Assembly: GCF_004765805.1 (NCBI RefSeq)
Contig: NZ_SBIU01000004.1
Location: 248,001 to 312,000, forward strand
Direction of reading: 5' to 3'
Length of the DNA stretch: 64,000 nt
DNA from: Halorussus halobius
Lineage (GTDB): Archaea > Halobacteriota > Halobacteria > Halobacteriales > Haladaptataceae
Positions 1-64,000 of this stretch are shown piece after piece (within the stretch, counting starts at the first letter, position 1; every line of letters starts with the position of its first letter). The notes under the pieces are model-generated. The model ran no database searches and had not been told where the DNA came from. It saw only the letters and a list, made by a program, of their open reading frames with translations. The translations under genes were made by a program, and so were the position numbers.

Positions 1-2
1 TG

Positions 3-716
3 AGCGACGCGGTCGGGGTGACGCGGGTGACGCTGAGCCGCATCCTGCGCGACCTGGAGGACCGGGAGTGGATCACGAGACGCGGGTCCGAGAACAGGTA
101 CGCGCCGACCACGTTCGGCGAACTGGTCTACCGGGACGTCGACCGGCTGCTCGCGACAGTCTCGGTCGGACAGGACTATCCCGGGATAGTCGAGCGACTG
201 CCGACGGAGTGGTTCGGCTTCGACGTCCGGTGTCTCGCCGACGGCGAACTCGTCGGGGACGAGAGTTCGGACCCGCTGGCCGGTGCCCGCATCGTCGCCA
301 ACGCGGTCCGGGACGCGTCGTCGTTTCGGTCGCTTCTGGGAACGTTCATCTCGCTGCCGATGTACTCGTTCGAGGAGACCGTGCGGAGCGGAACCGAGCC
401 GGACGCAACAGTCGTCTTCGACCCGAGCGTCACCGAGACGATGCTCGAGGACCCGACGCTTCTGGACCGGTGGCGGGAGATCGAGGCGACCGCCGGCTCG
501 ACCGTCTACTACGGCACCGACGAGCGCGTGCCCTGCAGCATCGACCTCGTCGACGACGAGACCGTGTTCCTGACGGTCGACCGCGAGCGCGAGAAGGGCT
601 TCGACATCATCCGGTGTACCCACCCCGAGGTCGTCGAGTGGGCCGACGAGACGGTCGAGCAGTACCGAGCGAGTGCGACGCCGCTCGAACGCCGGGCCCC
701 CGACGAGGGCGCGTGA
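3..716 (+). CDS. Winged-helix transcriptional regulator, 5' end outside the window
   Basis: The reading frame is open from the first bases of the window, so the gene starts upstream; an internal GTG at 18 would cut the recognition helix. The visible N-terminus (VGVTRVTLSRILRDLEDREW followed by ITRRG) is the second half of a winged helix-turn-helix. The remaining roughly 200 residues form an acidic alpha/beta sensor domain resembling the C-terminal domain common in haloarchaeal wHTH regulators (FilR1/DUF1724-like); the family assignment is inference. It lies just upstream of and codirectional with an iron/cobalamin-type ABC importer, 114 nt away, but that importer has its own promoter-like region, so a regulatory link is only possible. 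Confidence 0.7.
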   Translation, partial: SDAVGVTRVTLSRILRDLEDREWITRRGSENRYAPTTFGELVYRDVDRLLATVSVGQDYPGIVERLPTEWFGFDVRCLADGELVGDESSDPLAGARIVANAVRDASSFRSLLGTFISLPMYSFEETVRSGTEPDATVVFDPSVTETMLEDPTLLDRWREIEATAGSTVYYGTDERVPCSIDLVDDETVFLTVDREREKGFDIIRCTHPEVVEWADETVEQYRASATPLERRAPDEGA

Positions 717-810
717 GGACCCGGCCCCGCGTTCACGGTGCGTCGTCGACGACGTACCCTGAACAGCCAATCCGTCGCGTCGTTCCGAAAGCCGGGAATC
801 ACTAAGTCTT

Positions 811-826
811 TTTAGGCATGCCTAAA
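811..826. promoter_or_regulatory. DtxR-like palindromic operator
   Basis: The perfect 16-bp palindrome TTTAGGCATGCCTAAA ends 4 nt before the start codon of the binding lipoprotein at 831. The TTAGG-N4-CCTAA core matches the style of DtxR/IdeR-family iron or manganese boxes. Its position over the expected transcription start would block initiation, which fits metal-dependent repression of an iron-type importer. Regulator identity is inferred. Confidence 0.65.
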
Positions 827-830
827 TCAT

Positions 831-2063
831 ATGGTACGCAGACGCCAGTTGCTCGCGGGTACCGCAGGTATCGTCGCGGCCGGACTCGCCGGCTGTACCG
901 GTAGTGACGGGAGTTCGACGAGTACGACCGAAGCGACCACGGAGACGGCCACCGACACGGCCGCGCCGGAGACGACCGACGCCGAGACGACCACGGACGA
1001 GGCGTCCGAAACCGAGACGACCACGGACGAGCCCACGCCGTACACGGTCGAGATGGAGCCCAACGACCCGTACACGTTCGAGGAGGTCCCGGAGACGTAC
1101 GGCGTGGGCACGAGCCCCTTCATCGACATGGGGATGGCGCTCGGCATCCACCCGACGGCGACCACCGGCCTCGAGCGCGCCCCGCTCAAGTTCTACGACC
1201 TCCTCGACCTCGGGTTCGACGAGAGCCGAATCACCAAGATCGCCAGCGACGCCGAGTCCGGCTACGACAAGGAGAACTTCTACGCCGCCGACGCCGACGT
1301 CTGGCTCATCTCCCGGGACAACATCAGTCGCTACGTCAGCTGGGACGACGCCGACTTCGAGGACGTCGAATCACAGACCGGCCCGTTCCTCGGGACGACT
1401 CTCCGATTCGCCCCCCAGTCGGCCGTCCAGGACGAGCCGAACCCGTACACGATGTACGAGGCCTTCGAGAAGGTCGCGAAAATCTTCCAGCGCCAACAAC
1501 AGTTCCAAGCCTGGAAGTCGCTCCACGACGACCTCATGAACACCATCGAGGACGGGCTCCCGCCGGAGGACGAACGCCCCACTGTCGCCGCCATCTGGCG
1601 GGGCGTCAGCCCCGACTCCGGCCAGTTCCGCATCGCGCCCCTGCACCGCCTCGGCAACAACACGAAGTCGTACTACCGCCTCGGCATGCAGGACGCCTTC
1701 GAGGGCCAGTACCCGGACGGCCCGGTCGGCTACGAGGAACTGCTCCGCGTGGACCCGGATTACATCGGCGCGGTCGGCGCGCTCACCTCGACCACCCACG
1801 AGGAGTTCGTGAACACTACTGTCGAGCCGTTCGAGGCCAACGAGAACGGCCAGCAGCTCAGCGCCGTCCAGAACGGCAACGTCATCCGGAGCGGCGGCCA
1901 GTACATGGGTCCCATCGTCGACATGTTCTCGACCGAGGCCGTCGCCAAGCAGGTCTATCCCGACGAGTTCGGCGAGTGGCCCGGTCCCGTCGGTGACGTT
2001 CCGGAGGGCGAGCAGCTCTTCGACCGCCAGCGCCTCCTCGACGTCGTCGCCGGCGACATATAG
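831..2063 (+). CDS. ABC transporter substrate-binding lipoprotein (iron-siderophore/cobalamin type)
   Basis: This 410-residue protein has a Tat lipoprotein signal: RRR near residues 3-5, a hydrophobic stretch, and LAGC with the lipidated Cys at 22. A Thr/Glu-rich linker (about residues 25-70), typical of haloarchaeal surface lipoproteins, leads into a periplasmic-binding-like domain of the FecB/BtuF kind (for example VWLISRDNISRYVSW and a late VDPDYIGAVGAL segment). It would capture a ferric chelate or corrinoid outside the membrane and hand it to the FecCD permease encoded 5 nt downstream. The ATG at 831 directly follows a DtxR-like palindrome, so transcription probably yields a leaderless or nearly leaderless mRNA under metal control. 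The substrate cannot be decided from sequence alone; the operator favours iron. Confidence 0.8.
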   Translation: MVRRRQLLAGTAGIVAAGLAGCTGSDGSSTSTTEATTETATDTAAPETTDAETTTDEASETETTTDEPTPYTVEMEPNDPYTFEEVPETYGVGTSPFIDMGMALGIHPTATTGLERAPLKFYDLLDLGFDESRITKIASDAESGYDKENFYAADADVWLISRDNISRYVSWDDADFEDVESQTGPFLGTTLRFAPQSAVQDEPNPYTMYEAFEKVAKIFQRQQQFQAWKSLHDDLMNTIEDGLPPEDERPTVAAIWRGVSPDSGQFRIAPLHRLGNNTKSYYRLGMQDAFEGQYPDGPVGYEELLRVDPDYIGAVGALTSTTHEEFVNTTVEPFEANENGQQLSAVQNGNVIRSGGQYMGPIVDMFSTEAVAKQVYPDEFGEWPGPVGDVPEGEQLFDRQRLLDVVAGDI

Positions 2064-2068
2064 GGACG

Positions 2069-3181
2069 ATGTCAGGATTTCTCGACCAACTCGCGGACCG
2101 ACGAGCCGCGGGCAGCGACTGGTACGCCAACTCGAAGCTCGCGGGCGTCGCGCTCGGGAGTATCGCGGTGTTGTTCGGCGCGACACTCCTGCAGGTGAGC
2201 TTCGGCGCGTACCCGCTGACCCTCGGCGAAGCCTGGGGCGCGGTCTTCAACCCCGCGGTCGTGTTCAGCGCGGAGGCCTGGCGGGCGTTCCTGCTCGGCG
2301 GCGACATCCCCGAGTGGTTCACCCAGCAACAGCACATCGTCTGGAACATCCGGCTACCGCGCATCCTCGTCGGCGTCCTCGTCGGCGCGAACCTCGCGGT
2401 CTCGGGCGCTATCTTCCAGATCATCACCCGGAACGAGCTCGCGAGCCCCTACATCCTCGGCGTCAGCGACGGGGCGGGCCTCGTCGTGCTCGTCGTCCTG
2501 ACGTTCTTCTCGGGGCTGGTCCCGCTCGTGCCGGTGCTGGCGGCGCTCGGCGGCGGCATCGCGTTCCTGCTGGTGTACGTCATCGCGTGGAAGAACGGGA
2601 CCAGTCCCGTCCGCCTCGTGCTGGCCGGCGTCATCGTCGGGACCGTCTTCGGCTCGGTCCAGCGGGCGCTGTTTTTCTTCATCGACGACCTCGGGACGGT
2701 GATGTCCGCGCAGGCGTGGCTCTCCGGGTCGCTGCTCAACACCGACTGGGCACAGGTCCGCATCGCGTTACCGTTCACCCTGCTGGCGATGGCCCTCGCG
2801 TTCCTCGTGACCCGCGAACTCGACGTGCTGGTGCTGGGCGAGGAGACCGCCAAGTCGCTCGGGATGCCGGTCGAGAAGGTCCGCTTCGCGGTCGCGGGCA
2901 TCGCGGTGCTCTCGACGGCCGCGGCCATCGCGGTCGCGGGCCTCATCGGCTTCGTCGGCCTCATCGTGCCACACATGGTCCGCAACGTCGTCGGCAGCGA
3001 CTCCCACCGGCTCCTGGTCGGCTGTCTGTTCCTCGGCCCGGCGCTGCTCGTCGGGGCCGACGTCGGCGCGCGCCTCGCGCTGAGCCCGATACAGCTGCCG
3101 GTCGGCATCATCACCGGGCTCGTCGGCGGGCCGTACTTCCTGTATCTGATGCGCCAGACCGAAGACATGGGTGAGGTCTGA
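2069..3181 (+). CDS. FecCD-family ABC importer permease
   Basis: This 370-residue polytopic membrane protein belongs to the FecCD/BtuC family. It has about nine to ten hydrophobic segments, an early NIRLPRILVGVLVGANLAVS block and a late GLIGFVGLIVPHMVRNVVGS block; the latter is the conserved coupling region that contacts the ATPase. It forms the channel of the importer made with the binding lipoprotein upstream and the ATPase downstream. The start is 5 nt after the preceding stop, and its own TGA overlaps the ATG of the ATPase by one base (TGATG at 3179-3183), so the three genes form one operon. Length is slightly above the usual 330-350 residues because of an extended N-terminus. Confidence 0.9.
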   Translation: MSGFLDQLADRRAAGSDWYANSKLAGVALGSIAVLFGATLLQVSFGAYPLTLGEAWGAVFNPAVVFSAEAWRAFLLGGDIPEWFTQQQHIVWNIRLPRILVGVLVGANLAVSGAIFQIITRNELASPYILGVSDGAGLVVLVVLTFFSGLVPLVPVLAALGGGIAFLLVYVIAWKNGTSPVRLVLAGVIVGTVFGSVQRALFFFIDDLGTVMSAQAWLSGSLLNTDWAQVRIALPFTLLAMALAFLVTRELDVLVLGEETAKSLGMPVEKVRFAVAGIAVLSTAAAIAVAGLIGFVGLIVPHMVRNVVGSDSHRLLVGCLFLGPALLVGADVGARLALSPIQLPVGIITGLVGGPYFLYLMRQTEDMGEV

Positions 3182-4071
3182 TGTCCGAGCAAACGTCGGA
3201 CCCCGACGACCGGCAGACCGACGCGGCCCGGCCGGCCGCCGCCGGGGGCGAGTCGACCGACCCGGTCTCGGAGTTCGCCGCCGAGGAGCTCGTCGTCGGC
3301 TACCCCGGTCCCGACGACCCCGTCATCCCGGGCGAGACGCTCCGGGTCCCGCCCGGCGAGGTGACCGCGCTCATCGGCCCGAACGGGAGCGGCAAGAGCA
3401 CCCTCCTCAAGGGGCTCGCGCGCCAGCTGACCCCCGAGAGCGGGAGCGTGCTGCTCGACGGCACGCCCGTCGAGTCGTTCGAGTCGAAGGCACTCGCGCG
3501 CCGGCTCGGCCTGCTCTCCCAGGAGAACACCTCTCCGGACGGCATCTCGGTCGAGGACCTCGTCGAGCGCGGCCGCTACCCCCACCACGGCTTCTTCGAG
3601 TCGCCGGGCGAACAGGACCACGCGGCCGTCGACGAGGCCATCTCGCTGGCCGGCGTCGAACACCTGCGCGAGCGCGAGGTCGGGAGCCTCAGCGGCGGCC
3701 AGAAACAGCTCGTGTGGATCGCGATGGCGCTCGCCCAGGACGCCGACGTGCTGTTGCTCGACGAACCCACGACGTTCCTCGACCCCCACCACCAACTGGA
3801 AGTGATGGACATCGTGGAGACGCTCCGCCACGAGCGCGAGACCACCGTCGTCGTCGTGCTCCACGACATCGCCCAGGCGGCGCGGTACGCCGACCACGTG
3901 GTCGCACTCAAGCACGGGTCGGTGTACGCTCGCGGCCCGCCCGAATCGGTCGTCACCGAGGAGCTTCTCGCCGACGTCTTCGACATCGAGGCGGCAGTTT
4001 CGCCGTCCGAACACGGCCTGCAGGTCACGCCCCTGGAGCCGCTCCACGACGACCGGGACGGACAACGGTAG
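3181..4071 (+). CDS. FecE/BtuD-type ABC transporter ATPase
   Basis: This 296-residue cytoplasmic ATPase energises the iron- or cobalamin-type importer. Walker A GPNGSGKST is at about residues 66-74, the signature LSGGQKQ at about 170-176, Walker B VLLLDEPTT at about 190-198, and the H-loop VVLHD with His near 228. A 30-residue acidic N-terminal extension precedes the ABC domain. The start overlaps the permease stop by one base, indicating translational coupling. It ends in a short convergent intergenic gap facing the dual ABC ATPase on the other strand. Confidence 0.9.
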   Translation: MSEQTSDPDDRQTDAARPAAAGGESTDPVSEFAAEELVVGYPGPDDPVIPGETLRVPPGEVTALIGPNGSGKSTLLKGLARQLTPESGSVLLDGTPVESFESKALARRLGLLSQENTSPDGISVEDLVERGRYPHHGFFESPGEQDHAAVDEAISLAGVEHLREREVGSLSGGQKQLVWIAMALAQDADVLLLDEPTTFLDPHHQLEVMDIVETLRHERETTVVVVLHDIAQAARYADHVVALKHGSVYARGPPESVVTEELLADVFDIEAAVSPSEHGLQVTPLEPLHDDRDGQR

Positions 4072-4152
4072 CCGGACTCGGCGACAAGCCTCTCGGCGGA
4101 GTAGTCGGCCTCGACCGCGGCCCTGCGGGTCCACCGGCGGCGTCTTCGAACC

Positions 4153-6663
4153 CTACTCGGGCTGGTCGTAGAGGTGACACGCCGCCGGATGGGCCGCCTC
4201 CTGCAGGACCGGGTTCGTGCGCTCGCAGACGCTCCCGAAGTGGTCGGCCAGCAGCGACTCGGCCGCCGCCCACTCGCCCTCGGCGAGGTGGTCGAACGAC
4301 TCGACCACGACCTCTCGCGGGCGGCCGGTCGGCTCGGCGTCGAACAGCCGGTCCCACAGGACCGCCCGGAACGCCTCCGACGACGCTTGCGGGCTTCCGT
4401 CGGTTCGCTCGCCACCGTCCGTGGCGGTCACGGTCTCGGCCTCGGCGCGGCCCCGCCCGGCCGCCTCCTCCCGCGCCGAGTCGAGGTCGATGCGCCGGTC
4501 CTCGACGCGCTCGCGGTAGTTCATCACCTCGCGGTAGGCCGGTTGGGCAATATCGAAGTCCCCGGGTGGGATGACTCGCGGACATCGCGTCCGGAAGTGA
4601 CAGCCAGAGGGCGGGTCGATGGGCGAGGGCACGTCGCCTTCGAGGATGACGCGGTCGTCGGTGTCGGCCCGGGGGTCGGGTTCGGGGATGGCCGACAGCA
4701 GCGCCCGCGTGTAGGGGTGCTTGGGGTCGGCGAACAGTTCGTCGGTGTCGGCTATCTCGACGAGTTCGCCCAGATACATCACCGCGACCCGGTCGGAGAT
4801 GTGCCGGACCACGCTCAGGTCGTGGGCGATGAACAGGTAGGTCAGCCCGAACTCGTCCTGGAGGTCCTCGAGCAGGTTGAGAATCTGGGCCTGCACGGAC
4901 ACGTCCAGCGCGGAGACGGGTTCGTCGGCCACGATGAAGTCTGGGTCGACCGCCAGCGCCCGCGCGACGCCGACGCGCTGGCGCTGGCCGCCCGATATCT
5001 CGTGGGGATAGCGGTCGTACTGGCCCCGCTCTAACCCCACCTCGTCCATGAGTTCGAGGACGCGCTCGCGGCGCTGTTGCTTGCGGGAGGTGTCGCCGGC
5101 CGGCGATTCCTCGGGCAGGTCGTGAATCTTGAGGGGTTCGGCGATTATCGCACCCACCGTCATCCGGGGGTCGAGGCTCGACAGCGGGTCCTGGAATATC
5201 ATCTGCATGTCCTTGCGCTTCTCGCGGAGTTCCTCGCGGTCGAGCGTCGAGAGGTCGGTGCCCTGAAACACCACGGTCCCGTCGATCGGCGCTTCGAGGT
5301 GGAGCAGCGTCCGGCCCGCCGTGGACTTGCCACACCCCGACTCGCCGACGAGACCCAGCGTCTCGCCCTCGTAGACGTCGAAGCTCACGCCGTCGACCGC
5401 CTTGACGCTCTCTATCTCGTCGGCGAGCCACTCGTCGAGCAGCCCGTCGGCCCGCGAGAAGTGTTTCTTCAGCCCGTCGACTTCGAGCAGGCGGTCGCCG
5501 ACCTCGTGGTCGCGGCTCGTGACCCCCTCGCGGTCCGCGCCGTACCGGCTCTCGTCGAAGTCCTCCAGCACGCACTTCGCGCGGTGGTCCACGTCGTCGG
5601 GCCCGTGCTGGAGGTGCGGAATCGCACCCCCGGTACACTCGGGCTGTTCCCACGGACACCGGCCGGCGAAGTGACACCCCTCGGGCATGTCGATGAGGTC
5701 CGGGACGTTGCCCTCGATGGGCGTGAGCCGTTCTTTGTCCTCGCGGGGGATGGATTCGAGCAGGGCGTAGGTGTAGGGGTGGCTCGGGTCGTGGAATATC
5801 TCGTCGACCGGCCCGACCTCCACGACGTCGCCGGCGTACATCACCGCCACGCGGTCGCAGGTCTCGGCCACCACGCCGAGGTCGTGGGTGATGAAGAAGA
5901 CCGACATGCCGAGGTCGTCCTGCAGGTCGTTTATCAGGTCGAGAATCTGGGCCTGAATCGTCACGTCGAGCGCGGTGGTGGGTTCGTCGGCCACGAGCAG
6001 TTTCGGCTGGCAGGCCAGGGCGATGGCGATGAGCACGCGCTGGCGCATCCCGCCCGAGAACTCGTGGGGGTACTCGTCGACGCGCTCGGTGGGTTCGGGG
6101 ATGCCGACCTGTTCGAGCATGTCGACGGTGTCCCGGAGGACGCTCTCGTCGACCTCCTTGCCGCCGAGGCTCGGCAGTACCTCCCGGACCGCGTTCCACC
6201 ACGAGTCCCTGCGACGCCCGCCGTACTGGTGGAGTCGCAGGCTCTCGGCCACCTGCTCGCCCACGGTCAGCGCCGGGTTGAGCGAGGTCATCGGGTCCTG
6301 GAATATCATGCTGACCTCGCCGCCACGGACCGCCCGCATCGCCTCCTCGGGCGCGGCGAGCAGGTCGACGGTCCCCTCGTCGGGGAAGACGAACTCCCCG
6401 ACGCCCTCGGGATACCGCTCGGCGAAGTCGGCGGCCAGCTCCCCGTGGGCGAACCGGGCCTGTCCGCTCACGACTTCGCCGGGGTCGTCGACCAACTGGA
6501 GCAACGAGAGCGCGCTGACGCTCTTGCCCGACCCGGACTCGCCGACCAGCCCCACGGTCTCGCCCTCGCGAATCGTGAGGTCGAAGTCGTCGACGGCCTC
6601 GACCACGCCGCGCTCGGTGTTGAACTGCGTCCGCAGGTCCGAGACCGACAGTAGGTCGCTCAC
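4153..6663 (-). CDS. Fused dual ATP-binding protein of an oligo/dipeptide ABC importer (OppD-OppF fusion)
   Basis: About 836 residues contain two complete peptide-type ABC ATPases in tandem. The first half carries Walker A GESGSGKS, signature FSGGMRQR and Walker [10 protein letters not shown]. The second carries [17 protein letters not shown] and FIVADEPVS. Each half is followed by the Cys-containing oligopeptide-transporter tail ([14 protein letters not shown] in the first half, CHFRTRCPR in the second), so this is a DppD plus DppF fusion. The C-terminal 120 residues are an acidic haloarchaeal extension. I chose the GTG at 6663 (reads SDLLSVSDL); a GTG at 6672 would add three Val codons. No permease or binding protein is adjacent, so its membrane partners must be encoded elsewhere. 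Confidence 0.85.
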
Positions 6664-6699
6664 AACTACCACGACGTGCGACGCGAGCGGGCAAATATC

Positions 6700-6722
6700 T
6701 TTCCACTTTTACGACGTGGAAA
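6700..6722. promoter_or_regulatory. Inverted repeat upstream of the dual ABC ATPase gene
   Basis: TTTCCAC (6700-6706) and GTGGAAA (6716-6722) form a 7-bp-arm inverted repeat with a 9-nt spacer, about 37-60 nt upstream of the leftward dual ABC ATPase start. Placement near the promoter suggests an operator. No regulator is identified. Confidence 0.4.
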
Positions 6723-6829
6723 ATAGGAACCAAGTGCCAGACGTATCAGAATCAAGTTCGGTCAAATTCGAGAGTGGAGGGCCGGGTGCTGGTGGCTCCG
6801 GGACGACGCTGGAATCCCAATCATATCTC

Positions 6830-7290
6830 CGAAAGCCCTCGGCCCGCTCTCGGACAGTAACTACGATGCACAGGTCTCCCCGAAAGCCCTCGGCCCGCTC
6901 TCGGACAGTAACTACGATGCACAGGTCTCCCCGAAAGCCCTCGGCCCGCTCCGGTCCCGCGACTCGCTGCGCTCCTCGTCGCTTCGCTCCTGCGGTGCTT
7001 ACGTCGTCGGGGTTCCCGGAGCGCGCCTCGCCCTTTCAGTCCACCAAGGAACTGCACCGCACCCGCACCGCCCCGCATCCGCACCGCGACCGCCCAGCGG
7101 GAGCCTCACCCCTCCCCAGCCTCGGGGCGCACGAGCGCGCCCCTCCCTCGCGCGCTTCGGCGCGACCACTTGCGGGTCGCGCCAGCGCGCGCCGACCGTG
7201 GAAAATCGAGTCCAGGCGCGCGCCGACGTGGAACCAGAACCAGCAGTGCGGTCGCGCGATCGATTCCACCGCGCCTCTCGACCCCCGTCG
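6830..7290. repeat. Tandem 51-bp repeats plus GC-rich tail (locus A)
   Basis: The core CGAAAGCCCTCGGCCCGCT occurs at 6830, 6881 and 6932 with an exact period of 51 bp. A GC-rich tail follows (about 7011-7230), with CTCGCCCTTTCAGTCC, several CCGCACCCGCACCG-like units, CTCACCCCTCCCCAGCCTCG and CGCGCGCCGACCGTGGAAAA. The same core, period and tail recur at 12.6-13.1 kb. I see no gene here; the open frames follow from GC content. The block fills the gap between the dual ABC gene and the sugar dehydrogenase gene. Confidence 0.8.
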
Positions 7291-7333
7291 AGACGCGCCA
7301 CGGGTCTTTCAGTCTCCGGGTCGAAGTGCGGGC

Positions 7334-8734
7334 ATGGAGTTCACCACCAGTCGGCGACAGTTCCTCGGAGCCGCGAGCGCGAGCGTGACGCTCGGGTTGG
7401 CTGGCTGTGCAGGAGCCGACCCGCCGGAGAACCCGCAGGACTCGACGACCGGAACGACGTCGGGCGGAACCGACGCGACCGAGACCGCGACCGGGAACCT
7501 CCCCGACGCGGTCGGCCTCGAAACGCTGGCGACGGGCTTCGAGGTGCCCCTCGACGTGGCGTTCGCGCCCGACGCCGACCGGCGCTACGTCGCCGACCAG
7601 CAGGGGCGGGTGTTCGTCCACGAGTCGGGCGGCCTGCGCGACGAACCCTTCCTCGACCTGCGCGACGCCATCGCGACGGGCTACGAGGCGGGGCTGCTCG
7701 GTATCGCGCTCCACCCGAACTTCGCCGAGAACCGCCGTGCGTTCGTCCGCTACAGCGCGCCGCCCCGCGAGGGGACCCCCGACGGCTACGACCACACCTT
7801 CGTCCTCGCGGAGTTCGAGGCGACCGACGACGGCACCCGAGCGAGCCGCGATTCCGAGCGGACCGTCCTCGAAATCCCGGAACCGCAGGCCAACCACAAC
7901 GCCGGCCCCATCGTCTTCGGGCCGGACGGCTACCTCTACGTCGCGGTCGGCGACGGCGGCGGTGGCGGCGACCAGGGTTCGGGTCACGTCGACGACTGGT
8001 ACGACGCCGTGGCCGGCGGCAACGGACAGGACGTGACCGAGAACCTGCTGGGGAGCGTCCTGCGCATCGATGTTGACAATTCGGGGGACGGCCGGAACTA
8101 CGCGATTCCCGAGGACAACCCGCTGGTCGGGCGGGACGGCCGCGACGAACACTACGCGTGGGGCTTCCGGAACCCGTGGGGGATGGCGTTCGACCGGGGC
8201 GACCTCCTGGTCGCCGACGTGGGCCAGAGCGACTACGAGGAGGTGAACCTGGTCGAGCGCGGGGGCAACTACGGCTGGAACGTCAAGGAGGGGACCCACT
8301 GCTTCGGGGCCGACGACTGCCCGGGCGCCACTCCGGAAGCCGTCCGTGGCGGCGAACCCCTGCTCGACCCCGTCGTCGAGTACGCCCACTCGGGCGGGGA
8401 CCTCTCGGGCGCGTCGGTCATCGGCGGCCAGGTGTACCGGGGGTCGGCCCTGCCCGGACTGGCGGGGCGCTACGTCTTCGCGGACCTGGCCGCAGACGGC
8501 CGGCTGTTCGTGGCGACGCCGCCGGAAAGCCGCGAAGAGGGCGCGAGCGACGGGGAGCGCGCGGGCGACGGGGCGGACGAACTGTGGTCGACGGCGGTAC
8601 TGGACGTCGCCGACGCGGACGCCGGCAAACTCGGACAGGTCTACGCGTTCGGCCGCGACGCCGACGGCGAGGTGTACGTCCTCGCGTCCGGGAGCGAGGG
8701 CGGCGGCGTCCATCGAATCGTACCCGCCGAATGA
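7334..8734 (+). CDS. PQQ-dependent sugar (aldose/sorbosone-type) dehydrogenase, Tat lipoprotein
   Basis: This 466-residue exported protein starts at the ATG at 7334; the longer upstream frame is repeat-derived. The N-terminus has SRRQFLG and LAGC, a Tat lipoprotein signal, followed by a short Asp/Thr-rich linker. The body is a soluble-glucose-dehydrogenase beta-propeller: GLLGIALHPNF, NHNAGPIVFGPDGYLYVAVG (with the probable catalytic base His), AWGFRNPWGMAFD and ERGGNYGWN are family hallmarks. It would oxidise sugars or related aldehydes on the outer face of the membrane, passing electrons through PQQ if the cofactor is available; no PQQ synthesis genes are in the window. It is monocistronic, flanked upstream by repeats. 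Confidence 0.85.
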   Translation: MEFTTSRRQFLGAASASVTLGLAGCAGADPPENPQDSTTGTTSGGTDATETATGNLPDAVGLETLATGFEVPLDVAFAPDADRRYVADQQGRVFVHESGGLRDEPFLDLRDAIATGYEAGLLGIALHPNFAENRRAFVRYSAPPREGTPDGYDHTFVLAEFEATDDGTRASRDSERTVLEIPEPQANHNAGPIVFGPDGYLYVAVGDGGGGGDQGSGHVDDWYDAVAGGNGQDVTENLLGSVLRIDVDNSGDGRNYAIPEDNPLVGRDGRDEHYAWGFRNPWGMAFDRGDLLVADVGQSDYEEVNLVERGGNYGWNVKEGTHCFGADDCPGATPEAVRGGEPLLDPVVEYAHSGGDLSGASVIGGQVYRGSALPGLAGRYVFADLAADGRLFVATPPESREEGASDGERAGDGADELWSTAVLDVADADAGKLGQVYAFGRDADGEVYVLASGSEGGGVHRIVPAE

Positions 8735-8750
8735 GCCAACACCGACGTTC

Positions 8751-9257
8751 CTACCGCACCGACGATTTTGGAACGAACGGGAGGCCGTCGTCCCACGTCA
8801 TCGCGTCGAGAACCGCGACCAAGTGGTCGGCTCGCCGGTCGAAGACGTTCAGCGGGTGCGCGTCGAGGAAGGTCGCTTCGTCTCGCTGGACCGTCTCGCC
8901 GCGATAGTCGAGTTGGAAATGACACTCGCCGAGGCTCGGATGCGTCGGGTCCTGGTGCCAGCCGACCATGAGTTCGCGCGCTCGCTCGACCCACTGAATC
9001 CGGTAGTGGTCGTACTCGCGGTTCGGTGGTAACTCGAACCCGACCTGCAGTTCGGCCTCGTCGACCGCGTACGGTTCGCCGACGAACGCCGGCGCGTCGA
9101 CCGTCGCTCGCACGCCTACCTTGGTGCCCGACGAGGTGTGGTACCGGACCTGCTCGATGGGCGACTCCCCGGCGTCGACCTGCGTGGCGAGACGCTTGTG
9201 GAGACGCCCGAGAAGCGTCCGCTCGTCGAGGTTCGCGCGGTTCGCAAGGAATATCAT
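8751..9257 (-). CDS. Conserved haloarchaeal protein, possible TumE-like partner of the adjacent wHTH gene
   Basis: This 168-residue protein of unknown function is the second gene of a two-gene leftward unit, 6 nt after the stop of the wHTH gene at 9264. A central segment reads YDHYRIQWV, then ELMVGWHQDPTHPSLGECHF: a His/Trp/Cys-rich core that loosely resembles small toxin-like TumE (DUF6516) proteins. That resemblance is a weak inference. There is no signal peptide or membrane segment. The tight coupling to a DNA-binding protein suggests a regulator/effector or toxin-antitoxin arrangement. The ATG at 9257 is the only good start. Confidence 0.6.
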   Translation of the reverse strand: MIFLANRANLDERTLLGRLHKRLATQVDAGESPIEQVRYHTSSGTKVGVRATVDAPAFVGEPYAVDEAELQVGFELPPNREYDHYRIQWVERARELMVGWHQDPTHPSLGECHFQLDYRGETVQRDEATFLDAHPLNVFDRRADHLVAVLDAMTWDDGLPFVPKSSVR

Positions 9258-9263
9258 CGGGAG

Positions 9264-9821
9264 CTACGGTGACAGCGAGAGCGTCGAATCCGACGGGTCG
9301 TCTCGACCGGGCCGGAGCGAGCGAGCGTCGTCGTACAGTTCAAGCGCGTGTTTCAGCAGTCGCTTGTCGTCCTCGCGTTTCTCCCACCGGCGCAGAACCG
9401 CGTTGCGGTCCCGAATCGCCTCGCTGGAGAGTTCCTCGTCGGCGAGCGTCGATTCGAGGTCAGTCCGCGATTCGACGCCGAACTCGGCCTTCCACTCGTC
9501 GATTTCCGCCTGCACGTCCGCGATCTGCTCGCGGAGTTCCTCGCGGGTGGACTCGTTTATCATCTCGGTGACTTCTTTGACGTACCGAAGCTGGTAGTTC
9601 GGTGCGTACTTCGTGTTTCCGTCGTCGCCCTCGACCGCGTGCACCTGTCCGAACTCCACCAGCATCTCCAACTCGTCTTTCGCGGTCTGCCAGGAGGAGA
9701 TTCCGGCCTCCGTCCGCACCCACTCGACCGACCTCGGTCGAGTGAGCGTCGTGGCGATCTCCCGCACGCGTTCGCGGGCCGACAACCCCTCGGCCCACGA
9801 GTCGATGCCGCGCTCGGTCAT
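9264..9821 (-). CDS. wHTH protein with coiled-coil tail (DUF7342-like)
   Basis: 185 residues. The N-terminal third is a winged helix (ARERVREIATTLTRPRSVEW, then AGISSWQTAKDELEMLVEFG with a following wing). A long, highly charged helical stretch (about residues 95-160) likely forms a coiled coil or dimerisation region. It resembles haloarchaeal DUF7342/TrmB-like DNA-binding proteins. It is the promoter-proximal gene of the two-gene unit. Upstream, at about 9842-9853, is an AT-rich TATA-like stretch (TCAATTATATC). In a toxin-antitoxin reading this would be the DNA-binding, autoregulating component; that role is inference. Confidence 0.65.
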   Translation of the reverse strand: MTERGIDSWAEGLSARERVREIATTLTRPRSVEWVRTEAGISSWQTAKDELEMLVEFGQVHAVEGDDGNTKYAPNYQLRYVKEVTEMINESTREELREQIADVQAEIDEWKAEFGVESRTDLESTLADEELSSEAIRDRNAVLRRWEKREDDKRLLKHALELYDDARSLRPGRDDPSDSTLSLSP

Positions 9822-9948
9822 GCGAACAGGTAGGCGATTCTATCAATTATATCTTTGGATGGCTCACGCAAATACGAGAGTAGGCGGTTCGGGACGCGAC
9901 GAGAGCAGGGCGCAACTCCTGAGTAACCCGAGCGCGACGAAGCGAACG

Positions 9949-10578
9949 ATGACCGACGAGACCTACGCGACGCTCGCCGAGCGCGGCCGGGCCGCCTTCG
10001 AGATTCGAGGCTCGGAGTTCGTCGGCCGGGCCGCCCCGGCGACCGACCGCGAGGCCGCCGAGGCGTTCGTGGCCGAGGTTCGCGCCGAGTACGCCGACGC
10101 GACCCACAACGTCCCGGCGTATCGCGTCCGCGCCGCGGGCGGCGACCTGCTCCGGGAGTACGGCGACGACGACGGCGAGCCCTCGGGGTCGGCCGGCAAG
10201 CCCGCGCTCAACGTCCTCCAGCAGCAGGAAATCGAGAACGTGGTCGCGGTGGTGACCCGCTACTACGGCGGGACCAACCTCGGGGTCGGCGGCCTCGCGC
10301 GGGCCTACTCCCGAGCGGTCAAGGAGGCGGTCGCGGACGCCGGCGTCGTGACCGAGCGCCCGCACGAGACGTTCTCCGTGACGGTCGAGTACGACGACTC
10401 GGGCACCGTGCGCGGGATTCTGGAGAGCGAAAGCGGAGGCGGCGGAGTGGAGTTCGACGCGACGTACGAAGCGCAGGTCGACTTCGACGTGCGGGTACCG
10501 ACCGCCGAGGGCGACGCGCTCAGAGAGCGCATCCGGAGCGCGACCAGCGGGCGGGCCGAAATCGACGGCGGAAGCTAG
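9949..10578 (+). CDS. IMPACT/YigZ (UPF0029) family protein
   Basis: This 209-residue cytoplasmic protein starts at the ATG at 9949. The UPF0029 core is visible: FEIRGSEFVGRA, HNVPAYRVRAAGG, DDDGEPSGSAGKPALNVLQQ and VVVTRYYGGTNLGVGGLARA. The C-terminal ferredoxin-like domain (SVTVEYDDSGTVRGILESE) is present. Family members are linked to translation control and proline or nucleotide metabolism, but no enzymatic activity is firmly assigned. It stands alone, between divergent and convergent neighbours. Confidence 0.88.
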   Translation: MTDETYATLAERGRAAFEIRGSEFVGRAAPATDREAAEAFVAEVRAEYADATHNVPAYRVRAAGGDLLREYGDDDGEPSGSAGKPALNVLQQQEIENVVAVVTRYYGGTNLGVGGLARAYSRAVKEAVADAGVVTERPHETFSVTVEYDDSGTVRGILESESGGGGVEFDATYEAQVDFDVRVPTAEGDALRERIRSATSGRAEIDGGS

Positions 10579-10615
10579 GCTCGCGGCCCAGTGCGAGCTG
10601 GGCCTCGGGGGCCCG

Positions 10616-11164
10616 TCACGAAACGTCGTCCAGCACGTCGAGGAGCGCGTCGAGACCGATAGCGCGGAGATTGTTCTTGTCGTCGGGGAGGTCGGTCCGG
10701 AGTTCCTCGCGGGTCCACCAGCGGGTGTCGGCCGCGTCGCTCGCCGCGTCGACGGAGCCGGCGGTTTTCGAGCGGTGGACGGCGTAGTTGAACGCCACGT
10801 CGGTCTCGCCGCCCCCGAAGTCGAGGAAGCCGTCGTTCACGAGCGTCAAGTCGTCGGGGGCGACCGCGAGTCCGGTCTCCTCTTCGAGTTCGCGGGCGGC
10901 GGCCTCGCTCGGACGCTCGCCGGCCTCGACGTAGCCGCCGGCGGTCGCCCACGCGCCGACGTCGCCCGCAGCGCCGCGCTCGATGAGGAGCACGCGGTCC
11001 GCGTCGACCACGGCGGTTCGGGCCATCACGCCCGCGTTGTGATAGAGCGTCACGTCGCAGTCCTCACACCGAGGGCGCGGCCCCTCGTCGGTCTCGCGCA
11101 CGTCGAGCGCGTCGCCGCATCGCGGACAGAACTCGGGGTCGGCTCCGTGAAGTACCCAGACCAT
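10616..11164 (-). CDS. Nudix hydrolase with N-terminal zinc ribbon
   Basis: 182 residues. An N-terminal zinc ribbon has Cys pairs at 13/16 and 33/36 (CPRCG and CEDC). The Nudix box, with the GX5EX7REUXEEXGU pattern, spans about residues 77-99 (GYVEAGERPSEAAARELEEE plus TGL). It should hydrolyse a nucleoside diphosphate linked to another moiety; a zinc ribbon in front is reminiscent of NADH pyrophosphatases, although the substrate is not decided. It lies 52 nt beyond the antiporter-like gene, on the same strand, and could follow it in transcription. Confidence 0.85.
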   Translation of the reverse strand: MVWVLHGADPEFCPRCGDALDVRETDEGPRPRCEDCDVTLYHNAGVMARTAVVDADRVLLIERGAAGDVGAWATAGGYVEAGERPSEAAARELEEETGLAVAPDDLTLVNDGFLDFGGGETDVAFNYAVHRSKTAGSVDAASDAADTRWWTREELRTDLPDDKNNLRAIGLDALLDVLDDVS

Positions 11165-11215
11165 GGTCGGCCCTACTCGCCGGGGCGGGAAAACTTGTGG
11201 TGGGTGACAACTGCC

Positions 11216-12478
11216 TCACCCGCCCAGCGGAACCCCGCCGAAGATGACCAGCGCGACGACCCAGTAGGCCACGTAGAGGCCGCCCAACAGCAGGCCGTGC
11301 CACCGCTTCACGCGGCCCTCGTAAAAGAAGTACGCCGCCAGCGCGGTCACGACGACGACCGCCGGGAGGTGAAACGTCAGCACCGAGTTGGAGATTTCGA
11401 GGTCGCTCAGCAGCGTGATGACGCCCACGTTCCCGGTGACCGAGAACAGCACGCTCCCGACGACGTTTCCGACCCCGATTTCGGGGACGCCCCGGCGAAC
11501 CGGTTCGAGCGTGAGCATCACGTCCTCGAACGTGAGTATCAGGGTCAGGACGGTCGCGCCGAAGACGGTTCCGTCGACGCCGAACCCCTCGACGACCACC
11601 TCCGACCCGGCCTCCAGCAGCATCGACGCGACGACGACGCCGACGAGCGCGAGGACGGCCAGCACGAGCCAGAGCCACCCCGACGCGGGCCTGCCGGCGA
11701 CGACGCGGTCCTCGGGGATGTCGGCAACCGGAGCCGAGGCCGTCCCGCCGTCGGTCTCCCTCGCGGTCGAGTCGCCCCCGACGACCGCGCCGCCGTCCGA
11801 GCGGAGTCGCTTCCCGAGTTCGGTGTTCCGGAACACGGGCACGTCCCGGCGTCGCTCGCGGACCAGAACGTAGCCGAACGTCAGCGCGAAGAAGCCGATG
11901 AGCGCGAGTCCGTGGACGGCGGTCAGCGTCCCGACGAGGACGAACGGGACGAGTATCAGAGGTCCGAGCGCGAACAGCGCGACGTAGTCGGTCGGCAGGT
12001 CGACCGGAAACGGGCGGACGACGGCGGCCAGCGCGAGCGTGACGCCGATTATGGCGAGTCCAGTGCCGAGCGCCGTCCCGAGCGCGGCCCCTTCGAGGTC
12101 GCCCGCCGAGAGGACCACCGCGAGGACGGTGTCGTCGAACTCGAACCCGGTGAACAGGATGGCCAGCGAGAACAGCGACACCTTCAGTCCGAGCGCGGCC
12201 CGCGTGAGGTAGCTGATGAGTTTCTCGGCGCAGGCGGTCAGCAAGAGCGCGCCCGCGACGAGGACCAGCACCGCGCCGAGGAGTCCCTGTCCCTCGACGA
12301 AGCCTTCGAGCGCGCCCTCGACGCCGCCCTCGCCTTCTTCGGCTTCGTTGCTCCCCTCGGCTCCGGAATCTCCCCCGGCCGCGTCCTGTGCGAGCGCCGG
12401 CGCGACCGGCACCGCGACCAGTGCCAAGACCAGCGCCACGACCAGCGCCGTCCCGGCGAGCGTCCGCCCACGTGTCAT
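11216..12478 (-). CDS. CaCA-superfamily sodium/calcium antiporter-like membrane protein
   Basis: 420 residues with an N-terminal cleavable Sec-type signal (residues 1-30, ending ALAQD), an acidic Ser/Glu-rich stretch, then about ten membrane segments in two halves. Each half contains an alpha-repeat-like block: LFSLAILFTGFEFDDTVLAV near residue 105, and ATVLTLILTFEDVMLTLEPV in the second half with VGNVVGSVLFSVTGNVGVI. This is the two-fold architecture of cation/Ca2+ exchangers. The usual GTSxPE motifs are replaced by acidic variants (FEFDD, FEDVM), so ion specificity may be unusual. A charged cytoplasmic loop separates the halves. Transport of a divalent cation in exchange for Na+ or H+ is the family expectation. 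Confidence 0.75.
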   Translation of the reverse strand: MTRGRTLAGTALVVALVLALVAVPVAPALAQDAAGGDSGAEGSNEAEEGEGGVEGALEGFVEGQGLLGAVLVLVAGALLLTACAEKLISYLTRAALGLKVSLFSLAILFTGFEFDDTVLAVVLSAGDLEGAALGTALGTGLAIIGVTLALAAVVRPFPVDLPTDYVALFALGPLILVPFVLVGTLTAVHGLALIGFFALTFGYVLVRERRRDVPVFRNTELGKRLRSDGGAVVGGDSTARETDGGTASAPVADIPEDRVVAGRPASGWLWLVLAVLALVGVVVASMLLEAGSEVVVEGFGVDGTVFGATVLTLILTFEDVMLTLEPVRRGVPEIGVGNVVGSVLFSVTGNVGVITLLSDLEISNSVLTFHLPAVVVVTALAAYFFYEGRVKRWHGLLLGGLYVAYWVVALVIFGGVPLGG

Positions 12479-12620
12479 GGGTCACGGACACGACGCGGAG
12501 CCTCATGTACCCTCGAATCCGCGTAGACGAGTGCGTTGAAAGATTCTACACGGAGCCTGTTCGGTCGCGTGGGACGCTGCGAACAGCCTCGGTGCGCTCT
12601 CTGACAGCAGCACCGTAACC

Positions 12621-13110
12621 ACAACTACAGCCTCGAAAGCCCTCGGCCCGCACTGCACAAACGCTTGAACCGCAACTACAGCCTCGAAAGCCCTCGGCCC
12701 GCTCTGCACAAACGCTTGAACCGCAACTACAGCCTCGAACGCCCTCGGCCCGCACTGCACAAACGCTTGAACCGCAACTACAGCCTCGAACGCCCTCGGC
12801 CCGCTCGCGGTCGCTCTGGCGGATATCCGCGCCTCACAGCACCGCACCGCATCGGCGCGGATAGAGCCGCCAGAGGCGACCACGGCCTTCGGCCGCGAGC
12901 CCGCCTCGCCCTTTCAGTCCGCCGAGGCCGACCGCACCGCCCCGCACCCGCACCGTACCCGCACCGCGACGGCAGGCCTCACCCCTCCCCAGCCTCGGCG
13001 AGCGCCTGAACGCGCTCGCCTCCCTCACGCGCTTTGGCGCGGTCACGAGGACCGCGCCAGCGCGCGCCGACCGTGGAAAACCGAGTCCGTGAGTACTGCT
13101 GTCGAAAATC
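12621..13110. repeat. Tandem 51-bp repeats plus GC-rich tail (locus B)
   Basis: Four copies with a 51-bp period begin at 12631, 12682, 12733 and 12784, each with CTCGAA(A/C)GCCCTCGGCCCG followed by a GCACAAACGCTTGAACCGC linker. The tail at about 12896-13100 aligns with the tail of locus A (CTCGCCCTTTCAGTCC, CCGCACCCGCACCG units, CTCACCCCTCCCCAGCCTCG, CGCGCGCCGACCGTGGAAAA). Because 51 is divisible by three, several frames stay open as 17-residue repeats, but no credible gene is present. The block separates the antiporter-like gene from hisI. Confidence 0.8.
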
Positions 13111-13228
13111 GAGTCGACGCGCGCCGGAACTGTCCAGCGGCGCGCGACCGAGTTCGGGCTTCCCATCCGAACGCGGCCGGCCCACCGACACACAAGACAT
13201 ATCGCCCGGAAGACCGAACCCACACGCC

Positions 13229-13642
13229 ATGAGCGACGCCCCCACCGCCGAGGTGGACGCAGACGACGCCGACCGCGAGTTCGCAGTCGACCTCGACTTC
13301 GGCGAGACCGGCCGCATTCCCGCCGTCGCCCAGAGCGCCGACTCCGGCGAGGTGTTGATGCTCGCGTACGTCACGCCCGAAGCGGTCCGGAAGACCCGCG
13401 AGACCGGCCTCGCCCACTACTACTCGCGGAGCCGCGAGGAGTTGTGGCAGAAAGGCGGAACCAGCGGCCACGTCCAGCGCGTCCGGGAGGTCCGGGCGGA
13501 CTGCGACGGCGACGCCCTGCTGTATCTGGTCGACCAGGAGGGCGGCGCGTGTCACACCGGCTACGAGAGCTGTTTCTACCGCACGCTCGACGGCGAGACG
13601 GTGGGCGAACAGGTGTTCGACCCCGACGACGTCTACGAGTGA
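13229..13642 (+). CDS. hisI: Phosphoribosyl-AMP cyclohydrolase
   Basis: This 137-residue enzyme performs the third step of histidine synthesis, opening the purine ring of phosphoribosyl-AMP. HisI hallmarks are all present: [30 protein letters not shown], the metal-binding [11 protein letters not shown] segment, and [14 protein letters not shown] with the essential cysteines. There is no fused HisE domain, as usual in archaea. The ATG at 13229 is chosen because upstream sequence is repeat tail. It is followed 7 nt later by the coiled-coil protein gene, so the two may be cotranscribed, but no other his gene is nearby. Confidence 0.95.
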
Positions 13643-13649
13643 CCGACCG

Positions 13650-14801
13650 ATGAACGAGCCACCCACGACCGCGACCCGGACCGACGACCTGCTCGACGAA
13701 CTCGACGACGCAGACGCCGCCTGCGGTCGAGTCGACGACCGAATCGCCGAGTACGGCGAGGGTACCGTCGAGCGCGTCGCCGACGCCCACGACCGGGCGA
13801 CCGACCTGCTCGACCGCTACGAGTCGACGGCCACCGGCACGGGGCGCGAGAACTTCAAGAAGTTCATGGAGTTCAAGTCGAACTTCGCCTCGCTGGTCGA
13901 GGACCTCGACGACGACCTGCCCGAGCGCGACGCCTTCGAGGCGGCCGAGGAGGAGATAGACAAGAACCGCCTCAGCGAGGGCGACTTCGAGCGCGCCCGC
14001 GACGCCCTCGGCCCGGCCGGCGAAGTGGCGGGGCTGCTCGACGAGCGCCGGGACGCCCGGGCGCGCTACCGCGAGGCCCGCCGCGACGTGGGGAAGGCCG
14101 TCGCCGACCTGCGCGACGAGATAGCCGACCGGGAGCGACTGGTGGAACTCGGCGACGCCGACCTCGACGCGCCGGTCGAGGAGATACGCCGCCCCATCGA
14201 GCGCTACGACGAGGCGGTCGCGGAGGCGTTCGCCGAGTTCAAGGCCGACGCCAGCGCCCGCGAACTGCTCGACTTCGTGGCCGCGACCCGCGACTACGCG
14301 CTGGTCGAGTACCGCACGCCCCCGGAGACGCTCCGGGAGTACGTCGCGTCGAACGAGGCCGGCACCGAGACCGTCGCGGACCTGCTGAAGTACGCCGATT
14401 ACTCCAACTCGAAGCTCGACCACTACGTCGACGACCCGACCGCGCTCAAGCGCGCGGTGGCGACCAACCGGACCTACCTCGAACGGCTCGACGCCGGCCC
14501 GCTCCGAATCGAGTGGCCGCCCAAGTCGGCCGCACAGCTCCGGTGGCGAGTCGACGAACTGGTGTCGGTCGTCGGCCGCTTCGCCGACGAGGACGTGGTG
14601 GCGACCCTGCGGGCGGTCCAGTCGGCCGTCCGCGACGAGGAGCGATTCGAGCATCTGCGGACCGCCGCCGAGGCCCGGACCGAACTCTCGGACGCCGAGC
14701 GCGAGAAAGTCGAGAGCGGCGCGGTCGCCGACGAGTTGGCTGGGTTGCGCGAGCGCAAGGCGGAGTTGGAGGCGGCACTGGACGAGTATCCCGAGCGGTG
14801 A
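13650..14801 (+). CDS. Conserved haloarchaeal coiled-coil protein of unknown function
   Basis: 383 residues, very acidic (Asp/Glu-rich) and almost entirely predicted helical, with heptad-like stretches throughout; no signal peptide or membrane segment. I recognise it only as a widely conserved haloarchaeal hypothetical (possibly the DUF7118 group). A central region with AELLDFVAATRDYALVEYR-like aromatic residues and TYLERLDAGPLRIEWPPKSA near residue 280 looks like a folded core. It begins 7 nt after hisI, so it may share its transcript. No function is proposed. Confidence 0.75.
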   Translation: MNEPPTTATRTDDLLDELDDADAACGRVDDRIAEYGEGTVERVADAHDRATDLLDRYESTATGTGRENFKKFMEFKSNFASLVEDLDDDLPERDAFEAAEEEIDKNRLSEGDFERARDALGPAGEVAGLLDERRDARARYREARRDVGKAVADLRDEIADRERLVELGDADLDAPVEEIRRPIERYDEAVAEAFAEFKADASARELLDFVAATRDYALVEYRTPPETLREYVASNEAGTETVADLLKYADYSNSKLDHYVDDPTALKRAVATNRTYLERLDAGPLRIEWPPKSAAQLRWRVDELVSVVGRFADEDVVATLRAVQSAVRDEERFEHLRTAAEARTELSDAEREKVESGAVADELAGLRERKAELEAALDEYPER

Positions 14802-14831
14802 GCGCGTCAACGGCGGCAGGACCGAAGCGAG

Positions 14832-16223
14832 TCAGGCGTTCAGCGCCTCGATTACGTCCCCGACGGTAAACAGCCGAAGGTCCTCGCGTTCCTCGGCAGC
14901 CTCCTCGACGGACGGTTTGAATCCGCTGCGGGAGAACAGCGCGTATCGCTCGACTCTCTCCGCTCCGCTGTCGGGCGTCCACCGGAGTTCCTCGACGTGA
15001 CGCTGGAGCTTCGAGAACGCGTCGTACCCCAGCGGGGACCGCTGGAACTTGCACTCGCCGACGAGTAGCGTCTCTCCGGTCGTCAGACCGACGACGTCGA
15101 TTTCGTGGTCGTCGTACCACCAGCTGCCGGTGTCGGCGACCGTGTACTCCGGATAGAGCGTTCGGAGCGCGGAGCGACACAGTTCCTCGAACGAACCGCT
15201 CACGAAGTCCGCTAGCTCCGGTCGAATCAGTGCGTCGTAGGCTTCGTCCCCGAGTTCGTCGTACCGGTCGCCGGTGCCGTAGACGAAGCGAAACCAGAAG
15301 CGGAAGAACGGGTCGCGGATGCGATATCGGCCCCGTTTGCTCCGTTCCGTTCGTTCGGTGACGGGGACGTGGCGCTCTATCAGTCGCAACCGCGAGAGCC
15401 GGTCGAGATACTTCGAGAGTTGATTGTAGTCGACGCCGGTCGTTCCCGAAATCTCGTTTCGGCTCGTGTTGCCGCCAGCGATAGCCTCCAGAATCGAGAA
15501 ATACCGCGTCGGTTCCGTGAGTTCCATGCGCAACACGTAGTCGGGTTCATCGTGGAGCGAGCCGTGGCGCGAGAGAATCGTCCGCCGAACGTTCTCCCCG
15601 AGCGTCGCGTCGGGCGACACTTCTTCGAGATAGTACGGGATACCGCCGAAGACGCCCCACGTAAAAACCTGCTCGTCGGGGGTGTAGGCGTCGTCGAAGA
15701 ACCCCATCGCGGCGTCGAACGGGAGCTGTCTGATGTCCAGTTTCAGCGACGAGCGACCGTAGAGCGGGCTATTCCCGAGCAGTGCAGCCTCCTCCATCAT
15801 GCTGATAGAGGAGCCGACGAGGACGAACGTCGCCGCCGAATCGTCGAGGTCGTGGTCGAACATCGCCTGTAGCACGGAGGGAAGGCTCGGCTCCTCTTCG
15901 ACGAGATACGGGAACTCGTCGAGGACGACGATTGCGTCCTGTTCGGCGAGATAGCTCAGAACCGCCTCCCACTCGGCTCGAATCCGGGTCACGCCGGGGT
16001 ACGATTCGGCCGCTTTCTCGACGAACTGATGGAGCTGTAACGCGCTGGTCTTCTGCTTGGCCTGATAGACGACCGCGTCGTCGGACGATTCGAGCGACTG
16101 CCTGACGAGTTCGGTCTTGCCGAGGCGACGGCGACCGAATATCACGGCGAGTTCGGCGTCGGCCGAGTCGTAGAGCGTCCGGAGTCGGGAGAGTTCCTCG
16201 GTCCGGTTCACGAAATCCGCCAT
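14832..16223 (-). CDS. Archaeal ATPase with C-terminal DUF234 nuclease-like domain
   Basis: This 463-residue protein is of the archaeal STAND-like ATPase family. Walker A FGRRRLGKTELV lies at about residues 28-39, Walker B AIVVLDEFPYLVEE at about 95-108, and a sensor-like FVLVGSSISMM follows. A winged helix comes next, and the C-terminal DUF234 domain carries EIDVVG...LLVGECKF, a PD-(D/E)xK nuclease-like motif. Members are often mobile and of unknown cellular role. It starts at the ATG at 16223, directly behind an AT-rich repeat block that probably holds its promoter. The codon and base composition is more relaxed than the neighbours, consistent with transfer. Confidence 0.85.
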   Translation of the reverse strand: MADFVNRTEELSRLRTLYDSADAELAVIFGRRRLGKTELVRQSLESSDDAVVYQAKQKTSALQLHQFVEKAAESYPGVTRIRAEWEAVLSYLAEQDAIVVLDEFPYLVEEEPSLPSVLQAMFDHDLDDSAATFVLVGSSISMMEEAALLGNSPLYGRSSLKLDIRQLPFDAAMGFFDDAYTPDEQVFTWGVFGGIPYYLEEVSPDATLGENVRRTILSRHGSLHDEPDYVLRMELTEPTRYFSILEAIAGGNTSRNEISGTTGVDYNQLSKYLDRLSRLRLIERHVPVTERTERSKRGRYRIRDPFFRFWFRFVYGTGDRYDELGDEAYDALIRPELADFVSGSFEELCRSALRTLYPEYTVADTGSWWYDDHEIDVVGLTTGETLLVGECKFQRSPLGYDAFSKLQRHVEELRWTPDSGAERVERYALFSRSGFKPSVEEAAEEREDLRLFTVGDVIEALNA

Positions 16224-16253
16224 AGCGGTCGTAGGCGAGCCCGCATCATAACG

Positions 16254-16380
16254 CTATCGATTACCGTACTTCGAATAATCATACTTGAGATAATCAAACT
16301 CTAGAGTATCGTACTCTGAATAATCATACTTGGGAGTATCACTACTGCTCACGGGTTGTTGTCGACCAAAACTGTCCATT
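16254..16380. repeat. AT-rich short repeats upstream of the DUF234 ATPase gene
   Basis: This island is far more AT-rich than its surroundings and contains repeated AATAATCATACTTG (about 16274 and 16318) and (A)GAGTATC/GTACTC words, some of them inverted (GAGTATCGTACTC). It lies between two leftward genes, immediately upstream of the ATPase start at 16223. It may hold an operator array or simply A/T-rich promoter DNA. No gene is seen. Confidence 0.6.
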
Positions 16381-16396
16381 CGCTCGAAAAAGCGTC

Positions 16397-17761
16397 TCAA
16401 ACCTCGTCTTTCGCCGCCCGCAACTGCCCTTCCATCTCGGTCGCGAGTTCCTCGGCCCGGGCCCCCTCGCGGGCCTCGGCGTAGATGCGGACTATCGGCT
16501 CGGTGCCGCTGGGTCGGGCCAGCACCCACGCGTCGCCGTAGTCGATGCGGTAGCCGTCCAGCGTCGTGGTGTCGGCCTCGGACCGCTCGGCCTCGCCTTC
16601 GGCCGCCGCCAGCAGCGCGTCGCGCTCGGCGTCGCCGTCGTACGCGACGTTGATGCGGACGTTGTGATACCCGTCGTAGGGCGCGACCACCTCGCTCGCG
16701 GGCCGGTCGGCCAGCAGTTCGAGGAAGCGCGCGGCGGTGTACGCCCCGTCGCGGGCCAGCAGGTACTCGGGGAAGAAGATGCCACCGTTGCCCTCGCCCG
16801 CGACCGGGACCGACTCGCCCTCCGCCCGGAGTTCTCGGATGCGGGTGATGAGGTTGGTCGAGCCGATGGGCGTGAGTTCCAGCGACGCCCCCCGCTCGTC
16901 GGCCACGTCCACCAGCCGCTGGGAGACGTTGACCGCCGAGACCACCGCGTCGCCGGGGTCGAGTTCGGCCGCCGCGAGCGCGGCGAGCGTGGCGTCGCCC
17001 TCGACGTACGCGCCGGTCTCGTCGTAGAAGATGGCCCGGTCCGCGTCGCCGTCGTGAGCGATGCCCACGTCCGCGTCGGTGGCCTCGACGAGTCGGCCGA
17101 GGTCGCCGAGGTTCTCGGGGACGGGTTCGGGTTCGCGGCCGGGGAAGTGGCCGTCGGGCTGGCTGTTGGCGGTGACGACCCGGCAGCCGAGTTTCCGGAA
17201 GAACTCCGGGCTGGTGAGCGACCCCGCGCCGTGGCCGGGGTCGAGCGCCACGGTGAGGTCGGCGTCGGCGATGCGCTCGCGGTCGACCGCGTCGAGAAGC
17301 TCCTCGACGTACCGCCGGCGAACGCCCTCGACGGACCTGCTCCGGCCGGTCGCGCCCCACTCGGCGACGTCGAACCTCTCGGCGAGGAACTGCTGTTCGA
17401 TGCGTTCGAGCGCGTCGACGGTCAGTTCCACGCCGTCGGCACCGATCAGCTTGACGCCGTTGTACTCGGGCGGGTTGTGCGAGGCGGTTATCATCATCGC
17501 CGGGACGCCCTCGCGCTCGGCGTACGTCTGCGCGCCGGGCGTAGGGACGATACCGAGCCGGTCGACGTCGGTGCCGACGCTGGCGAGCCCGCTCGCGGCG
17601 GCGTCGGCCAGCATCTCCCCCGTGGCGCGAGTGTCGCGGGCGAGCGCGACCCGCTCGGCCCGCCACACCGTCCCGGCCGCCTTGGCTACCGTGAGTACGA
17701 ACTCGGGGGTCAGCCCCTCGTTGGCGACCCCGCGAGTGCCGCTCGACCCGAAGACCTTCAT
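16397..17761 (-). CDS. glmM: Phosphoglucosamine mutase / phosphohexomutase
   Basis: This 454-residue alpha-D-phosphohexomutase interconverts glucosamine- or hexose-6-phosphate and the 1-phosphate for nucleotide-sugar synthesis. The catalytic phosphoserine is in ITASHNPPEYNG (Ser near 94), the Mg2+ loop is HDGDADR at about 236-242, the sugar-binding loop is GEGNGG, and the phosphate-binding loop is RPSGTEP near the C-terminus. The N-terminus KVFGSSGTRG is also canonical. The ATG at 17761 is clear. Archaeal paralogues differ in sugar preference (GlcN, Man, Glc), so glmM is the likeliest rather than a certain symbol. Confidence 0.88.
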   Translation of the reverse strand: MKVFGSSGTRGVANEGLTPEFVLTVAKAAGTVWRAERVALARDTRATGEMLADAAASGLASVGTDVDRLGIVPTPGAQTYAEREGVPAMMITASHNPPEYNGVKLIGADGVELTVDALERIEQQFLAERFDVAEWGATGRSRSVEGVRRRYVEELLDAVDRERIADADLTVALDPGHGAGSLTSPEFFRKLGCRVVTANSQPDGHFPGREPEPVPENLGDLGRLVEATDADVGIAHDGDADRAIFYDETGAYVEGDATLAALAAAELDPGDAVVSAVNVSQRLVDVADERGASLELTPIGSTNLITRIRELRAEGESVPVAGEGNGGIFFPEYLLARDGAYTAARFLELLADRPASEVVAPYDGYHNVRINVAYDGDAERDALLAAAEGEAERSEADTTTLDGYRIDYGDAWVLARPSGTEPIVRIYAEAREGARAEELATEMEGQLRAAKDEV

Positions 17762-17929
17762 GTCCGAGCGTCGTGACCCACGGGCAAAAGGTATTCCGGA
17801 GCGCGACCGGGAGCGACGGCGCTTTCGTCGGATTTCCTACTTGTTTTCGCACGTGATGCCGTGGAACGTTCGCAGTCCGCCGACGCGAATGCGGGCGGTT
17901 CCTCGGCGACGGGCAACTCCGTATCCACC

Positions 17930-18310
17930 CAATCGCTCGACTCGTCCGCCCCCCGGACGCGCCGCGCTCGCGCAGTTCTGCGCGAGCGCGACGCGGAGGT
18001 ACGGGGCGCGGTCGCGGCGCGGATGTGGCGTGGTCGCGGTGCGGTGGCGGTCGGCTGCGGCGCGGATGTGGCGTGGTCGCGGTGCGGTGGCGGTCGGATG
18101 CGGCGCGGTCGCGGCGCGGTTTCCCCTAGGCCTCGGCAATAGCTAGCTTCGTGATTGTGGTCACTTCCAGCACTGGACCGCGTACGAGCTAGCTTCTACC
18201 GAGACCTATGAGAGACCGCACCGCGACCACACTCGAACCGCACCCGCACCGCGACCACACCCGCGCCGCGACCGCACCCTGCCCCTCGCACGACAGCGCG
18301 CCATCCAGAA
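17930..18310. repeat. GC-rich intergenic region with tandem 43-bp repeats
   Basis: Units beginning GCGCGGATGTGGCG start at 18017 and 18060 (43-bp period) with partial flanking copies. A hairpin-capable CGCTCGCGCAG...CTGCGCGAGCG lies at about 17965-17990. Two AGCTAGCTT words occur about 50 bp apart (near 18138 and 18188), and CCGCACCCGCACCGCGACC-like units at about 18200-18290 recall the tails of the 51-bp repeat loci. I find no gene in this 580-nt gap between glmM and the beta-propeller gene. Confidence 0.6.
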
Positions 18311-18342
18311 CGCTTTCCACGCTCTACCACCCACGTCGAAGC

Positions 18343-19218
18343 ATGGGCATCAGCATCGACGAGAAGCGGGTGTACGACGCCAGAGAGGGACCGACCCCGG
18401 TGTACGTGGTCGGCGAGTTCGGCGTCGCTCGCGCGAACACCTCCGACGACCTCGTGGGCGAGTTCGGCCTCGCCCGGCAGTGTTCGGCCCGCGACGTCGC
18501 CGGGCGAGACGGACGAATCGCGGTCGCCACCGACGAGGACGTGCTGGTCGCGACCGCAGGGGGCGACGACGGTGCCGGAGACAGCGACGGAGTCGCCGGA
18601 GCCGAGAGCGCGTCGTTCGAGGCGCTGGAGGTCGGTCCCACCGTGGCGGTGGGCGACGCCGGCGACGAGTTGGTCGTGGCCCGCGAGGACGGCGCGGTCC
18701 TGCGCGGCGACGGCGAGCAGTGGACCCGCCTCGGCGACCTCGACGACGTGCGCGCGGTCGAGGGCGAGTTCGTCGCGGCCGAATCGGGCGTCCACCGCGC
18801 GGCCGGCGACGACCTCCGGCACGTCGGTCTCGACGACGCCCACGACGTGGCGGCCGGGGGCGCGCCGCTGGCCGCGACCGGCGGCGGCGTGTACCGACTC
18901 GGCAACGGCTGGCTGGACGAGCTTTCGGGCGATTTCCGGGCGGTCAGCGCCGGGCGAGCCGCCGATGAGGCGACCGGCACCGGACCGCACGCCGCGCGCG
19001 CGGACGGTCGGCTGTTCGGGGGCGACGGAAAATCGACGGACGGTAACTGGCGCGAGGTAGAGCTACCCGTGGCTGGCGAGGTCGTCGCGCTCGACCACGG
19101 CGAGTCGGGCTGTGCGTACGCGGTCACGGACGACGGAACCCTGCTGCTGTCGGTCGGCGACGGCTGGAACTACCGGCGGCTCGGCCTGCGCGGGGTCCGG
19201 GCGGTCGCCGCGCCGTAA
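18343..19218 (+). CDS. Haloarchaeal beta-propeller protein (HVO_0234-like)
   Basis: 291 residues from the ATG at 18343. It is built of short repeated beta-strand motifs (for example VLVATAGG, TVAVGDAGDELVVARED, GVYRLGNGWL, GTLLLSVGDGW), consistent with a cytoplasmic beta-propeller; no signal or membrane segment is visible. The N-terminus MGISIDEKRVYDAREG and the GEFGLARQCSARDVAGRDG block match my memory of the conserved haloarchaeal HVO_0234 family, whose function is unknown. Upstream is a repeat-filled gap; downstream it converges with nirK. Confidence 0.75.
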   Translation: MGISIDEKRVYDAREGPTPVYVVGEFGVARANTSDDLVGEFGLARQCSARDVAGRDGRIAVATDEDVLVATAGGDDGAGDSDGVAGAESASFEALEVGPTVAVGDAGDELVVAREDGAVLRGDGEQWTRLGDLDDVRAVEGEFVAAESGVHRAAGDDLRHVGLDDAHDVAAGGAPLAATGGGVYRLGNGWLDELSGDFRAVSAGRAADEATGTGPHAARADGRLFGGDGKSTDGNWREVELPVAGEVVALDHGESGCAYAVTDDGTLLLSVGDGWNYRRLGLRGVRAVAAP

Positions 19219-19259
19219 TCGGGAGTGGCGTGCCCCGGCGGGGGCTGTCGTCGCCGGAA

Positions 19260-20342
19260 TCACGCGTCGGGTTCGGGGTCGAATATCTCGGGGTCCTCCT
19301 CGCCCTCGGCGGCGATGACCGCCATACAGCCCTTCCGGGCGACCCGGCTGAGCGCGTGGTCGACCAGCTTGACCGCGCCCGGAACCGGGAACTCCATCGT
19401 GGCGACGGTCGTGGTGCCGGGCGCGACCGGCGTGGTCTCGACGTGCTTCTGGGTGGCCGATTCGAACGACCCCCTCGGGTAGAGTTCCTTCCACACGTTC
19501 CCGATGGGGTGGAAGCTGCTGGTGAGGTTCGGGCCGCCGGTGACGAAGTACACCCGTGCGGTGTCGCCCGTCTCGACGGTCATCGGACCGTACCCGTCGG
19601 GGGTGAGCGCGTACTTCTCGCCGTTCATCACGACGTAGCTGGGCTCCTCGCGGGGCATCGCCTTCATGTCGAACTGGTGGTGGCCCGTCTCGCCCGCGCG
19701 CTTGTCGGTGTAGAGTTCGTGCTGGCCGAGGTAGAACTCGTGGTCGACCTCGGGCAGGCCCTCCTCGGGCTCGACGACGATGGTGCCGAACATCCCCGCC
19801 GAGATGTGCATGTCCATGTTCGGGACCGCACAGTGGTAGATGAACGCGCCGGGGTAGGTCGCCTTGAACGACAACTGCTCGGTGTTGCCCGGCGCGACGG
19901 TCGTCGCCTCCGCGCCGCCGCCCGGACCGTAACAGGCGTGGAAGTCGACGTTGTGGGGCAGGTCGTTCCCGTCGGGGTTCTCGAAGGTCAGGTTCACGGT
20001 GTCGCCCCGCCGGACCCGGACCATCGGCCCGGGGACCCGCCCGTTGAACGTCATGTAGTTGAACGTCACGCCGTCCTCGACCTCGGCCGTGACCTCCTCG
20101 GCGCGGAGCGTCACGTCGACCTCCCGCGGCTCGTCGCGGTCGATGGGGTCGGGCACGTCGGTCGGGTCGGCGGCCACGCGGTCGGCCGTGATCTCTTTGC
20201 TCTGGTTCATGGCTTGCTCGGTCGTCTTGCGGGCCGTCTCGCTGGTCGCTTGGGGGGCGGACTGGGACGAGCACCCGGCCAGCGCCGCCGCGCCGCCCAC
20301 GCCGATACCTTGCAGGACCGTCCGTCGGTTCGTTCGGGGCAT
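19260..20342 (-). CDS. nirK: Copper-containing nitrite reductase
   Basis: This 360-residue exported multicopper enzyme reduces nitrite to nitric oxide in denitrification. N-terminal NRRTVLQG and LAGC (Cys 24) indicate a Tat lipoprotein. Type 1 copper ligands are His130, Cys171, His179 and Met184 (YHCAVPNMDMHISAGM block). Type 2 ligands are His135 (NVDFH), His170 and a late His near 278 (SSFHPIG). The catalytic Asp133 is also present. It is followed by no cotranscribed gene on its strand, but the genes upstream on both strands (cupins, DUF2249, halocyanin) look functionally linked. Two palindromes upstream (20388-20406 and 20423-20434) suggest redox or oxygen control. Confidence 0.93.
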   Translation of the reverse strand: MPRTNRRTVLQGIGVGGAAALAGCSSQSAPQATSETARKTTEQAMNQSKEITADRVAADPTDVPDPIDRDEPREVDVTLRAEEVTAEVEDGVTFNYMTFNGRVPGPMVRVRRGDTVNLTFENPDGNDLPHNVDFHACYGPGGGAEATTVAPGNTEQLSFKATYPGAFIYHCAVPNMDMHISAGMFGTIVVEPEEGLPEVDHEFYLGQHELYTDKRAGETGHHQFDMKAMPREEPSYVVMNGEKYALTPDGYGPMTVETGDTARVYFVTGGPNLTSSFHPIGNVWKELYPRGSFESATQKHVETTPVAPGTTTVATMEFPVPGAVKLVDHALSRVARKGCMAVIAAEGEEDPEIFDPEPDA

Positions 20343-20787
20343 TGGTGGTCACCTCACGGTTACAGGTAGACCCTCACCCACCTTCAACCGAGAATACGAT
20401 TCTCGGGCGGTAGGAAGGCTTACGAACGTGTTCGCGGCATTCTCAATCCGCGAGAACGGACGGGCGGCGAGGCGAACGTGGTCGGGTGCGCTCGGCAGCG
20501 GCGTCGAAAGCGGGGCGACCGACGCCGGCGACCGCACGAGCTCGATGCCACAGACCACGGAGCACGCTCGATGCCACAGCGGGCTCGATGCGCAGACTGG
20601 ACGTGTCGCGCGCGCACGAGCGAAGCGCCACAGCGCGGCGGAGCGCGGTGCTGGTCGGGTGCAGGGAAGTTGCGATGCAGGGCGGTCCGGGGCGTACCGC
20701 ACCCCCGACAGCAATCGCGACCGCCAGCCCGCACTGGGACCGCACGGTACCGCGGGACGAGACGTCGCTGCGTCGCTCCGCCTCGAC
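20343..20787. promoter_or_regulatory. nirK upstream region and gene-free gap
   Basis: This 445-nt gap holds two candidate operators for nirK: CCGAGAAT-ACG-ATTCTCGG at 20388-20406 and CGAACGTGTTCG at 20423-20434. Further right, GCTCGATGC words repeat three times (about 20537-20594; twice as GCTCGATGCCACA), then GC-rich sequence without a convincing gene runs up to the cupin stop at 20788. Confidence 0.6.
20423..20434. promoter_or_regulatory. CGAAC-N2-GTTCG palindrome, nirK copy
   Basis: CGAACGTGTTCG, a perfect 12-bp palindrome, lies about 81 nt upstream of the nirK start. Closely related copies occur at 21390, 21841, 22136 and 22198. The motif recalls inverted repeats described for denitrification promoters in Haloferax (NarO); the exact published spacing I cannot confirm. 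Confidence 0.6.
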
Positions 20788-21099
20788 TCACTCCCCGTCC
20801 GACCGGGGGGCCAACACCAGCAGCGCGGTGCTGTCGGCCTCCGCCTTCGGCGACACCTCGTCTCGGCCGTCGAACCGGAGCAGGTCGCCCGGTTCGAGGA
20901 CGTTCGACTCGCCGTCGACGCGCACGTCGAGGCGGCCCGAGACCAGATACACCACGATTTCGCGCTCGGGGTGTCGATGGGCCGGCACCTCCTCGCCCGC
21001 CTCGAGCGCGAGTCGGACCGTCTTGGGCTCCGACCCGGGGAACGCCACCTCGCGGGGCGTCACGGTCAACTCGTCGAGCGCGGCGGTCTCGACCGTCAT
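20788..21099 (-). CDS. Small cupin protein
   Basis: This 103-residue single-domain cupin has a first motif near GEEVPAHRHPEREIVVYLVSGRL (His-x-His and Glu metal ligands) and a second weaker motif (LEPGDLLRFDGRDEVSPKAE). It is the second gene of a pair: it begins 22 nt after the stop of the DUF2249 gene (21122-21349). The pair is probably driven from the palindrome at 21390. Role unknown; a metal-binding sensor or small-molecule enzyme in nitrite/NO metabolism is inferred from context only. Confidence 0.8.
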   Translation of the reverse strand: MTVETAALDELTVTPREVAFPGSEPKTVRLALEAGEEVPAHRHPEREIVVYLVSGRLDVRVDGESNVLEPGDLLRFDGRDEVSPKAEADSTALLVLAPRSDGE

Positions 21100-21121
21100 C
21101 GCTGGGGGGAGTTTCTCGAAG

Positions 21122-21349
21122 TCATTTCTTGGGGAATCGCGCGACGAACGTCTGGTCGCCCTCGCGCTCGACCTCGTACGCGTCGGCGTCGAACGACTCG
21201 ACCTCGGCCTGCATCTCGTAGAACAGCGGCTTCGGCTCGTGGTCGTTGACTATCTCCAGCACCTCGCCGCTGTCCATCTCCGCGAAGGTGTCGTGTATCT
21301 TCGGGTGGCGCTCCGGCGGCGGAATCTCGCGGACGTCTAGGGTTGGCAT
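21122..21349 (-). CDS. DUF2249 domain protein (first copy)
   Basis: A 75-residue protein from the ATG at 21349 (a GTG at 21355 is an alternative). It matches the DUF2249 pattern: PTLDVREIPPPERHPKIHD, MDSGEVLEIVNDHEPKPLFY and a C-terminal beta strand FVARFPKK, the compact SirA-like fold. DUF2249 proteins cluster with nitric oxide, hemerythrin and denitrification genes in many prokaryotes, but the biochemical role is unknown. It heads a pair with the cupin at 20788 and lies 41 nt from a CGAAGATGTTCG palindrome. Confidence 0.8.
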   Translation of the reverse strand: MPTLDVREIPPPERHPKIHDTFAEMDSGEVLEIVNDHEPKPLFYEMQAEVESFDADAYEVEREGDQTFVARFPKK

Positions 21350-21389
21350 GCACACGAGGATAGCCGTCGGTCGGCCTTCGGATTCGTCC

Positions 21390-21401
21390 CGAAGATGTTC
21401 G
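21390..21401. promoter_or_regulatory. CGAAC-N2-GTTCG-like palindrome, DUF2249/cupin copy
   Basis: CGAAGATGTTCG (one mismatch to the palindrome) lies 41 nt upstream of the DUF2249 ATG at 21349, directly upstream of where BRE/TATA would sit. The spacing matches the copies at 21841 and 22136. Confidence 0.5.
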
Positions 21402-21421
21402 GCATCCTGTCGGTTGGCCGT

Positions 21422-21802
21422 TCAATCGTCCGCGCGCGGGTCGAATTCCCCTTTCTTCAGCCCCTCGCGCACGGGGTCGTGTTCCGCGTCGGTCGGGGGC
21501 GGCGCGGTTACGAGCGTGGCTTCGAGTCGCTCGTCGCCGGCCTTCACGCCGCGCTCGTCGCCCGCCGGGACGACCACCACGTCGTCGGGTTCGACCGCGC
21601 GTTCGTCGTCGCCGTCGCGGACGACGCCCGAGCCCCGCCGGACCGTGATGGCGACGTCGCTGTCGGGCGCGTGGACCGGGATGAACTGGCCGGGCTCGAA
21701 GTAGCCCAGTACCACCTTCATCCGGTCGCTCCGGAAGGTCGACTGGGCCGAGAATCGCTCGTCGTCGTACTCGCGCTCGTCGTCGAAGTCTGTCGCGACC
21801 AT
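21422..21802 (-). CDS. Cupin protein (second copy)
   Basis: A 126-residue cupin. The metal-site region reads GYFEPGQFIPVHAPDSDVAITVRRGSG, with only one clear His, so the metal site may be degenerate. VEPDDVVVVPAGDERGVKAG forms the second motif. The C-terminus is acidic, ending EFDPRADD. It is divergent in sequence from the cupin at 20788. It has its own CGAACGTGTTCG palindrome 39 nt upstream, suggesting coregulation with nirK. Exact role unknown. Confidence 0.75.
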   Translation of the reverse strand: MVATDFDDEREYDDERFSAQSTFRSDRMKVVLGYFEPGQFIPVHAPDSDVAITVRRGSGVVRDGDDERAVEPDDVVVVPAGDERGVKAGDERLEATLVTAPPPTDAEHDPVREGLKKGEFDPRADD

Positions 21803-21840
21803 GTGGGAGACGACGGGCGGCGCGTCCGTCGCCGGTTCCC

Positions 21841-21852
21841 CGAACGTGTTCG
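21841..21852. promoter_or_regulatory. CGAAC-N2-GTTCG palindrome, second cupin copy
   Basis: CGAACGTGTTCG, identical to the nirK copy, lies 39 nt upstream of the cupin start at 21802. Confidence 0.6.
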
Positions 21853-21881
21853 CCCACCACGCCGGTCACCGGGCCTGGGCG

Positions 21882-22097
21882 TCACCGCGGTTCGATCTCG
21901 ACCCGCCACTCGTCGTCGGCCACCTGCTCGGCGTCGTGGTCGAACCCCCGGTCGTCGAGCACCGCGTACAGCGGTTCGGGCTCGAAGCTGTTGACGAGGA
22001 CCAGCGTGTCGTCGTCCCCGAGGTCGCCCAGCGCGTCCACGATCTGGTCGAACGGTCCGCCGTCTACCTCGCGGGCGTCGAGTTCGCGAGTGGTCAC
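21882..22097 (-). CDS. DUF2249 domain protein (second copy)
   Basis: A 71-residue protein using the GTG at 22097 (reads TTRELDAREVDGGPFDQIVD). DUF2249 features are LDAREVDGG, DTLVLVNSFEPEPLYAVLDD and a C-terminal EWRVEIEPR strand. The longer open frame upstream is not coding. The GTG start is favoured because a CGAACGTGTTCG palindrome lies exactly 39 nt before it, the same distance as for the neighbouring cupin. It is a paralogue of the protein at 21122; role unknown. Confidence 0.75.
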   Translation of the reverse strand: MTTRELDAREVDGGPFDQIVDALGDLGDDDTLVLVNSFEPEPLYAVLDDRGFDHDAEQVADDEWRVEIEPR

Positions 22098-22135
22098 GTT
22101 CGTACGTCCGGGACCGACTCGCCTGTCGATTCTGC

Positions 22136-22147
22136 CGAACGTGTTCG
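22136..22147. promoter_or_regulatory. CGAAC-N2-GTTCG palindrome, second DUF2249 copy
   Basis: CGAACGTGTTCG lies 39 nt upstream of the GTG at 22097. It is also 132 nt from the divergent halocyanin start. Confidence 0.6.
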
Positions 22148-22197
22148 CGGGGTGGGACCGGCACGCGCCGCTCGCACCGGGGCGTCGTTCGGCCGGC

Positions 22198-22209
22198 CGA
22201 ACAGGTTCG
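22198..22209. promoter_or_regulatory. CGAAC-N2-GTTCG palindrome, halocyanin copy
   Basis: CGAACAGGTTCG lies 43 nt upstream of an ATG at 22252 and 70 nt upstream of the preferred halocyanin ATG at 22279. The arms are perfect; only the two central bases differ from the other copies. Confidence 0.55.
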
Positions 22210-22278
22210 GACCCCGTTTTCACCGCCCGGGAATCGAAGACAGCGCCATTTATGAACGCCCCGAAGCCGAGAACGACG

Positions 22279-22791
22279 ATGACCGACGAAACTCTCACCC
22301 GGCGGACGGCACTGAAGGCGATGGCTGTGGGCGCGGCGAGCGTGGCGCTCGCGGGCTGTTCGAGCAGCGGCGGCTCGGGCGGCGACGACGAATCGAACGG
22401 CGACGGCTCGGGCGACGAGTCGAACGGCGACTCGGGCGGGGACTCGACCGACTTCGGCGGCTGGTTCGACGACGTCGACAACTTCGACGGCGTGGTCGAC
22501 GAGACCGGCTCCGACGAGGTCACGGTCGACGTCGGCGCGCAGGGCAACGGCGGCAACTACGCGTTCTCCCCGGCCGCGGTGTCGGTCTCGACCGGGACGA
22601 CCGTGGTCTGGGAGTGGACCGGACAGGGTAGCCTCCACAACGTCGTAGCCGAGGACGGCTCGTTCGAGAGCGAGCAGACCCAGGAGGAGGGGTTCACGTT
22701 CGAGCACACGTTCGAGGAGACCGGCACGTACGAGTACGTCTGCGTCCCCCACGAGGCGATGGGGATGAAGGGCGCGATAGTCGTGGAGTAG
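22279..22791 (+). CDS. Halocyanin (blue copper lipoprotein)
   Basis: 170 residues. A Tat lipoprotein signal (TRRTALK, then LAGC with Cys at 27) is followed by a Gly/Asp/Ser linker and a plastocyanin-like domain. Type 1 copper ligands are visible as LHNV (His), YVCVPHEAMGMKG (Cys, His, Met). It is a small membrane-attached electron carrier, the natural electron donor for a haloarchaeal NirK. An in-frame ATG at 22252 would add nine residues and would sit 43 nt from the palindrome; I prefer 22279 because it gives a normal Tat n-region. The radical SAM gene starts 7 nt downstream, implying an operon. Confidence 0.9.
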   Translation: MTDETLTRRTALKAMAVGAASVALAGCSSSGGSGGDDESNGDGSGDESNGDSGGDSTDFGGWFDDVDNFDGVVDETGSDEVTVDVGAQGNGGNYAFSPAAVSVSTGTTVVWEWTGQGSLHNVVAEDGSFESEQTQEEGFTFEHTFEETGTYEYVCVPHEAMGMKGAIVVE

Positions 22792-22797
22792 GTCGCC

Positions 22798-23898
22798 ATG
22801 GCGAGTTCACCGCGTCGTTCGGCCGGCCCGCCCCGGCAGGTCGACACCGACGAGCGACCGCTGGTGCTGATCTGGGAGCTCACGCAGGCCTGCGAGTTGA
22901 CCTGCGAGCACTGCCGGGCCGACGCCCAGCCCGACCGGCATCCGGACGAGCTCACGACGGCGGCGGCCGAGCGCCTGCTCGAGGACGTCCGGGAGTTCGG
23001 CGAAGGCCAACTGGTCGTGTTCTCGGGCGGCGACCCGCTCAAGCGCGACGACGCCGTCCACCTCGTGGAGTACGGCACCGACCTCGGGCTGAACGTCACC
23101 ATGACGCCGAGCGGGACCACCTCGCTGACCCCCGACGCGGTGGCCGACCTCGCGGACGCCGGCCTCCGGCGCATGGCGCTCAGCCTCGACGGGGCGACCG
23201 CCGAGCGCCACGACGCCTTCCGGGGCGAGGCCGGCAGCTTCGCCGACACGATGCGGGCCGCGCAGGCCGCCCGCGACGAGGGCGTCCCGCTCCAGGTCAA
23301 CACCACCGTCTGTCGACGGACCGTGCCCGACCTGCCCGAGATCGCCGACCTCGTGGCCGACCTCGGCGCGGTGCTGTGGAGCGTGTTCTTCCTCGTGCCC
23401 GTCGGGCGGGGCGCGGCGCTCGACCCCCTCTCGCCCCACCGGGCCGAGCGCGTGATGGAGTGGCTCGTCGACCGGAGCGACGAGTGGCCCTTCGGCGTGA
23501 AGACCACGGAAGCGCCCCACTACCGGCGGGTCGCGGTCCAGCGGGCCGACGAGCCGCCGGGCCGCCAGATGGGCATCACGGCGGGCGACGGCTTCGCGTT
23601 CGTGAGCCACGTCGGCGACGTGTACCCCTCGGGATTCCTGCCCGAGTCGGCCGGGAACGTGCGCGAGGAGAGCGTGGTCGAGCTCTATCGGAACTCGGCG
23701 CTGTTCGAGTCGCTCCGGGACCCCGACCGCCTGAACGGCAAGTGCGGCGCGTGCCCCTACCGGACGATGTGTGGCGGCAGTCGGTCGAGAGCCTACGCGG
23801 CCACCGGCGACCCGCTCGGGAGCGACCCGCTGTGCTCGTTCGTCCCCGAGAAGTACGACGGGCCGCTCCCGTGGGGCGAGGAGTCGGCCGGTGACTGA
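22798..23898 (+). CDS. Radical SAM/SPASM protein (TIGR04053-like)
   Basis: 366 residues. The radical SAM cluster is CELTCEHC (Cys 32, 36, 39) inside LIWELTQACELTCEHCRADA. A GGDPLKR segment, ALSLDG and WSVFFLVPVGRG follow, and a C-terminal SPASM-type region carries CGACPYRTMCGG and a later Cys (PLCSF) for an auxiliary Fe-S cluster. The overall pattern matches the TIGR04053 group, related to AhbD/NirJ-type porphyrin enzymes. It is cotranscribed with halocyanin (7-nt gap). A role in cofactor or haem maturation for nitrite/NO metabolism is inference; the substrate is unknown. Confidence 0.85.
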   Translation: MASSPRRSAGPPRQVDTDERPLVLIWELTQACELTCEHCRADAQPDRHPDELTTAAAERLLEDVREFGEGQLVVFSGGDPLKRDDAVHLVEYGTDLGLNVTMTPSGTTSLTPDAVADLADAGLRRMALSLDGATAERHDAFRGEAGSFADTMRAAQAARDEGVPLQVNTTVCRRTVPDLPEIADLVADLGAVLWSVFFLVPVGRGAALDPLSPHRAERVMEWLVDRSDEWPFGVKTTEAPHYRRVAVQRADEPPGRQMGITAGDGFAFVSHVGDVYPSGFLPESAGNVREESVVELYRNSALFESLRDPDRLNGKCGACPYRTMCGGSRSRAYAATGDPLGSDPLCSFVPEKYDGPLPWGEESAGD

Positions 23899-23991
23899 GT
23901 CGCCGAGGCCGGGTCGCTCCCCGGCGAGCGACCGTCGAAGGCCCCGACGGCAATCACAATGCTGTTAAACCACCCTTCCGTACCCCCAAGC

Positions 23992-24570
23992 ATGGTAGAC
24001 GTACTGGGTCTGGGACTCGGGCTGACGCTCGTGTTCATCGCGGTCGCCCTCCACGTCTCGAAGGGCACCGAGTGGCGCGCGCCCGACGACATCTCCCAGG
24101 AGGTGCTCGAACGTCGGGCCGAGACCGTGCCGGAGACCGACTTCCCCGAGCCGATGAACCGCTCTATCGGCGGCGGTGGCGGCGCGGTCGCGGTCGGCGG
24201 CGGGGCCGAGGGCGAACTCGCGGGCGAGGAAGACGAGGAGGAGACCGGCTTCGACCCGGCGTCCATCCCGGACGACGAGGTCGAATACTACGACGTCGAG
24301 TACGTCAACGAGGGCGAGACCATCGAGGTCGCCAACAACGAGACGCTGCTCGAAGCCGGCGAGGACGAGGACTGGGACCTGCCCTACGCGTGCCGGCAGG
24401 GCCAGTGTCTCTCCTGTGGCGGCAAGATAACCGACGGCGACGCCACCGAGTACGTGCGCCACAGCAACAACGAGACGCTCGGCGAGGACGAGGTCGAGAA
24501 GGGCTACGTCCTGACCTGCACCGCACACCCCACCGCCGACTTCTCGCTCGAAACGAACGAGACGCCCTGA
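23992..24570 (+). CDS. Membrane-anchored 2Fe-2S ferredoxin
   Basis: 192 residues from the ATG at 23992. An N-terminal hydrophobic segment (residues 4-22, VLGLGLGLTLVFIAVALHV) anchors it. A Gly-rich and acidic linker follows, then a plant-type ferredoxin domain with CRQGQCLSCGGK and a distal LTCTAHP supplying the four Cys of a 2Fe-2S cluster. The acidic insertion is typical of halophilic ferredoxins. It lies 93 nt after the radical SAM gene on the same strand and could donate electrons to it; this is a context inference. Confidence 0.88.
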   Translation: MVDVLGLGLGLTLVFIAVALHVSKGTEWRAPDDISQEVLERRAETVPETDFPEPMNRSIGGGGGAVAVGGGAEGELAGEEDEEETGFDPASIPDDEVEYYDVEYVNEGETIEVANNETLLEAGEDEDWDLPYACRQGQCLSCGGKITDGDATEYVRHSNNETLGEDEVEKGYVLTCTAHPTADFSLETNETP

Positions 24571-24594
24571 CTGATTTCTTCTCGCCGAAGCGAA

Positions 24595-24617
24595 ATTTCA
24601 ACCCGAAGCATTGAAAT
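24595..24617. promoter_or_regulatory. Inverted repeat upstream of the MATE gene
   Basis: ATTTCAA (24595-24601) and TTGAAAT (24611-24617) form a 7-bp-arm inverted repeat with a 9-nt spacer ending 6 nt before the GTG start of the transporter. It overlaps the expected initiation region, so a repressor site is plausible. Confidence 0.4.
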
Positions 24618-24623
24618 CCTAAG

Positions 24624-26072
24624 GTGAACACCGTCCGGACAGTGACGACCACCTCGGCCGACGACATCACGGAGGGTGGGCTGGCCCGCCCGCTGTTCCA
24701 CCTCGCGTGGCCCATCGTCGTCACCCAGTTGCTACAGGTGACCTACAACGTCGCCGACGCGTTCTGGCTGGGCCGCCACTCGGCCGACGCGGTCGGGGCG
24801 ATCAGCCTCGCGTTTCCCATCATCTTCTTCCTCATCGCGTTCGGGACCGGATTCAACGTCGCGGGCAGCACGCTGGTCGCCCAGTACGTGGGCGCGGACA
24901 GCGAGGGGTCGGCCGGGACGGTCGCCGGCCAGACGCTCGGCGTGGTGGTCGCGGCCGGCGCGGTCCTGAGCGTCGTCGGCCACTACGGCGCGGGGCCGAT
25001 GCTGTCGCTGTACCCGAGCAACCCCGCGACCGCCGAGGCGGTGGTCCCGCTGGCCCAGCAGTACATGGAGCTGTTCGTCCTCGGGCTGCCGTTCATGTTC
25101 GCGTTCATGGCGTTCTCGGCCCTGCTCCGAGGGTACGGCGACCCAAGGACGCCGATGCGAGTGATGATACTCAGCGTCGCGCTCAACGTCGTCCTCGACC
25201 CCATCCTCGTGTTCGGGATGGGGCCGTTCGACCCGATGGGCATCGAAGGGGCCGCGGTGGCGACCGTCGTGGCCCGGACCGTCGGCGGCGTCGTCGGCGT
25301 GGCCGTCCTGTTCGGGACCGGCCTCGGTCCGTCGGTCGGGGTCGGCGACCTCGTGCCCGACGCGAGCCACGTCCGCGACATCGTCACCCTCGGGGTTCCG
25401 GCGGCGCTGGAGGAGTCGGCTGGCGCGCTGGCGATGGTGGTGCTCACGGTGGTCATCGTGACGTTCGAGCCCGCGGTCATCGCGGCGTACGGGCTGGGCA
25501 ACCGGCTCATCTCGCTGGTGTTCCTGCCGGCGGTCGGGTTCGGCAGGGCGACCAACACGATTGTCGGCCAGAACCTTGGCGCGGGCAAGCCCGACCGGGC
25601 CGAGCGCGCGGTGAAGCTCGCGGCCGCCGTCGGCGCGAGCGTGATGGTCGCGCTGGGCGTGCTGGCCGCGACGTTCCCCGAACCGGTCGTCTCGGTGTTC
25701 ATGGCCACGGGCACCGAGGACGCCGCCCGGACCATCGCCTACTCCGTGGAGTACCTCCGGATTCGGACGGTGGAGTTCGCGTTCATCGGCGTGTTCCACG
25801 TCCTCGTGGGTGCGTACCGGGGTGCGGGCAACACCAAGACCGCGCTAGCGTTTTCGATGCTCGCGCTCTGGTTCGTCCGCGTGCCGGTGGTCGCGTACCT
25901 CGGGCTGGGGACGTCGCTGGGCCCGACGGGCGTCTGGATCGGGGTCGCGGCCGGCCACGTCGTCGGCGCGCTCGCGGCCGCCGCGTGGTTCACCCGGGGC
26001 ACGTGGAAGGAAGCGGTCGTCGACGGCGCACGCTCGTCGGTCGGCTCCGAGCCGACGGTAGCCGAGGACTGA
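24624..26072 (+). CDS. MATE-family efflux transporter
   Basis: 482 residues starting at a GTG. About twelve membrane segments are arranged in two homologous halves. LFHLAWPIVVTQLLQVTYNV at the N-terminus and LGVPAALEESAGALAMVVL at the start of the second half are typical MATE blocks (TM1 and TM7), together with LRGYGDPRTPM and VGQNLGAGKPDRAERA. It exports cationic drugs or metabolites using an ion gradient; the substrate is unknown. It is monocistronic, with a possible operator directly upstream, and ends before tRNA-Arg. Confidence 0.92.
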   Translation: MNTVRTVTTTSADDITEGGLARPLFHLAWPIVVTQLLQVTYNVADAFWLGRHSADAVGAISLAFPIIFFLIAFGTGFNVAGSTLVAQYVGADSEGSAGTVAGQTLGVVVAAGAVLSVVGHYGAGPMLSLYPSNPATAEAVVPLAQQYMELFVLGLPFMFAFMAFSALLRGYGDPRTPMRVMILSVALNVVLDPILVFGMGPFDPMGIEGAAVATVVARTVGGVVGVAVLFGTGLGPSVGVGDLVPDASHVRDIVTLGVPAALEESAGALAMVVLTVVIVTFEPAVIAAYGLGNRLISLVFLPAVGFGRATNTIVGQNLGAGKPDRAERAVKLAAAVGASVMVALGVLAATFPEPVVSVFMATGTEDAARTIAYSVEYLRIRTVEFAFIGVFHVLVGAYRGAGNTKTALAFSMLALWFVRVPVVAYLGLGTSLGPTGVWIGVAAGHVVGALAAAAWFTRGTWKEAVVDGARSSVGSEPTVAED

Positions 26073-26122
26073 GTTGCGGTTTTCAAAACGGTTAAACCCG
26101 CGAGGGGAGTAGGCTCGGGTGA

Positions 26123-26195
26123 GGGCGGCTAGTTCAGCGGACGGAACGCTTGGTTCCGGACCAAGAGGTCATGGGTTCAAATCCCATGCCGCCCG
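26123..26195 (+). tRNA. tRNA-Arg (CCG)
   Basis: A 73-nt cloverleaf without intron. Acceptor GGGCGGC (26123-26129) pairs with GCCGCCC (26188-26194). Anticodon stem CTTGG/CCAAG encloses loop TTCCGGA with anticodon CCG at 26156-26158. The T arm is ATGGG-TTCAAAT-CCCAT, and the discriminator base is G. No CCA is encoded. Two degenerate copies of its 3' end follow in tandem. Confidence 0.95.
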
Positions 26196-26526
26196 CTCTT
26201 TTGTCACGAGTACCCTACGAGCGCCTCGTGCGCTCGCAACAGACGCGAGTGACAAACAACGACGCAAATGGATTTGAACGCCTGCCAGTCGCAGCCCGCG
26301 TAGTGAGCGGAGCGAACGAGCAGGACCGTCTGGCTCCGGTTCAAATCCCATGCCGCCCGCTTTCTCCTGCGACCACTACGGCGAGCAGTTCATCTGCTCG
26401 CCAAATCCGCGAGCGGCGAATCTCGACGCAAATGGATTTGAGCGCCTGTTAGACGCAGTCCGCGCAGTGAGCGACCGGCCGGAGTGAAGGACGGACTGTT
26501 CCGGACTCGAATCCCATCCGTCCACT
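26196..26526. repeat. Two tandem tRNA-tail repeat units behind tRNA-Arg
   Basis: The tRNA 3' end (24 nt, GGTTCAAATCCC through CCGCCCGCT) at 26174-26197 is repeated exactly at 26338-26361, and in decayed form at 26503-26526 (GGACTCGAATCCCAT...). The spacings are 164 and 165 nt. The intervening units share CGACGCAAATGGATTTGA and GCAG(C/T)CCGCG(T/C)AGTGAGCG. Each unit carries an inverted partner of the T arm (GGATTTGAACGCC in the first), so it can fold as a long hairpin. No gene or integrase is present between the copies. Confidence 0.75.
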
Positions 26527-27294
26527 GCCTTCGCGGCTTTTCTGGTTCTGCGACTCTGGAAGCGGCTCGTGTCGAACTCGGACTCGACCTGTTTCAATGC
26601 CTTCGCGGCTTTTCTGGGTTCTGCGACTTACAGAACCCCCTTGATGACGCCGACCCGGCTACCCAGTTTCAATGCCTTCTCGGCTTTTCTGGGTTCTGCG
26701 ACTTCAACAACGTGCTCGGGCGTGTCGTCGACGACCGCGTTTCAATGCCTTCTCGGCTTTTCTGGGTTCTGCGACTTCGACCCGATGGAAGACGAATTCG
26801 TGGGCGGAACGGTTTCAATGCCTTCTCGGCTTTTCTGGGTTCTGCGACCAGGCGCGCACGGCGGCCTTTCGCTCTCGTCGGACCTGTTTCAATGCCTTCT
26901 CGGCTTTTCTGGGTTCTGCGACGGTCTCGGGCTGGAGCGTCGGCCGGTTCTCGTCAATGTTTCAATGCCTTCTCGGCTTTTCTGGGTTCTGCGACCGATG
27001 CACTACGGCGAGGAAAAGTCGCGGAACGACTTGTTTCAATGCCTTCTCGGCTTTTCTGGGTTCTGCGACTTCGAAACTCATAGACCTCGATGACGCCGTC
27101 GACCTGTTTCAATGCCTTCTCGGCTTTTCTGGGTTCTGCGACGCGACCCCCCGGTCGGCGAGGGCGTCGACTACAGTGTCGGTGTTTCAATGCCTTCTCG
27201 GCTTTTCTGGGTTCTGCGACCGTTCCGCGACCTCGGTCTGACCACCGGTCTCATCGAGTTTCAATGCCTTCTCGGCTTTTCTGGGTTCTGCGAC
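26520..27294 (-). CRISPR. CRISPR array 1 (11 repeats, 10 spacers, transcribed leftward)
   Basis: 37-nt repeats start at 26591, 26666, 26739, 26812, 26886, 26959, 27033, 27106, 27184 and 27258, with a degenerate 35-nt copy at 26520. On the crRNA strand the repeat begins GTCGCAGAACCCAGAAAAGC and ends GAAGGCATTGAAAC; the terminal ATTGAAAC is the usual 8-nt crRNA 5' handle, which sets the direction. Spacers are 36-41 nt. The leader is on the right (27295 onward); the decayed end is on the left, next to the tRNA-tail repeat. The nine leader-side repeats have GCCGAGAAGGC; the two distal ones have GCCGCGAAGGC as in array 2. Confidence 0.97.
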
Positions 27295-27405
27295 AGGGGG
27301 TGAAAATCCGGCCACAGCCCCAATAAATGTTTCTGCTGTCGTCTACGCGACGGCCGCGTTCGTGGACCGGCGCCGTACAGGGAATTTAAAAAGGTCCACG
27401 AAGAC
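27295..27405 (-). promoter_or_regulatory. Leader of CRISPR array 1
   Basis: Read leftward, this contains GACCTTTTTAAATT (TATA-like), CTGTACGGC, CCGGTCCACGAAC, TTTATTGG and ATTTTCACCCCCT just before the first repeat. The same words in the same order precede array 2. It occupies the gap between csa3 and the array. Confidence 0.8.
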
Positions 27406-27413
27406 CGTGCTGG

Positions 27414-28058
27414 TCACGCGGTTCGAAGCAGGAGTCGCCCCGTCAGCGTGAGTTCGACCTGCTTGGATTTGCCCGCGTTCGTGGTTCTGACGGCTCCGGC
27501 GTCCGCGAGCTTCGAGACGTGTCGACCGACAGTACTCGTGGCGACGTCGCTGTCGCGGGCCAGCTCCGATATCGACACCGGGCCCTCGACGTTCGCGAGC
27601 GTCCGCAACGTCTTCGTCGTCTCGTCCGGTGGATTCGCGGCGAGGTTCGGCAGCTCCCACTTGCGGACCGAGTGGTCGGTGTCCCGGAAGAACAGCGTCT
27701 CGTCGACCCGGTCGAGGTGCGCGAGCGTCGCCGTCGCGAGCGCGAGGAACACCTCCCGGGCACCGCCGCCGAAGTTGACCACGACCGTCCCGTCGGCCGC
27801 CCGGAGGAGGTCACTACACGCCAGCACCGCGTCGCCGAAGTCGTCGTGGGGAACGCCTTCGGCCGCCAGCGAGACGTCGGGTTCGATCCCGCTCAGGAGG
27901 CGCTCGACGTCGGCCAGCGCCTCCGCCGCGCGCTCGTCGTCGTCGTTGGTCGCCGGCCGGACGACCACGACCTCGTCGCCCCCGTCGATTCCGCGCTTGA
28001 GAATCGGTCGCGTGACCCTGGTTTCGTGGTACCCGAGCGTCGAGACGTACGTTCGCAT
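27414..28058 (-). CDS. csa3: Csa3 family CARF-wHTH CRISPR regulator
   Basis: 214 residues. The N-terminal two-thirds form a Rossmann-like CARF domain: MRTYVSTLGYHETRVTRPIL, then VVVVRP and a VVVNFGGGAREVFLAL strand-loop with the glycine-rich ligand-binding turn. The C-terminal winged helix is at about residues 150-210 (SISELARDSDVATSTVGRHV, then GKSKQVELTLTG). Csa3 proteins regulate adaptation genes and array transcription in response to cyclic oligoadenylate or related ligands. It diverges from the cas operon and its 3' end faces the array 1 leader, 9-15 nt away. It may control either promoter. Confidence 0.88.
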   Translation of the reverse strand: MRTYVSTLGYHETRVTRPILKRGIDGGDEVVVVRPATNDDDERAAEALADVERLLSGIEPDVSLAAEGVPHDDFGDAVLACSDLLRAADGTVVVNFGGGAREVFLALATATLAHLDRVDETLFFRDTDHSVRKWELPNLAANPPDETTKTLRTLANVEGPVSISELARDSDVATSTVGRHVSKLADAGAVRTTNAGKSKQVELTLTGRLLLRTA

Positions 28059-28239
28059 CCAATTCGAGATAGCGCGTACCCCGGAATAATACTACCGTTG
28101 CACTGCGACGCAATCGACGCTCCCGAATGCGAATGTTGCGCCGTCGATCCAATCAGTCACCGGGTTTATCATATCAGCCTGCGAACGAGCGGACGGAGAG
28201 CGCGACAACGAATGCACGACCATCGTTCGCCCCGATAAG

Positions 28240-29073
28240 ATGCGACGCATCACTCTCACCGTCCGGCCCGAGTCGTCGTTTCCGGTCCCGATATCGGACG
28301 GCTACAGCGTCTACAGCGCACTGCTGGCCGCGCTCGACGACGTGGACGGGAGCGTCAGCGAGCGCGTTCACGACTCCCCGCTGGGGAGCCTCCACTGCAG
28401 CGGCCTGCTCGGCGCGTTCGGCGGGAGCGACCGCGACTACCACAAGCGCGTCCGGAGCGACCGCACGTACGAACTGTCGCTGGGCGTCGTCGATTCGGAC
28501 GACGAGGCGGTGTTTCAGGCACTCGTCAGCGCGCTCGTGCTGGAAGGCGACGAACTGGAGTTGACGAACGGGACGCTCCGCGTCGAGCGGTTCGAGAGCG
28601 AGAACGCCGACCACGCCGACCTCGTCTCGCGCGCGAACGACTACGAGGACCCGACCGTCGAGGTGGCGTTTCGCACGCCGACCTGTATCGAAGAGGCCGG
28701 CGACGTGACGACGATGGTCCCCCACAGGCGGGCCGTCTTCGGCTCGCTGCTCGGCAAGTGGAATCGCACTGCGCCCGACGAGTTGGAGTTCGCGCTGGGC
28801 GACGACGACCTGCTGGCCCACGTCGTGGAGAAGCCCGACGCGCGCTCGTTCGGAACCCACAGCGTGCTGGTGAACCGCGTGACCGGCGACGACGGCAACA
28901 GCAAGCCCATCTTCCGGCAGGGGTTCACCGGCGACTGCGCGTACAGCTTCAAGGGTGCGAGCGAGAGCGTTCGGAACGCGGTGACCGCGCTCGCGCTGTT
29001 CGGCGAGTACAGCGGCGTCGGGAGTGCCGTGGCTCGGGGATGTGGGAACGTGGCTGTGGAGGTGACTAAATAA
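28240..29073 (+). CDS. cas6: Cas6 pre-crRNA endoribonuclease
   Basis: 277 residues, first gene of the operon. It has two ferredoxin-like halves and the C-terminal glycine-rich loop FGEYSGVGSAVARGCGNV (about residues 252-271) that defines Cas6. The N-terminal half includes PISDGYSVYSALLAAL, with a conserved Tyr/Ser context, and LHCSGLLG. It cuts repeat RNA leaving the ATTGAAAC handle. The ATG at 28240 follows a TATA-like TTTATCAT at about 28168, and its stop overlaps the next ATG by one base. Base composition is more host-like (higher GC) than the effector genes that follow. Confidence 0.9.
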   Translation: MRRITLTVRPESSFPVPISDGYSVYSALLAALDDVDGSVSERVHDSPLGSLHCSGLLGAFGGSDRDYHKRVRSDRTYELSLGVVDSDDEAVFQALVSALVLEGDELELTNGTLRVERFESENADHADLVSRANDYEDPTVEVAFRTPTCIEEAGDVTTMVPHRRAVFGSLLGKWNRTAPDELEFALGDDDLLAHVVEKPDARSFGTHSVLVNRVTGDDGNSKPIFRQGFTGDCAYSFKGASESVRNAVTALALFGEYSGVGSAVARGCGNVAVEVTK

Positions 29074-31484
29074 TGAACCCAGACGCTGCTCGCAAAGCTC
29101 ACGAATGGCTCGTAAAGGACACAGACCTGTACGAGAACATCATCGATGCGGCGGGCGAGTACGACGCGAAAGTCGACTCGTCGGCCAACTGCTCGCTCGC
29201 AGCACACGTGCTGAACGCCGTGACCGTCGGCGTCAACGCGTTCGTGTTCAACGCGGTCGGCCGCGATGAAGACGTCGTCGACTACGAGGAGGACATCAAG
29301 GTCCTCGCGGCCGCACTCGCGTTACACGACACGAACAAGTACGTCCGAGAGGCGTACGGGTTCGATGCCGACGGAAACACCGCCGAAGCGTTCGAGTATT
29401 ACTTCGACCCGGACGAAAGGAGCGGTGACGACTTCGGCGTCGAGGAATTCCTCGGCGACGGTTACCGTGAGGATCTCCACTATCTGGTGCAACGCACCGA
29501 GACGCGCGAGGATAGCCGCGAGACTCGCGGTATCGATACGGAGTTCCGGGGGTTGGAGCGCTACTGCCGTATCGGCGATCAAGCGGCCTCCGTCGCGCTT
29601 CGAGACGGCATCGACGGCGTGTACGACAAACTTACGACGCACTTCGGTGAGGCGGACGTCCATCTCGTCGAGTTCACGGAACTCGAACAGCCGGTCCTGA
29701 ACGACCTGCTTCTGGGGACGACGAAAGAGATTATCGCTGGTGAGACAGACCGCGAGGCGTGTGGGGTAATAGTCGGAAGCTCACCGGACTCGATTCTCTA
29801 CCTCGGAGATGCTACTGACAGGGCAGCCCTTCGAGACGACGTTGAAGCTCGTCTACCCGAGAAAATCGGCGGGCCGGAGTTCTCGTTCTCGTGCAAACTC
29901 AACTGGAACTCCTTCGACTACGACATTCTCGCGGAGGTCGAGATGGACGTCGATACGAAGGAGGAGATCATCGCCGAGGAGTTTCGCGATCTCCTTGAAC
30001 GTGGATCGGCTGGCGTCGAACCGTTCGAGTACATCCCCGAGGCGTTCGACCAGTACTTCCCCATACTGGCGAAAGCAATCTACGTCGACGGTCGTTCGGA
30101 GTTCGACGACCCCGACGTGCAAGCCGCGTACGACCGAATCGAAGACGAGCAGGGCGTCCAGAAGGTCAAACTCCACTTCGTCGCGCATCTCGCCGAACAC
30201 CACGAAAAGTACGCCGACTTCCTCGAGTCGTTCGCACAAAAGGTTCGTCCGCAACTCCACGACGACCTCGAGCCCGACAGCGACGCGCTCACAACTGTCA
30301 GCGAACGGTTTTTCGAGGGACGGGCCACTCCCGAACTCGGGGGGAAAGAGGAGATGTGCTTCCTCTGTGGCGCGGAGACGGGGACGAAGTATCAGAAAGG
30401 ACTCAGCGGAATCTATCGAACCCAAGAGTACTCCCGTCGAGTGCCACCGCACGCGAAGTACAAATCCATCTGTGAGGTCTGTAATCTGGAGTACGCACTG
30501 CTCGCCGACATCTGCGAGCGAAGCGACGTGAGCACGAACAACGCGCTCGAAGTCGCGTACTTCTACTTCGACGACTTCCTCGGCGACGTCCGCGTGCGCA
30601 GTCGCCGGGCCGGGAACGTCGTACAGGGCGATGCGGACGAACTGGACGACACCGAACTAACGACGAGTCTCGTCGGACCGCAGTACTACCTCCAGCCGGT
30701 CTACGTACGGAACGAGAACCATCGGATGGCGGTTATCCGGCAGGTGATGCAGGCTGCCCAAGACGCCGGGATGAAGGTGGTCGTGGGACGGCCGTTCACG
30801 CGCTTCGAGAGCGCGGACGCCGTCTTCGCGGACGAGGAGGCCACCCGACCGCAAGAACTTCTCGGGCTGGACGAGGCGGAGCGATTCGGTCCGCTCCCCG
30901 ACTTCGTGACGGGCGAGCGTACTGACTCGCATCTCCGTCGCGCGCTCCAGCTGTTCAAAATCATGAGCATGGTCGGACAGGACGCGAACCTGTCCAATCC
31001 GTACATCCACCTCGACCGCGATACGTTCCACAGTATCGCCGACTTTGCAGTCGTCAACCACGACAACGCTACTCGACTTCCGGACCTCCGGGAGTACTTC
31101 GAGAACTACCACGAAGATGCACTCATGGACATGAAAACCGTCGCCGAGCGGGGAATCGACCTGTTCGGCCAGCAGTACGACAGCAAGTACAAGAAGACGA
31201 AAGTGTTCCGCGAGGCGCTGGACGCGTTCCTCAGCGGGATGAACCAACGCATGGACGACGACGAACTCGTCGAGTACGTGGAGAGTCAGGTGTACGCCGC
31301 TGCCGACCGCGAGGACTACGCCGGATACGTGGAGGTCGGGGAAGCCGAAGCGTTCGTCGAGGCCATTCGAGCGTATCTCGACGAGAACGACCTCCTCACC
31401 TTGAAGAAGCTCTCCGACTGGGAAGACGCGCTCGTGAACTCGTACTACTACGCATACGACCAAGCACTTCAGGACCGACAATGA
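29073..31484 (+). CDS. cas10d: Type I-D large subunit Cas10d/Csc3 with HD nuclease domain
   Basis: 803 residues. The N-terminal HD nuclease domain shows His45 (SLAAHVLNAV) and His85-Asp86 (LALHDTNKY), as expected for type I-D, in which HD is fused to Cas10d rather than to Cas3. A zinc knuckle with CFLCG near 429 and CEVC near 468 lies mid-protein, as in Cas10 proteins. I see no GGDD cyclase motif, consistent with the inactive palm of Cas10d. It is the signature I-D subunit, responsible for PAM recognition and DNA degradation within Cascade. It overlaps csc2 by 4 nt (ATGA). Confidence 0.87.
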   Translation: MNPDAARKAHEWLVKDTDLYENIIDAAGEYDAKVDSSANCSLAAHVLNAVTVGVNAFVFNAVGRDEDVVDYEEDIKVLAAALALHDTNKYVREAYGFDADGNTAEAFEYYFDPDERSGDDFGVEEFLGDGYREDLHYLVQRTETREDSRETRGIDTEFRGLERYCRIGDQAASVALRDGIDGVYDKLTTHFGEADVHLVEFTELEQPVLNDLLLGTTKEIIAGETDREACGVIVGSSPDSILYLGDATDRAALRDDVEARLPEKIGGPEFSFSCKLNWNSFDYDILAEVEMDVDTKEEIIAEEFRDLLERGSAGVEPFEYIPEAFDQYFPILAKAIYVDGRSEFDDPDVQAAYDRIEDEQGVQKVKLHFVAHLAEHHEKYADFLESFAQKVRPQLHDDLEPDSDALTTVSERFFEGRATPELGGKEEMCFLCGAETGTKYQKGLSGIYRTQEYSRRVPPHAKYKSICEVCNLEYALLADICERSDVSTNNALEVAYFYFDDFLGDVRVRSRRAGNVVQGDADELDDTELTTSLVGPQYYLQPVYVRNENHRMAVIRQVMQAAQDAGMKVVVGRPFTRFESADAVFADEEATRPQELLGLDEAERFGPLPDFVTGERTDSHLRRALQLFKIMSMVGQDANLSNPYIHLDRDTFHSIADFAVVNHDNATRLPDLREYFENYHEDALMDMKTVAERGIDLFGQQYDSKYKKTKVFREALDAFLSGMNQRMDDDELVEYVESQVYAAADREDYAGYVEVGEAEAFVEAIRAYLDENDLLTLKKLSDWEDALVNSYYYAYDQALQDRQ

Positions 31485-32431
31485 CACTCGACTACCCCGA
31501 CAAAGGACTCGTCGAATCGCACAGCATCTATCGAACCAGGAAGCCGACCGTCACGCTCGTCGTGAAGCGAGATATTACAGAGCCGACGCTGTTCCGGAAC
31601 TCGAATCACGACCGCGCCGAAACGCAGGAGTTCGGCGAGAAACTCCACGCGCAGGTGAACGGGGAGAAATTCACGAGCAAGGAACGCCTCACCGGCCTCG
31701 ACCTGCTCAGACGGCTCGACGAAGACGGGTCTCTCATCCACGGCGAGTACACGTACAACGAGCCCGACGACTTGGACGAATCGCTAAACGTCGGTACGCT
31801 CACGTACGGACTGGCTGGAACTGGCGACCAAGACTTCGCGATCAAGTCCCGGGTCGTAGAGGGCTACACCTACACGACCGAGGAGTACGACTTGATGAAC
31901 AAGGAAACCCGGAACGCCGTCTACGAGACCGGGACGATGCAGGACGACGAACGCGAGCAGTCACAGGCGCTGTTCGACTTCGTGAAGGTCCAGCCCGGAA
32001 ACGACCTCGTTCACTTCATCACGCTGGAAGCGGCGACCGGACCGATGTTGCTGTACACGCTCCACAACGTCCTGAACACCGGGAAGTACGGGGCGCGTGA
32101 GACGCGAACCGGTCGTAACGTTCGTAACGACGTGCTGGGGATCATCCTCGGGGACCACGACACCTCCCTCTCGACTGGAGAGCTACTGATGGAGTACCAC
32201 GGGGAAGACGATAACCTCGAGGAAAGTCTCAATGAGTACGTCGAGGCAGTTCGTCGCGAGGACTGGGACGTGTACGGGACGTTCGACGCTGCCGAGGACG
32301 TCCCGGAATGGTTCGAAGCGCTACGCGCCGTCGCCGCTCGCGAAGTCGACGACGCCGACGAAATTCTACGGGAGGAGTTCACGCGACTGATGGCGGAAGC
32401 GCGCGACAGTTTCGGCTTGACCGATGATTGA
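31481..32431 (+). CDS. csc2: Type I-D Cas7 (Csc2), Cascade backbone
   Basis: 316 residues. The sequence starts YPDKGLVESHSIYRTRKPTV, with TLFRNSNHDRAETQEFGEK and FTSKERLTGLDLLRRL, which match Csc2-type Cas7 rather than the Csh2 type of I-B systems. The centre VKVQPGNDLVHFITLEAATG and LLYTLHNVLNTGKYGARETR are Cas7 fold segments including the conserved thumb region. Multiple copies bind the crRNA along the effector complex. It overlaps Cas10d by 4 nt upstream and Csc1 by 8 nt downstream, so translation is coupled. Confidence 0.87.
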   Translation: MTLDYPDKGLVESHSIYRTRKPTVTLVVKRDITEPTLFRNSNHDRAETQEFGEKLHAQVNGEKFTSKERLTGLDLLRRLDEDGSLIHGEYTYNEPDDLDESLNVGTLTYGLAGTGDQDFAIKSRVVEGYTYTTEEYDLMNKETRNAVYETGTMQDDEREQSQALFDFVKVQPGNDLVHFITLEAATGPMLLYTLHNVLNTGKYGARETRTGRNVRNDVLGIILGDHDTSLSTGELLMEYHGEDDNLEESLNEYVEAVRREDWDVYGTFDAAEDVPEWFEALRAVAAREVDDADEILREEFTRLMAEARDSFGLTDD

Positions 32432-33125
32432 GCAGACGTTCGAGGCCACGCTGTACGCGCCCCTCTTCTACTCCAGTTCCGAGGGGCGTGCGATTCGGAC
32501 GCAGCCGACGCTGTCCGCGACCGCGCTCATGCACGCACTCGGCTATCGGTACTTCGAGATGGAAAAACGGTACGCCGAGCTGGGTGAGGACGCAACCACC
32601 CCCGATTACACGCACCTGACGGATGCGTCGTTTTTCGTCTCGGACATGCGACCGGTTGCGGTCGAAACTGACGAGCGAACCTTCCGAAGCACCGATTATC
32701 GCTCCGAGCGGAGCTTCACGACCAACGACACCGACCTCGCGCGGCAGGTTACGGGGGGCAAGTCCGTCCCCTCGATTCTGGAGGACTCCGGGGCAGCCTA
32801 CCAGACGATTCGCAACTACGTCGGTATCGCTCCCGGTTCGACGTTCGAGTTCACGGTCTGGAGCGAGCAGCCGATTCCCGACCAGCCGTTCTTCAGAATG
32901 GGTGTCAAGCAGACCGGCGAGTTCCGTGCGCGGGAACGCGAACGGGATACGCTCGTTCTGAACAAGTATCTGCTCGCCGACGTGTACGACGTCGGCGAGG
33001 ACATCCTGACCGAGTTGCTGGCACGGAGTACGTCGTTTCAGCGTGGAAACGATCCGCGACTCCAGCACTTCGTCGGAGCGGACCCGGAGTTCGTCCGCGA
33101 ACGCGTGATTCCGGAGGTTCTCTGA
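32424..33125 (+). CDS. csc1: Type I-D Cas5 (Csc1)
   Basis: 233 residues. FEATLYAPLFYSSSEGRAIR, with SATALMHALGYRYFEMEKRY, matches Csc1, the Cas5-like subunit of I-D that caps the crRNA 5' handle. FTVWSEQPIPDQPFFRMGVK lies mid-protein, followed by an RAM-type glycine-poor C-terminal half. It lies between csc2 and cas3 with overlaps at both ends (8 nt and 1 nt). Confidence 0.85.
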   Translation: MIEQTFEATLYAPLFYSSSEGRAIRTQPTLSATALMHALGYRYFEMEKRYAELGEDATTPDYTHLTDASFFVSDMRPVAVETDERTFRSTDYRSERSFTTNDTDLARQVTGGKSVPSILEDSGAAYQTIRNYVGIAPGSTFEFTVWSEQPIPDQPFFRMGVKQTGEFRARERERDTLVLNKYLLADVYDVGEDILTELLARSTSFQRGNDPRLQHFVGADPEFVRERVIPEVL

Positions 33126-35017
33126 TGCAGCAGTTCCACATCGACGGATCGTGTTTGGCGACCGAACCACCGAAATACGGACTCGCCGATCACGACTTCG
33201 AGGAGGCACGCGCGTTCCAAAACGACGTCGTCGAATGGATTCACGAGGGGGATGCTCCCGTTGCAACAGTCCGTGCTCCCACGGGTGCAGGAAAGACGGC
33301 GACCTTCCACGAACTCATCGACGCGCACGAACTCACGCTTCTTGTCTATCCCACCAACGCACTGCTTCGACAGCAACGCGAACGGTTCACGGAGGCAGGC
33401 ATCGATGCGACGGTTCTAAACGGTGCGACGCTCGAGGGGCACGGCCACGTGCGGACCGAGAACCTGCTCGGTTTCGTCGACCCCTACGCGAACGACCACG
33501 ACGTCATTCTGACGAACCCCGACATCCTCCAAGCGACGATTCAGGACATGTATCGTGGCGGCCGCGCGATGCGGTTCTTCGACTGGTTCGACGCCGTCGT
33601 CTACGACGAGTTCCACTTCTACGGATCACTTGCGGCCAGTGGACTTCTACTCCAGACCAAGATAATCGCGGAGCGGCGTTCGAATCCGAACATCCTACTC
33701 GCCTCGGCGACCCCGAACGAGGATTTCGTGGGGTTCGTCCGAACGCAACTGCAACTCGAGGTGCGCGACATCGAAGCCGAACACGTCGACGACGGCGATC
33801 AGTTCCGCCAGCGAGTCGAGGTACTCCGACACGAGACGAATCGCATTATCGAAGAGCGTGAAGCTGTCGTTGAGCTACTCGAAGACGAACTCCGAGCAGT
33901 GTCCGACTACGACGAACCGCAGATCGTCATAGTGTTCAACAGTGCGAAGGACAGTAACGACTTCCACGACTTCGTCGCGAGGGAGTATCCGGACGTTTTC
34001 GAGCACGTGGAGAAGGACAACGGGTTCGACACCGACGACGAAAGAGTCGATTTAGACGGCGAGGAGTTCTACGTCCTGAACACGACGAGCAAGGGAGAGG
34101 TCGGTCTGGACTACGACGTGACCACGCTCATCATGGAGAATCCAACGCGAGCGAGCGCGTTCCTCCAGCGGTTCGGTCGAGCTGGTAGGGAATCCAAAGC
34201 GACGGTCCACGTTTACGGTCTCGGACGAGGGCCGTGGGGCGAGGACGTCGACTTCCCGACCTTCGCCGGGCAGGTGTACGAGGGACTGCAGGACGAGCGG
34301 ATGGCACAGGACGCGCTCGCAGATCTCGTCGGATTTCGGGGCGCGTACGGAATCGCTGTCCGTGAGGACGATTACGGCGGGTTCAACCCCGAGATCTACG
34401 CCGACCTCGCAACGAATGTCGAACATTACGGCCGATGGAAGCACTTCCTCGAGGACGTGCGGAGCGAACTGGAAGCAGTGGGTGGCTTGGGTGGAAAGTA
34501 CAAGCAACGGGACCCGGAGGCCAAGCTCCTAGAATTTACGGAGCACTGTTTCGAGGTTTTCCGTGGGCTCCGCGGTCGGTCCCTCTCGGCACAGATCGAG
34601 TATCCGCGTGGCGACCGCCTCGGGCTGACGACCTACGATCTCGTGCGGACGCTTCGGGGGTACGACATCGATCACGTAACGGACGACGACGTGCTCGTAG
34701 TCGAACCGAACGACGGCGACTCGCTTTCAGTTGTGACTGCTCGACTGCCAGCATACGAAACCGAACCGACGAAATACGACGAGCCAACGTCGGAGATCGA
34801 GGAGACGCTACAGGAGAAGATCCACCGACGCATCGACCGAGTAAGCCATAACGACGACTTCGACGTCAATACGGACCTCTTACACCGGTTCTTCGACATC
34901 GTCCGGATCACGGATGCCATCATTCCCGAACGCCTCACCACGGCGACGTACGAAATCGAGGTCGAAGACGACGGGAACGGCCCACCGACAGTCGAGGCTC
35001 ATCGGCGACAGGTATGA
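33125..35017 (+). CDS. cas3: Type I-D Cas3 helicase (no HD domain)
   Basis: 630 residues. Superfamily 2 helicase motifs: APTGAGKT (Walker A, about residues 51-58), VYDEFHFYGS (DExH, about 160), LLASATPNE (motif III) and QRFGRAGRE (motif VI, about 348). No HD nuclease domain is fused, which is the type I-D arrangement in which HD belongs to Cas10d. It unwinds target DNA after R-loop formation. It overlaps cas4 by 4 nt. Composition is lower in GC than cas1 and cas6. Confidence 0.9.
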   Translation: MQQFHIDGSCLATEPPKYGLADHDFEEARAFQNDVVEWIHEGDAPVATVRAPTGAGKTATFHELIDAHELTLLVYPTNALLRQQRERFTEAGIDATVLNGATLEGHGHVRTENLLGFVDPYANDHDVILTNPDILQATIQDMYRGGRAMRFFDWFDAVVYDEFHFYGSLAASGLLLQTKIIAERRSNPNILLASATPNEDFVGFVRTQLQLEVRDIEAEHVDDGDQFRQRVEVLRHETNRIIEEREAVVELLEDELRAVSDYDEPQIVIVFNSAKDSNDFHDFVAREYPDVFEHVEKDNGFDTDDERVDLDGEEFYVLNTTSKGEVGLDYDVTTLIMENPTRASAFLQRFGRAGRESKATVHVYGLGRGPWGEDVDFPTFAGQVYEGLQDERMAQDALADLVGFRGAYGIAVREDDYGGFNPEIYADLATNVEHYGRWKHFLEDVRSELEAVGGLGGKYKQRDPEAKLLEFTEHCFEVFRGLRGRSLSAQIEYPRGDRLGLTTYDLVRTLRGYDIDHVTDDDVLVVEPNDGDSLSVVTARLPAYETEPTKYDEPTSEIEETLQEKIHRRIDRVSHNDDFDVNTDLLHRFFDIVRITDAIIPERLTTATYEIEVEDDGNGPPTVEAHRRQV

Positions 35018-35607
35018 CCGGGGAACTCGTCAACGTCTCCGACCTGAATCAGTACGCGTACTGTTCGCGTCGATACTGGTATCTGCACTTCTACGACACG
35101 CAGGGGCGGAACTACGAGCGCGTCGAGGGGAAGACCACGCACGAAAACCAGTCGACGCGCGGGGACTGGCTGAACGAACTCTATCTGGAGTCCGAACAGC
35201 TCGGACTGAAAGGGAAGATCGACGTACTCGACCTCGACGGAGCACGAACCGTCCCGGTCGAACGGAAGCGTGCCGAGAGCGGTGACTACTACAGAAGTGA
35301 CGAACTCCAACTCGCGGGCTACTGTATGCTTCTCGAGGAGCATCTCGACGAACAGGTCCGCGAAGGGGCCATCTATCTCTACCAGACTGATCAACGCATG
35401 CACGTTCCAATCACGGAAGAACACAGAAACGCAGTCGAGGAACAGGTCGAAGCGATGCGCTCGATGACCGTCGACGAAATCCCACCACTCACGGACAATC
35501 CAAAGAAGTGCGAGGCCTGCTCGGCCCGCGAGTACTGCATGCCAGAAGAGACCGCGCTCCTCGAACCCGACAGAGCCCACGGAACCGGCTGGGAGGGCCA
35601 CGGATGA
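35014..35607 (+). CDS. cas4: Cas4 exonuclease
   Basis: 197 residues. The RecB-like nuclease core shows GKIDVLDLDG, then the VERKR (E-x-K) pair and QLAGYCMLL (QhxxY). The 4Fe-4S cluster is held by the N-terminal Cys in YAYCSRRYWYL and the C-terminal CEACSAREYC. It trims prespacers and selects PAM orientation together with Cas1-Cas2. ATG/TGA overlaps with cas3 upstream and cas1 downstream show tight coupling. Confidence 0.92.
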   Translation: MTGELVNVSDLNQYAYCSRRYWYLHFYDTQGRNYERVEGKTTHENQSTRGDWLNELYLESEQLGLKGKIDVLDLDGARTVPVERKRAESGDYYRSDELQLAGYCMLLEEHLDEQVREGAIYLYQTDQRMHVPITEEHRNAVEEQVEAMRSMTVDEIPPLTDNPKKCEACSAREYCMPEETALLEPDRAHGTGWEGHG

Positions 35608-36599
35608 AGGCTTCCGAGGGCGTGTTCGACGATTCGGTCGTGTACGTGACCACGCAGGGGACCCAGGTGCGGACCGACGGCGGGCGAATCGTCGTCTGGG
35701 ACGTCGACGGCGACGAGGGCGAGCTGGCGACGTATCCGACCGAGCAGCTCGACACCATCAACGTGTTCGGCGGCGTCAACTTCAGTACGCCGTTCGTCGC
35801 CGAGGCGAACGAACACGGCATCGTGCTGAACTACTTCACCCAGAACGGCCGGTATCGCGGGAGCTTCGTCCCGGAGCGCAACACCATCGCGGAGGTCCGG
35901 CGGGCCCAGTACGCGCTCGGGGCGGACGCGGAGCTCGCAATCGCAAAGGCCATGATCGCGGCCAAAATCCGGAACGGCCGGACGCTCCTCGGGCGGAAGG
36001 GCGTCCACGGGACGGACGTGCTGAAGGACCTCGGCGTGCGCGCCGGGAACGCGACCACCAAGGACGACCTGCGCGGGACCGAGGGCGAGGCCGCCGAGCG
36101 GTACTTCGACCGACTCGACGAGACGCTGACCGACGGCTGGACGTTCGAGCAGCGGACGAAGCGACCGCCCGAGGACCACGTCAACTCGCTGCTCTCGCTG
36201 ACGTACGTCATGGCGAAAAACGAGGTGCTGAGCGCGCTCCGCCAGTACAACCTCGACCCGTTTCTCGGGGTGTTGCACGCCGACCGGCACGGACGCCCGT
36301 CGCTGGCGCTCGACCTCCAGGAGGAGTTCCGACCGATATTCTGCGACGCGTTCGTCACCCGCCTCGTGAATCGCGGGACGATTACCCACGAGGACTTCAA
36401 CGCGGACAATCGACTGAACGACGACGCGTTCAAGACGTATCTGGGCAAGTTCGACGACTACATGTGCGAGGAGTTCACGCACCCGTACTTCGAGTACAGC
36501 GTGACCCGACGGAAGGCGATTCGTCAACAGGCAATCCTGTTGCGGAAGGCCATTACGGGCGAGTTGGACGAGTACCACGCGCTGACCATGTCCCGGTGA
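35604..36599 (+). CDS. cas1: Cas1 integrase
   Basis: 331 residues from the ATG at 35604, overlapping the cas4 stop by 4 nt. Metal ligands are Glu in RGTEGEAAERYF, His in GVLHADRHGRPSLALD and the acidic residues in LDLQEEFRPIFCD. The N-terminal beta-sandwich (VVYVTTQGTQVRTDGGRIVV) forms the dimer domain. It catalyses spacer integration at the leader-repeat junction with Cas2. Its GC content is host-like and higher than that of cas10d-cas3. Confidence 0.96.
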   Translation: MKASEGVFDDSVVYVTTQGTQVRTDGGRIVVWDVDGDEGELATYPTEQLDTINVFGGVNFSTPFVAEANEHGIVLNYFTQNGRYRGSFVPERNTIAEVRRAQYALGADAELAIAKAMIAAKIRNGRTLLGRKGVHGTDVLKDLGVRAGNATTKDDLRGTEGEAAERYFDRLDETLTDGWTFEQRTKRPPEDHVNSLLSLTYVMAKNEVLSALRQYNLDPFLGVLHADRHGRPSLALDLQEEFRPIFCDAFVTRLVNRGTITHEDFNADNRLNDDAFKTYLGKFDDYMCEEFTHPYFEYSVTRRKAIRQQAILLRKAITGELDEYHALTMSR

Positions 36600-36607
36600 C
36601 GACACAC

Positions 36608-36880
36608 ATGCGACTGCTCGTAGCCTACGACGTCAGCGACGACGCGAACCGCCGGCAGGTGTACCGCACCCTGCAACGGTACGGGGCGTGGAAGCAGTTC
36701 AGCGTGTTTGAGGTCGAGGTGACCGACTCCCAGCGCGTGGAGCTGGAGGACGCGCTCGAATCCCACATCGAACCGACGGACGGCGACCGGATTCGGGTGT
36801 ATCGACTCTGCGAATCGTGTCTGGACGACGTGACCGACATCGGGAACGCCGAGACCGACGACTCCGCGACCGTGATCTGA
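36608..36880 (+). CDS. cas2: Cas2
   Basis: 90 residues from the ATG at 36608, 9 nt after cas1. Ferredoxin-like fold: MRLLVAYDVSDDANRRQVYR with the Asp of the first strand, RYGAWKQFSVFEVEV, and RIRVYRLCESC. It is the structural partner of Cas1 in the adaptation complex. The last residues before array 2 run into the leader without another gene. Confidence 0.95.
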   Translation: MRLLVAYDVSDDANRRQVYRTLQRYGAWKQFSVFEVEVTDSQRVELEDALESHIEPTDGDRIRVYRLCESCLDDVTDIGNAETDDSATVI

Positions 36881-36894
36881 GGCTCCCGACCCCG

Positions 36895-37004
36895 ACTTCA
36901 TCGACCTTTTTAAATTGTCTGTACGGCCCCGGTCCACGAACCGCGGCGTGGATTTGGGGCCGTGAGAAAGCTTTATTGGAGCGCTGGGCGAAATATCACC
37001 CCCT
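36895..37004 (+). promoter_or_regulatory. Leader of CRISPR array 2
   Basis: It contains GACCTTTTTAAATT (TATA-like), CTGTACGGCCCCGGTCCACG, CTTTATTGG and ATATCACCCCCT directly before the first repeat at 37005. It aligns over about 100 nt with the leader of array 1. Confidence 0.8.
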
Positions 37005-39752
37005 GTCGCAGAACCCAGAAAAGCCGCGAAGGCATTGAAACAGCTTGAAGGGTTCGAGGTTCCTGACACCTCGGACGTCGCAGAACCCAGAAAAGCCGCG
37101 AAGGCATTGAAACAGGACGTCATCGACCCACCTCCGAGGCCTTGCCGCGTCGCAGAACCCAGAAAAGCCGCGAAGGCATTGAAACTCTTCAACTCGGCGG
37201 ACATTACGGACCTCAAGTACGAGTGTCGCAGAACCCAGAAAAGCCGCGAAGGCATTGAAACTATTACATTGGTGTTCACTCCTATACCCTTTCGGGTCGC
37301 AGAACCCAGAAAAGCCGCGAAGGCATTGAAACAAGTAACTCCCAATGCCTACAATTATAGCCCCAAGTTGTCGCAGAACCCAGAAAAGCCGCGAAGGCAT
37401 TGAAACCCTACGTGCGCCTACGTGCGCGGAAGGGGATTATCCGTCGCAGAACCCAGAAAAGCCGCGAAGGCATTGAAACGGGGAATTGGTGAAACTGCAA
37501 GTCAAACCTTCATGGGGTCGCAGAACCCAGAAAAGCCGCGAAGGCATTGAAACACGGAGGTCGCTGTCCGTCGGTATCGTGAGAACCACGTCGCAGAACC
37601 CAGAAAAGCCGCGAAGGCATTGAAACAGCAGAACGAGCAGCAGGAGACCAGCACTCAGCAGGGAGGAAGCGTCGCAGAACCCAGAAAAGCCGCGAAGGCA
37701 TTGAAACGCTATCTCGGTCGGGTCGAGTGAGAAGGTAAAGCTGCGTCGCAGAACCCAGAAAAGCCGCGAAGGCATTGAAACAATAGTTACGACCGCGTCC
37801 TCGTTGATTTCGAGTGGGTCGCAGAACCCAGAAAAGCCGCGAAGGCATTGAAACAAAGTATCGGTAACTTCATCGATTTCGTTATCTTCTAGTCGCAGAA
37901 CCCAGAAAAGCCGCGAAGGCATTGAAACACCTGCCGAACGGTGGCTGGAACGGCGGCGGCGACGGGTCGCAGAACCCAGAAAAGCCGCGAAGGCATTGAA
38001 ACGAAATACTACCGATACAAAAGAAATAACTCTTGTAAGTCGCAGAACCCAGAAAAGCCGCGAAGGCATTGAAACAAGGAATCGGCGCTCGTCGAGAAAA
38101 CGACGCGACTGGGTCGCAGAACCCAGAAAAGCCGCGAAGGCATTGAAACGGCATTAGGCTCGGCCTCCGTCGACTGCGTCGAGTGTCGCAGAACCCAGAA
38201 AAGCCGCGAAGGCATTGAAACCGAGCGTTCGTCGACTACCAGCCCCGACCGAACGACGGTCGCAGAACCCAGAAAAGCCGCGAAGGCATTGAAACTCCGA
38301 GTATGGGACCAGACGAACGGAACCGAGTACGTCGCAGAACCCAGAAAAGCCGCGAAGGCATTGAAACGGTTCGGCCTCGACCAACTCGGAACGCCCGCGC
38401 TGGGTCGCAGAACCCAGAAAAGCCGCGAAGGCATTGAAACTAATGGATTAAGCTTGTTGTGCCTTACCATTCCGTTTGTCGCAGAACCCAGAAAAGCCGC
38501 GAAGGCATTGAAACTAGCCGAGAGAGTTCAGCGCGTTCACCCATGCGTCGGTCGCAGAACCCAGAAAAGCCGCGAAGGCATTGAAACTTGGAAGCGTTCG
38601 CAGTGCTGGCAGCGGTCGCCGTGTCGCAGAACCCAGAAAAGCCGCGAAGGCATTGAAACAGCCATTTAAGCAAATCACCATAACTATGCAAATATTGTCG
38701 CAGAACCCAGAAAAGCCGCGAAGGCATTGAAACAGCAGTTCGACGCCGGGGCGCTGGCCGACATAGCGGAGGTCGCAGAACCCAGAAAAGCCGCGAAGGC
38801 ATTGAAACACGGTTGCTTCGGGGATGGCGACGGTGAGCGGCTGTGTCGCAGAACCCAGAAAAGCCGCGAAGGCATTGAAACAGAGAGAGGCGCTAACGCG
38901 TAGATTTAGTTCGGGGGTCGCAGAACCCAGAAAAGCCGCGAAGGCATTGAAACGTTCACCCTACTCAGACGTGCGTGCAACCCGGTTTCGGTCGCAGAAC
39001 CCAGAAAAGCCGCGAAGGCATTGAAACGTCGCGAGGTTGACGACGTGCTGCGGGACGCGCTTCGTCGCAGAACCCAGAAAAGCCGCGAAGGCATTGAAAC
39101 GGTTCAGGAGCCGTTCGCGAACGACTACGCGCTCCGTCGCAGAACCCAGAAAAGCCGCGAAGGCATTGAAACCGGTAAACGCCGCGAGTGTAGGCCGGGT
39201 TCCGGAAGTCGCAGAACCCAGAAAAGCCGCGAAGGCATTGAAACAACTGAACGACGCTATCATGGCCGCCGACCAGGGCCAGTCGCAGAACCCAGAAAAG
39301 CCGCGAAGGCATTGAAACGACGTGGTCGTGGTTCTGTTCTCGTCGCTCGTGTTGGTCGCAGAACCCAGAAAAGCCGCGAAGGCATTGAAACATGACGAAG
39401 TGAACCAACACTGGACCTACGTCTGGGGTCGCAGAACCCAGAAAAGCCGCGAAGGCATTGAAACACGATGGGCGGGCCGCGCTCGCCGGCCTCGCGGTCG
39501 GTCGCAGAACCCAGAAAAGCCGCGAAGGCATTGAAACTTGAATTCGGACGCGAACGCGTCAGCGTGCTGGGTCGCAGAACCCAGAAAAGCCGCGAAGGCA
39601 TTGAAACAGTAGCTATCAGTCGGTCGTGTCGGATTACGCAAATAGTCGCAGAACCCAGAAAAGCCGCGAAGGCATTGAAACTTTATCTGTCGTTGCGTCC
39701 GCGTCGACGAGCGTGTGTCGCAGAACCCAGAAAAGTCACGAAGGTATGAAAC
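37005..39752 (+). CRISPR. CRISPR array 2 (38 repeats, 37 spacers, transcribed rightward)
   Basis: 37-nt repeats begin every 70-81 nt from 37005 (37005, 37077, 37149, 37225 ... 39571, 39645) and end with a decayed 36-nt copy at 39717-39752, where GCCGCGAAGGCATTG has become GTCACGAAGGTATG. The repeat starts GTCGCAGAACCCAGAAAAGC and ends GCGAAGGCATTGAAAC. Spacers are 33-44 nt, mostly 35-37. All internal repeats appear identical, which suggests activity. The leader is at the left, downstream of cas2. Open frames inside the array on both strands come from the repeat and are not genes. Confidence 0.98.
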
Positions 39753-39830
39753 CGTAACTGCGCGAGCGCGAAAATCGGGGTGACCGTGACCATCACAATC
39801 TATACCCGTTTGAATTCACTATGAATTTGT

Positions 39831-40031
39831 ATGAGCCGGACATCCATCCCCGTCGATTCAGCGACGAAGGAGCGACTCGACGAACTGAAGCGAGAAACGG
39901 AGACGTGGGACGAGTTCCTCAACCGAATTTCCGCCGACGAAGACCCGATAAAGTTTGGTGCATGGTCGGACGAGGACGCAGAAACGGCGATGAAGCGTCT
40001 CCGTGAGGGACGGGAGCGCGACCAGACATGA
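39831..40031 (+). CDS. VapB-like antitoxin
   Basis: 66 residues. SRTSIPVDSATKERLDELKR at the N-terminus is a ribbon-helix-helix-like DNA-binding segment; the acidic C-terminus (ADEDPIKFGAWSDEDAETAM) is the expected toxin-binding tail. It precedes a PIN-domain gene with an ATGA overlap, the classic VapBC order. A TATA-like TATACCCG is near 39802. The pair is positioned just after the last, degenerate repeat of CRISPR array 2. Confidence 0.85.
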   Translation: MSRTSIPVDSATKERLDELKRETETWDEFLNRISADEDPIKFGAWSDEDAETAMKRLREGRERDQT

Positions 40032-40417
40032 CATTTCTGGATACCTCGACGATAATCCAGTATCTGAAAGGCGACGAGCGCGTTCGTGAGTACATCGACG
40101 GGAGAGAACCGTGGTGGACCTCGACACTGTGTGCGTTCGAAGTGGTCCAAGGCCGATTAGGCTCCGGAACGACAGACGTCGAAGCGGTCCGCCAAGACTT
40201 CGCCGGAGTCCAAACACTGGACCTGAACGAGTCGATTGCACTTGAGGCTGGCCGTCTCCAGGACAAACTCCTATCCGACGGGGAACGGCTCGCAACTGCC
40301 GATATTCTTATCGCCGCCACCGCCCGCTCGACCGGCGATGAACTCGTGGTCGCGGACTCCGATTTCGAGACCGACGTTCTCGACGACTACATGCAAATCA
40401 CGAACCTTCGCGAGTAA
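40028..40417 (+). CDS. VapC-like PIN-domain toxin
   Basis: 129 residues. PIN acidic site: Asp5 (FLDTS), Glu38 (AFEVVQG), Asp92 (ATADILIAATA) and Asp110/112 (VVADSDFE). A metal-dependent RNase, expected to cleave tRNA or other structured RNA unless bound by the upstream antitoxin. The start overlaps the antitoxin stop (ATGA). The stop at 40415-40417 is immediately followed by a fragment of a CRISPR repeat, so the module lies within the array trailer. Confidence 0.9.
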   Translation: MTFLDTSTIIQYLKGDERVREYIDGREPWWTSTLCAFEVVQGRLGSGTTDVEAVRQDFAGVQTLDLNESIALEAGRLQDKLLSDGERLATADILIAATARSTGDELVVADSDFETDVLDDYMQITNLRE

Positions 40418-40440
40418 GTATCGCAGAACCCAGAAAACCC
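40418..40440 (+). repeat. Isolated CRISPR repeat fragment behind vapC
   Basis: TCGCAGAACCCAGAAAA (40421-40437) matches positions 2-18 of the array 2 repeat exactly. The rest of the repeat has decayed (CCCGAGCAGGAAC). It lies one base beyond the vapC stop and 665 nt beyond the last array repeat. Confidence 0.8.
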
Positions 40441-40489
40441 GAGCAGGAACTAATCACTTACCGAGAAGCGGCCGAAAGCGCGCTTCCCC

Positions 40490-41758
40490 CTACGCGCCCA
40501 GTTCGTCGACCAACTCCCGCGCCCGACCCTGCCGGACGTCGTCCTCGGCGACCATCCGGGCCGCGACCTCGTCGACGAGGTCCTCGGGCGCGCCGGCCTC
40601 GGCGGCCACGTTCTTGGCGTGGAGTTTCATGTGGCCCGACTGGATGCCCTCGGTCACGAGCGCGCGCATGCTCGCGAGGTTCTCGGCCAGCCCGAGCGCG
40701 GCGAACACGCCCGCGAACTCGTCGGCCGAGTCGACGTCCAGAATCTCCATCGCGGCCTTCGAGGTCGGGTGCGCGTGGGTCGCACCGCCGACGGTGCCGA
40801 CCTGTATCGGGACCTCGATGCTACACGACAGCATGCCCTCGTCGTCGACCTCGTAGCTCGTCAGGGGGCCGTACCCCCCGAGCGCGGCGTAGGCGTGCGC
40901 GCCGGCTTCGAGCGCCCGCCAGTCGTTGAGCGTCGCGGTCGCCAGCGCGTCGACGCCGTTCATCACGCCCTTGTTGTGGGTCGCCGCCCGGTACGGGTCG
41001 CCGACCGCGAACGCCCACGCGTCCACGATGCGGTCCCGGACCGCCTCGCCCGTGAGGTCGGCGTCCTCGCGCTCGAACTCGGCGGGGTCGACCCGGCAGT
41101 GGGCGCGGGCCACGCGGTGGTCGGCCAGATTCGAGAGGATGCGAAGCGACACCTCCCCGCCGGTGATTTCCTCGACCGTCGGCGCGACGCCCTCGGCCAT
41201 GGTGTTGACCGCGTTCGCGCCCATCGCGTCCTGGACGTTCACGACGAGGTGGGTGACGACCATCTCGCCTTCGGGCGTGTCGACCACGCGGACCTCGACG
41301 TCCTCACAGCCCCCGCCGTGGCTGACCAGCACGCCCTGGTCGTTGGCCTCCGCGACGAGGCGCGAGCGCGCGTCGAGCAGTCGGACCCTCGCGGCGCGGG
41401 GGTCGGGCACGTCGAGCGCCTGAATCTGGGCGACCATGTACGGCCCCGAGACGGAGGTCGAGAACCCGCCGGTCTCGCGGGCCATCCGCGCGCCGTGGGA
41501 GGCCGCCGCCACCACGCTGCTCTCCTCGACCGCCATCGGGACCAGCACGTCCTCGCCGTCGACCGTGAAGTTGGTCGCCACGCTCAGCGGGAGCGTGACG
41601 CTCCCCACTACGTTCTCGCTCAGCCTGTCTGCGAGGTCGAGGTCGGTGCTGTCCCGGAGCGCCTCGGTGGCCTCGGCCGAGAGGTCGCAGCGCTCGACGA
41701 TTTCGTCGAGTCGGTCGGGGACGCCCTGCTTGTAGAATCCCGAGATGCGGGAGTTCAT
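40490..41758 (-). CDS. Class II (degradative-type) HMG-CoA reductase
   Basis: 422 residues. Catalytic features: Glu in [14 protein letters not shown], Asp in [15 protein letters not shown], Lys in [13 protein letters not shown] and His in GHMKLHAKN near the C-terminus. The length and N-terminus ([20 protein letters not shown]) match class II enzymes, which are often NAD(H)-linked and act in mevalonate catabolism in bacteria, though in some archaea they may serve synthesis. It could feed isoprenoid lipid synthesis. It runs toward the CRISPR trailer and stands alone. Confidence 0.92.
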
Positions 41759-41812
41759 GCGTCGGCGTTCTCGCCCGGAGGATATAGGTGGTGTGGACTC
41801 GGCCGCACCGGA

Positions 41813-42190
41813 CTATCGCCGAACGCGCCGGACCGCCGCTACAACGCTGGCGAGCGCGACCGCGAGGCCGACCGCGCCCGCGACCGTGCCCCGCACGCCG
41901 CCGCGCTCGTCGCCGCCGATCTCCGGTTCGGGACCGTGGTCGTACTCTCCGTCCCCGGGCGAGTCGTCGCCGTCGTCGGAGCCGCCGCTGTGGAGCCGCC
42001 ACGCCAGCACCGCGACGCCGGCCAGCACCGCGAGCGCGGCGACGACCTTGCCCTTGCTGCCACCCGACGACCGGTCGTCGCTCGTCGAGCGGTCGCGTCC
42101 CGTCGCCGCCACGCGCTCGCGCATCTCGTCGGGGGAGCGGTACTCCTCGACCAGCGCCGGCTTCTCGATGTTTATCTCCAGAATCGCCAT
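41813..42190 (-). CDS. Small haloarchaeal membrane protein of unknown function
   Basis: 125 residues. The cytoplasmic N-terminus has a conserved-looking start ([20 protein letters not shown]), then two hydrophobic segments ([17 protein letters not shown], and [18 protein letters not shown]) separated by a long acidic Gly/Asp-rich loop. The C-terminus is basic (RRVRR). The layout suggests two membrane spans with both ends inside. Function unknown. It lies 54 nt upstream of the HMG-CoA reductase start and could be cotranscribed. Confidence 0.7.
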
Positions 42191-42310
42191 ACCGACCCAG
42201 TCGGCGCTCGGCTACGAATAGGTTGCGGCTGCCCGCAGCGCGGTCGCCGGGCGGCGAGCGCACGCTCCGAGCCACTTTTCCCCGCCAGCGACCAAGCCCG
42301 ACCCAGAGCA

Positions 42311-42880
42311 GTGGACCTCCACGTCAGATACGAGGGCGACGACGACCCCGAGAAGTGTACCGCCCGGAAACTCGCGCGGTTCGACCTCGCCGACCTCCAC
42401 CGGAGCGACGGGGCGACGCCCTACGGCGTCGTCCTGAACCCCCACGCCGAGCGGGCGCTCTCGCCGGCCGACCGCGGGGAGACCGACCGACTCGTCGCGC
42501 TCGACTGCTCGTGGGAGACCGCCGAGCGCGCGCTGTTCGAGATGCCCGGCGTCCACCGCGCGCTCCCGTTTCTGGTGGCGGCCAACCCCGTCAACCACGG
42601 CAAGCCCTTCCGACTCACCACCGTCGAGGCGTTCGCGGCCGCGCTGGTGATTCTGGGCGAGCGCGAGCGGGCCGAAGCGATTCTGAGCAAGTTCCGGTGG
42701 GGCGAGACGTTCCTCGACCTCAACGCCGAACCGCTCCGGCGGTACGCCGACTGCGCGGACTCGACCGAGGTCGTCGCCGTCCAGCAGGAGTACCTCGACG
42801 CCGGAAACGCCGGGCGGGCCGACGACCGGGACCGGGCGGAGGACGAGGAAGCCGTCGGCTCGGGCGACCGCGATTGGTAG
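42311..42880 (+). CDS. tsr3: Tsr3 (DUF367) 18S/16S rRNA aminocarboxypropyltransferase
   Basis: 189 residues starting at the GTG at 42311 (reads [20 protein letters not shown]). Family hallmarks are [25 protein letters not shown] and the [16 protein letters not shown] block. It transfers the aminocarboxypropyl group from SAM to a conserved uridine-derived base in small-subunit rRNA. The acidic C-terminal tail is halophile-specific. It precedes the SMR transporter gene by 39 nt, with a TATA-like TAGATAGAAAGACAT between. Confidence 0.9.
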
Positions 42881-42919
42881 ATAGAAAGACATATCCTGGG
42901 TCGGGGAGACCTGCCGGGC

Positions 42920-43252
42920 ATGAATCCGTACGTCGCGCTCGGCGCGGCCATCTGCTCGGAACTCGTCGGTACGACGGCGCTCAAGCTCTCGGAGGGGTTC
43001 TCGCGGCCGCTTCCGAGCCTCGGCGTCGTGGTCGGGTACGGCTTCGCGTTCTACCTCGTCTCGCTCACGCTGGAGGATTTGCCCATCGGCCTCGTCTACG
43101 GGACGTGGGCCGCGCTGGGCATCGTCGGCGTGGCGGCCATCGGCGTCGTGGTGTTCGGCGAGCGGCTCGACGCGCCCGGCGTCGCCGGAATCGCCCTCGT
43201 CGTCGCCGGGGTGTACCTGCTCAACGTGGTCTCGGACGTCTCGGCGCACTAG
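42920..43252 (+). CDS. SMR-family multidrug efflux protein
   Basis: 110 residues with four membrane segments. The key Glu is in [16 protein letters not shown] (TM1), and the pattern [20 protein letters not shown] and [19 protein letters not shown] matches SMR/EmrE proteins, which dimerise and exchange cationic compounds for protons. It is a single gene; no second SMR subunit is adjacent. Confidence 0.9.
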
Positions 43253-43310
43253 CTCGGGGCCGCCGGGCGACTCTGTAAAGTTTAAATGCGGCCGTGGCCA
43301 AGTCCCCGGT

Positions 43311-43460
43311 ATGGCCAGCTTCGAGAAAGCGGAGGCGCGAATCCTCGACAAGATGATCTGCATGCGGTGCAACGCTCGCAACCCCAAGGAGGCGGACAAC
43401 TGCCGCAAGTGCGGGTACGGCAACCTCCGGCCCAAGAGCACGGAACCGCGCAACGCCTGA
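43311..43460 (+). CDS. rpl40e: Ribosomal protein eL40
   Basis: A 49-residue zinc-binding ribosomal protein. Cys17/Cys20 and Cys31/Cys34 (CMRC and CRKC) form the zinc site. The start [20 protein letters not shown] is canonical for archaeal eL40, and the basic tail [11 protein letters not shown] follows. A TATA-like TTTAAATGC at about 43281 lies 25-30 nt upstream of the ATG, indicating a leaderless mRNA. Confidence 0.96.
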
Positions 43461-43863
43461 CGGCGGCTCTCCTCTCGCCCAGACCGCACCGGTCAGCGTC
43501 GGCTCCGCCCGTCGAAGGGTCGGATTCCGCGAGTCGCGCTCTCGCGGCCGTCGGAATCGAGCGCCGGCCCGTAATTCTTTAGTACTACGAATCATAAGAA
43601 GGAAATGCACTCTCCGGCCGGAGGTGCAAGCTCCCGAAATCTCCCCCACCCACCCCCACCTTTTGCGAGCGGCCTGTTGCTGCGCTCGGGAGCGCCTGTG
43701 ACGCACTCTCGCTGGTAACAGTTCGACCAAAACCGCCGTCAGCGTGAAGCTCTGAGGAGTCCGCGGTCGCTCGCGGGACAACTACTCGTACTCCTGCTGG
43801 ACGACGAAGACTCACGCAACAGCGCCGGTGGCGGCGACGCGAAAAACGGGAGCGGTCAGCGAA
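43461..43863. other. Gene-poor gap with one possible 37-codon ORF
   Basis: This 400-nt gap contains a TATA-like TTTAGTACTA near 43580, then an ATG at 43605 opening a 37-codon frame to a TAA at 43716-43718 (starts MHSPAGGASSRNLP). A C-rich stretch CCCCCACCCACCCCCACC lies inside it. The peptide lacks a recognisable domain; I leave it as a possible small gene or leader. The rest shows nothing. Confidence 0.35.
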
Positions 43864-45840
43864 TCAGTCGTCGGCGGGCGTCGCGCCGGAGCTACCGCCC
43901 TGGGCCTGCTTTTTGGTGTGCGAGAGCTTGCCGCCGTCGGCCAGAATCTCGCGCTCGCGCTCGGAGGCGTCGAGGTGCGCGGTCGCCTCCCAGTCGTCGT
44001 CGATGCGAACCGTGAACTCCTCCTGCCCGGAGCGAACCGCCTCGGCCACGTCGTCGACGATCTCGACGTCGTCGCCCTGGTCTATCTGCTCGTAGGTCTC
44101 CTCGTCGATGGTCAGCGGGATGAGGCCGAAGTTGAACAGGTTGGCCTTGTGGATGCGGGCGAAGCTCTGTGCGAGGACGCCCTCCACGCCGAGGTACATC
44201 GGGCACAGCGCGGCGTGCTCGCGGGAGCTACCCTGCCCGTAGTTCTCGCCGGCCACGAGGAAGCCGCCGTCGGCTTCGAGCGCGCGCTCGGGGAAGTCCT
44301 CGTCGACCCGAGTCAGCGTGAACTTGGCGTACTCGGGGATGTTCGACCGGAACTTCAGCGCGTCCGCGTTGGCGGGTGTGATGTGGTCGGTCGTGATGTT
44401 GTCGCCCATCTTCAGTAGGTTCGGACCCTGGAGGTCCGAGCCGAGTTCGTCCTTCAGCGGGACCTCGCTGATGTTCGGACCCTTGATGAGTTCGTCGTCG
44501 GGGGCCTCCTCGGGGTCGATGAGGTCGGCCGTGCTGCCCGTGTACTCGTCGGGCATCTCGAAGCCGGGGTCCTCCAGGTCGCCGAGTTCGTCGGCGAGGT
44601 CGCGCGGGTCGACGATTTCGCCCTTGAGCGCGGCCGCCGTGGCGACCTCGGGCGAGCAGAGGTAGACGTCGTCGTCCTCGATGCCCGACCGGCCCTCGAA
44701 GTTGCGGTTGAAGGTTCGGAGCGACACCGAGTCGCTGGCCGGGACGTGACCGATGCCGATGCAGGCACCGCAGGTCGCCTCCGAGAAGTTGACGCCGGCC
44801 GCCATCATCTCGGCGGTCCAGCCCTGGCGGGCCAGCATCTCCGAGGCCTGCTTGCTACCGGGCGCGACTATCATCTCGGTCGTCGGGTTGACCTCGCGGC
44901 CCTCCAGCATCTTGGCCGACGGGAGGATGTCCTCGTACGCGCCGTTGGTACACGAGCCGATGATGACCTGGTCGACGTCGGTGCCCGCGACCTCGCGGAC
45001 CGGGACGACGTTGTCGGGCATCGACGGCTCGGCGATGAGGGGTTCGAGCTCGCTCAGGTCGATGGTGACCTGGTCGTCGTAGTCGGCGTCGTCGTCGGGC
45101 TGGAACCGCTCGTACTCGTCGCCGCGGCCGACCCGTTCGAGGTAGTCTTTGGTGTTCTCGTCGGTCGGGAATATCGAGGAGGTCGCGCCGAGCTCGGTGC
45201 CCATGTTGGTGATGGTCGTGCGCTCGGGGACCGAGAGGCTCTCGACGCCCGGACCGGTGTACTCGAAGATTTTGCCCACGCCGCCCTTGACCGAGAGGCG
45301 TCGGAGCATCTCGAGGATGACGTCCTTGGCGGTCGCCCAGTCCGGGAGCTCGCCTTCGAGTCGGACCTCGACGACCTCGGGCACGTCGAAGTAGTACGGG
45401 CCGCCGCCCATCGCGACCGCGACGTCCAGTCCGCCGGAACCGATGGCGAGTTCGCCCATCCCGCCGGGCGTCGGCGTGTGGGAGTCGGACCCGAGCATCG
45501 TCTTGCCGGGCGCGGCGAAGTTCTCCTTGTGGACGTTGTGACAGATGCCGTTGCCGGGCCGCGAGAAGTGCGCCCCGTACGTGCCGGCGGCCGACCGGAG
45601 GAACCGGTGGTCGTCGGTGTTCTTGAAGTCGAACTGGTAGGTCTGGTGGTCGCAGTACTGCGCTGCGAGTTCCGTCTTGACCTCGTCCAGTTCCAGCGCT
45701 TCGAACTGGAGCCAGACGAGCGTTCCCGTCGTGTCCTGTGCGAGGACCTGGTCGATCTCGATGCCGATCTCCTCGCCGGTCTCGAGTTCGCCCTCGACGA
45801 GGTGGTCCTCCAGGATTTTTTCCGTTAGCGTCTGTCCCAT
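43864..45840 (-). CDS. acn: Aconitate hydratase
   Basis: 658 residues from the ATG at 45840 (MGQTLTEKILEDHLVEGELE). 4Fe-4S cysteines lie in GSCTNGAYEDI and ATCGACIGIGH. Substrate motifs include GSDSHTPTPGGMGELAIGSG and the swivel-domain GENYGQGSSREHAALCP. It isomerises citrate to isocitrate in the TCA cycle. Length fits the archaeal/mitochondrial-type enzyme of about 650 residues, shorter than IRP/AcnA. It diverges from the DCD/DUT gene at 46002. Confidence 0.95.
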   Translation of the reverse strand: MGQTLTEKILEDHLVEGELETGEEIGIEIDQVLAQDTTGTLVWLQFEALELDEVKTELAAQYCDHQTYQFDFKNTDDHRFLRSAAGTYGAHFSRPGNGICHNVHKENFAAPGKTMLGSDSHTPTPGGMGELAIGSGGLDVAVAMGGGPYYFDVPEVVEVRLEGELPDWATAKDVILEMLRRLSVKGGVGKIFEYTGPGVESLSVPERTTITNMGTELGATSSIFPTDENTKDYLERVGRGDEYERFQPDDDADYDDQVTIDLSELEPLIAEPSMPDNVVPVREVAGTDVDQVIIGSCTNGAYEDILPSAKMLEGREVNPTTEMIVAPGSKQASEMLARQGWTAEMMAAGVNFSEATCGACIGIGHVPASDSVSLRTFNRNFEGRSGIEDDDVYLCSPEVATAAALKGEIVDPRDLADELGDLEDPGFEMPDEYTGSTADLIDPEEAPDDELIKGPNISEVPLKDELGSDLQGPNLLKMGDNITTDHITPANADALKFRSNIPEYAKFTLTRVDEDFPERALEADGGFLVAGENYGQGSSREHAALCPMYLGVEGVLAQSFARIHKANLFNFGLIPLTIDEETYEQIDQGDDVEIVDDVAEAVRSGQEEFTVRIDDDWEATAHLDASEREREILADGGKLSHTKKQAQGGSSGATPADD

Positions 45841-46001
45841 ATCGTCCGAATATCGACCCTCCACGTGTATAAATCCCGCGTGTTTCCGTTCCGGAAACGC
45901 GGGCACGCGGTCGCCGCGTGGCAAGATTTGAGGGAAGCGCCGTCCGCGTCGCGTCGCGTGACTCCGACAACGCTTTGGGCCTCGGAGCGGAGCCACCCAC
46001 C

Positions 46002-46496
46002 ATGTTCGAGAGCGGTTCGTTCGTCGCCGACCACGTCACCGACACCGACCCCGAGCAGGTCCAGCCCAACGGCGTGGACCTCACGCTGGAGAGGGTGTAC
46101 GAGCAGCGCGAACCCGGTCGCATCGGACGCGAGGGCAAGGAGGTCGGCGAGCGCCGGGAACTGGAGACCGAACAGGTCGCCGACGACGCCGCCGAGACCT
46201 ACTACCTCACGCCCGGCGGCTACGTCGTCCAGTACGCCGAGACCGTCGCGATTCCCGAGGGCCACGTCGGGTTCATCTACCCCCGGTCGTCGCTCATGCG
46301 CAACTCCTGCATGCTGAACACGGCCGTCTGGGACGCCGGCTACGAGGGGAAAGGCGAGGGGCTGCTCGAAGTCCACCACGACGTCGCGCTCGAACGCGGC
46401 GCGCGAATCGCCCAGCTCGTCCTCGCGGAGGCCGACCACGACGGCACCTACGCCGGGTCCTATCAGGGCGAGAACGTCGGCCTCGACGAGTTCTGA
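46002..46496 (+). CDS. dCTP deaminase/dUTPase (DCD-DUT) family nucleotide hydrolase
   Basis: 164 residues from the ATG at 46002. DCD-DUT motifs: QPNGVDLTLERVY near the N-terminus, PRSSLMRNSCMLNTAVWDAG with YEGKGEG (motif 3), and ARIAQLVLAEAD. It cleans the dUTP pool and supplies dUMP. dUTP hydrolysis, rather than or in addition to dCTP deamination, is likely for haloarchaeal members, so no symbol is given. Confidence 0.9.
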   Translation: MFESGSFVADHVTDTDPEQVQPNGVDLTLERVYEQREPGRIGREGKEVGERRELETEQVADDAAETYYLTPGGYVVQYAETVAIPEGHVGFIYPRSSLMRNSCMLNTAVWDAGYEGKGEGLLEVHHDVALERGARIAQLVLAEADHDGTYAGSYQGENVGLDEF

Positions 46497-46582
46497 GTCG
46501 GCGGTTCGACCACCGACGTCCCGGCCGCGGGAGGTTCGAACGACCTCATCGTTTTATGGTCCGGACTCCCCAATCGGCGACC

Positions 46583-48271
46583 ATGAGGCACGCGAAAGGA
46601 CCGCTGCTCACCGTCGACGTCGGCGAGCGCGAGACCCGCACCGAGGACATCGACGACGTGCTGGCGTCGTTCGTCGGCGGCCGGGGCGTCGCCACGAAGC
46701 TGGCCCACGACCGCGTCCCGTTCGACGCCGACCCGCTCGGGCCGGACAACAGCCTGCTGTTCACGACCGGGCCGATGCAGGTCTCGAACGTGAGCTTCAC
46801 CGGTCGGACGAACGCCACCGGCATCTCGCCGCTCACGGGCGGATTGCTGTCGTCGAACGCCGGCGGGTTCATGTCCCGGCACGTCGCCGACACCGGGTAC
46901 AGCGCGGTCGAGATCACCGGCGCGAGCGACGAACTTCTCGTCGTCCACGTCACCGACGACGGCGTCGAGTTCGAGGAAGTGCCGGACCTGGACGGAGCTA
47001 CGGTGCCCGAGACCTGCGAGTACCTCGAGTCGACCCACGGACTCGAGTCCGAGCACGTCGCCTGCATCGGTCCCGGCGGCGAGAACGAGGTCCGGTTCGC
47101 CTCGATCATGACCACCGAAGAGCGGGCGTTCGGCCGGGGCGGCCTCGGCGCGGTGCTGGGTGCGAAGGGCGTGAAGGCGGTCACCTTCGCGGGCGACTCC
47201 CGCCCCGAGATCGAGATGCCCGCCGGCGCGATGGACATCCACCGCGAGGCCGCCACGGCCGACCACATCATGAAAGAGCAGGGCACCGTCTCGGTGATGG
47301 ACCTCGCCAACGAGATGGACGGCCTGCCCGCCTACTACTTCGCCGAGCGCTCGTTCGAGGGAGCCGAGGGCATCAACGGCGCGGCGGTCGCCGAGAAGAA
47401 GTACAAGAAGGGCACCTGCTCGCAGTGCGCGTTCGCGTGCAAGCTTCCAACCAGAGACGAGGACGCGGGCGTCGAGACCGAAGGGCCGGAGTTCGAGACC
47501 GCGATGGCGTTCGGCTCGAACGCCGGCATCGACGACATCGTGGACGTGATGCAGTCGAACGAACTCTGCGACCGGTACGGCCTCGACACCATCTCGACCG
47601 GGAACACGGTGTCGGCGTACCTCGCCAGCGAGGACCGGTTCGGCGACGAGGACCTCGTCCACGACCTCGTGGAGAAAATCGCCCACCGCGAGGGCGTCGG
47701 CGACCTGCTCGCGGAGGGCATCGACCGCATCCACGAGGAGTTGGGCGTCGGCAACTGGACGGTCAAGGGCATGGACTTCGCGGCCCACGAGGGGCGACTC
47801 CTCCACGGACAGGGGCTGTCGTACGCGGTCGCCAATCGCGGTGCCGACCACATGTACGCGACGTTCTACTCGGTCGAGTACCCCCTCGTCGACGAGGACG
47901 AGGCGATGGCCCCCGACGGCTTCGACGGCAAGCCCGAGCGGCTGGTCGAGCGCGAGAACCTGATGGCGCTCAACGACTCGGGCGTCGTCTGCAAGTTCTC
48001 CCGGGACTTCGTGAGCCCCGAGCGCTACGAGTTGCTGTTCGACGCCGACTTCGAGGACCTGCTCGCGGTCGGCGACCGCGTGGTCGAACTCGAACGCCAC
48101 TTCAACAACCGGCGGGGCATCGCCCGGGAGGCCGACCGCCTGCCCTACGACCTGCCGGGGTTCGAGGACGCCCTCGACGACTACTACGCGGTCCGGGGCT
48201 GGAACGACGACGGGACGGTGCCCGACTCGCACGTCTCCGGCGGGTCGGGCGCGGCGAGTGCGGACGACTGA
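46583..48271 (+). CDS. Aldehyde ferredoxin oxidoreductase family tungstoenzyme
   Basis: 562 residues from the ATG at 46583, with TTTTATGG upstream as a TATA-like element. The N-terminal AOR domain shows GGRGVATKLAHDRV, TGPMQVSNVSFTGRTNATGI and the GERAFGRGGLGAVLGAKGVK-like block (here TEERAFGRGG). The 4Fe-4S ligands are CSQCAFAC near 285 and a late VVCKFSRDF Cys. It binds a tungsten or molybdenum bis-pterin cofactor and oxidises aldehydes to acids with ferredoxin. Substrate unknown. A remnant of another AOR C-terminus is at 50486. Confidence 0.92.
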   Translation: MRHAKGPLLTVDVGERETRTEDIDDVLASFVGGRGVATKLAHDRVPFDADPLGPDNSLLFTTGPMQVSNVSFTGRTNATGISPLTGGLLSSNAGGFMSRHVADTGYSAVEITGASDELLVVHVTDDGVEFEEVPDLDGATVPETCEYLESTHGLESEHVACIGPGGENEVRFASIMTTEERAFGRGGLGAVLGAKGVKAVTFAGDSRPEIEMPAGAMDIHREAATADHIMKEQGTVSVMDLANEMDGLPAYYFAERSFEGAEGINGAAVAEKKYKKGTCSQCAFACKLPTRDEDAGVETEGPEFETAMAFGSNAGIDDIVDVMQSNELCDRYGLDTISTGNTVSAYLASEDRFGDEDLVHDLVEKIAHREGVGDLLAEGIDRIHEELGVGNWTVKGMDFAAHEGRLLHGQGLSYAVANRGADHMYATFYSVEYPLVDEDEAMAPDGFDGKPERLVERENLMALNDSGVVCKFSRDFVSPERYELLFDADFEDLLAVGDRVVELERHFNNRRGIAREADRLPYDLPGFEDALDDYYAVRGWNDDGTVPDSHVSGGSGAASADD

Positions 48272-48352
48272 CCGGTCGACGCGTCGCCCACACGATTTTC
48301 GAGGCGGAACTAGTCGAAACCCGAGCCCGAACCCATACTTTTATTGTGGAGT

Positions 48353-48385
48353 GTAAAGGACGCTTTACTGTAAAGCGAGCTTTAC
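48353..48385. promoter_or_regulatory. Two tandem palindromic operators
   Basis: GTAAAGGACGCTTTAC (48353-48368) and GTAAAGCGAGCTTTAC (48370-48385) are 16-bp palindromes 1 nt apart (17-bp periodicity). They lie between a TATA-like CTTTTATTG (about 48338) and the DUF2178 start at 48409. The distal gene of the operon encodes an XRE regulator, so autoregulation is likely. Confidence 0.75.
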
Positions 48386-48408
48386 AGAACGCTCGTTCGA
48401 CACCACCC

Positions 48409-48807
48409 ATGACATCGAACGCGACTCGCGGACGACAGACGTATCGTCGGGCCTACCTGGGCCTGTGGATGCTCGCGGGCGTCACCTTCGGCGTCCTCGT
48501 CGGACTCGGATACAACCTCGTTGCGACCGCCGCGTTCTTCCTGCTGGCGGGCGCGACGCTGGTCGTCGAGCGGACCAGCGGTGCGACGCTGTTCGACGAG
48601 CGCGACGAGTCCATCCACCGGCGCGCCAGCGCGCGAACGATGGGACTGTACGGCGTCCTCTCGGCGCTGGTGTTCCCCGCGCTGGTCGCGCTCGACGCGG
48701 TCGGGCTGTACGAGTGGGGACCGATGGCCGCCGGCGTCGCGATCGCGGTCGCGGTCCTCTACGTCACGTACCTCGCGATGACCATGGTGGTCGGCGCACG
48801 GCGATGA
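48409..48807 (+). CDS. DUF2178-like membrane protein
   Basis: 132 residues with four hydrophobic segments arranged in two hairpins. Between them, TLFDERDESIHRRASARTMG is the conserved cytoplasmic loop of DUF2178 proteins, which typically precede a small XRE regulator. The ATG at 48409 follows the double palindrome. The stop overlaps the XRE start (ATGA). Function unknown; the pair is a common archaeal regulatory cassette. Confidence 0.85.
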   Translation: MTSNATRGRQTYRRAYLGLWMLAGVTFGVLVGLGYNLVATAAFFLLAGATLVVERTSGATLFDERDESIHRRASARTMGLYGVLSALVFPALVALDAVGLYEWGPMAAGVAIAVAVLYVTYLAMTMVVGARR

Positions 48808-48998
48808 ACACCCGGCTCCCGGAGTTTCGCGAGGAGCGGGACCTGACCCAGTCCGACCTCGCCGAGGACGTGGACGTCACGCGCCAGACCATCAACTCCA
48901 TCGAGCGGGGCCGGTACGACCCCTCGCTCGAACTCGCGTTCGCGCTGGCCGACCGGTTCGACTGCCGAATCGAGGACCTGTTCGAGCCCGAGGACTGA
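48804..48998 (+). CDS. XRE-family (YozG-like) transcriptional regulator
   Basis: A 64-residue single-domain helix-turn-helix protein. LPEFREERDLTQSDLAEDVD, then VTRQTINSIERGRYDPSLEL and FALADRFDCRIEDLF are the standard five-helix XRE core. It overlaps the DUF2178 gene by 4 nt. It probably binds the two palindromes at 48353-48385. Its stop codon lies in the first unit of a 112-bp tandem duplication. Confidence 0.9.
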   Translation: MNTRLPEFREERDLTQSDLAEDVDVTRQTINSIERGRYDPSLELAFALADRFDCRIEDLFEPED

Positions 48999-49219
48999 CG
49001 CGACGACCGTTTTCCTCGCACGAACGCTCGCTTCGCTCGCGTCCGTGCTCGAAAAACGTCGACGAAAAAACCGCACCTACTTCCGCTCGAACGTCATCGC
49101 CGCACCCTGACGCGACGACCTTTTTCCTCGCACGAACGCTCGCTTCGCTCGCGTCCGTGCTCGAAAAACGTCGATGAAAAAACCGCACCTACTTCCGCTC
49201 GAACGTCATCGCCGCACCT
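48996..49219. repeat. 112-bp tandem duplication with hairpin terminator
   Basis: Units 48996-49107 and 49108-49219 differ at only a few bases (for example GTTTTC/TTTTTC, GACGAA/GATGAA). The right unit contains the true thiolase 3' end (stop at 49189); the left unit is a spare copy of that end. Each unit has a hairpin, GCACGAACGCTCGC and GCGTCCGTGC around TTCGCTC, flanked by T-rich and A-rich runs, so it can terminate both the XRE and the thiolase transcripts. Confidence 0.85.
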
Positions 49220-50337
49220 TGACCGAAGCCGACGCAGAGCGTCGCCAGTCCCTTGTCGAGGTCGCGGCGCTGCATCTCGTGGACCAGCGTGACCGGCAGG
49301 CGCGCGCCCGAGGCCCCGAGCGGGTGGCCCAGCGCGATGGCCCCGCCGTTGACGTTGAACTTCTCGTCCGGGACGCCGAGTTCGTTCTTGGCGTAGACGG
49401 TCTGGCTGGCGAACGCCTCGTTGAGTTCCACGAGGTCGAACTCCTCGATGGACTCGCCGGTGCGTTCGAGCAGGCCCCGCGTCGCGGGGACCGGGCCGAT
49501 ACCCATGACGGAAGGGTCGACGCCCACCACGTTGTTGTCGCCGACGTACGCCATCACGTCGAGGCCGTGGTCCTCGGCGAACGCCTCGCTGGTGACGAGG
49601 GTCGCGGCCGCGCCGTCGCTGACCTGACTGGCGTTGCCCGCCGTCACCGTGCCGTCGCCGACGAAGACGGAGGGCAGGCCCGCGAGCGTCTCGACGTCGG
49701 TGTCGGGCCGGATGCCCTCGTCGGTCTCGACCAGTCCGTCGTCGGTCTCGATGGGGACTATCTGGTCGTCGAACCGGCCCTCCTCGGTCGCCTCGGCCGC
49801 GCGGTGGTGGCTCCGGGCGGCGTACTCGTCCTGGGCCTCGCGGCTTATCTCGTACTCCTCGGCCACCTTCTCGGCGGTCATCCCCATCTGGAGGCCGGGC
49901 AGGTTGTACTCCTCGCTCATCCGCGGGTGGATGCCCCGGCTCTGGTAACCGCCGTCCATCGGCACCCGGCTCATGTTCTCGACGCCGCCCGCGATGATGG
50001 CGTCGCGTTGCCCCGCCCGCACGGCGTCGCTGGCGCTGATGACCGCCTGCATCGAGGATGCGCACCACCGATTGATGGACGCGGCGGGCACCTGTTCGCC
50101 CAGTTCCGAGAGGAGCGCGATGACCCGCGCCACGTTGTTGTCCTGCTCCTCGCGCTGCTGTGCGACGCCCCACAGCAGGTCGTCGACGTCGTCGCCGTCG
50201 AGCCCCGTCTCGTCGAGGATGGTGTCGACCAGCGGTATCGAGAGGTCCTCGCTCCGCGTGTCGGCGAACACGCCGTCCTGTTTGCCCTGCGGCGTCCGGA
50301 CCGCCTTCGCGATAACCGGGGTGGTGTCGTCTCCCAT
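49189..50337 (-). CDS. Thiolase (acetyl-CoA C-acyltransferase)
   Basis: 382 residues. Nucleophilic Cys in NRWCASSMQA (near 88), GGVENMSRVPM, His in GGAIALGHPLGASGAR and Cys in TLCVGFGQGAA near the C-terminus. It either condenses acetyl-CoA or cleaves 3-ketoacyl-CoA; the direction cannot be told. No other beta-oxidation gene is adjacent. Its 3' end is duplicated in the neighbouring 112-bp repeat. Confidence 0.93.
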   Translation of the reverse strand: MGDDTTPVIAKAVRTPQGKQDGVFADTRSEDLSIPLVDTILDETGLDGDDVDDLLWGVAQQREEQDNNVARVIALLSELGEQVPAASINRWCASSMQAVISASDAVRAGQRDAIIAGGVENMSRVPMDGGYQSRGIHPRMSEEYNLPGLQMGMTAEKVAEEYEISREAQDEYAARSHHRAAEATEEGRFDDQIVPIETDDGLVETDEGIRPDTDVETLAGLPSVFVGDGTVTAGNASQVSDGAAATLVTSEAFAEDHGLDVMAYVGDNNVVGVDPSVMGIGPVPATRGLLERTGESIEEFDLVELNEAFASQTVYAKNELGVPDEKFNVNGGAIALGHPLGASGARLPVTLVHEMQRRDLDKGLATLCVGFGQGAAMTFERK

Positions 50338-50770
50338 GCGTTACCGTCGGGCCTCTACAATCTTAAATGGCAGTAGAACGCGGCGCGACTCGCGGGGAGT
50401 TTCCGGGCGGCGGGCGCGCCGCCGGTGCCGTCGGCGACCGGCTGGGACACGAGGTCGTCCCGGACGGTCCCGGGACGGGGACGGACTCCCGCCGGATGAA
50501 CTCGACGCGATGCTCGAACGCTACGACGCGTTCCGGGGCTGGGACGACGGCGAGCCGACCGACGAGACGGTACGCGACTGAAGTTGGCGTCGGCGAACTC
50601 CGACCGGGCGGGACGTACGCTACCCCAGAGCAGTCGAATCAATGGCAGGCGGATCTAGATTCGGGCGACGATACCGTCTGGGCTCGTTCACTTCCAGACG
50701 GGAGCGCGTATCGAATCCCCGTTTCGGGCAATCGACGGCGTCAAGCGGCCGGACGCAGTAGCCGTCGGTG
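50338..50770. other. Gap between thiolase and beta-CASP genes
   Basis: The gap contains a TATA-like element for thiolase (TTTAAGATTG read leftward, about 50367), a remnant of an AOR gene (50486-50581) and a further 190 nt that encodes no protein I recognise. Confidence 0.5.
50486..50581 (+). pseudogene. Remnant of an aldehyde ferredoxin oxidoreductase C-terminus
   Basis: The frame reads LPPDELDAMLERYDAFRGWD, then DGEPTDETVRD and a stop. It resembles the end of the intact AOR at 46583 (LPGFEDALDDYYAVRGWNDD) and the C-termini of AOR proteins generally. Nothing upstream in this frame is AOR-like, so only the tail survives. Confidence 0.65.
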
Positions 50771-52015
50771 ATGGACATCGAGTTCCTCGGCGGTGCCCGC
50801 GAGGTCGGGCGGAGCGCGGTCCTCGTGAACGACCGCCTCCTGCTCGACTACGGGATGATGGCCGAGACCCCGCCGCAGTTCCCGGTCGGCGACCCCGACC
50901 CGGACGCCGTGGTCGTGAGCCACGGCCACCTCGACCACGCCGGGGCCGTCCCCGCGCTGGTCGACGGCGACGGCCGGCCGCCGATTCACTGGACGCCCCC
51001 GACCGAAGAGCTCGCGCTGACGCTCGCGCGGGACACGCTCGAACTCCACGGCGGGACGATGCAGTGCCCGTTCACCGAGACGGACGTCCGGCGCGTCACG
51101 CAGGCGTCCGAACGCCACGGCTACCGCGAGTCGTTCGAGGCCGCCGGCCACGAGGTGACCTTCTTCGACGCGGGCCACATTCCGGGGAGCGCCCACGTCC
51201 TCGTCGACGACGGCGAGACGCGCCTGCTCTACACCGGGGACTTTCACACGGACGACCAGCAGTTGGTGGCCGGGACGACCGCCCGACCCGACGCCGACGT
51301 GGTGGTGTGCGAGAGCACGTACTCGGACGTCGAACACGACGACCGGGCGACCGTCGAGGAGCGCTTCGTCGAGAGCGTCGAGACGACGCTCTGGGAGGGC
51401 GGGACGGTCGTGGTGCCGGCGTTCGCAATCGGACGGACCCAGGAGCTGTTGCTCGTCTGCGAGGAACACGGCGTCCCCTGTTACGTCGACGGGATGGGCA
51501 AGCGTGTGACCGAGATGCTCCGGCAGCATCCCGAGTTCGTTCGGGACGAAGACGCGTTCCGGCGGGCGAAGTCCCACGCGCGGTTCGTCACCGGGCGAAA
51601 CGGCCAGCGCAAGCGCATTGCGGACCAGAACACGGTGGTCGTCACCACCAGCGGGATGCTCTCGGGCGGTCCCGCGATGACCTACGTCCCCGAGATTCGG
51701 GCCAATCCGACGAACAAGATCACCATGACCGGCTATCAGGTCGAGGGGACGCCCGGTCGCGACCTCCTCGAAACCGGGCGCGCCGAGATCGACGGTCGGG
51801 TGATGCCGGTCAGCGCACGGGTCGAGCAGTACGACTTCTCGGCCCACGCCGACCGCGAGGGGCTGCTCGACTTCCTCGACTCGTATCGCGACGCCGAGGT
51901 ACTGGTCAACCACGGCGACCGGTGCGAGGCGTTCGCCGAGGAGTTGCGGGCGGACGGGGTCGCCGCGGGCGCGCCCGAAATCGGCGAAGTCGTCACGACC
52001 GCCGGCGGGAAGTGA
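50771..52015 (+). CDS. Beta-CASP metallo-beta-lactamase nuclease (aCPSF2-like)
   Basis: 414 residues from the ATG at 50771 (a GTG at 50768 would add one residue). Metallo-beta-lactamase motifs: VVSHGHLDHAGAVPAL (motif 2), GHIPGSAHV (motif 3) and YTGDFH (motif 4). The beta-CASP region includes FAIGRTQELLL, TTSGMLSGGPA and FSAHADREGL. There is no N-terminal KH pair, so it is the KH-less aCPSF2-like group, an RNA 3'-end processing or exonuclease enzyme. It is a single gene. Confidence 0.88.
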   Translation: MDIEFLGGAREVGRSAVLVNDRLLLDYGMMAETPPQFPVGDPDPDAVVVSHGHLDHAGAVPALVDGDGRPPIHWTPPTEELALTLARDTLELHGGTMQCPFTETDVRRVTQASERHGYRESFEAAGHEVTFFDAGHIPGSAHVLVDDGETRLLYTGDFHTDDQQLVAGTTARPDADVVVCESTYSDVEHDDRATVEERFVESVETTLWEGGTVVVPAFAIGRTQELLLVCEEHGVPCYVDGMGKRVTEMLRQHPEFVRDEDAFRRAKSHARFVTGRNGQRKRIADQNTVVVTTSGMLSGGPAMTYVPEIRANPTNKITMTGYQVEGTPGRDLLETGRAEIDGRVMPVSARVEQYDFSAHADREGLLDFLDSYRDAEVLVNHGDRCEAFAEELRADGVAAGAPEIGEVVTTAGGK

Positions 52016-52042
52016 GAGCCGGGCGCGGTCCGGCCGGACGCC

Positions 52043-52678
52043 TCACAGCACGCGGAACACGCGGACCGTGTCGCGCTTGCCCGGCTCGCAGAGGAGCTGG
52101 GCCAGCCCGAGGTCCGAGAAGACCTGCTTCCAGTCGCGGTGGTACAGCGGGAAGTCGTCGTGGACGCAACTCACTTCCGCACCCTCGCGACCGCGTTCGG
52201 GGCTGTTGCCCTCGTTTTCGGCGGTTATCAGCAGGTCGGACGTGACGCGGGCCAGCTCCGCGAACGCCCAGTCGTTGTCGGGATGGACGTGCTGGAGGGT
52301 CTCGACCGAGTAGACCACGTCGAACGCGTCGTCCTCGAACTCCGGCACGAGGTCCTCTATCGCGCCGGCGTGGAACCGTCCGGTCTCGGCGAGTCGCGGG
52401 TAGTGGTCGGCCATCACGTCGAACGAGTCGTCGTTGATGTCGATGCCGGTGAGGTTCTCGTACCCCGATTCGAGGAGCCCGGCGAGGTGGCGGCCGGAGC
52501 TACAGCCGACCTCCAGAATCGCGGCGTCGCGGTCCACGTAGTGGTCGAACACGGCGTCGAGGGTCTCGGTCACCTCGTTGCGCCCGATGTCGGCGTAGTA
52601 GGCGGGCGAGAACTCCTCCGAGCGCTCGGCCCAGTAGCGATGGTTGTCGGACGGGCTGTGGTCGTCCTCGGAGTTCAT
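52043..52678 (-). CDS. SAM-dependent class I methyltransferase
   Basis: 211 residues from the ATG at 52678. Motif I is ILEVGCSSGRHLAGLLESGY, motif II GIDINDDSFDVM, and motif IV FDVVYSVETLQHVHPDNDW. An N-terminal acidic stretch (NSEDDHSPSDNHRYWAERSE) precedes. The substrate is not recognisable. It may be cotranscribed from or with the amidohydrolase gene 63 nt upstream, although their functions show no clear link. Confidence 0.85.
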   Translation of the reverse strand: MNSEDDHSPSDNHRYWAERSEEFSPAYYADIGRNEVTETLDAVFDHYVDRDAAILEVGCSSGRHLAGLLESGYENLTGIDINDDSFDVMADHYPRLAETGRFHAGAIEDLVPEFEDDAFDVVYSVETLQHVHPDNDWAFAELARVTSDLLITAENEGNSPERGREGAEVSCVHDDFPLYHRDWKQVFSDLGLAQLLCEPGKRDTVRVFRVL

Positions 52679-52740
52679 GCCCGATGGCAGGAGGCCGGTC
52701 CCTAAAGGGCTCTCGGAGTCGGCGGGGACGGGCCGGGAAC

Positions 52741-54033
52741 TCAGACCGGCAGCTCGTACGCCTCGGCCCGCCGTCGAATCGCGTCGGCGTCCCCGGTCCG
52801 CAACTCCCCGTCCTCGTACAGCACCTCGCCGTCGACCATCGTGAACTGTACGTCGTCGCCGTGGGCCGCGAACACCAGATGCGAGAACACGTCGTGGAGC
52901 GGCGTCGCGCGGGTCACGTCGGTCGTCAGCCCGACGACGTCGGCCTTCCAGCCCGGTTTCAGCTTGCCGACTTTCTCGAAGCCCGCCGCCTTCGCGCCGT
53001 TGCGGGTCGCCATCTCGAAGATGGACGCCGCCGGGGTGGTGGTCGGGTCGAGGTGGTCGACCTTCTGGAGCAGGCTGGCCTGTCGCATCTCCGTGAAGGG
53101 GTCGAGCGTGTTGTTGCAGGGTGGGCCGTCGTTGCCCAGCGCGACGTTGACCCCGCGGTCGAGGTAGTCGACGACGGGCGCGATGCCCGACGCGAGTTTC
53201 ATGTTCGATGACGGACAGTAGGTGACGTGCGTGCCGGTCTCGGCCAGCACCTCGCGCTCGGACTCGTCGGTCCAGACGCAGTGGGCCAACACCACGTCCT
53301 CGCCGGTCAGCCCCACCTCGTCGAGCCAGTGGACGTTCCGGCGGCCGGTGCGGTCCTCGACCGTGGCGACCTCGTCGCGGTTCTCGCTGGCGTGGGTGTG
53401 GATGCGCACGCCCTCGTATTCGTCCGCGAGGTCGCGCGCGCCACGCAGGCACTCCTCGGTGCAACTGACCGCGAATCGGGGCGTGACCGCGTACCGGATG
53501 CGCCCGCCGCAGGTGTCGTGATATTTTCGAATCAGGCGCTCGGTCTCGTCGAGCGCGGCGTCGGTGTCCTCCAGCAGGCCGTCGGGCGACTCGGTGTCCA
53601 TCAGCACCTTTCCCATCCGGGCCCGAATCCCGAGGTCGGCCGCCGCCTCGAACGCCTCCTCGGCGTGGCGGACCGACAGGTGGTCGATGGCGGTCGTGAC
53701 CCCGGACTCTATCAGTTCGAGGTAGCCCAGTTCCGCCGCGATTCGCATGCCGTCGGCGTCGAGGCCGGCCTCCATCGGGAGCACGTAGTCGAACAGCCAG
53801 TCGAGCAGGGCGGTGTCGTCGGCGATGCCCCGGCCAAGCGACTGGACCGAGTGGACGTGCGCGCCGACCACGCCCGGCGCGAGCAGGTCGTACGCCGTCG
53901 TCTCGTGGTCGGGGTAGGCGTCGACCAGGTCCTCGCGGTCGCCGACCGCGACGACGCGGTCGCCCTCGACCACTACCGCGCCGTCCTCGACGACCGTCTC
54001 GGCGTCGGCGACGACCGTTCCGTGGAGCAACAT
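52741..54033 (-). CDS. Amidohydrolase/deaminase (MTA/SAH or 5'-deoxyadenosine deaminase type)
   Basis: 430 residues. Metal-dependent amidohydrolase superfamily: GAHVHSVQSLGRG with metal-binding His59 and His61, RIHTHASENRDEV, LAHCVWTDESE and the catalytic Asp in ALGNDGPPCNN. The QSLGRG region and the overall layout fit the MtaD/SsnA group that deaminates methylthioadenosine, SAH or 5'-deoxyadenosine. The substrate is inferred; guanine or chlorohydrolase types are possible. Confidence 0.85.
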   Translation of the reverse strand: MLLHGTVVADAETVVEDGAVVVEGDRVVAVGDREDLVDAYPDHETTAYDLLAPGVVGAHVHSVQSLGRGIADDTALLDWLFDYVLPMEAGLDADGMRIAAELGYLELIESGVTTAIDHLSVRHAEEAFEAAADLGIRARMGKVLMDTESPDGLLEDTDAALDETERLIRKYHDTCGGRIRYAVTPRFAVSCTEECLRGARDLADEYEGVRIHTHASENRDEVATVEDRTGRRNVHWLDEVGLTGEDVVLAHCVWTDESEREVLAETGTHVTYCPSSNMKLASGIAPVVDYLDRGVNVALGNDGPPCNNTLDPFTEMRQASLLQKVDHLDPTTTPAASIFEMATRNGAKAAGFEKVGKLKPGWKADVVGLTTDVTRATPLHDVFSHLVFAAHGDDVQFTMVDGEVLYEDGELRTGDADAIRRRAEAYELPV

Positions 54034-54184
54034 CCCCCAGCCCGTAGGGTCGGAATCGGGAAAGTATCTGTCGGTTCGCCGTCGACCCGTCGGAAGTGGC
54101 AGTCGTCTCGAACCGCGTCGTCGGGCTCTTGGAATCCTCTTTGTGTCGTCGTACTATCGTAGAAACAGGCGTCACTCCACGCAC

Positions 54185-55852
54185 TTACTCGCCGGATGAA
54201 TCCGACGACATCGACTGTAGCGTGGCAGAATACTCGCCGAGCACTTCCGACGTGTACGGGTCGTCCGGATAGACGCTGACACTCGCGTTCCACTCCTCCG
54301 GGGAATCCACCGGGTCGGTGGCATAGTCGAACGGAATCATGAACGTCCAGTTGAGCGCCCCGTTCACGTCGTGGGCCAGGAACTCGTCGAATATCTCCCG
54401 GTACTTCTTGGCCCGCTTTTCGTCCTGGGATTTCCAGTCGTCGTCCCGACGATCCACCCGGAACTGCCCGTCATCGTTGCTCGGCGCGACCTCACCAGCG
54501 TACACCGGCTTTTCGAGGGTTTCGTGTGCGTCGATGGCGTGGTTCTCGACCCACGTTTTCCAACGGGGGACACCGTCGTCGTCTTCGGCCAGCAGCCCGT
54601 TTTTGTTGAGATACATGTGGAACGTGGCGGCGTCGATAGCATCGGGCTGGTGGTTCTCGACGAAGTCCATCCCCTGGTCCGATTTCCCCGGCAGGCTCTT
54701 TTCCTTCGATTCCTCGTAGTAGCCGATCTCCCCGGTCGAGAGGAGGTGGTTGTCGTCGACGGATTTGATGAACGGGGCCATCTCCTCGATCCAGTCCTGC
54801 ATGATCGACGTCGCCCCGTCGTTGTCCAGGAGGTCGGGCTCGTTCACGAGCTCCCACAGCATGATGCCGGGGTCGTTTCGATATTCGCGACCAGTGAACA
54901 CGTTCACCCGCGTCAACACCGCCTCCACGTACTCCTTGTAGAGGGCCCGGCAGTTGGGGTCGGTGTAGAAGTCGTCGTGATTCGACGCCGACGCAGTGTA
55001 GTGAACGAAATCGGTGATGCCGGTGTGGCTGTCGGTATTGCTGAGGAGCGGCAGGACCAATCGAACCCCGGTCTCGTTTGCCTTGTAGATGGCGTAGTCC
55101 AGCTTCCGCATCACGGTTTCGTTGAGCGGCGGCAACGAATCGACGGCGTCCGACCCGTCGTCAGCGGGTTCGGGGAGCACCTTGTTATTATTCCCTTTAC
55201 AGGAGCCGACGAAGCACTTGCCGGCGTACACCCACGTTCGAAGCGCCGTCAGTCCGAGTTCGGATGCCTCGGCGAACACCTCGTCGACGTACCACTTCGG
55301 CGCTCGTCGGAGCATGTCGTTGTTCGCACCGTTGAAATAGAACGGGTCGCCGTCCCGAACGAAGTTCCGGCCCTCAGTCCGAACGAAGTGGTCGAGCGTT
55401 GGAATGTCGCCCCCGACTTGCAACTCACCACGAACCGCTCGACCAGTCGCCTTCGTCGCGATGGTGAACTGGTAGGTGTCGGCGACGAGGGGCTCCTCGA
55501 CCGCGAACGAGAGTGTCGTCGTCTCGCCCGGGCCGAGGTCGATCGACTTCGAGTACTCGTGTTCGCCGATCTCCAGTGAGACGGTTCGTGACCCAGCACT
55601 GGTTCCCGTATTCCGTATCCGGGTGCGAATCTCGAACGAGTCGCCCGGGGCGACGTCGTCGGGAGCGGTGGGCTGTTCGAGCTCGAATTCCGCATCAGGC
55701 GAAGACGTGGTTGGCGTAGAAGTACCCACAGTAGTAGCAGCGTCCGATCGGGTCGACGTGTGCCCCTCGGTTTCCGAAGACGGGCTAGATTCACACCCAG
55801 CTAAGAGACTCGTCGAGAGAGTTGCTGCCGCTAGGAACCGTCGGCGTTTCAT
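54185..55852 (-). CDS. Secreted GH5-family glycoside hydrolase (mannanase-like), Tat lipoprotein
   Basis: 555 residues from the ATG at 55852. N-terminal RRRFLAA and LLAGC (Cys 20) form a lipoprotein signal. A Ser/Thr-rich linker is followed by a CARDB-like beta-sandwich (about residues 50-140), then a GH5 TIM barrel. LTALRTWVYAGKCF, the acid/base Glu in MLWELVNEPD, HMYLNK and the nucleophile Glu in YAGEVAPS are GH5 endo-beta-mannanase-like. It would hydrolyse beta-mannan or a related polysaccharide outside the cell. Codon use is visibly less GC-rich than in the neighbours, suggesting acquisition. Confidence 0.87.
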   Translation of the reverse strand: MKRRRFLAAATLSTSLLAGCESSPSSETEGHTSTRSDAATTVGTSTPTTSSPDAEFELEQPTAPDDVAPGDSFEIRTRIRNTGTSAGSRTVSLEIGEHEYSKSIDLGPGETTTLSFAVEEPLVADTYQFTIATKATGRAVRGELQVGGDIPTLDHFVRTEGRNFVRDGDPFYFNGANNDMLRRAPKWYVDEVFAEASELGLTALRTWVYAGKCFVGSCKGNNNKVLPEPADDGSDAVDSLPPLNETVMRKLDYAIYKANETGVRLVLPLLSNTDSHTGITDFVHYTASASNHDDFYTDPNCRALYKEYVEAVLTRVNVFTGREYRNDPGIMLWELVNEPDLLDNDGATSIMQDWIEEMAPFIKSVDDNHLLSTGEIGYYEESKEKSLPGKSDQGMDFVENHQPDAIDAATFHMYLNKNGLLAEDDDGVPRWKTWVENHAIDAHETLEKPVYAGEVAPSNDDGQFRVDRRDDDWKSQDEKRAKKYREIFDEFLAHDVNGALNWTFMIPFDYATDPVDSPEEWNASVSVYPDDPYTSEVLGEYSATLQSMSSDSSGE

Positions 55853-55998
55853 GTGGCGTATCTCAGACCGGAGGTACAAATAGCCTAGGTCGTTCGGGGA
55901 CCGGTCACCGACAGCCCCCGGAGCCAAGCCTCGGGGGCTCGGTCACAGACCGGGCAGCCAACGGCGGCACCCCTCGGCGGCGGGTTTCAACGGAGCGG

Positions 55999-56817
55999 TC
56001 ACTCCTCGTCGTCGGCCAGTTCCCGAACGTCGGGGTCGAGTCGGTCGAACTGCCGGCGGCGGCTCCCGTCGTTCGAGTCGGCGATGCGCATCTGGGCGCG
56101 CTCCTCGACGTCGAACACCGCGTCCTCGTCGAGGTCGGTCGCCTCGACCGCGTCCCGGATCTTCGATTCGTCGAAGCTCCGGACCGACTGGGGGTCGACG
56201 CCCGCGTCGGCGAGCGCGTGGCGGACGGTCGCCTCGTCTTCGAGTTGTCGGTACGTGTAGGTGCGGCGCTCGACGCTCCCGAGGTCGGCCGCGACGGTCC
56301 GCTCCTCGCGCACCTGCTCCAGCAGGGCGTCCCGAACCTCCTGTCGGGCGTCCTCCGCGGCGTTTTTCACGTCGGCCAGCAGCGAGTAGAGGTCCGCGAG
56401 CTGGTAGGTCCCGAGGTCGTCGAGCGACGAGAGGTCGTACTCGCTGGCGAGGTGGAGCAAGACCAGCGCATCGCGCTCGAAGCCGAGTTCGAAGTCCGAG
56501 TCGTCGTCGGCCGGCGCGCCGGTCCCCGACCGAGCGTCGCTCGGCGCGTCGTCGGACCCGCCGGCGTCGCCGGCCGAAGCCGACCCGGAGCCCGCCCGCG
56601 GCGTCCCGGCGTCGCCGCGCTGGCGGCGCTTCTCGGCCATCACGAACTCGCGCGCGCCGTCGTAGCCGAGGCGGTCCCACGAGTGGGCGTCGTCGTTCGT
56701 TGCGCTGACGTGGCCGGCGACCGAGCGAACCGCGCCGCTGTACGTGCAGTCGCTGGCCGGACAGTCGACCGGGTCGTAGTCGGTCGCGTCGGTCATCGTC
56801 CGGAACTGGTTCGCCAT
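55999..56817 (-). CDS. Conserved haloarchaeal protein with N-terminal C2H2-like zinc motif
   Basis: 272 residues. The N-terminus has CPASDCTYSGAVRSVAGHVS followed by a second His (NDDAH), a C2H2-like pattern, in VDCPASDC. A low-complexity Gly/Ala/Asp linker (about 65-105) joins it to a helical C-terminal domain (DALVLLHLASEYDLSSLDDL, NAAEDARQEVRDALLEQVRE). It resembles haloarchaeal hypotheticals of unknown role that may bind nucleic acid. It starts 75 nt from tRNA-Met on the opposite strand. Confidence 0.65.
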   Translation of the reverse strand: MANQFRTMTDATDYDPVDCPASDCTYSGAVRSVAGHVSATNDDAHSWDRLGYDGAREFVMAEKRRQRGDAGTPRAGSGSASAGDAGGSDDAPSDARSGTGAPADDDSDFELGFERDALVLLHLASEYDLSSLDDLGTYQLADLYSLLADVKNAAEDARQEVRDALLEQVREERTVAADLGSVERRTYTYRQLEDEATVRHALADAGVDPQSVRSFDESKIRDAVEATDLDEDAVFDVEERAQMRIADSNDGSRRRQFDRLDPDVRELADDEE

Positions 56818-56892
56818 CGCGGATAAACGTTGGCCGGCGCGCCGGCGCGGAACCCAACTGTTTTAACGAATCCCCGCCTTAGCTGCTGGCGA

Positions 56893-56999
56893 GGGCCCGT
56901 AGCTAAGTCTGGTAAAGCACCCGGCTCATACTGACGGCCGGACCCCTCCGGCGTCATGGGACACCGGGCGATTCCTTGGTTCGAATCCGAGCGGGCCCA
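56893..56999 (+). tRNA. Elongator tRNA-Met (CAT) with intron
   Basis: Acceptor GGGCCCG (56893-56899) pairs with CGGGCCC (56992-56998), discriminator A. Anticodon stem CCCGG (56920-56924) pairs with CCGGG (56964-56968); the loop CTCATA plus one base carries anticodon CAT (56927-56929). An intron of about 32 nt (about 56931-56962) sits after position 37 and contains a GGCCGGACCCCTCCGGC hairpin, as expected for a haloarchaeal elongator tRNA-Met. The T arm is CTTGG-TTCGAAT-CCGAG. Confidence 0.92.
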
Positions 57000-57330
57000 T
57001 CTTCGGCGACGAGACTGTGAGCGCCGCCCAGCAGCGCGAACGAATACTGGCGCCGAAAATGGACGACTGCAGGTTCGAACCCTGCGAGTCACAGCCCGCG
57101 CAGCGACCGAAGGGAGCGAGCAGGACTGTCTCGCTCCGGTTCGAATCCGAGCGGGCCCATCTTCCGTCGACCCAGCCGCGAGCGCCGTCTCCCGCGGTCG
57201 AGTCTCGTTCTCACTCGCCTGGAGATGCGCGAACCGCATCCCGGTGCCCGGTCGGGAGTTCGGTGGTCCGCTCGCTGGCTTCGTTCGCCGGCTCAGTCGG
57301 TGTCGGACGAGGGACGCGTCAGCGCTCGGG
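57000..57330. repeat. tRNA-tail repeat unit behind tRNA-Met, then gene-free gap
   Basis: The tRNA 3' end (27 nt, GGTTCGAATCC through GGGCCCATCTTC) at 56978-57004 is repeated exactly at 57138-57164, 160 nt away. The unit between contains GGTTCGAACCCTGCGAGTC as an inverted partner of the T arm and CACAGCCCGCGCAGCGACCG, closely matching the unit behind tRNA-Arg. From 57165 to 57330 I see no gene. Confidence 0.75.
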
Positions 57331-57627
57331 TCACGCCCTGGAGTCGTCAGCGTCGTCCACTTCGTTTTCGTCCACGTCCTCCGGCGCGTTCGCTATCGAC
57401 TCGACGTCGCCGACGATGTCGTCCACGGCGTCTCCGAGTTCCTCGGCGCTCATCTCGGCCGCCTCTTGGTCGATCGTGGACGTGGACGCGGACCGGAGAC
57501 CTAGCTGGAGGAACGCGTCCTCCCACCTCTCGCCCTCGACGGTGACGTCGGCTTCCTCGTCGGTCGCCGACCACTGGCCGTCCTCGTACTCTACGAGACG
57601 AATCTCTCGCCTGACTTCTCGACTCAC
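57331..57627 (-). CDS. Small acidic protein with HicB-like N-terminus
   Basis: 98 residues using the GTG at 57627 (reads SREVRREIRLVEYEDGQWSA, then TDEEADVTVEGERWEDAFLQ). The N-terminal half resembles the partial RNase-H-like fold of HicB antitoxins (beta strand, DGxW, later E-x-x-E/WEDA helix). The C-terminal half is very acidic and unstructured. No HicA toxin gene is adjacent, so an orphan or solitary role is possible. An ATG at 57654 would add nine residues. Confidence 0.5.
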   Translation of the reverse strand: MSREVRREIRLVEYEDGQWSATDEEADVTVEGERWEDAFLQLGLRSASTSTIDQEAAEMSAEELGDAVDDIVGDVESIANAPEDVDENEVDDADDSRA

Positions 57628-57799
57628 GGACGCGGGTACTCGGGACCGGGGCAAAAGCGTTCGGCTGCCCAGCGCCCGTCGCTGGCTCCGGTCTCACGGT
57701 CGCTCACGTTCCGACAGCGAGGGCGGGCCGACCGGGCGTACGCTCACGTCCACTCCGTTTACGAAACTTCTTATCGGATGGGGGACTAAGGGTTGCTGA

Positions 57800-60700
57800 A
57801 TGGCTCGCGCGGAGAACACGGAGCTCATCGATACGTTCGAGCAGTTCTATCGACGGTACTACAGCGACGAGGTCGGGGAGCTCGCCCAGAACTACCCCGG
57901 CGAGCAGCGGTCGCTGTTCGTCGACTGGGCCGACCTCTATCGGTTCGACCCCGAACTCGCCGACGACTTCATCTCCCAGCCCGAGCAGTACCGGGAGTAC
58001 GCCGAGGAGGCGCTGCGGCTCTACGACCTCCCGGTGGACGTGAGCCTCGGGCAGGCCCACGTCCGGGTCCGCAACCTCGACCGGACCACCGACATCCGGG
58101 CCATCCGCGCGCGACACGTCAACACCCTCGTTGGCGTGCAGGGCATCGTCCGGAAGGCGACCGACGTCCGACCCAAGATTCAGGAGGCCGCCTTCGAGTG
58201 CCAGCGGTGTGGCACGCTGACCTACATCCCCCAGAGCAGCGGCGACTTCCAGGAACCCCACGAGTGTCAGGGCTGCGAGCGACAGGGCCCGTTCCAGATA
58301 AACTTCGACCAGTCGGAGTTCGTCGACTCCCAGAAGCTCCGCGTCCAGGAGAGCCCGGAGGGGCTCCGGGGCGGCGAGACGCCCCAGGCAATCGACGTCC
58401 ACATCGAGGACGACATCACTGGCAACGTCACGCCCGGCGACCACGTCACGGTCACGGGCATCCTCCACCTCGAACAGCAGGGAAGCGACCAGGACAAGTC
58501 GGCGGTCTTCGACGTGTACATGGACGGCATGTCGGTGACCATCGAGGACGAGGAGTTCGAGGAGATGGACATCACCGACGAGGACAAGACGGAGATCGTC
58601 GAACTCTCGAACGAGCCGGACATCTACGACAAGATGGTCGCGTCGATGGCTCCGGCCATCTACGGCTACGACGAGGAGAAGCTGGCGATGATTCTTCAGC
58701 TCTTCTCGGGCGTGACCAAGCATCTGCCCGACGAGTCCCGGATTCGGGGCGACCTGCACATGCTGCTTATAGGGGACCCCGGCACGGGCAAGTGTCTGGA
58801 AGGAAGCACGAAGGTTACGCTTGCGGATGGAACTCAGAAGCCGATCCGCGAAATTGTGGAATCTCACCTCAATAACCCGACCTCGATAGACGACGGTGTG
58901 TACCAGGAGGTCGATATTCCGCTCCCCTCGATGGACGACGACGGGACGTTAGTCCAGAAGCGTGCGACGAAAGTTTGGAAGCGAGAAGCGCCGGAGGAGA
59001 TGTACCGCATCGAAACTGCCAGTGGAACCGAACTCGAAGTAACGCCGTCTCATCCGCTTTTCGTGTACTCCGATGGTGCGTTCGAGGCAGTTCAGGCTGA
59101 AGGGCTTCGAGAGGGTGACCCTATTGCCGTCCACGATTCGGACCCCGTAACTGTGACCGATGGCGGCGTCGCATCTACGGCTGACGTTCGGCAGCCTCCG
59201 ACTTCGCCTCTTGGGTCGAAGGTAAGACAGTCCAAAATCACATCCATCGAACCCGTCGAACCGGACTACGACTGGGTGTACGACCTCGAAGTCGAAGGGA
59301 CGCACAACTACCTCTCGAACAACGTCGTCTCGCACAACTCCCAGATGATTTCGTACGTCCAGAACATCGCGCCCCGCTCGGTGTACACCTCCGGGAAGGG
59401 GTCGTCGAGCGCCGGCCTTACGGCGGCCGCTGTTCAGGACGACTTCGGCGAGGGCCAGCAGTGGACCCTCGAAGCCGGTGCGCTCGTACTCGCGGACCGT
59501 GGAATCGCGGCAGTGGACGAACTCGACAAGATGCGGTGTGTGACCGGCGACACGCTCGTCCACCTCGCCGACGGACGAGTCTCGCGCATCCGGGACTTGG
59601 CGCGCGATGCCGCCGCCGAGGGTGAAATCGAGGAGCTTCCGAACGGTCGAACGATACGCGACGTGGACCTCGACGCGTGGACGATGACCGAGGACGGTCG
59701 ACTCGTCGAGCGTCCGGTCACGGCGGTCCACGAGTACGACGCGCCCGAGGAACTCACCACGGTCCGGACCGAATCGGGCGAAGAACTGACCGCGACCCAC
59801 GACCATCCCTTCTTCGCGTTCGAGAACGGCGAGCGCGTCGAGAAGCCGGCTCGAGACCTCACAGCCGGCGATTGGGTGTACGTACCACGTCGACTCTCAC
59901 GGCCAGCGACTGATGGCGGAACCGCTGCTCTCCCGGCCACCGCCGTCGAACCTGACGACGCCGCTTCGACGGTGGGGGGTGCTATGGGCGCGGTCCTCGG
60001 CTATCTCTCGGGCGACGGAAACGTCTACTACGACCGCGACGCGGGCGTGTACGGGATTCGTTTCACCAACAAGGAAGAACAGCTACTGGCCGATTTCGAG
60101 CGAGCGTGTCAGGCAGCGTTCGACGCGACGCCCGTACGTCCCCCCAGCGAGCAGCGCGACGACGGCGTCGAGACCGTTCGACTGCCGGGCCGGGAGTACG
60201 CAGACGCAGTTCTGGACGCGGGGATGAATCTCGAAACGTACGACGACAAGGCGTTCCCCGAGGGCGTCACGGACGCCTCGCCGGCGACGAAGGCGGCGTT
60301 CGTTCGAGCGCTAGCCGATAGCGAAGGCAGCGTCGACGTCGCCACCGGCAACGTCAAGATACATTCGTCGAGCGACGAACTGCTGCTGGGCGTCAAGAGC
60401 CTACTGCTGGAGTTCGGCGTGTCGACTCAAATCCAGACGAAAGGACGCGACGACAAACGCGACGTGTACGTGCTCGCCATCACGGCAGCCGATTCGCTCG
60501 ACGCGTTCGAACAGCACGTCGGGTTCACGCTCGACAGAAAGCAGTCGGCGCTCGAAGCAGTCTGCGAGGCCGCGTCCGGCGATAGGACGATACTCGACGT
60601 GATTCCCGACTGCGGCGGCCTGCTCTCGGACCTCCGGGATTCGCTTCGGCTCCAGCAGTCCGAATGCGGCATCGGCGACGCGACGTACTGCAACTTCGAG

Positions 60701-62374
60701 AACGGAGACGCGGACGTCTCGCTCCGGTTGGCTCGCGTCGTCCTCGACACGTTCGAGGAACGCAAGGCGACCGCCGACAGCACTCTGGAAGCGTTGGCCG
60801 AGCGCCGCGACTGGGACACGTTAGCCGAAGTGAAAGGCCGATACCACGTCTCGCAGCGAGAACTCGCCGATGGCACCGAGTACACCCAGCAGGGAATCTC
60901 CCGGGCGTGGGGTGATAGTGACGGCCTCCGGACGGTCGTGGCCGACCGGCTCCGAGAGGTCGTCGAATCGGTTGCCGAAACCGATCTCGAACCGCTCCGG
61001 TCGCTGGTCCGTGGGGACGTGAAGTGGCGGCGCGTCGACGCTGTCGAGACGACGGCGGCCGAAGCGTCCGGCGATAGGACCCGGCTGCTTCGAGGCGAAC
61101 TCGCGGACGTGCTCGGTTGTTCTCCCGAGAACGGCGTCGAGATGGGACGACAGCTACTGGCAGTCGACCCGTCCACGAGCTCGTGGGACGCGCTCCGGGC
61201 GGAACTCGACCGCCACGGCGTGTCGTTCGCCGCTCTCGCCCGCGAGCTCGACGTCGTACCGTCGACCGTCTCGCGGTGGTTCAACGGTGTCGTCGAGACC
61301 GACCGGTTCTCCGAAGTCGAGTCGGTCGCACTCGACCGAATCCGAACGGTCCGAAAGGAGGTCAAGCGATTGGTCGACGCAATCGAGCGGAGCGAGGAGC
61401 CCAAGGTGTACGACCTCACGGTAGCGGGCACCCACAACTTCGTCGCAAACGGGATGGTGGTCCACAACTCCGAGGACCGGAGCGCCATGCACGAGGCGCT
61501 CGAACAGCAGAAGATATCCATCTCGAAGGCCGGCATCAACGCGACGCTCAAGTCCCGGTGTTCGCTGCTCGGGGCGGCCAACCCCAAGTACGGTCGGTTC
61601 GACCAGTACGAGCCCATCGGCGAGCAGATAGACCTCGAGCCCGCGCTCATCTCGCGGTTCGACCTCATCTTCACGGTGACCGACCAGCCCGACGAGGAGG
61701 AAGACCGTCGACTGGCCGAACACATCCTCCAGACCAACTACGCCGGCCAGTTGAACACCCAGCGCACGGAGATGAGCGCGCCGAACGTCTCCCAGGAGGA
61801 GGTCGAGAACGAGACCGGCGAGGTCGCGCCCGCCATCGACCCCGACCTGCTCCGGAAGTACATCGCGTACGCCAAGCGCAACTGCTTCCCGACGATGACC
61901 GAGGCGGCCAAGGAGACCATCGAGGACTTCTACGTCGACCTCCGGGCGAAGGGCGTCGACGAGGACGCCCCCGTTCCGGTGACCGCCCGCCAACTGGAGG
62001 CGCTGGTGCGGCTCTCGGAGGCCAGCGCCCGCGTCCGCCTGTCGGACGAGGTCGCCGTCGAGGACGCCGAGCGCGCGGTCGACATCACCCGGTCGTGCCT
62101 GCAGGACATCGGCGTCGACCCCGAGACCGGCCAGTTCGACGCCGACGTGGTCGAAACGGGCACCTCGAAATCCCAGCGCGACCGCATCAAGAACCTCAAG
62201 CAACTCATCGCCGAGATAGAGGACGAGTACGAGGAGGGCGCGCCCGTCGAGGAAGTGATGGCCCGGGCCGACGAGATCGGCATGGAGCAGTCGAAGGCCG
62301 ACCACGAGATAGACAAGCTCAAGCAGAAGGGCGAGGTGTACGAGCCCTCGACCGACCACCTGCGGACGACGTAG
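57800..62374 (+). CDS. mcm: MCM replicative helicase precursor with two inteins
   Basis: 1524 residues; after removal of the inteins (residues 332-513 and 580-1223) the mature helicase is about 698 residues, the usual archaeal length. The N-terminal part has a zinc site (CQRCGTL...CQGCERQ, about residues 134-160). Walker A is split at GDPGTGK, with the rest (SQMISYVQN) after intein 1. Walker B is in AAVDELDKM, followed by intein 2. SRFDLIFTVTD holds the arginine finger. A C-terminal winged helix ends the protein. It unwinds DNA at the replication fork. The next gene starts 1 nt after the stop. Confidence 0.96.
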   Translation: MARAENTELIDTFEQFYRRYYSDEVGELAQNYPGEQRSLFVDWADLYRFDPELADDFISQPEQYREYAEEALRLYDLPVDVSLGQAHVRVRNLDRTTDIRAIRARHVNTLVGVQGIVRKATDVRPKIQEAAFECQRCGTLTYIPQSSGDFQEPHECQGCERQGPFQINFDQSEFVDSQKLRVQESPEGLRGGETPQAIDVHIEDDITGNVTPGDHVTVTGILHLEQQGSDQDKSAVFDVYMDGMSVTIEDEEFEEMDITDEDKTEIVELSNEPDIYDKMVASMAPAIYGYDEEKLAMILQLFSGVTKHLPDESRIRGDLHMLLIGDPGTGKCLEGSTKVTLADGTQKPIREIVESHLNNPTSIDDGVYQEVDIPLPSMDDDGTLVQKRATKVWKREAPEEMYRIETASGTELEVTPSHPLFVYSDGAFEAVQAEGLREGDPIAVHDSDPVTVTDGGVASTADVRQPPTSPLGSKVRQSKITSIEPVEPDYDWVYDLEVEGTHNYLSNNVVSHNSQMISYVQNIAPRSVYTSGKGSSSAGLTAAAVQDDFGEGQQWTLEAGALVLADRGIAAVDELDKMRCVTGDTLVHLADGRVSRIRDLARDAAAEGEIEELPNGRTIRDVDLDAWTMTEDGRLVERPVTAVHEYDAPEELTTVRTESGEELTATHDHPFFAFENGERVEKPARDLTAGDWVYVPRRLSRPATDGGTAALPATAVEPDDAASTVGGAMGAVLGYLSGDGNVYYDRDAGVYGIRFTNKEEQLLADFERACQAAFDATPVRPPSEQRDDGVETVRLPGREYADAVLDAGMNLETYDDKAFPEGVTDASPATKAAFVRALADSEGSVDVATGNVKIHSSSDELLLGVKSLLLEFGVSTQIQTKGRDDKRDVYVLAITAADSLDAFEQHVGFTLDRKQSALEAVCEAASGDRTILDVIPDCGGLLSDLRDSLRLQQSECGIGDATYCNFENGDADVSLRLARVVLDTFEERKATADSTLEALAERRDWDTLAEVKGRYHVSQRELADGTEYTQQGISRAWGDSDGLRTVVADRLREVVESVAETDLEPLRSLVRGDVKWRRVDAVETTAAEASGDRTRLLRGELADVLGCSPENGVEMGRQLLAVDPSTSSWDALRAELDRHGVSFAALARELDVVPSTVSRWFNGVVETDRFSEVESVALDRIRTVRKEVKRLVDAIERSEEPKVYDLTVAGTHNFVANGMVVHNSEDRSAMHEALEQQKISISKAGINATLKSRCSLLGAANPKYGRFDQYEPIGEQIDLEPALISRFDLIFTVTDQPDEEEDRRLAEHILQTNYAGQLNTQRTEMSAPNVSQEEVENETGEVAPAIDPDLLRKYIAYAKRNCFPTMTEAAKETIEDFYVDLRAKGVDEDAPVPVTARQLEALVRLSEASARVRLSDEVAVEDAERAVDITRSCLQDIGVDPETGQFDADVVETGTSKSQRDRIKNLKQLIAEIEDEYEEGAPVEEVMARADEIGMEQSKADHEIDKLKQKGEVYEPSTDHLRTT
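58793..59338 (+). other. MCM intein 1 (mini-intein at Walker A)
   Basis: 182 residues inserted directly after GDPGTGK. It starts CLEGSTKVTLADG and ends NYLSNNVVSHN, followed by Ser of the extein, giving the usual Cys...HisAsn|Ser splice set. It contains the splicing domain only (ELEVTPSHPLFVY block B, YDLEVEGTHNY block F); I see no LAGLIDADG endonuclease. Its composition is lower in GC than the extein. Confidence 0.93.
59537..61468 (+). other. MCM intein 2 (with LAGLIDADG endonuclease, at Walker B)
   Basis: 644 residues inserted after DELDKMR. It begins CVTGDTLVHLADG and ends NFVANGMVVHN, followed by extein Ser. Block B is ELTATHDHPFFAF. LAGLIDADG-type motifs are LGYLSGDGNV (precursor residue about 731) and LADSEGSVDV (about 837). 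A long region after the endonuclease (about 900-1190) carries two helix-turn-helix-like segments, likely for target DNA binding. Confidence 0.93.
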
Positions 62375-62375
62375 C

Positions 62376-62669
62376 ATGGACCGCATCTCCGCCCTCCGGA
62401 ACGTCGAGGACGCGCTCGCGGACTTCGAGTCGGGCGAGGCCGACCTCGAAGCCACCGAACGGCGAGTCGTGAACGTCCTCCGGACCTACGCGACCGAGTT
62501 CGAGGACGAGGACCTGTCGGCCTATCGCGCGTCGGGCGAGGACCCGGCCGACGGACTCGTCGTGGTCGCCGAGTCGCGGTCACAGGCTCGCGAGCGCGTG
62601 GTCGGCGTCCTGGGTGCAGCGTCGGCAGACGGCGAGCCGCCGTCGTTCGAGGTCGAACAGGTGGAGTGA
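62376..62669 (+). CDS. Conserved haloarchaeal protein of unknown function
   Basis: 97 residues, very acidic. It begins DRISALRNVEDALADFESGE, followed by a helical region (ATERRVVNVLRTYATEFEDE) and a short C-terminal beta strand SFEVEQVE. It starts 1 nt after the mcm stop, so it is cotranscribed with the helicase. I do not recognise a domain; conserved position beside mcm in haloarchaea would be informative. Confidence 0.75.
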   Translation: MDRISALRNVEDALADFESGEADLEATERRVVNVLRTYATEFEDEDLSAYRASGEDPADGLVVVAESRSQARERVVGVLGAASADGEPPSFEVEQVE

Positions 62670-62800
62670 CCTCGGGCGTCTCGTTCGGTCGCGCGCTGGC
62701 GATGCGGGACGATGACATGGGAAAATAAATAAGAGCGCTTCCCTTAGCACCATTCGTCCAGACGGACGGACCTGCACGCGGGAACGCCGCGATACTACCG

Positions 62801-63439
62801 ATGCAAACCGAGGGTCACAGCGAAAACGAGTCGGTCCAAAACGCGGTCGAACGCGGGTCGTGCATCCTCCTGCTCGCCCCGTCTCTTCACTCGGGGACCG
62901 AGGAGGCGTGTCTCGACCTGCTGTCGTTCGACCAGCCGCACGAACAGGACGTCCTGTGGGTCGGGTACACGCGCTCGCCGGACGCCTGCGTCCAGGACTG
63001 GCTCACCCACGTCGGGGACCGACCCCGGAACATGCACTTCGTCAGCGTCGGCGACACGACCCGCTCGACGTCGGCGCGCGGTGGCAACGACCCGGCGACG
63101 GGGTCCGACGACGAGGTCGTCGAGACCCTCGCCAATCCGGGCGACCTGACCGGGCTCGGCATCACGCTCAGCGAGGTCCTCCAGCGGTGGGGCGACGACG
63201 GCAACGAGGTGACCGCCTGCTTCGACTCGCTGACGGCCCTGCTCCAGTACGCCGACCTCCAGACGGCCTACAAGTTCCTCCACGTCCTGACCGGCCGGTT
63301 CGAGGCGGCCGGGGTGACTGCACACTTCCACCTCGACCCCGAGGCCTGCGACCAGCAGACGGTCAGCACGCTCACCTCGCTGTTCGACGCGGTGGTCGAG
63401 CTCGACGACGACGGCGGGTGGACCGTCCGAAGCCGATAG
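62801..63439 (+). CDS. KaiC/RecA-like haloarchaeal protein without intact P-loop (DUF7504-like)
   Basis: 212 residues. CILLLAPSLHSGTEEACLDL occupies the place of a Walker A but lacks the GKT/S core. VLWVGYTRSPDACVQDWLTH, VTACFDSLTALLQYADLQTA and AAGVTAHFHLDPEACDQQT follow the order of strands of a RecA/KaiC domain (FDSL at Walker B). This fits the haloarchaeal degenerate RecA-fold group (DUF7504). A TATA-like AAATAAATAA at about 62726 precedes the ATG. Possible signalling role; not established. Confidence 0.75.
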   Translation: MQTEGHSENESVQNAVERGSCILLLAPSLHSGTEEACLDLLSFDQPHEQDVLWVGYTRSPDACVQDWLTHVGDRPRNMHFVSVGDTTRSTSARGGNDPATGSDDEVVETLANPGDLTGLGITLSEVLQRWGDDGNEVTACFDSLTALLQYADLQTAYKFLHVLTGRFEAAGVTAHFHLDPEACDQQTVSTLTSLFDAVVELDDDGGWTVRSR

Positions 63440-63476
63440 GGAAATTTTATATCCGTAAGTCCCGGAAATAACTGCC

Positions 63477-63815
63477 GTGCTGCTCGTCGTGACCTACTCG
63501 CGAGCCGCCCGCCAGACGCTCCGGAACGCCTGCAACCGTCACGAAGCGGCGGTCGTCCAGCGATTCGGTCGCGCGGCGCTGCTGGCGGCGACCGAACTCG
63601 GCGCGTTCCTCGCGCTCCGGCTCCGAGCCAAACACGGCGGGGACGTGCAGGTCGAGCGCACCGCGACGTTCAACGAGTTCGAGGCGGTCCCCGAAGCGGT
63701 CCGGGACGCCGCCGCGGCGTACGAGGACCGCGAGCATCCGAGCACGCCGTACGCCGCGTTCGCCGCCGGGACCGACCACCCCGACGTCGACTCGATGCGC
63801 GACGCCGAGCTATGA
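63477..63815 (+). CDS. Conserved haloarchaeal protein of unknown function
   Basis: 112 residues starting at a GTG (reads LLVVTYSRAARQTLRNACNR, HEAAVVQRFGRAALLAATEL). An N-terminal alpha/beta portion is followed by an acidic C-terminus. A TATA-like AAATTTTATA (about 63443) lies 25-30 nt upstream, indicating a leaderless mRNA. Its TGA overlaps the next ATG by 4 nt, so the two are coupled. I do not recognise the family. Confidence 0.75.
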   Translation: MLLVVTYSRAARQTLRNACNRHEAAVVQRFGRAALLAATELGAFLALRLRAKHGGDVQVERTATFNEFEAVPEAVRDAAAAYEDREHPSTPYAAFAAGTDHPDVDSMRDAEL

Positions 63816-64000
63816 AGGTGGGCGTCGGCGACGCAGTCAGGACGGGCCACGCCGTCGACCTGCGGGCGTTCGTGGGAATCGACCTCGCCCCGGCGACGGT
63901 CGCGGAGGCGGTCCGCGACGACGGACCGCGAGTCGTCGGCGACGGGGGCGACCGCGACTGCTCGCTCGCGGTCGACTGCCCGGCTCCCGAGCCAGTTCAC
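63812..64000 (+). CDS. Conserved haloarchaeal protein, 3' end outside the window
   Basis: Sixty-three codons are visible from the ATG at 63812 (MKVGVGDAVRTGHAVDLRAF, then VGIDLAPATVAEAVRDDGPR). The frame is open to the window end. The ATGA overlap with the preceding gene makes it part of the same operon. No domain can be named from this fragment. Confidence 0.7.
   Translation, partial: MKVGVGDAVRTGHAVDLRAFVGIDLAPATVAEAVRDDGPRVVGDGGDRDCSLAVDCPAPEPVH

Follow-up and report, generated by a model that had tools for sequence, protein, structure and literature searches.

Which protein reads the short palindromes that recur around the copper nitrite reductase gene (nirK) of Halorussus halobius, and which genes does it serve? 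In the window, i.e., the whole 64,000-nucleotide stretch that was analysed, four exact palindromes lie near nirK together with one copy carrying a single mismatch, and all have the N2 spacing of a CGAAC-N2-GTTCG-like 12-mer (Table 1). Each of the five was found where the initial annotation had placed it. The accompanying distances, taken here as the bases between palindrome and start codon, concern the right sites but had each been counted one too high, the real values being 38, 38, 40, 42 and 80 nt. The central claim, that a shared operator joins nirK to halocyanin, cupin and DUF2249 genes, is supported, and on sequence evidence the regulon would here also reach cupins, a CGCGG RiPP gene, the TIGR04053 radical-SAM gene and a hemG-like gene.

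Table 1. Predicted operator sites and genes around nirK in the window
Feature	Position	Strand	Remarks
Palindrome CGAACGTGTTCG	20423..20434	.	Exact; predicted nirK operator, 80 nt from nirK ATG
One-mismatch copy CGAACGTGGTCG	20473..20484	.	130 nt from nirK; doubtful
Second inverted repeat CCGAGAATACGATTCTCGG	20388..20406	.	Between nirK and its palindrome
Imperfect palindrome CGAAGATGTTCG	21390..21401	.	One mismatch; 40 nt from DUF2249 ATG 21349
Palindrome CGAACGTGTTCG	21841..21852	.	Exact; 38 nt from cupin gene
Palindrome CGAACGTGTTCG	22136..22147	.	Exact; 38 nt from DUF2249 gene with GTG start
Palindrome CGAACAGGTTCG	22198..22209	.	Exact; 69 nt from likely halocyanin start; 42 nt from upstream ATG
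nirK, copper nitrite reductase	19260..20342	-	TIGR02376, E value 9.5e-132, above cut-off
Cupin, second gene of DUF2249-cupin pair	20788..21099	-	PF07883
DUF2249 protein of DUF2249-cupin pair	21122..21349	-	PF10006, E value 6.4e-25
Cupin protein	21422..21802	-	PF07883, E value 1.7e-6, barely over cut-off
DUF2249 protein, GTG start	21882..22097	-	PF10006, E value 5e-17
Halocyanin	22279..22791	+	TIGR03102, above cut-off
TIGR04053 radical SAM/SPASM protein	22798..23898	+	TIGR04053, E value 3.1e-147, above cut-off

Since a gap of only 6 nt separates it from halocyanin, the downstream TIGR04053 gene probably belongs to the halocyanin operon. For halocyanin itself, the initial annotation had counted to the upstream ATG as a possible start, and the 69-nt alternative is the ATG that precedes the twin-arginine signal. 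We set the upstream start aside because the distance is 69 nt in four other Halorussus loci (L064, L065, L066 and L130), so that within the genus the 69-nt ATG appears to be the better start; the annotated halocyanin start of Haloferax larsenii (L129), 42 nt from a one-mismatch site, is contrary to this choice. The DUF2249 gene starting at 21349 has an exact palindrome at 38 nt in Halorussus ruber (L066), and in another locus (L173) DUF2249 and cupin are fused as one protein, with the palindrome at 40 nt.

The window has five exact copies of CGAACNNGTTCG, where 100 dinucleotide shuffles predict 0.49 (largest shuffle count 4); the fifth copy, at 11496, is within a called gene. In the whole genome there are 45 sites of the bare 12-mer and 2 of the reversed-pattern control, but scaling up the shuffle rate of the window would predict about 30, so that the over-representation is modest. 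The initial annotation had named a background frequency of the 12-mer across coding DNA as grounds for refutation; on that count the outcome is mixed, the bare motif having its modest excess and 30 of the 45 copies inside genes called by a simple gene caller, whereas the fixed distance from start codons is far from chance. An ATG follows at a gap of exactly 38 in 9 of 90 directions, compared with a mean of 0.60 at other gaps from 0 to 94 (binomial P 1.5e-8); one of these nine cases falls within a gene (C3:134072), and they do not include the promoter with a GTG start at window position 22136. The genic copies are what would suggest that haloarchaeal codon usage generates the palindromes by chance, a reading that the constant distances, the promoter signatures and the conservation from genus to genus make hardly credible; as far as the intergenic copies are concerned, the fixed-distance excess tells against it.

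Nine promoters of the Halorussus genome, spread over seven palindrome sites, have exactly 38 nt to the start codon, and two of the seven sites serve divergent gene pairs. Across the order, the pattern palindrome-N38-ATG, searched on both strands, gives 803 matches in 245 of 293 genomes, some of them inside genes, compared with 188 matches in 136 of the 293 for the control palindrome-N45-ATG. This fixed spacing, in the present genome and across the order, is new here; a literature search, mainly of openly accessible text, found no published account of it.

Among all 90 of the 38-nt matches from 18 genomes of the genus, T stands at -28 in 51, A/T at -27 in 74 and at -11 in 75, and a pyrimidine at -1 in 73; a 48-row selection gave the same picture. 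This composition fits leaderless promoters in which the palindrome, at -50 to -39, abuts the BRE, and agrees with the earlier suggestion of an activator-like placement just upstream of BRE/TATA. A repressor could also act at a site abutting the BRE, blocking access of TFB/TBP until released under denitrifying conditions, and in some lineages a second copy of the palindrome overlaps the regulator's start. Such a mechanism is nonetheless improbable, as an activator fits well with weak TATA boxes placed at a constant distance from the site, and as mutation of the motif in Haloferax mediterranei lowered, and did not raise, nos and nor promoter activity, according to the accessible text of PMC10062603. 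The same text gives the effect of mutating the nirK motif as not significant.

The nirK promoters differ in spacing from the 38-nt class. Of 30 nirK loci, 27 have a palindrome with at most one mismatch in the 200 nt upstream of the gene (16 exact), and 25 have it at 78-84 nt. In the remaining three, as well as in Halobellus limi (L131), nirK is without a nearby palindrome. The GAGAA half of CCGAGAATACGATTCTCGG is conserved in a column profile of the 27 nirK promoters, while the one-mismatch copy at 130 nt has a counterpart in only one of the 29 other nirK loci (L145, 131 nt). Genes for a cbb3-type subunit I, which we take as NOR, have the palindrome at 66 nt in L129, L130 and L131. A plasmid search with the nirK leader gave no match. 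In the genome no PF00384 molybdopterin oxidoreductase was found, i.e., nar was not detected; NosZ gave four weak matches and none above cut-off, and none of five COX1 matches is at an exact palindrome. Control of nar, nor and nos was rejected as the role of the regulon here on these grounds.

A small HTH gene adjoins a multicopper oxidase gene in L057, L129 and L131, where 67-70 nt separate the oxidase start from a palindrome, and the product of the small gene could in principle bind the site. We regard this as very improbable, the distance between the small gene and the palindrome varying from 85 nt (L057) to 131 nt (L131) and more than 160 nt (L129).

The operator is already known: the window palindromes are the 12-base semi-palindrome CGAAYATDKTYG published for denitrification promoters of H. 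mediterranei, in the accessible portions of PMC10062603 and PMC11218638. Both are 12 bases long with a two-base centre, and their distances are similar, nirK at 79 nt in H. mediterranei versus 80 here, and nor at 66 nt versus 66 in L129, L130 and L131 (Miralles-Robledillo et al. 2023, PMC10062603). In that species, as far as those texts extend, the motif also precedes DUF2249, halocyanin and Bat-type activator genes and is repeated in the nirK-nor cluster, likewise here; all four of its DUF2249 genes were induced under denitrification, with the motif at two (PMC11218638). The nirK copy of the window is one base off the published consensus, and, unlike the published motif, 57 of the 90 38-nt sites of the genus have AC, GT or AT at their centre. 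Neither the 38-nt leaderless class nor divergent use, nor cupin, RiPP and hemG members were found in the accessible account of H. mediterranei, from which the Halorussus genome also differs in having no detected nar or nos.

The hallmark of NarO is a set of four N-terminal cysteines in the pattern CxnCxCx7C. This protein of Haloferax volcanii was reportedly described by Hattori and colleagues in 2016 as an HTH_10-type activator of denitrification genes. The initial annotation had likened the motif to NarO-dependent repeats, and a NarO or other HTH_10 protein could in principle read the palindrome, with the short autoregulated protein described below as merely one target: Bat-type proteins are numerous, with 29 HTH_10 frames in the genome, and the available part of PMC10062603 proposes NarO as activator of denitrification genes in H. 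volcanii, places its gene upstream of nar, and reports a similar motif there. The link is not supported. The pattern CxnCxCx7C is absent from all 29 frames (10 of which run off the locus end at the N-terminal side), so that NarO was rejected as the palindrome binder, and H. mediterranei has the motif yet is without NarO, according to the same partial source (PMC10062603). The operator, moreover, tracks the presence and gene neighbourhood of the short regulator, and a different HTH_10 reader is, in our judgement, unlikely.

We consider it probable, from sequence, that the palindromes are sites of a short Bat-type (HTH_10) activator encoded elsewhere in the genome. The candidate is a 207-aa protein outside the window (G000:C2:707081-707704, corresponding to L046:9081-9704), with a C-terminal HTH_10 domain (PF04967; residues 150-202; E value 3.4e-20) and no match to the BAT domain (PF15915) at E 0.01. 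Unlike NarO, it is without the four N-terminal cysteines, in a genome in which nar is not detected. Among the 29 HTH_10 frames, whose starts were seen directly for 19 and judged by comparing genomic places for 10 long frames, its gene alone has an exact palindrome at its start. The gene is divergent from a DUF2249 gene, with 38 nt on both sides of the palindrome, and probably encodes the regulator of this operator; the palindrome at the gene would mark membership of the regulon, not DNA binding.

This arrangement is conserved. A palindrome lies within 150 nt upstream in 31 of 33 distinct regions (30 exact; shuffles 0.4%), these belonging to the best-scoring relatives and being no random draw from the 253 genomes that have one, and in 23 of 26 parsed regulator loci it is, exact or with one mismatch, precisely 38 nt from the divergent start. 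Upstream of the relatives in L068 and L093 none was found within one mismatch. A second copy lies at the regulator's start (1 or 5 nt away) in some lineages, this one included. No cysteine is invariant in 19 aligned regulator sequences, which argues against a cysteine-bound Fe-S sensor. A PDB sequence search with the regulator profile gave 0 matches at E 0.1; the structure model, built from 5 sequences (pLDDT 73.9, pTM 0.57), had no convincing match in the PDB, the best E value (7.8e-4) coming with a TM of 0.22 and that to Ta1207 (5m86) being 3.5e-3 with a TM of 0.43.

PF15915 is matched above cut-off by the relatives in L129 and L131, below it in L130, L080 and L093, and not at all in L065 and L068. 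The H. larsenii relative (L129; 52% identical; HTH_10 and BAT above cut-off) sits among NOR-like, halocyanin, DUF2249 and multicopper oxidase genes. In H. mediterranei, the available text of a 2024 transcriptome paper calls the identity of a regulator able to bind the motif "undisclosed" and proposes the bacterioopsin activator E6P09_00735 as a candidate (PMC11218638). Like our candidate, that protein is described as short and Bat-type, without PAS and GAF, with the motif in its promoter, and it sits in the nirK-nor cluster. The Halorussus proteins, whose BAT matches are below cut-off or absent, are set beside it by this description; family and neighbourhood suggest that the two are orthologous.

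A relative of the regulator was found in 253 of the 293 genomes, a loose count in that any match at E 1e-30 is included, paralogues among them. Where a relative is present, the mean number of 38-nt sites per genome is 3.62 with nirK (n=144) and 2.30 without (n=109); where it is absent, the means are 1.75 (n=4) and 0.67 (n=36), all uncorrected for phylogeny and with small or incomplete genomes in the relative-less set. The corresponding 45-nt controls are 0.69, 0.64, 0.25 and 0.47. A clear excess of 38-nt sites is thus seen chiefly where a regulator relative is present; a contrary case is the relative-less G002 (86% complete), with five. Among matches listed with both places, regulator and nirK are within 15 kb of each other in 40 of 97 genomes. 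Describing the set as a nirK regulon is correct in that nirK belongs to it, but too narrow, because genomes without nirK that have a relative still show the 38-nt excess.

From the observed site positions, conservation, promoter composition and co-occurrence, a mechanism may be proposed. A dimer of the activator would bind the palindrome, centred at about -44.5, and touch the BRE/TATA complex. The promoters would be leaderless, with transcription beginning at the first base of the start codon, and the dimer would recruit TFB/TBP to their weak TATA boxes; a single palindrome could serve two divergent genes, 38 nt on each side. The signal might be low oxygen or nitrogen oxides. The regulator would raise its own expression through the palindrome some 38-46 nt upstream, and in some lineages the second copy at its start would probably shut the gene off when the protein is abundant. 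At nirK the site used would be farther away (about 80 nt), with another conserved block between site and TATA.

Taken as a whole, we lean somewhat towards the view that an autoregulated Bat-type regulator without conserved cysteines, with relatives in those 253 genomes, recognises a palindrome held at -44.5 in front of genes that are leaderless and often divergent, with an off switch at its own start in some lineages. The regulon would then be older and wider than denitrification, being kept without nirK and here without nar and nos, and would tie together DUF2249-cupin proteins, the CGCGG RiPP, the TIGR04053 radical-SAM enzyme, electron carriers and heme enzymes. Together with the 38-nt rule, the joint occurrence of the operator and a single regulator family throughout the order would point to a specific candidate regulator, and searching for palindrome-N38-ATG would recover a large part of the regulon in any haloarchaeon. 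DUF2249, cupin and CGCGG RiPP genes would also be placed in a nitrite/redox response.

The initial annotation had placed five palindromes near nirK, and their coordinates are correct. Exact copies of CGAACNNGTTCG number five in the window against 0.49 expected (100 shuffles gave at most four), four of them beside nirK inside 1.8 kb and the fifth intragenic at 11496. Elsewhere in the window, at 26480-27330 and 27414-32431, frames rich in the recurring peptide LLGFSGFCD are followed by further genes; the former suggest a CRISPR-like repeat array, and the latter may be Cas genes. The whole genome holds 45 palindrome copies, with two for a reversed-pattern control. The expectation that the 12-mer would stand above background is borne out by its position relative to starts but only modestly by its number, which is about 1.5-fold that predicted from the window's shuffle rate, with 30 of the 45 copies intragenic according to a simple gene caller made for this analysis. 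The 12-mer by itself is thus not scarce; what sets the palindrome apart is where it lies.

When gaps to possible starts were measured for the intergenic copies, nine promoters at seven sites had a gap of exactly 38 nt (table). An ATG at this gap was found in 9 of 90 directions (one of the nine intragenic, the GTG-start promoter not counted), whereas the remaining gaps averaged 0.60 (P 1.5e-8). Matches on contigs C4/C7 and, twice, on C6 (loci L042/L043, L054/L061 and L035/L036) came in pairs with equal score and the same frame or gene coordinates, which suggests duplicated assembly stretches.

Features associated with the palindrome in H. halobius (G000) and related genomes; the gap is the number of bases between palindrome and start codon
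Feature	Location	Gap (nt)	Family match
Cupin gene	window	38	
DUF2249 gene, GTG start	window	38	
Candidate regulator gene, 207 aa	G000:C2:707081-707704	38	
DUF2249 gene divergent from regulator		38	
Protoporphyrinogen-oxidase gene		38	TIGR00562, above cut-off
CGCGG RiPP gene		38	TIGR03995, above cut-off
Weakly MoaD/ThiS-like gene		38	
225-aa protein gene	L013:785-1462	38	no Pfam match
460-aa membrane protein gene, divergent from the preceding, one palindrome	L013:1551-2933	38	weak COX1 likeness, below Pfam cut-off
nirK	window		TIGR02376 (NCBIfam), above cut-off
Halocyanin gene	window		TIGR03102 (NCBIfam), above cut-off
Radical-SAM gene adjoining halocyanin	window		TIGR04053 (NCBIfam), above cut-off
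Perfect inverted repeat CCGAGAATACGATTCTCGG	window 20388-20406		
179-aa DUF2249-cupin fusion gene	L173:2611-3147	40	
HIPIP-like electron carrier gene	L171:1949-2341	38	

Across the order, palindrome-N38-ATG gave 803 matches in 245 of 293 genomes, and the control palindrome-N45-ATG gave 188 in 136 of 293; in some N45 matches the ATG is that of the regulator gene itself (e.g. G146) and some N38 matches are intragenic, so that each count contains some of the other kind. Of all 90 unfiltered N38 matches that the 18 genomes of the genus contain, 64 have G at -38, 51 have T at -28, 74 and 75 have A/T at -27 and -11, respectively, and 73 have a pyrimidine at -1. In haloarchaeal promoters, such a layout denotes leaderless transcription, beginning at the start codon itself. 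The 38-nt class would accordingly comprise leaderless promoters, with the palindrome at -50 to -39, abutting the BRE. The nirK promoters are unlike this class in that the palindrome is more distal and an extra conserved block precedes the TATA. Of the 30 nirK loci (L141-L170), 27 have an upstream palindrome with no more than one mismatch (exact in 16), and in 25 its distance from the ATG is 78–84 nt. In these 27 promoters, TATA-like bases peak 36–40 nt past the palindrome, and a TTC...GAGAA block, which forms a perfect inverted repeat in the H. halobius genome, is conserved in between; it may be the binding site of a second regulator.

Among the 29 HTH_10 frames of the genome, an exact palindrome lies near the start of the 207-aa candidate only; ten of the frames are long and start outside their locus, and for these the absence was judged from the genomic places of exact copies. 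Two others have a palindrome some 2 kb away rather than at the start (C4:285440 and C10:7177). The CxnCxCx7C cysteine pattern of NarO was found in none of the 29, the start of ten being outside the locus. Copies of the candidate with 84% and 87% identity occur in Halorussus salinisoli and H. litoreus, respectively. A palindrome is present within 150 nt upstream of its closest relatives in 31 of 33 distinct regions (30 exact; the misses are L068 and L093), versus 0.4% of shuffles. In 23 of the 26 regulator loci parsed (four of 30 were left out), a divergent start is separated from an exact or one-mismatch palindrome by exactly 38 nt, and the divergent proteins mostly resemble, by appearance of the N-terminus rather than one-by-one scan, the DUF2249 protein of the candidate's locus (L046). 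A second copy, 1 or 5 nt from the regulator start in L069, L065 and L094-L096, suggests feedback repression of the regulator in those lineages. In relatives from Haloferax and Halobellus, the HTH_10 and BAT domains both score above cut-off; by these predicted domains, the candidate is a short Bat-type protein.

Regulator relatives (E 1e-30) occur in 253 and nirK (E 1e-60) in 148 of the 293 genomes. Mean 38-nt sites per genome (45-nt control in brackets), as raw values that ignore kinship and genome completeness, were 3.62 (0.69) with both (n=144), 2.30 (0.64) with the relative only (n=109), 1.75 (0.25) with nirK only (n=4) and 0.67 (0.47) with neither (n=36). Of the 97 genomes for which the matches listed gave both positions, 40 have the regulator within 15 kb of nirK and 54 have it within 35 kb. 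In two same-family genomes without nirK, the palindrome of a regulator paralogue is flanked on either side by a 38-nt gap; the HIPIP-like gene of L171, from a genome with no nirK match at E 1e-60, shares its palindrome with such a divergent paralogue, at 38 nt each. The DUF2249 and cupin genes, separate and adjoining in the window, are fused in L173, where the genome likewise lacks a nirK match at E 1e-60; the fusion suggests that the two proteins act together. The DUF2249 proteins L129:10592-10852 and L046:8720-8992 show a weak TusA sulfurtransferase match, below cut-off. The genome encodes five COX1 proteins; no PF00384 protein was found in it and no NosZ above cut-off, so the organism is probably without full denitrification.

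The available portions of PMC10062603 place CGAAYATDKTYG 319, 79, 66 and 69 nt in front of nar, nirK, nor and nos, respectively, and count it in 83 promoters, including one of halocyanin. Mutating it significantly lowered nos activity, except for a last-base mutation, and nor activity; the lowering of nirK activity was not significant, and nar activity rose, not significantly (PMC10062603). The available portions of PMC11218638 report that all four DUF2249 genes are induced, two of them with the motif, count eight repeats in the nirK-nor cluster, and name its bacterioopsin activator as a candidate regulator. Three plasmid records were compared, their gene tables entered in part: L129 (Haloferax larsenii), L130 (Halorussus) and L131 (Halobellus limi). 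The gap was 42 nt for the regulator and 66 nt for a NOR-like gene in all three, 67 nt for a multicopper oxidase in two, and 80 nt for nirK and 38 nt for the CGCGG RiPP gene in one each; no site within one mismatch was near nirK in L131 or the RiPP gene in L130. Distances were consistent wherever a site was present. Given this agreement with the published motif and distances, the window palindromes are the already published denitrification operator. Relative to the available portions of both papers, the new elements are the 38-nt class of putatively leaderless promoters, divergent use, the order-wide pairing with the regulator and further regulon members. The short Bat-type protein is likely the regulator of the palindrome genes, with putative binding and activation, and the palindrome is a conserved operator of a known type, with a sharper rule, and the genus is one that those portions of PMC10062603 and PMC11218638 do not cover.
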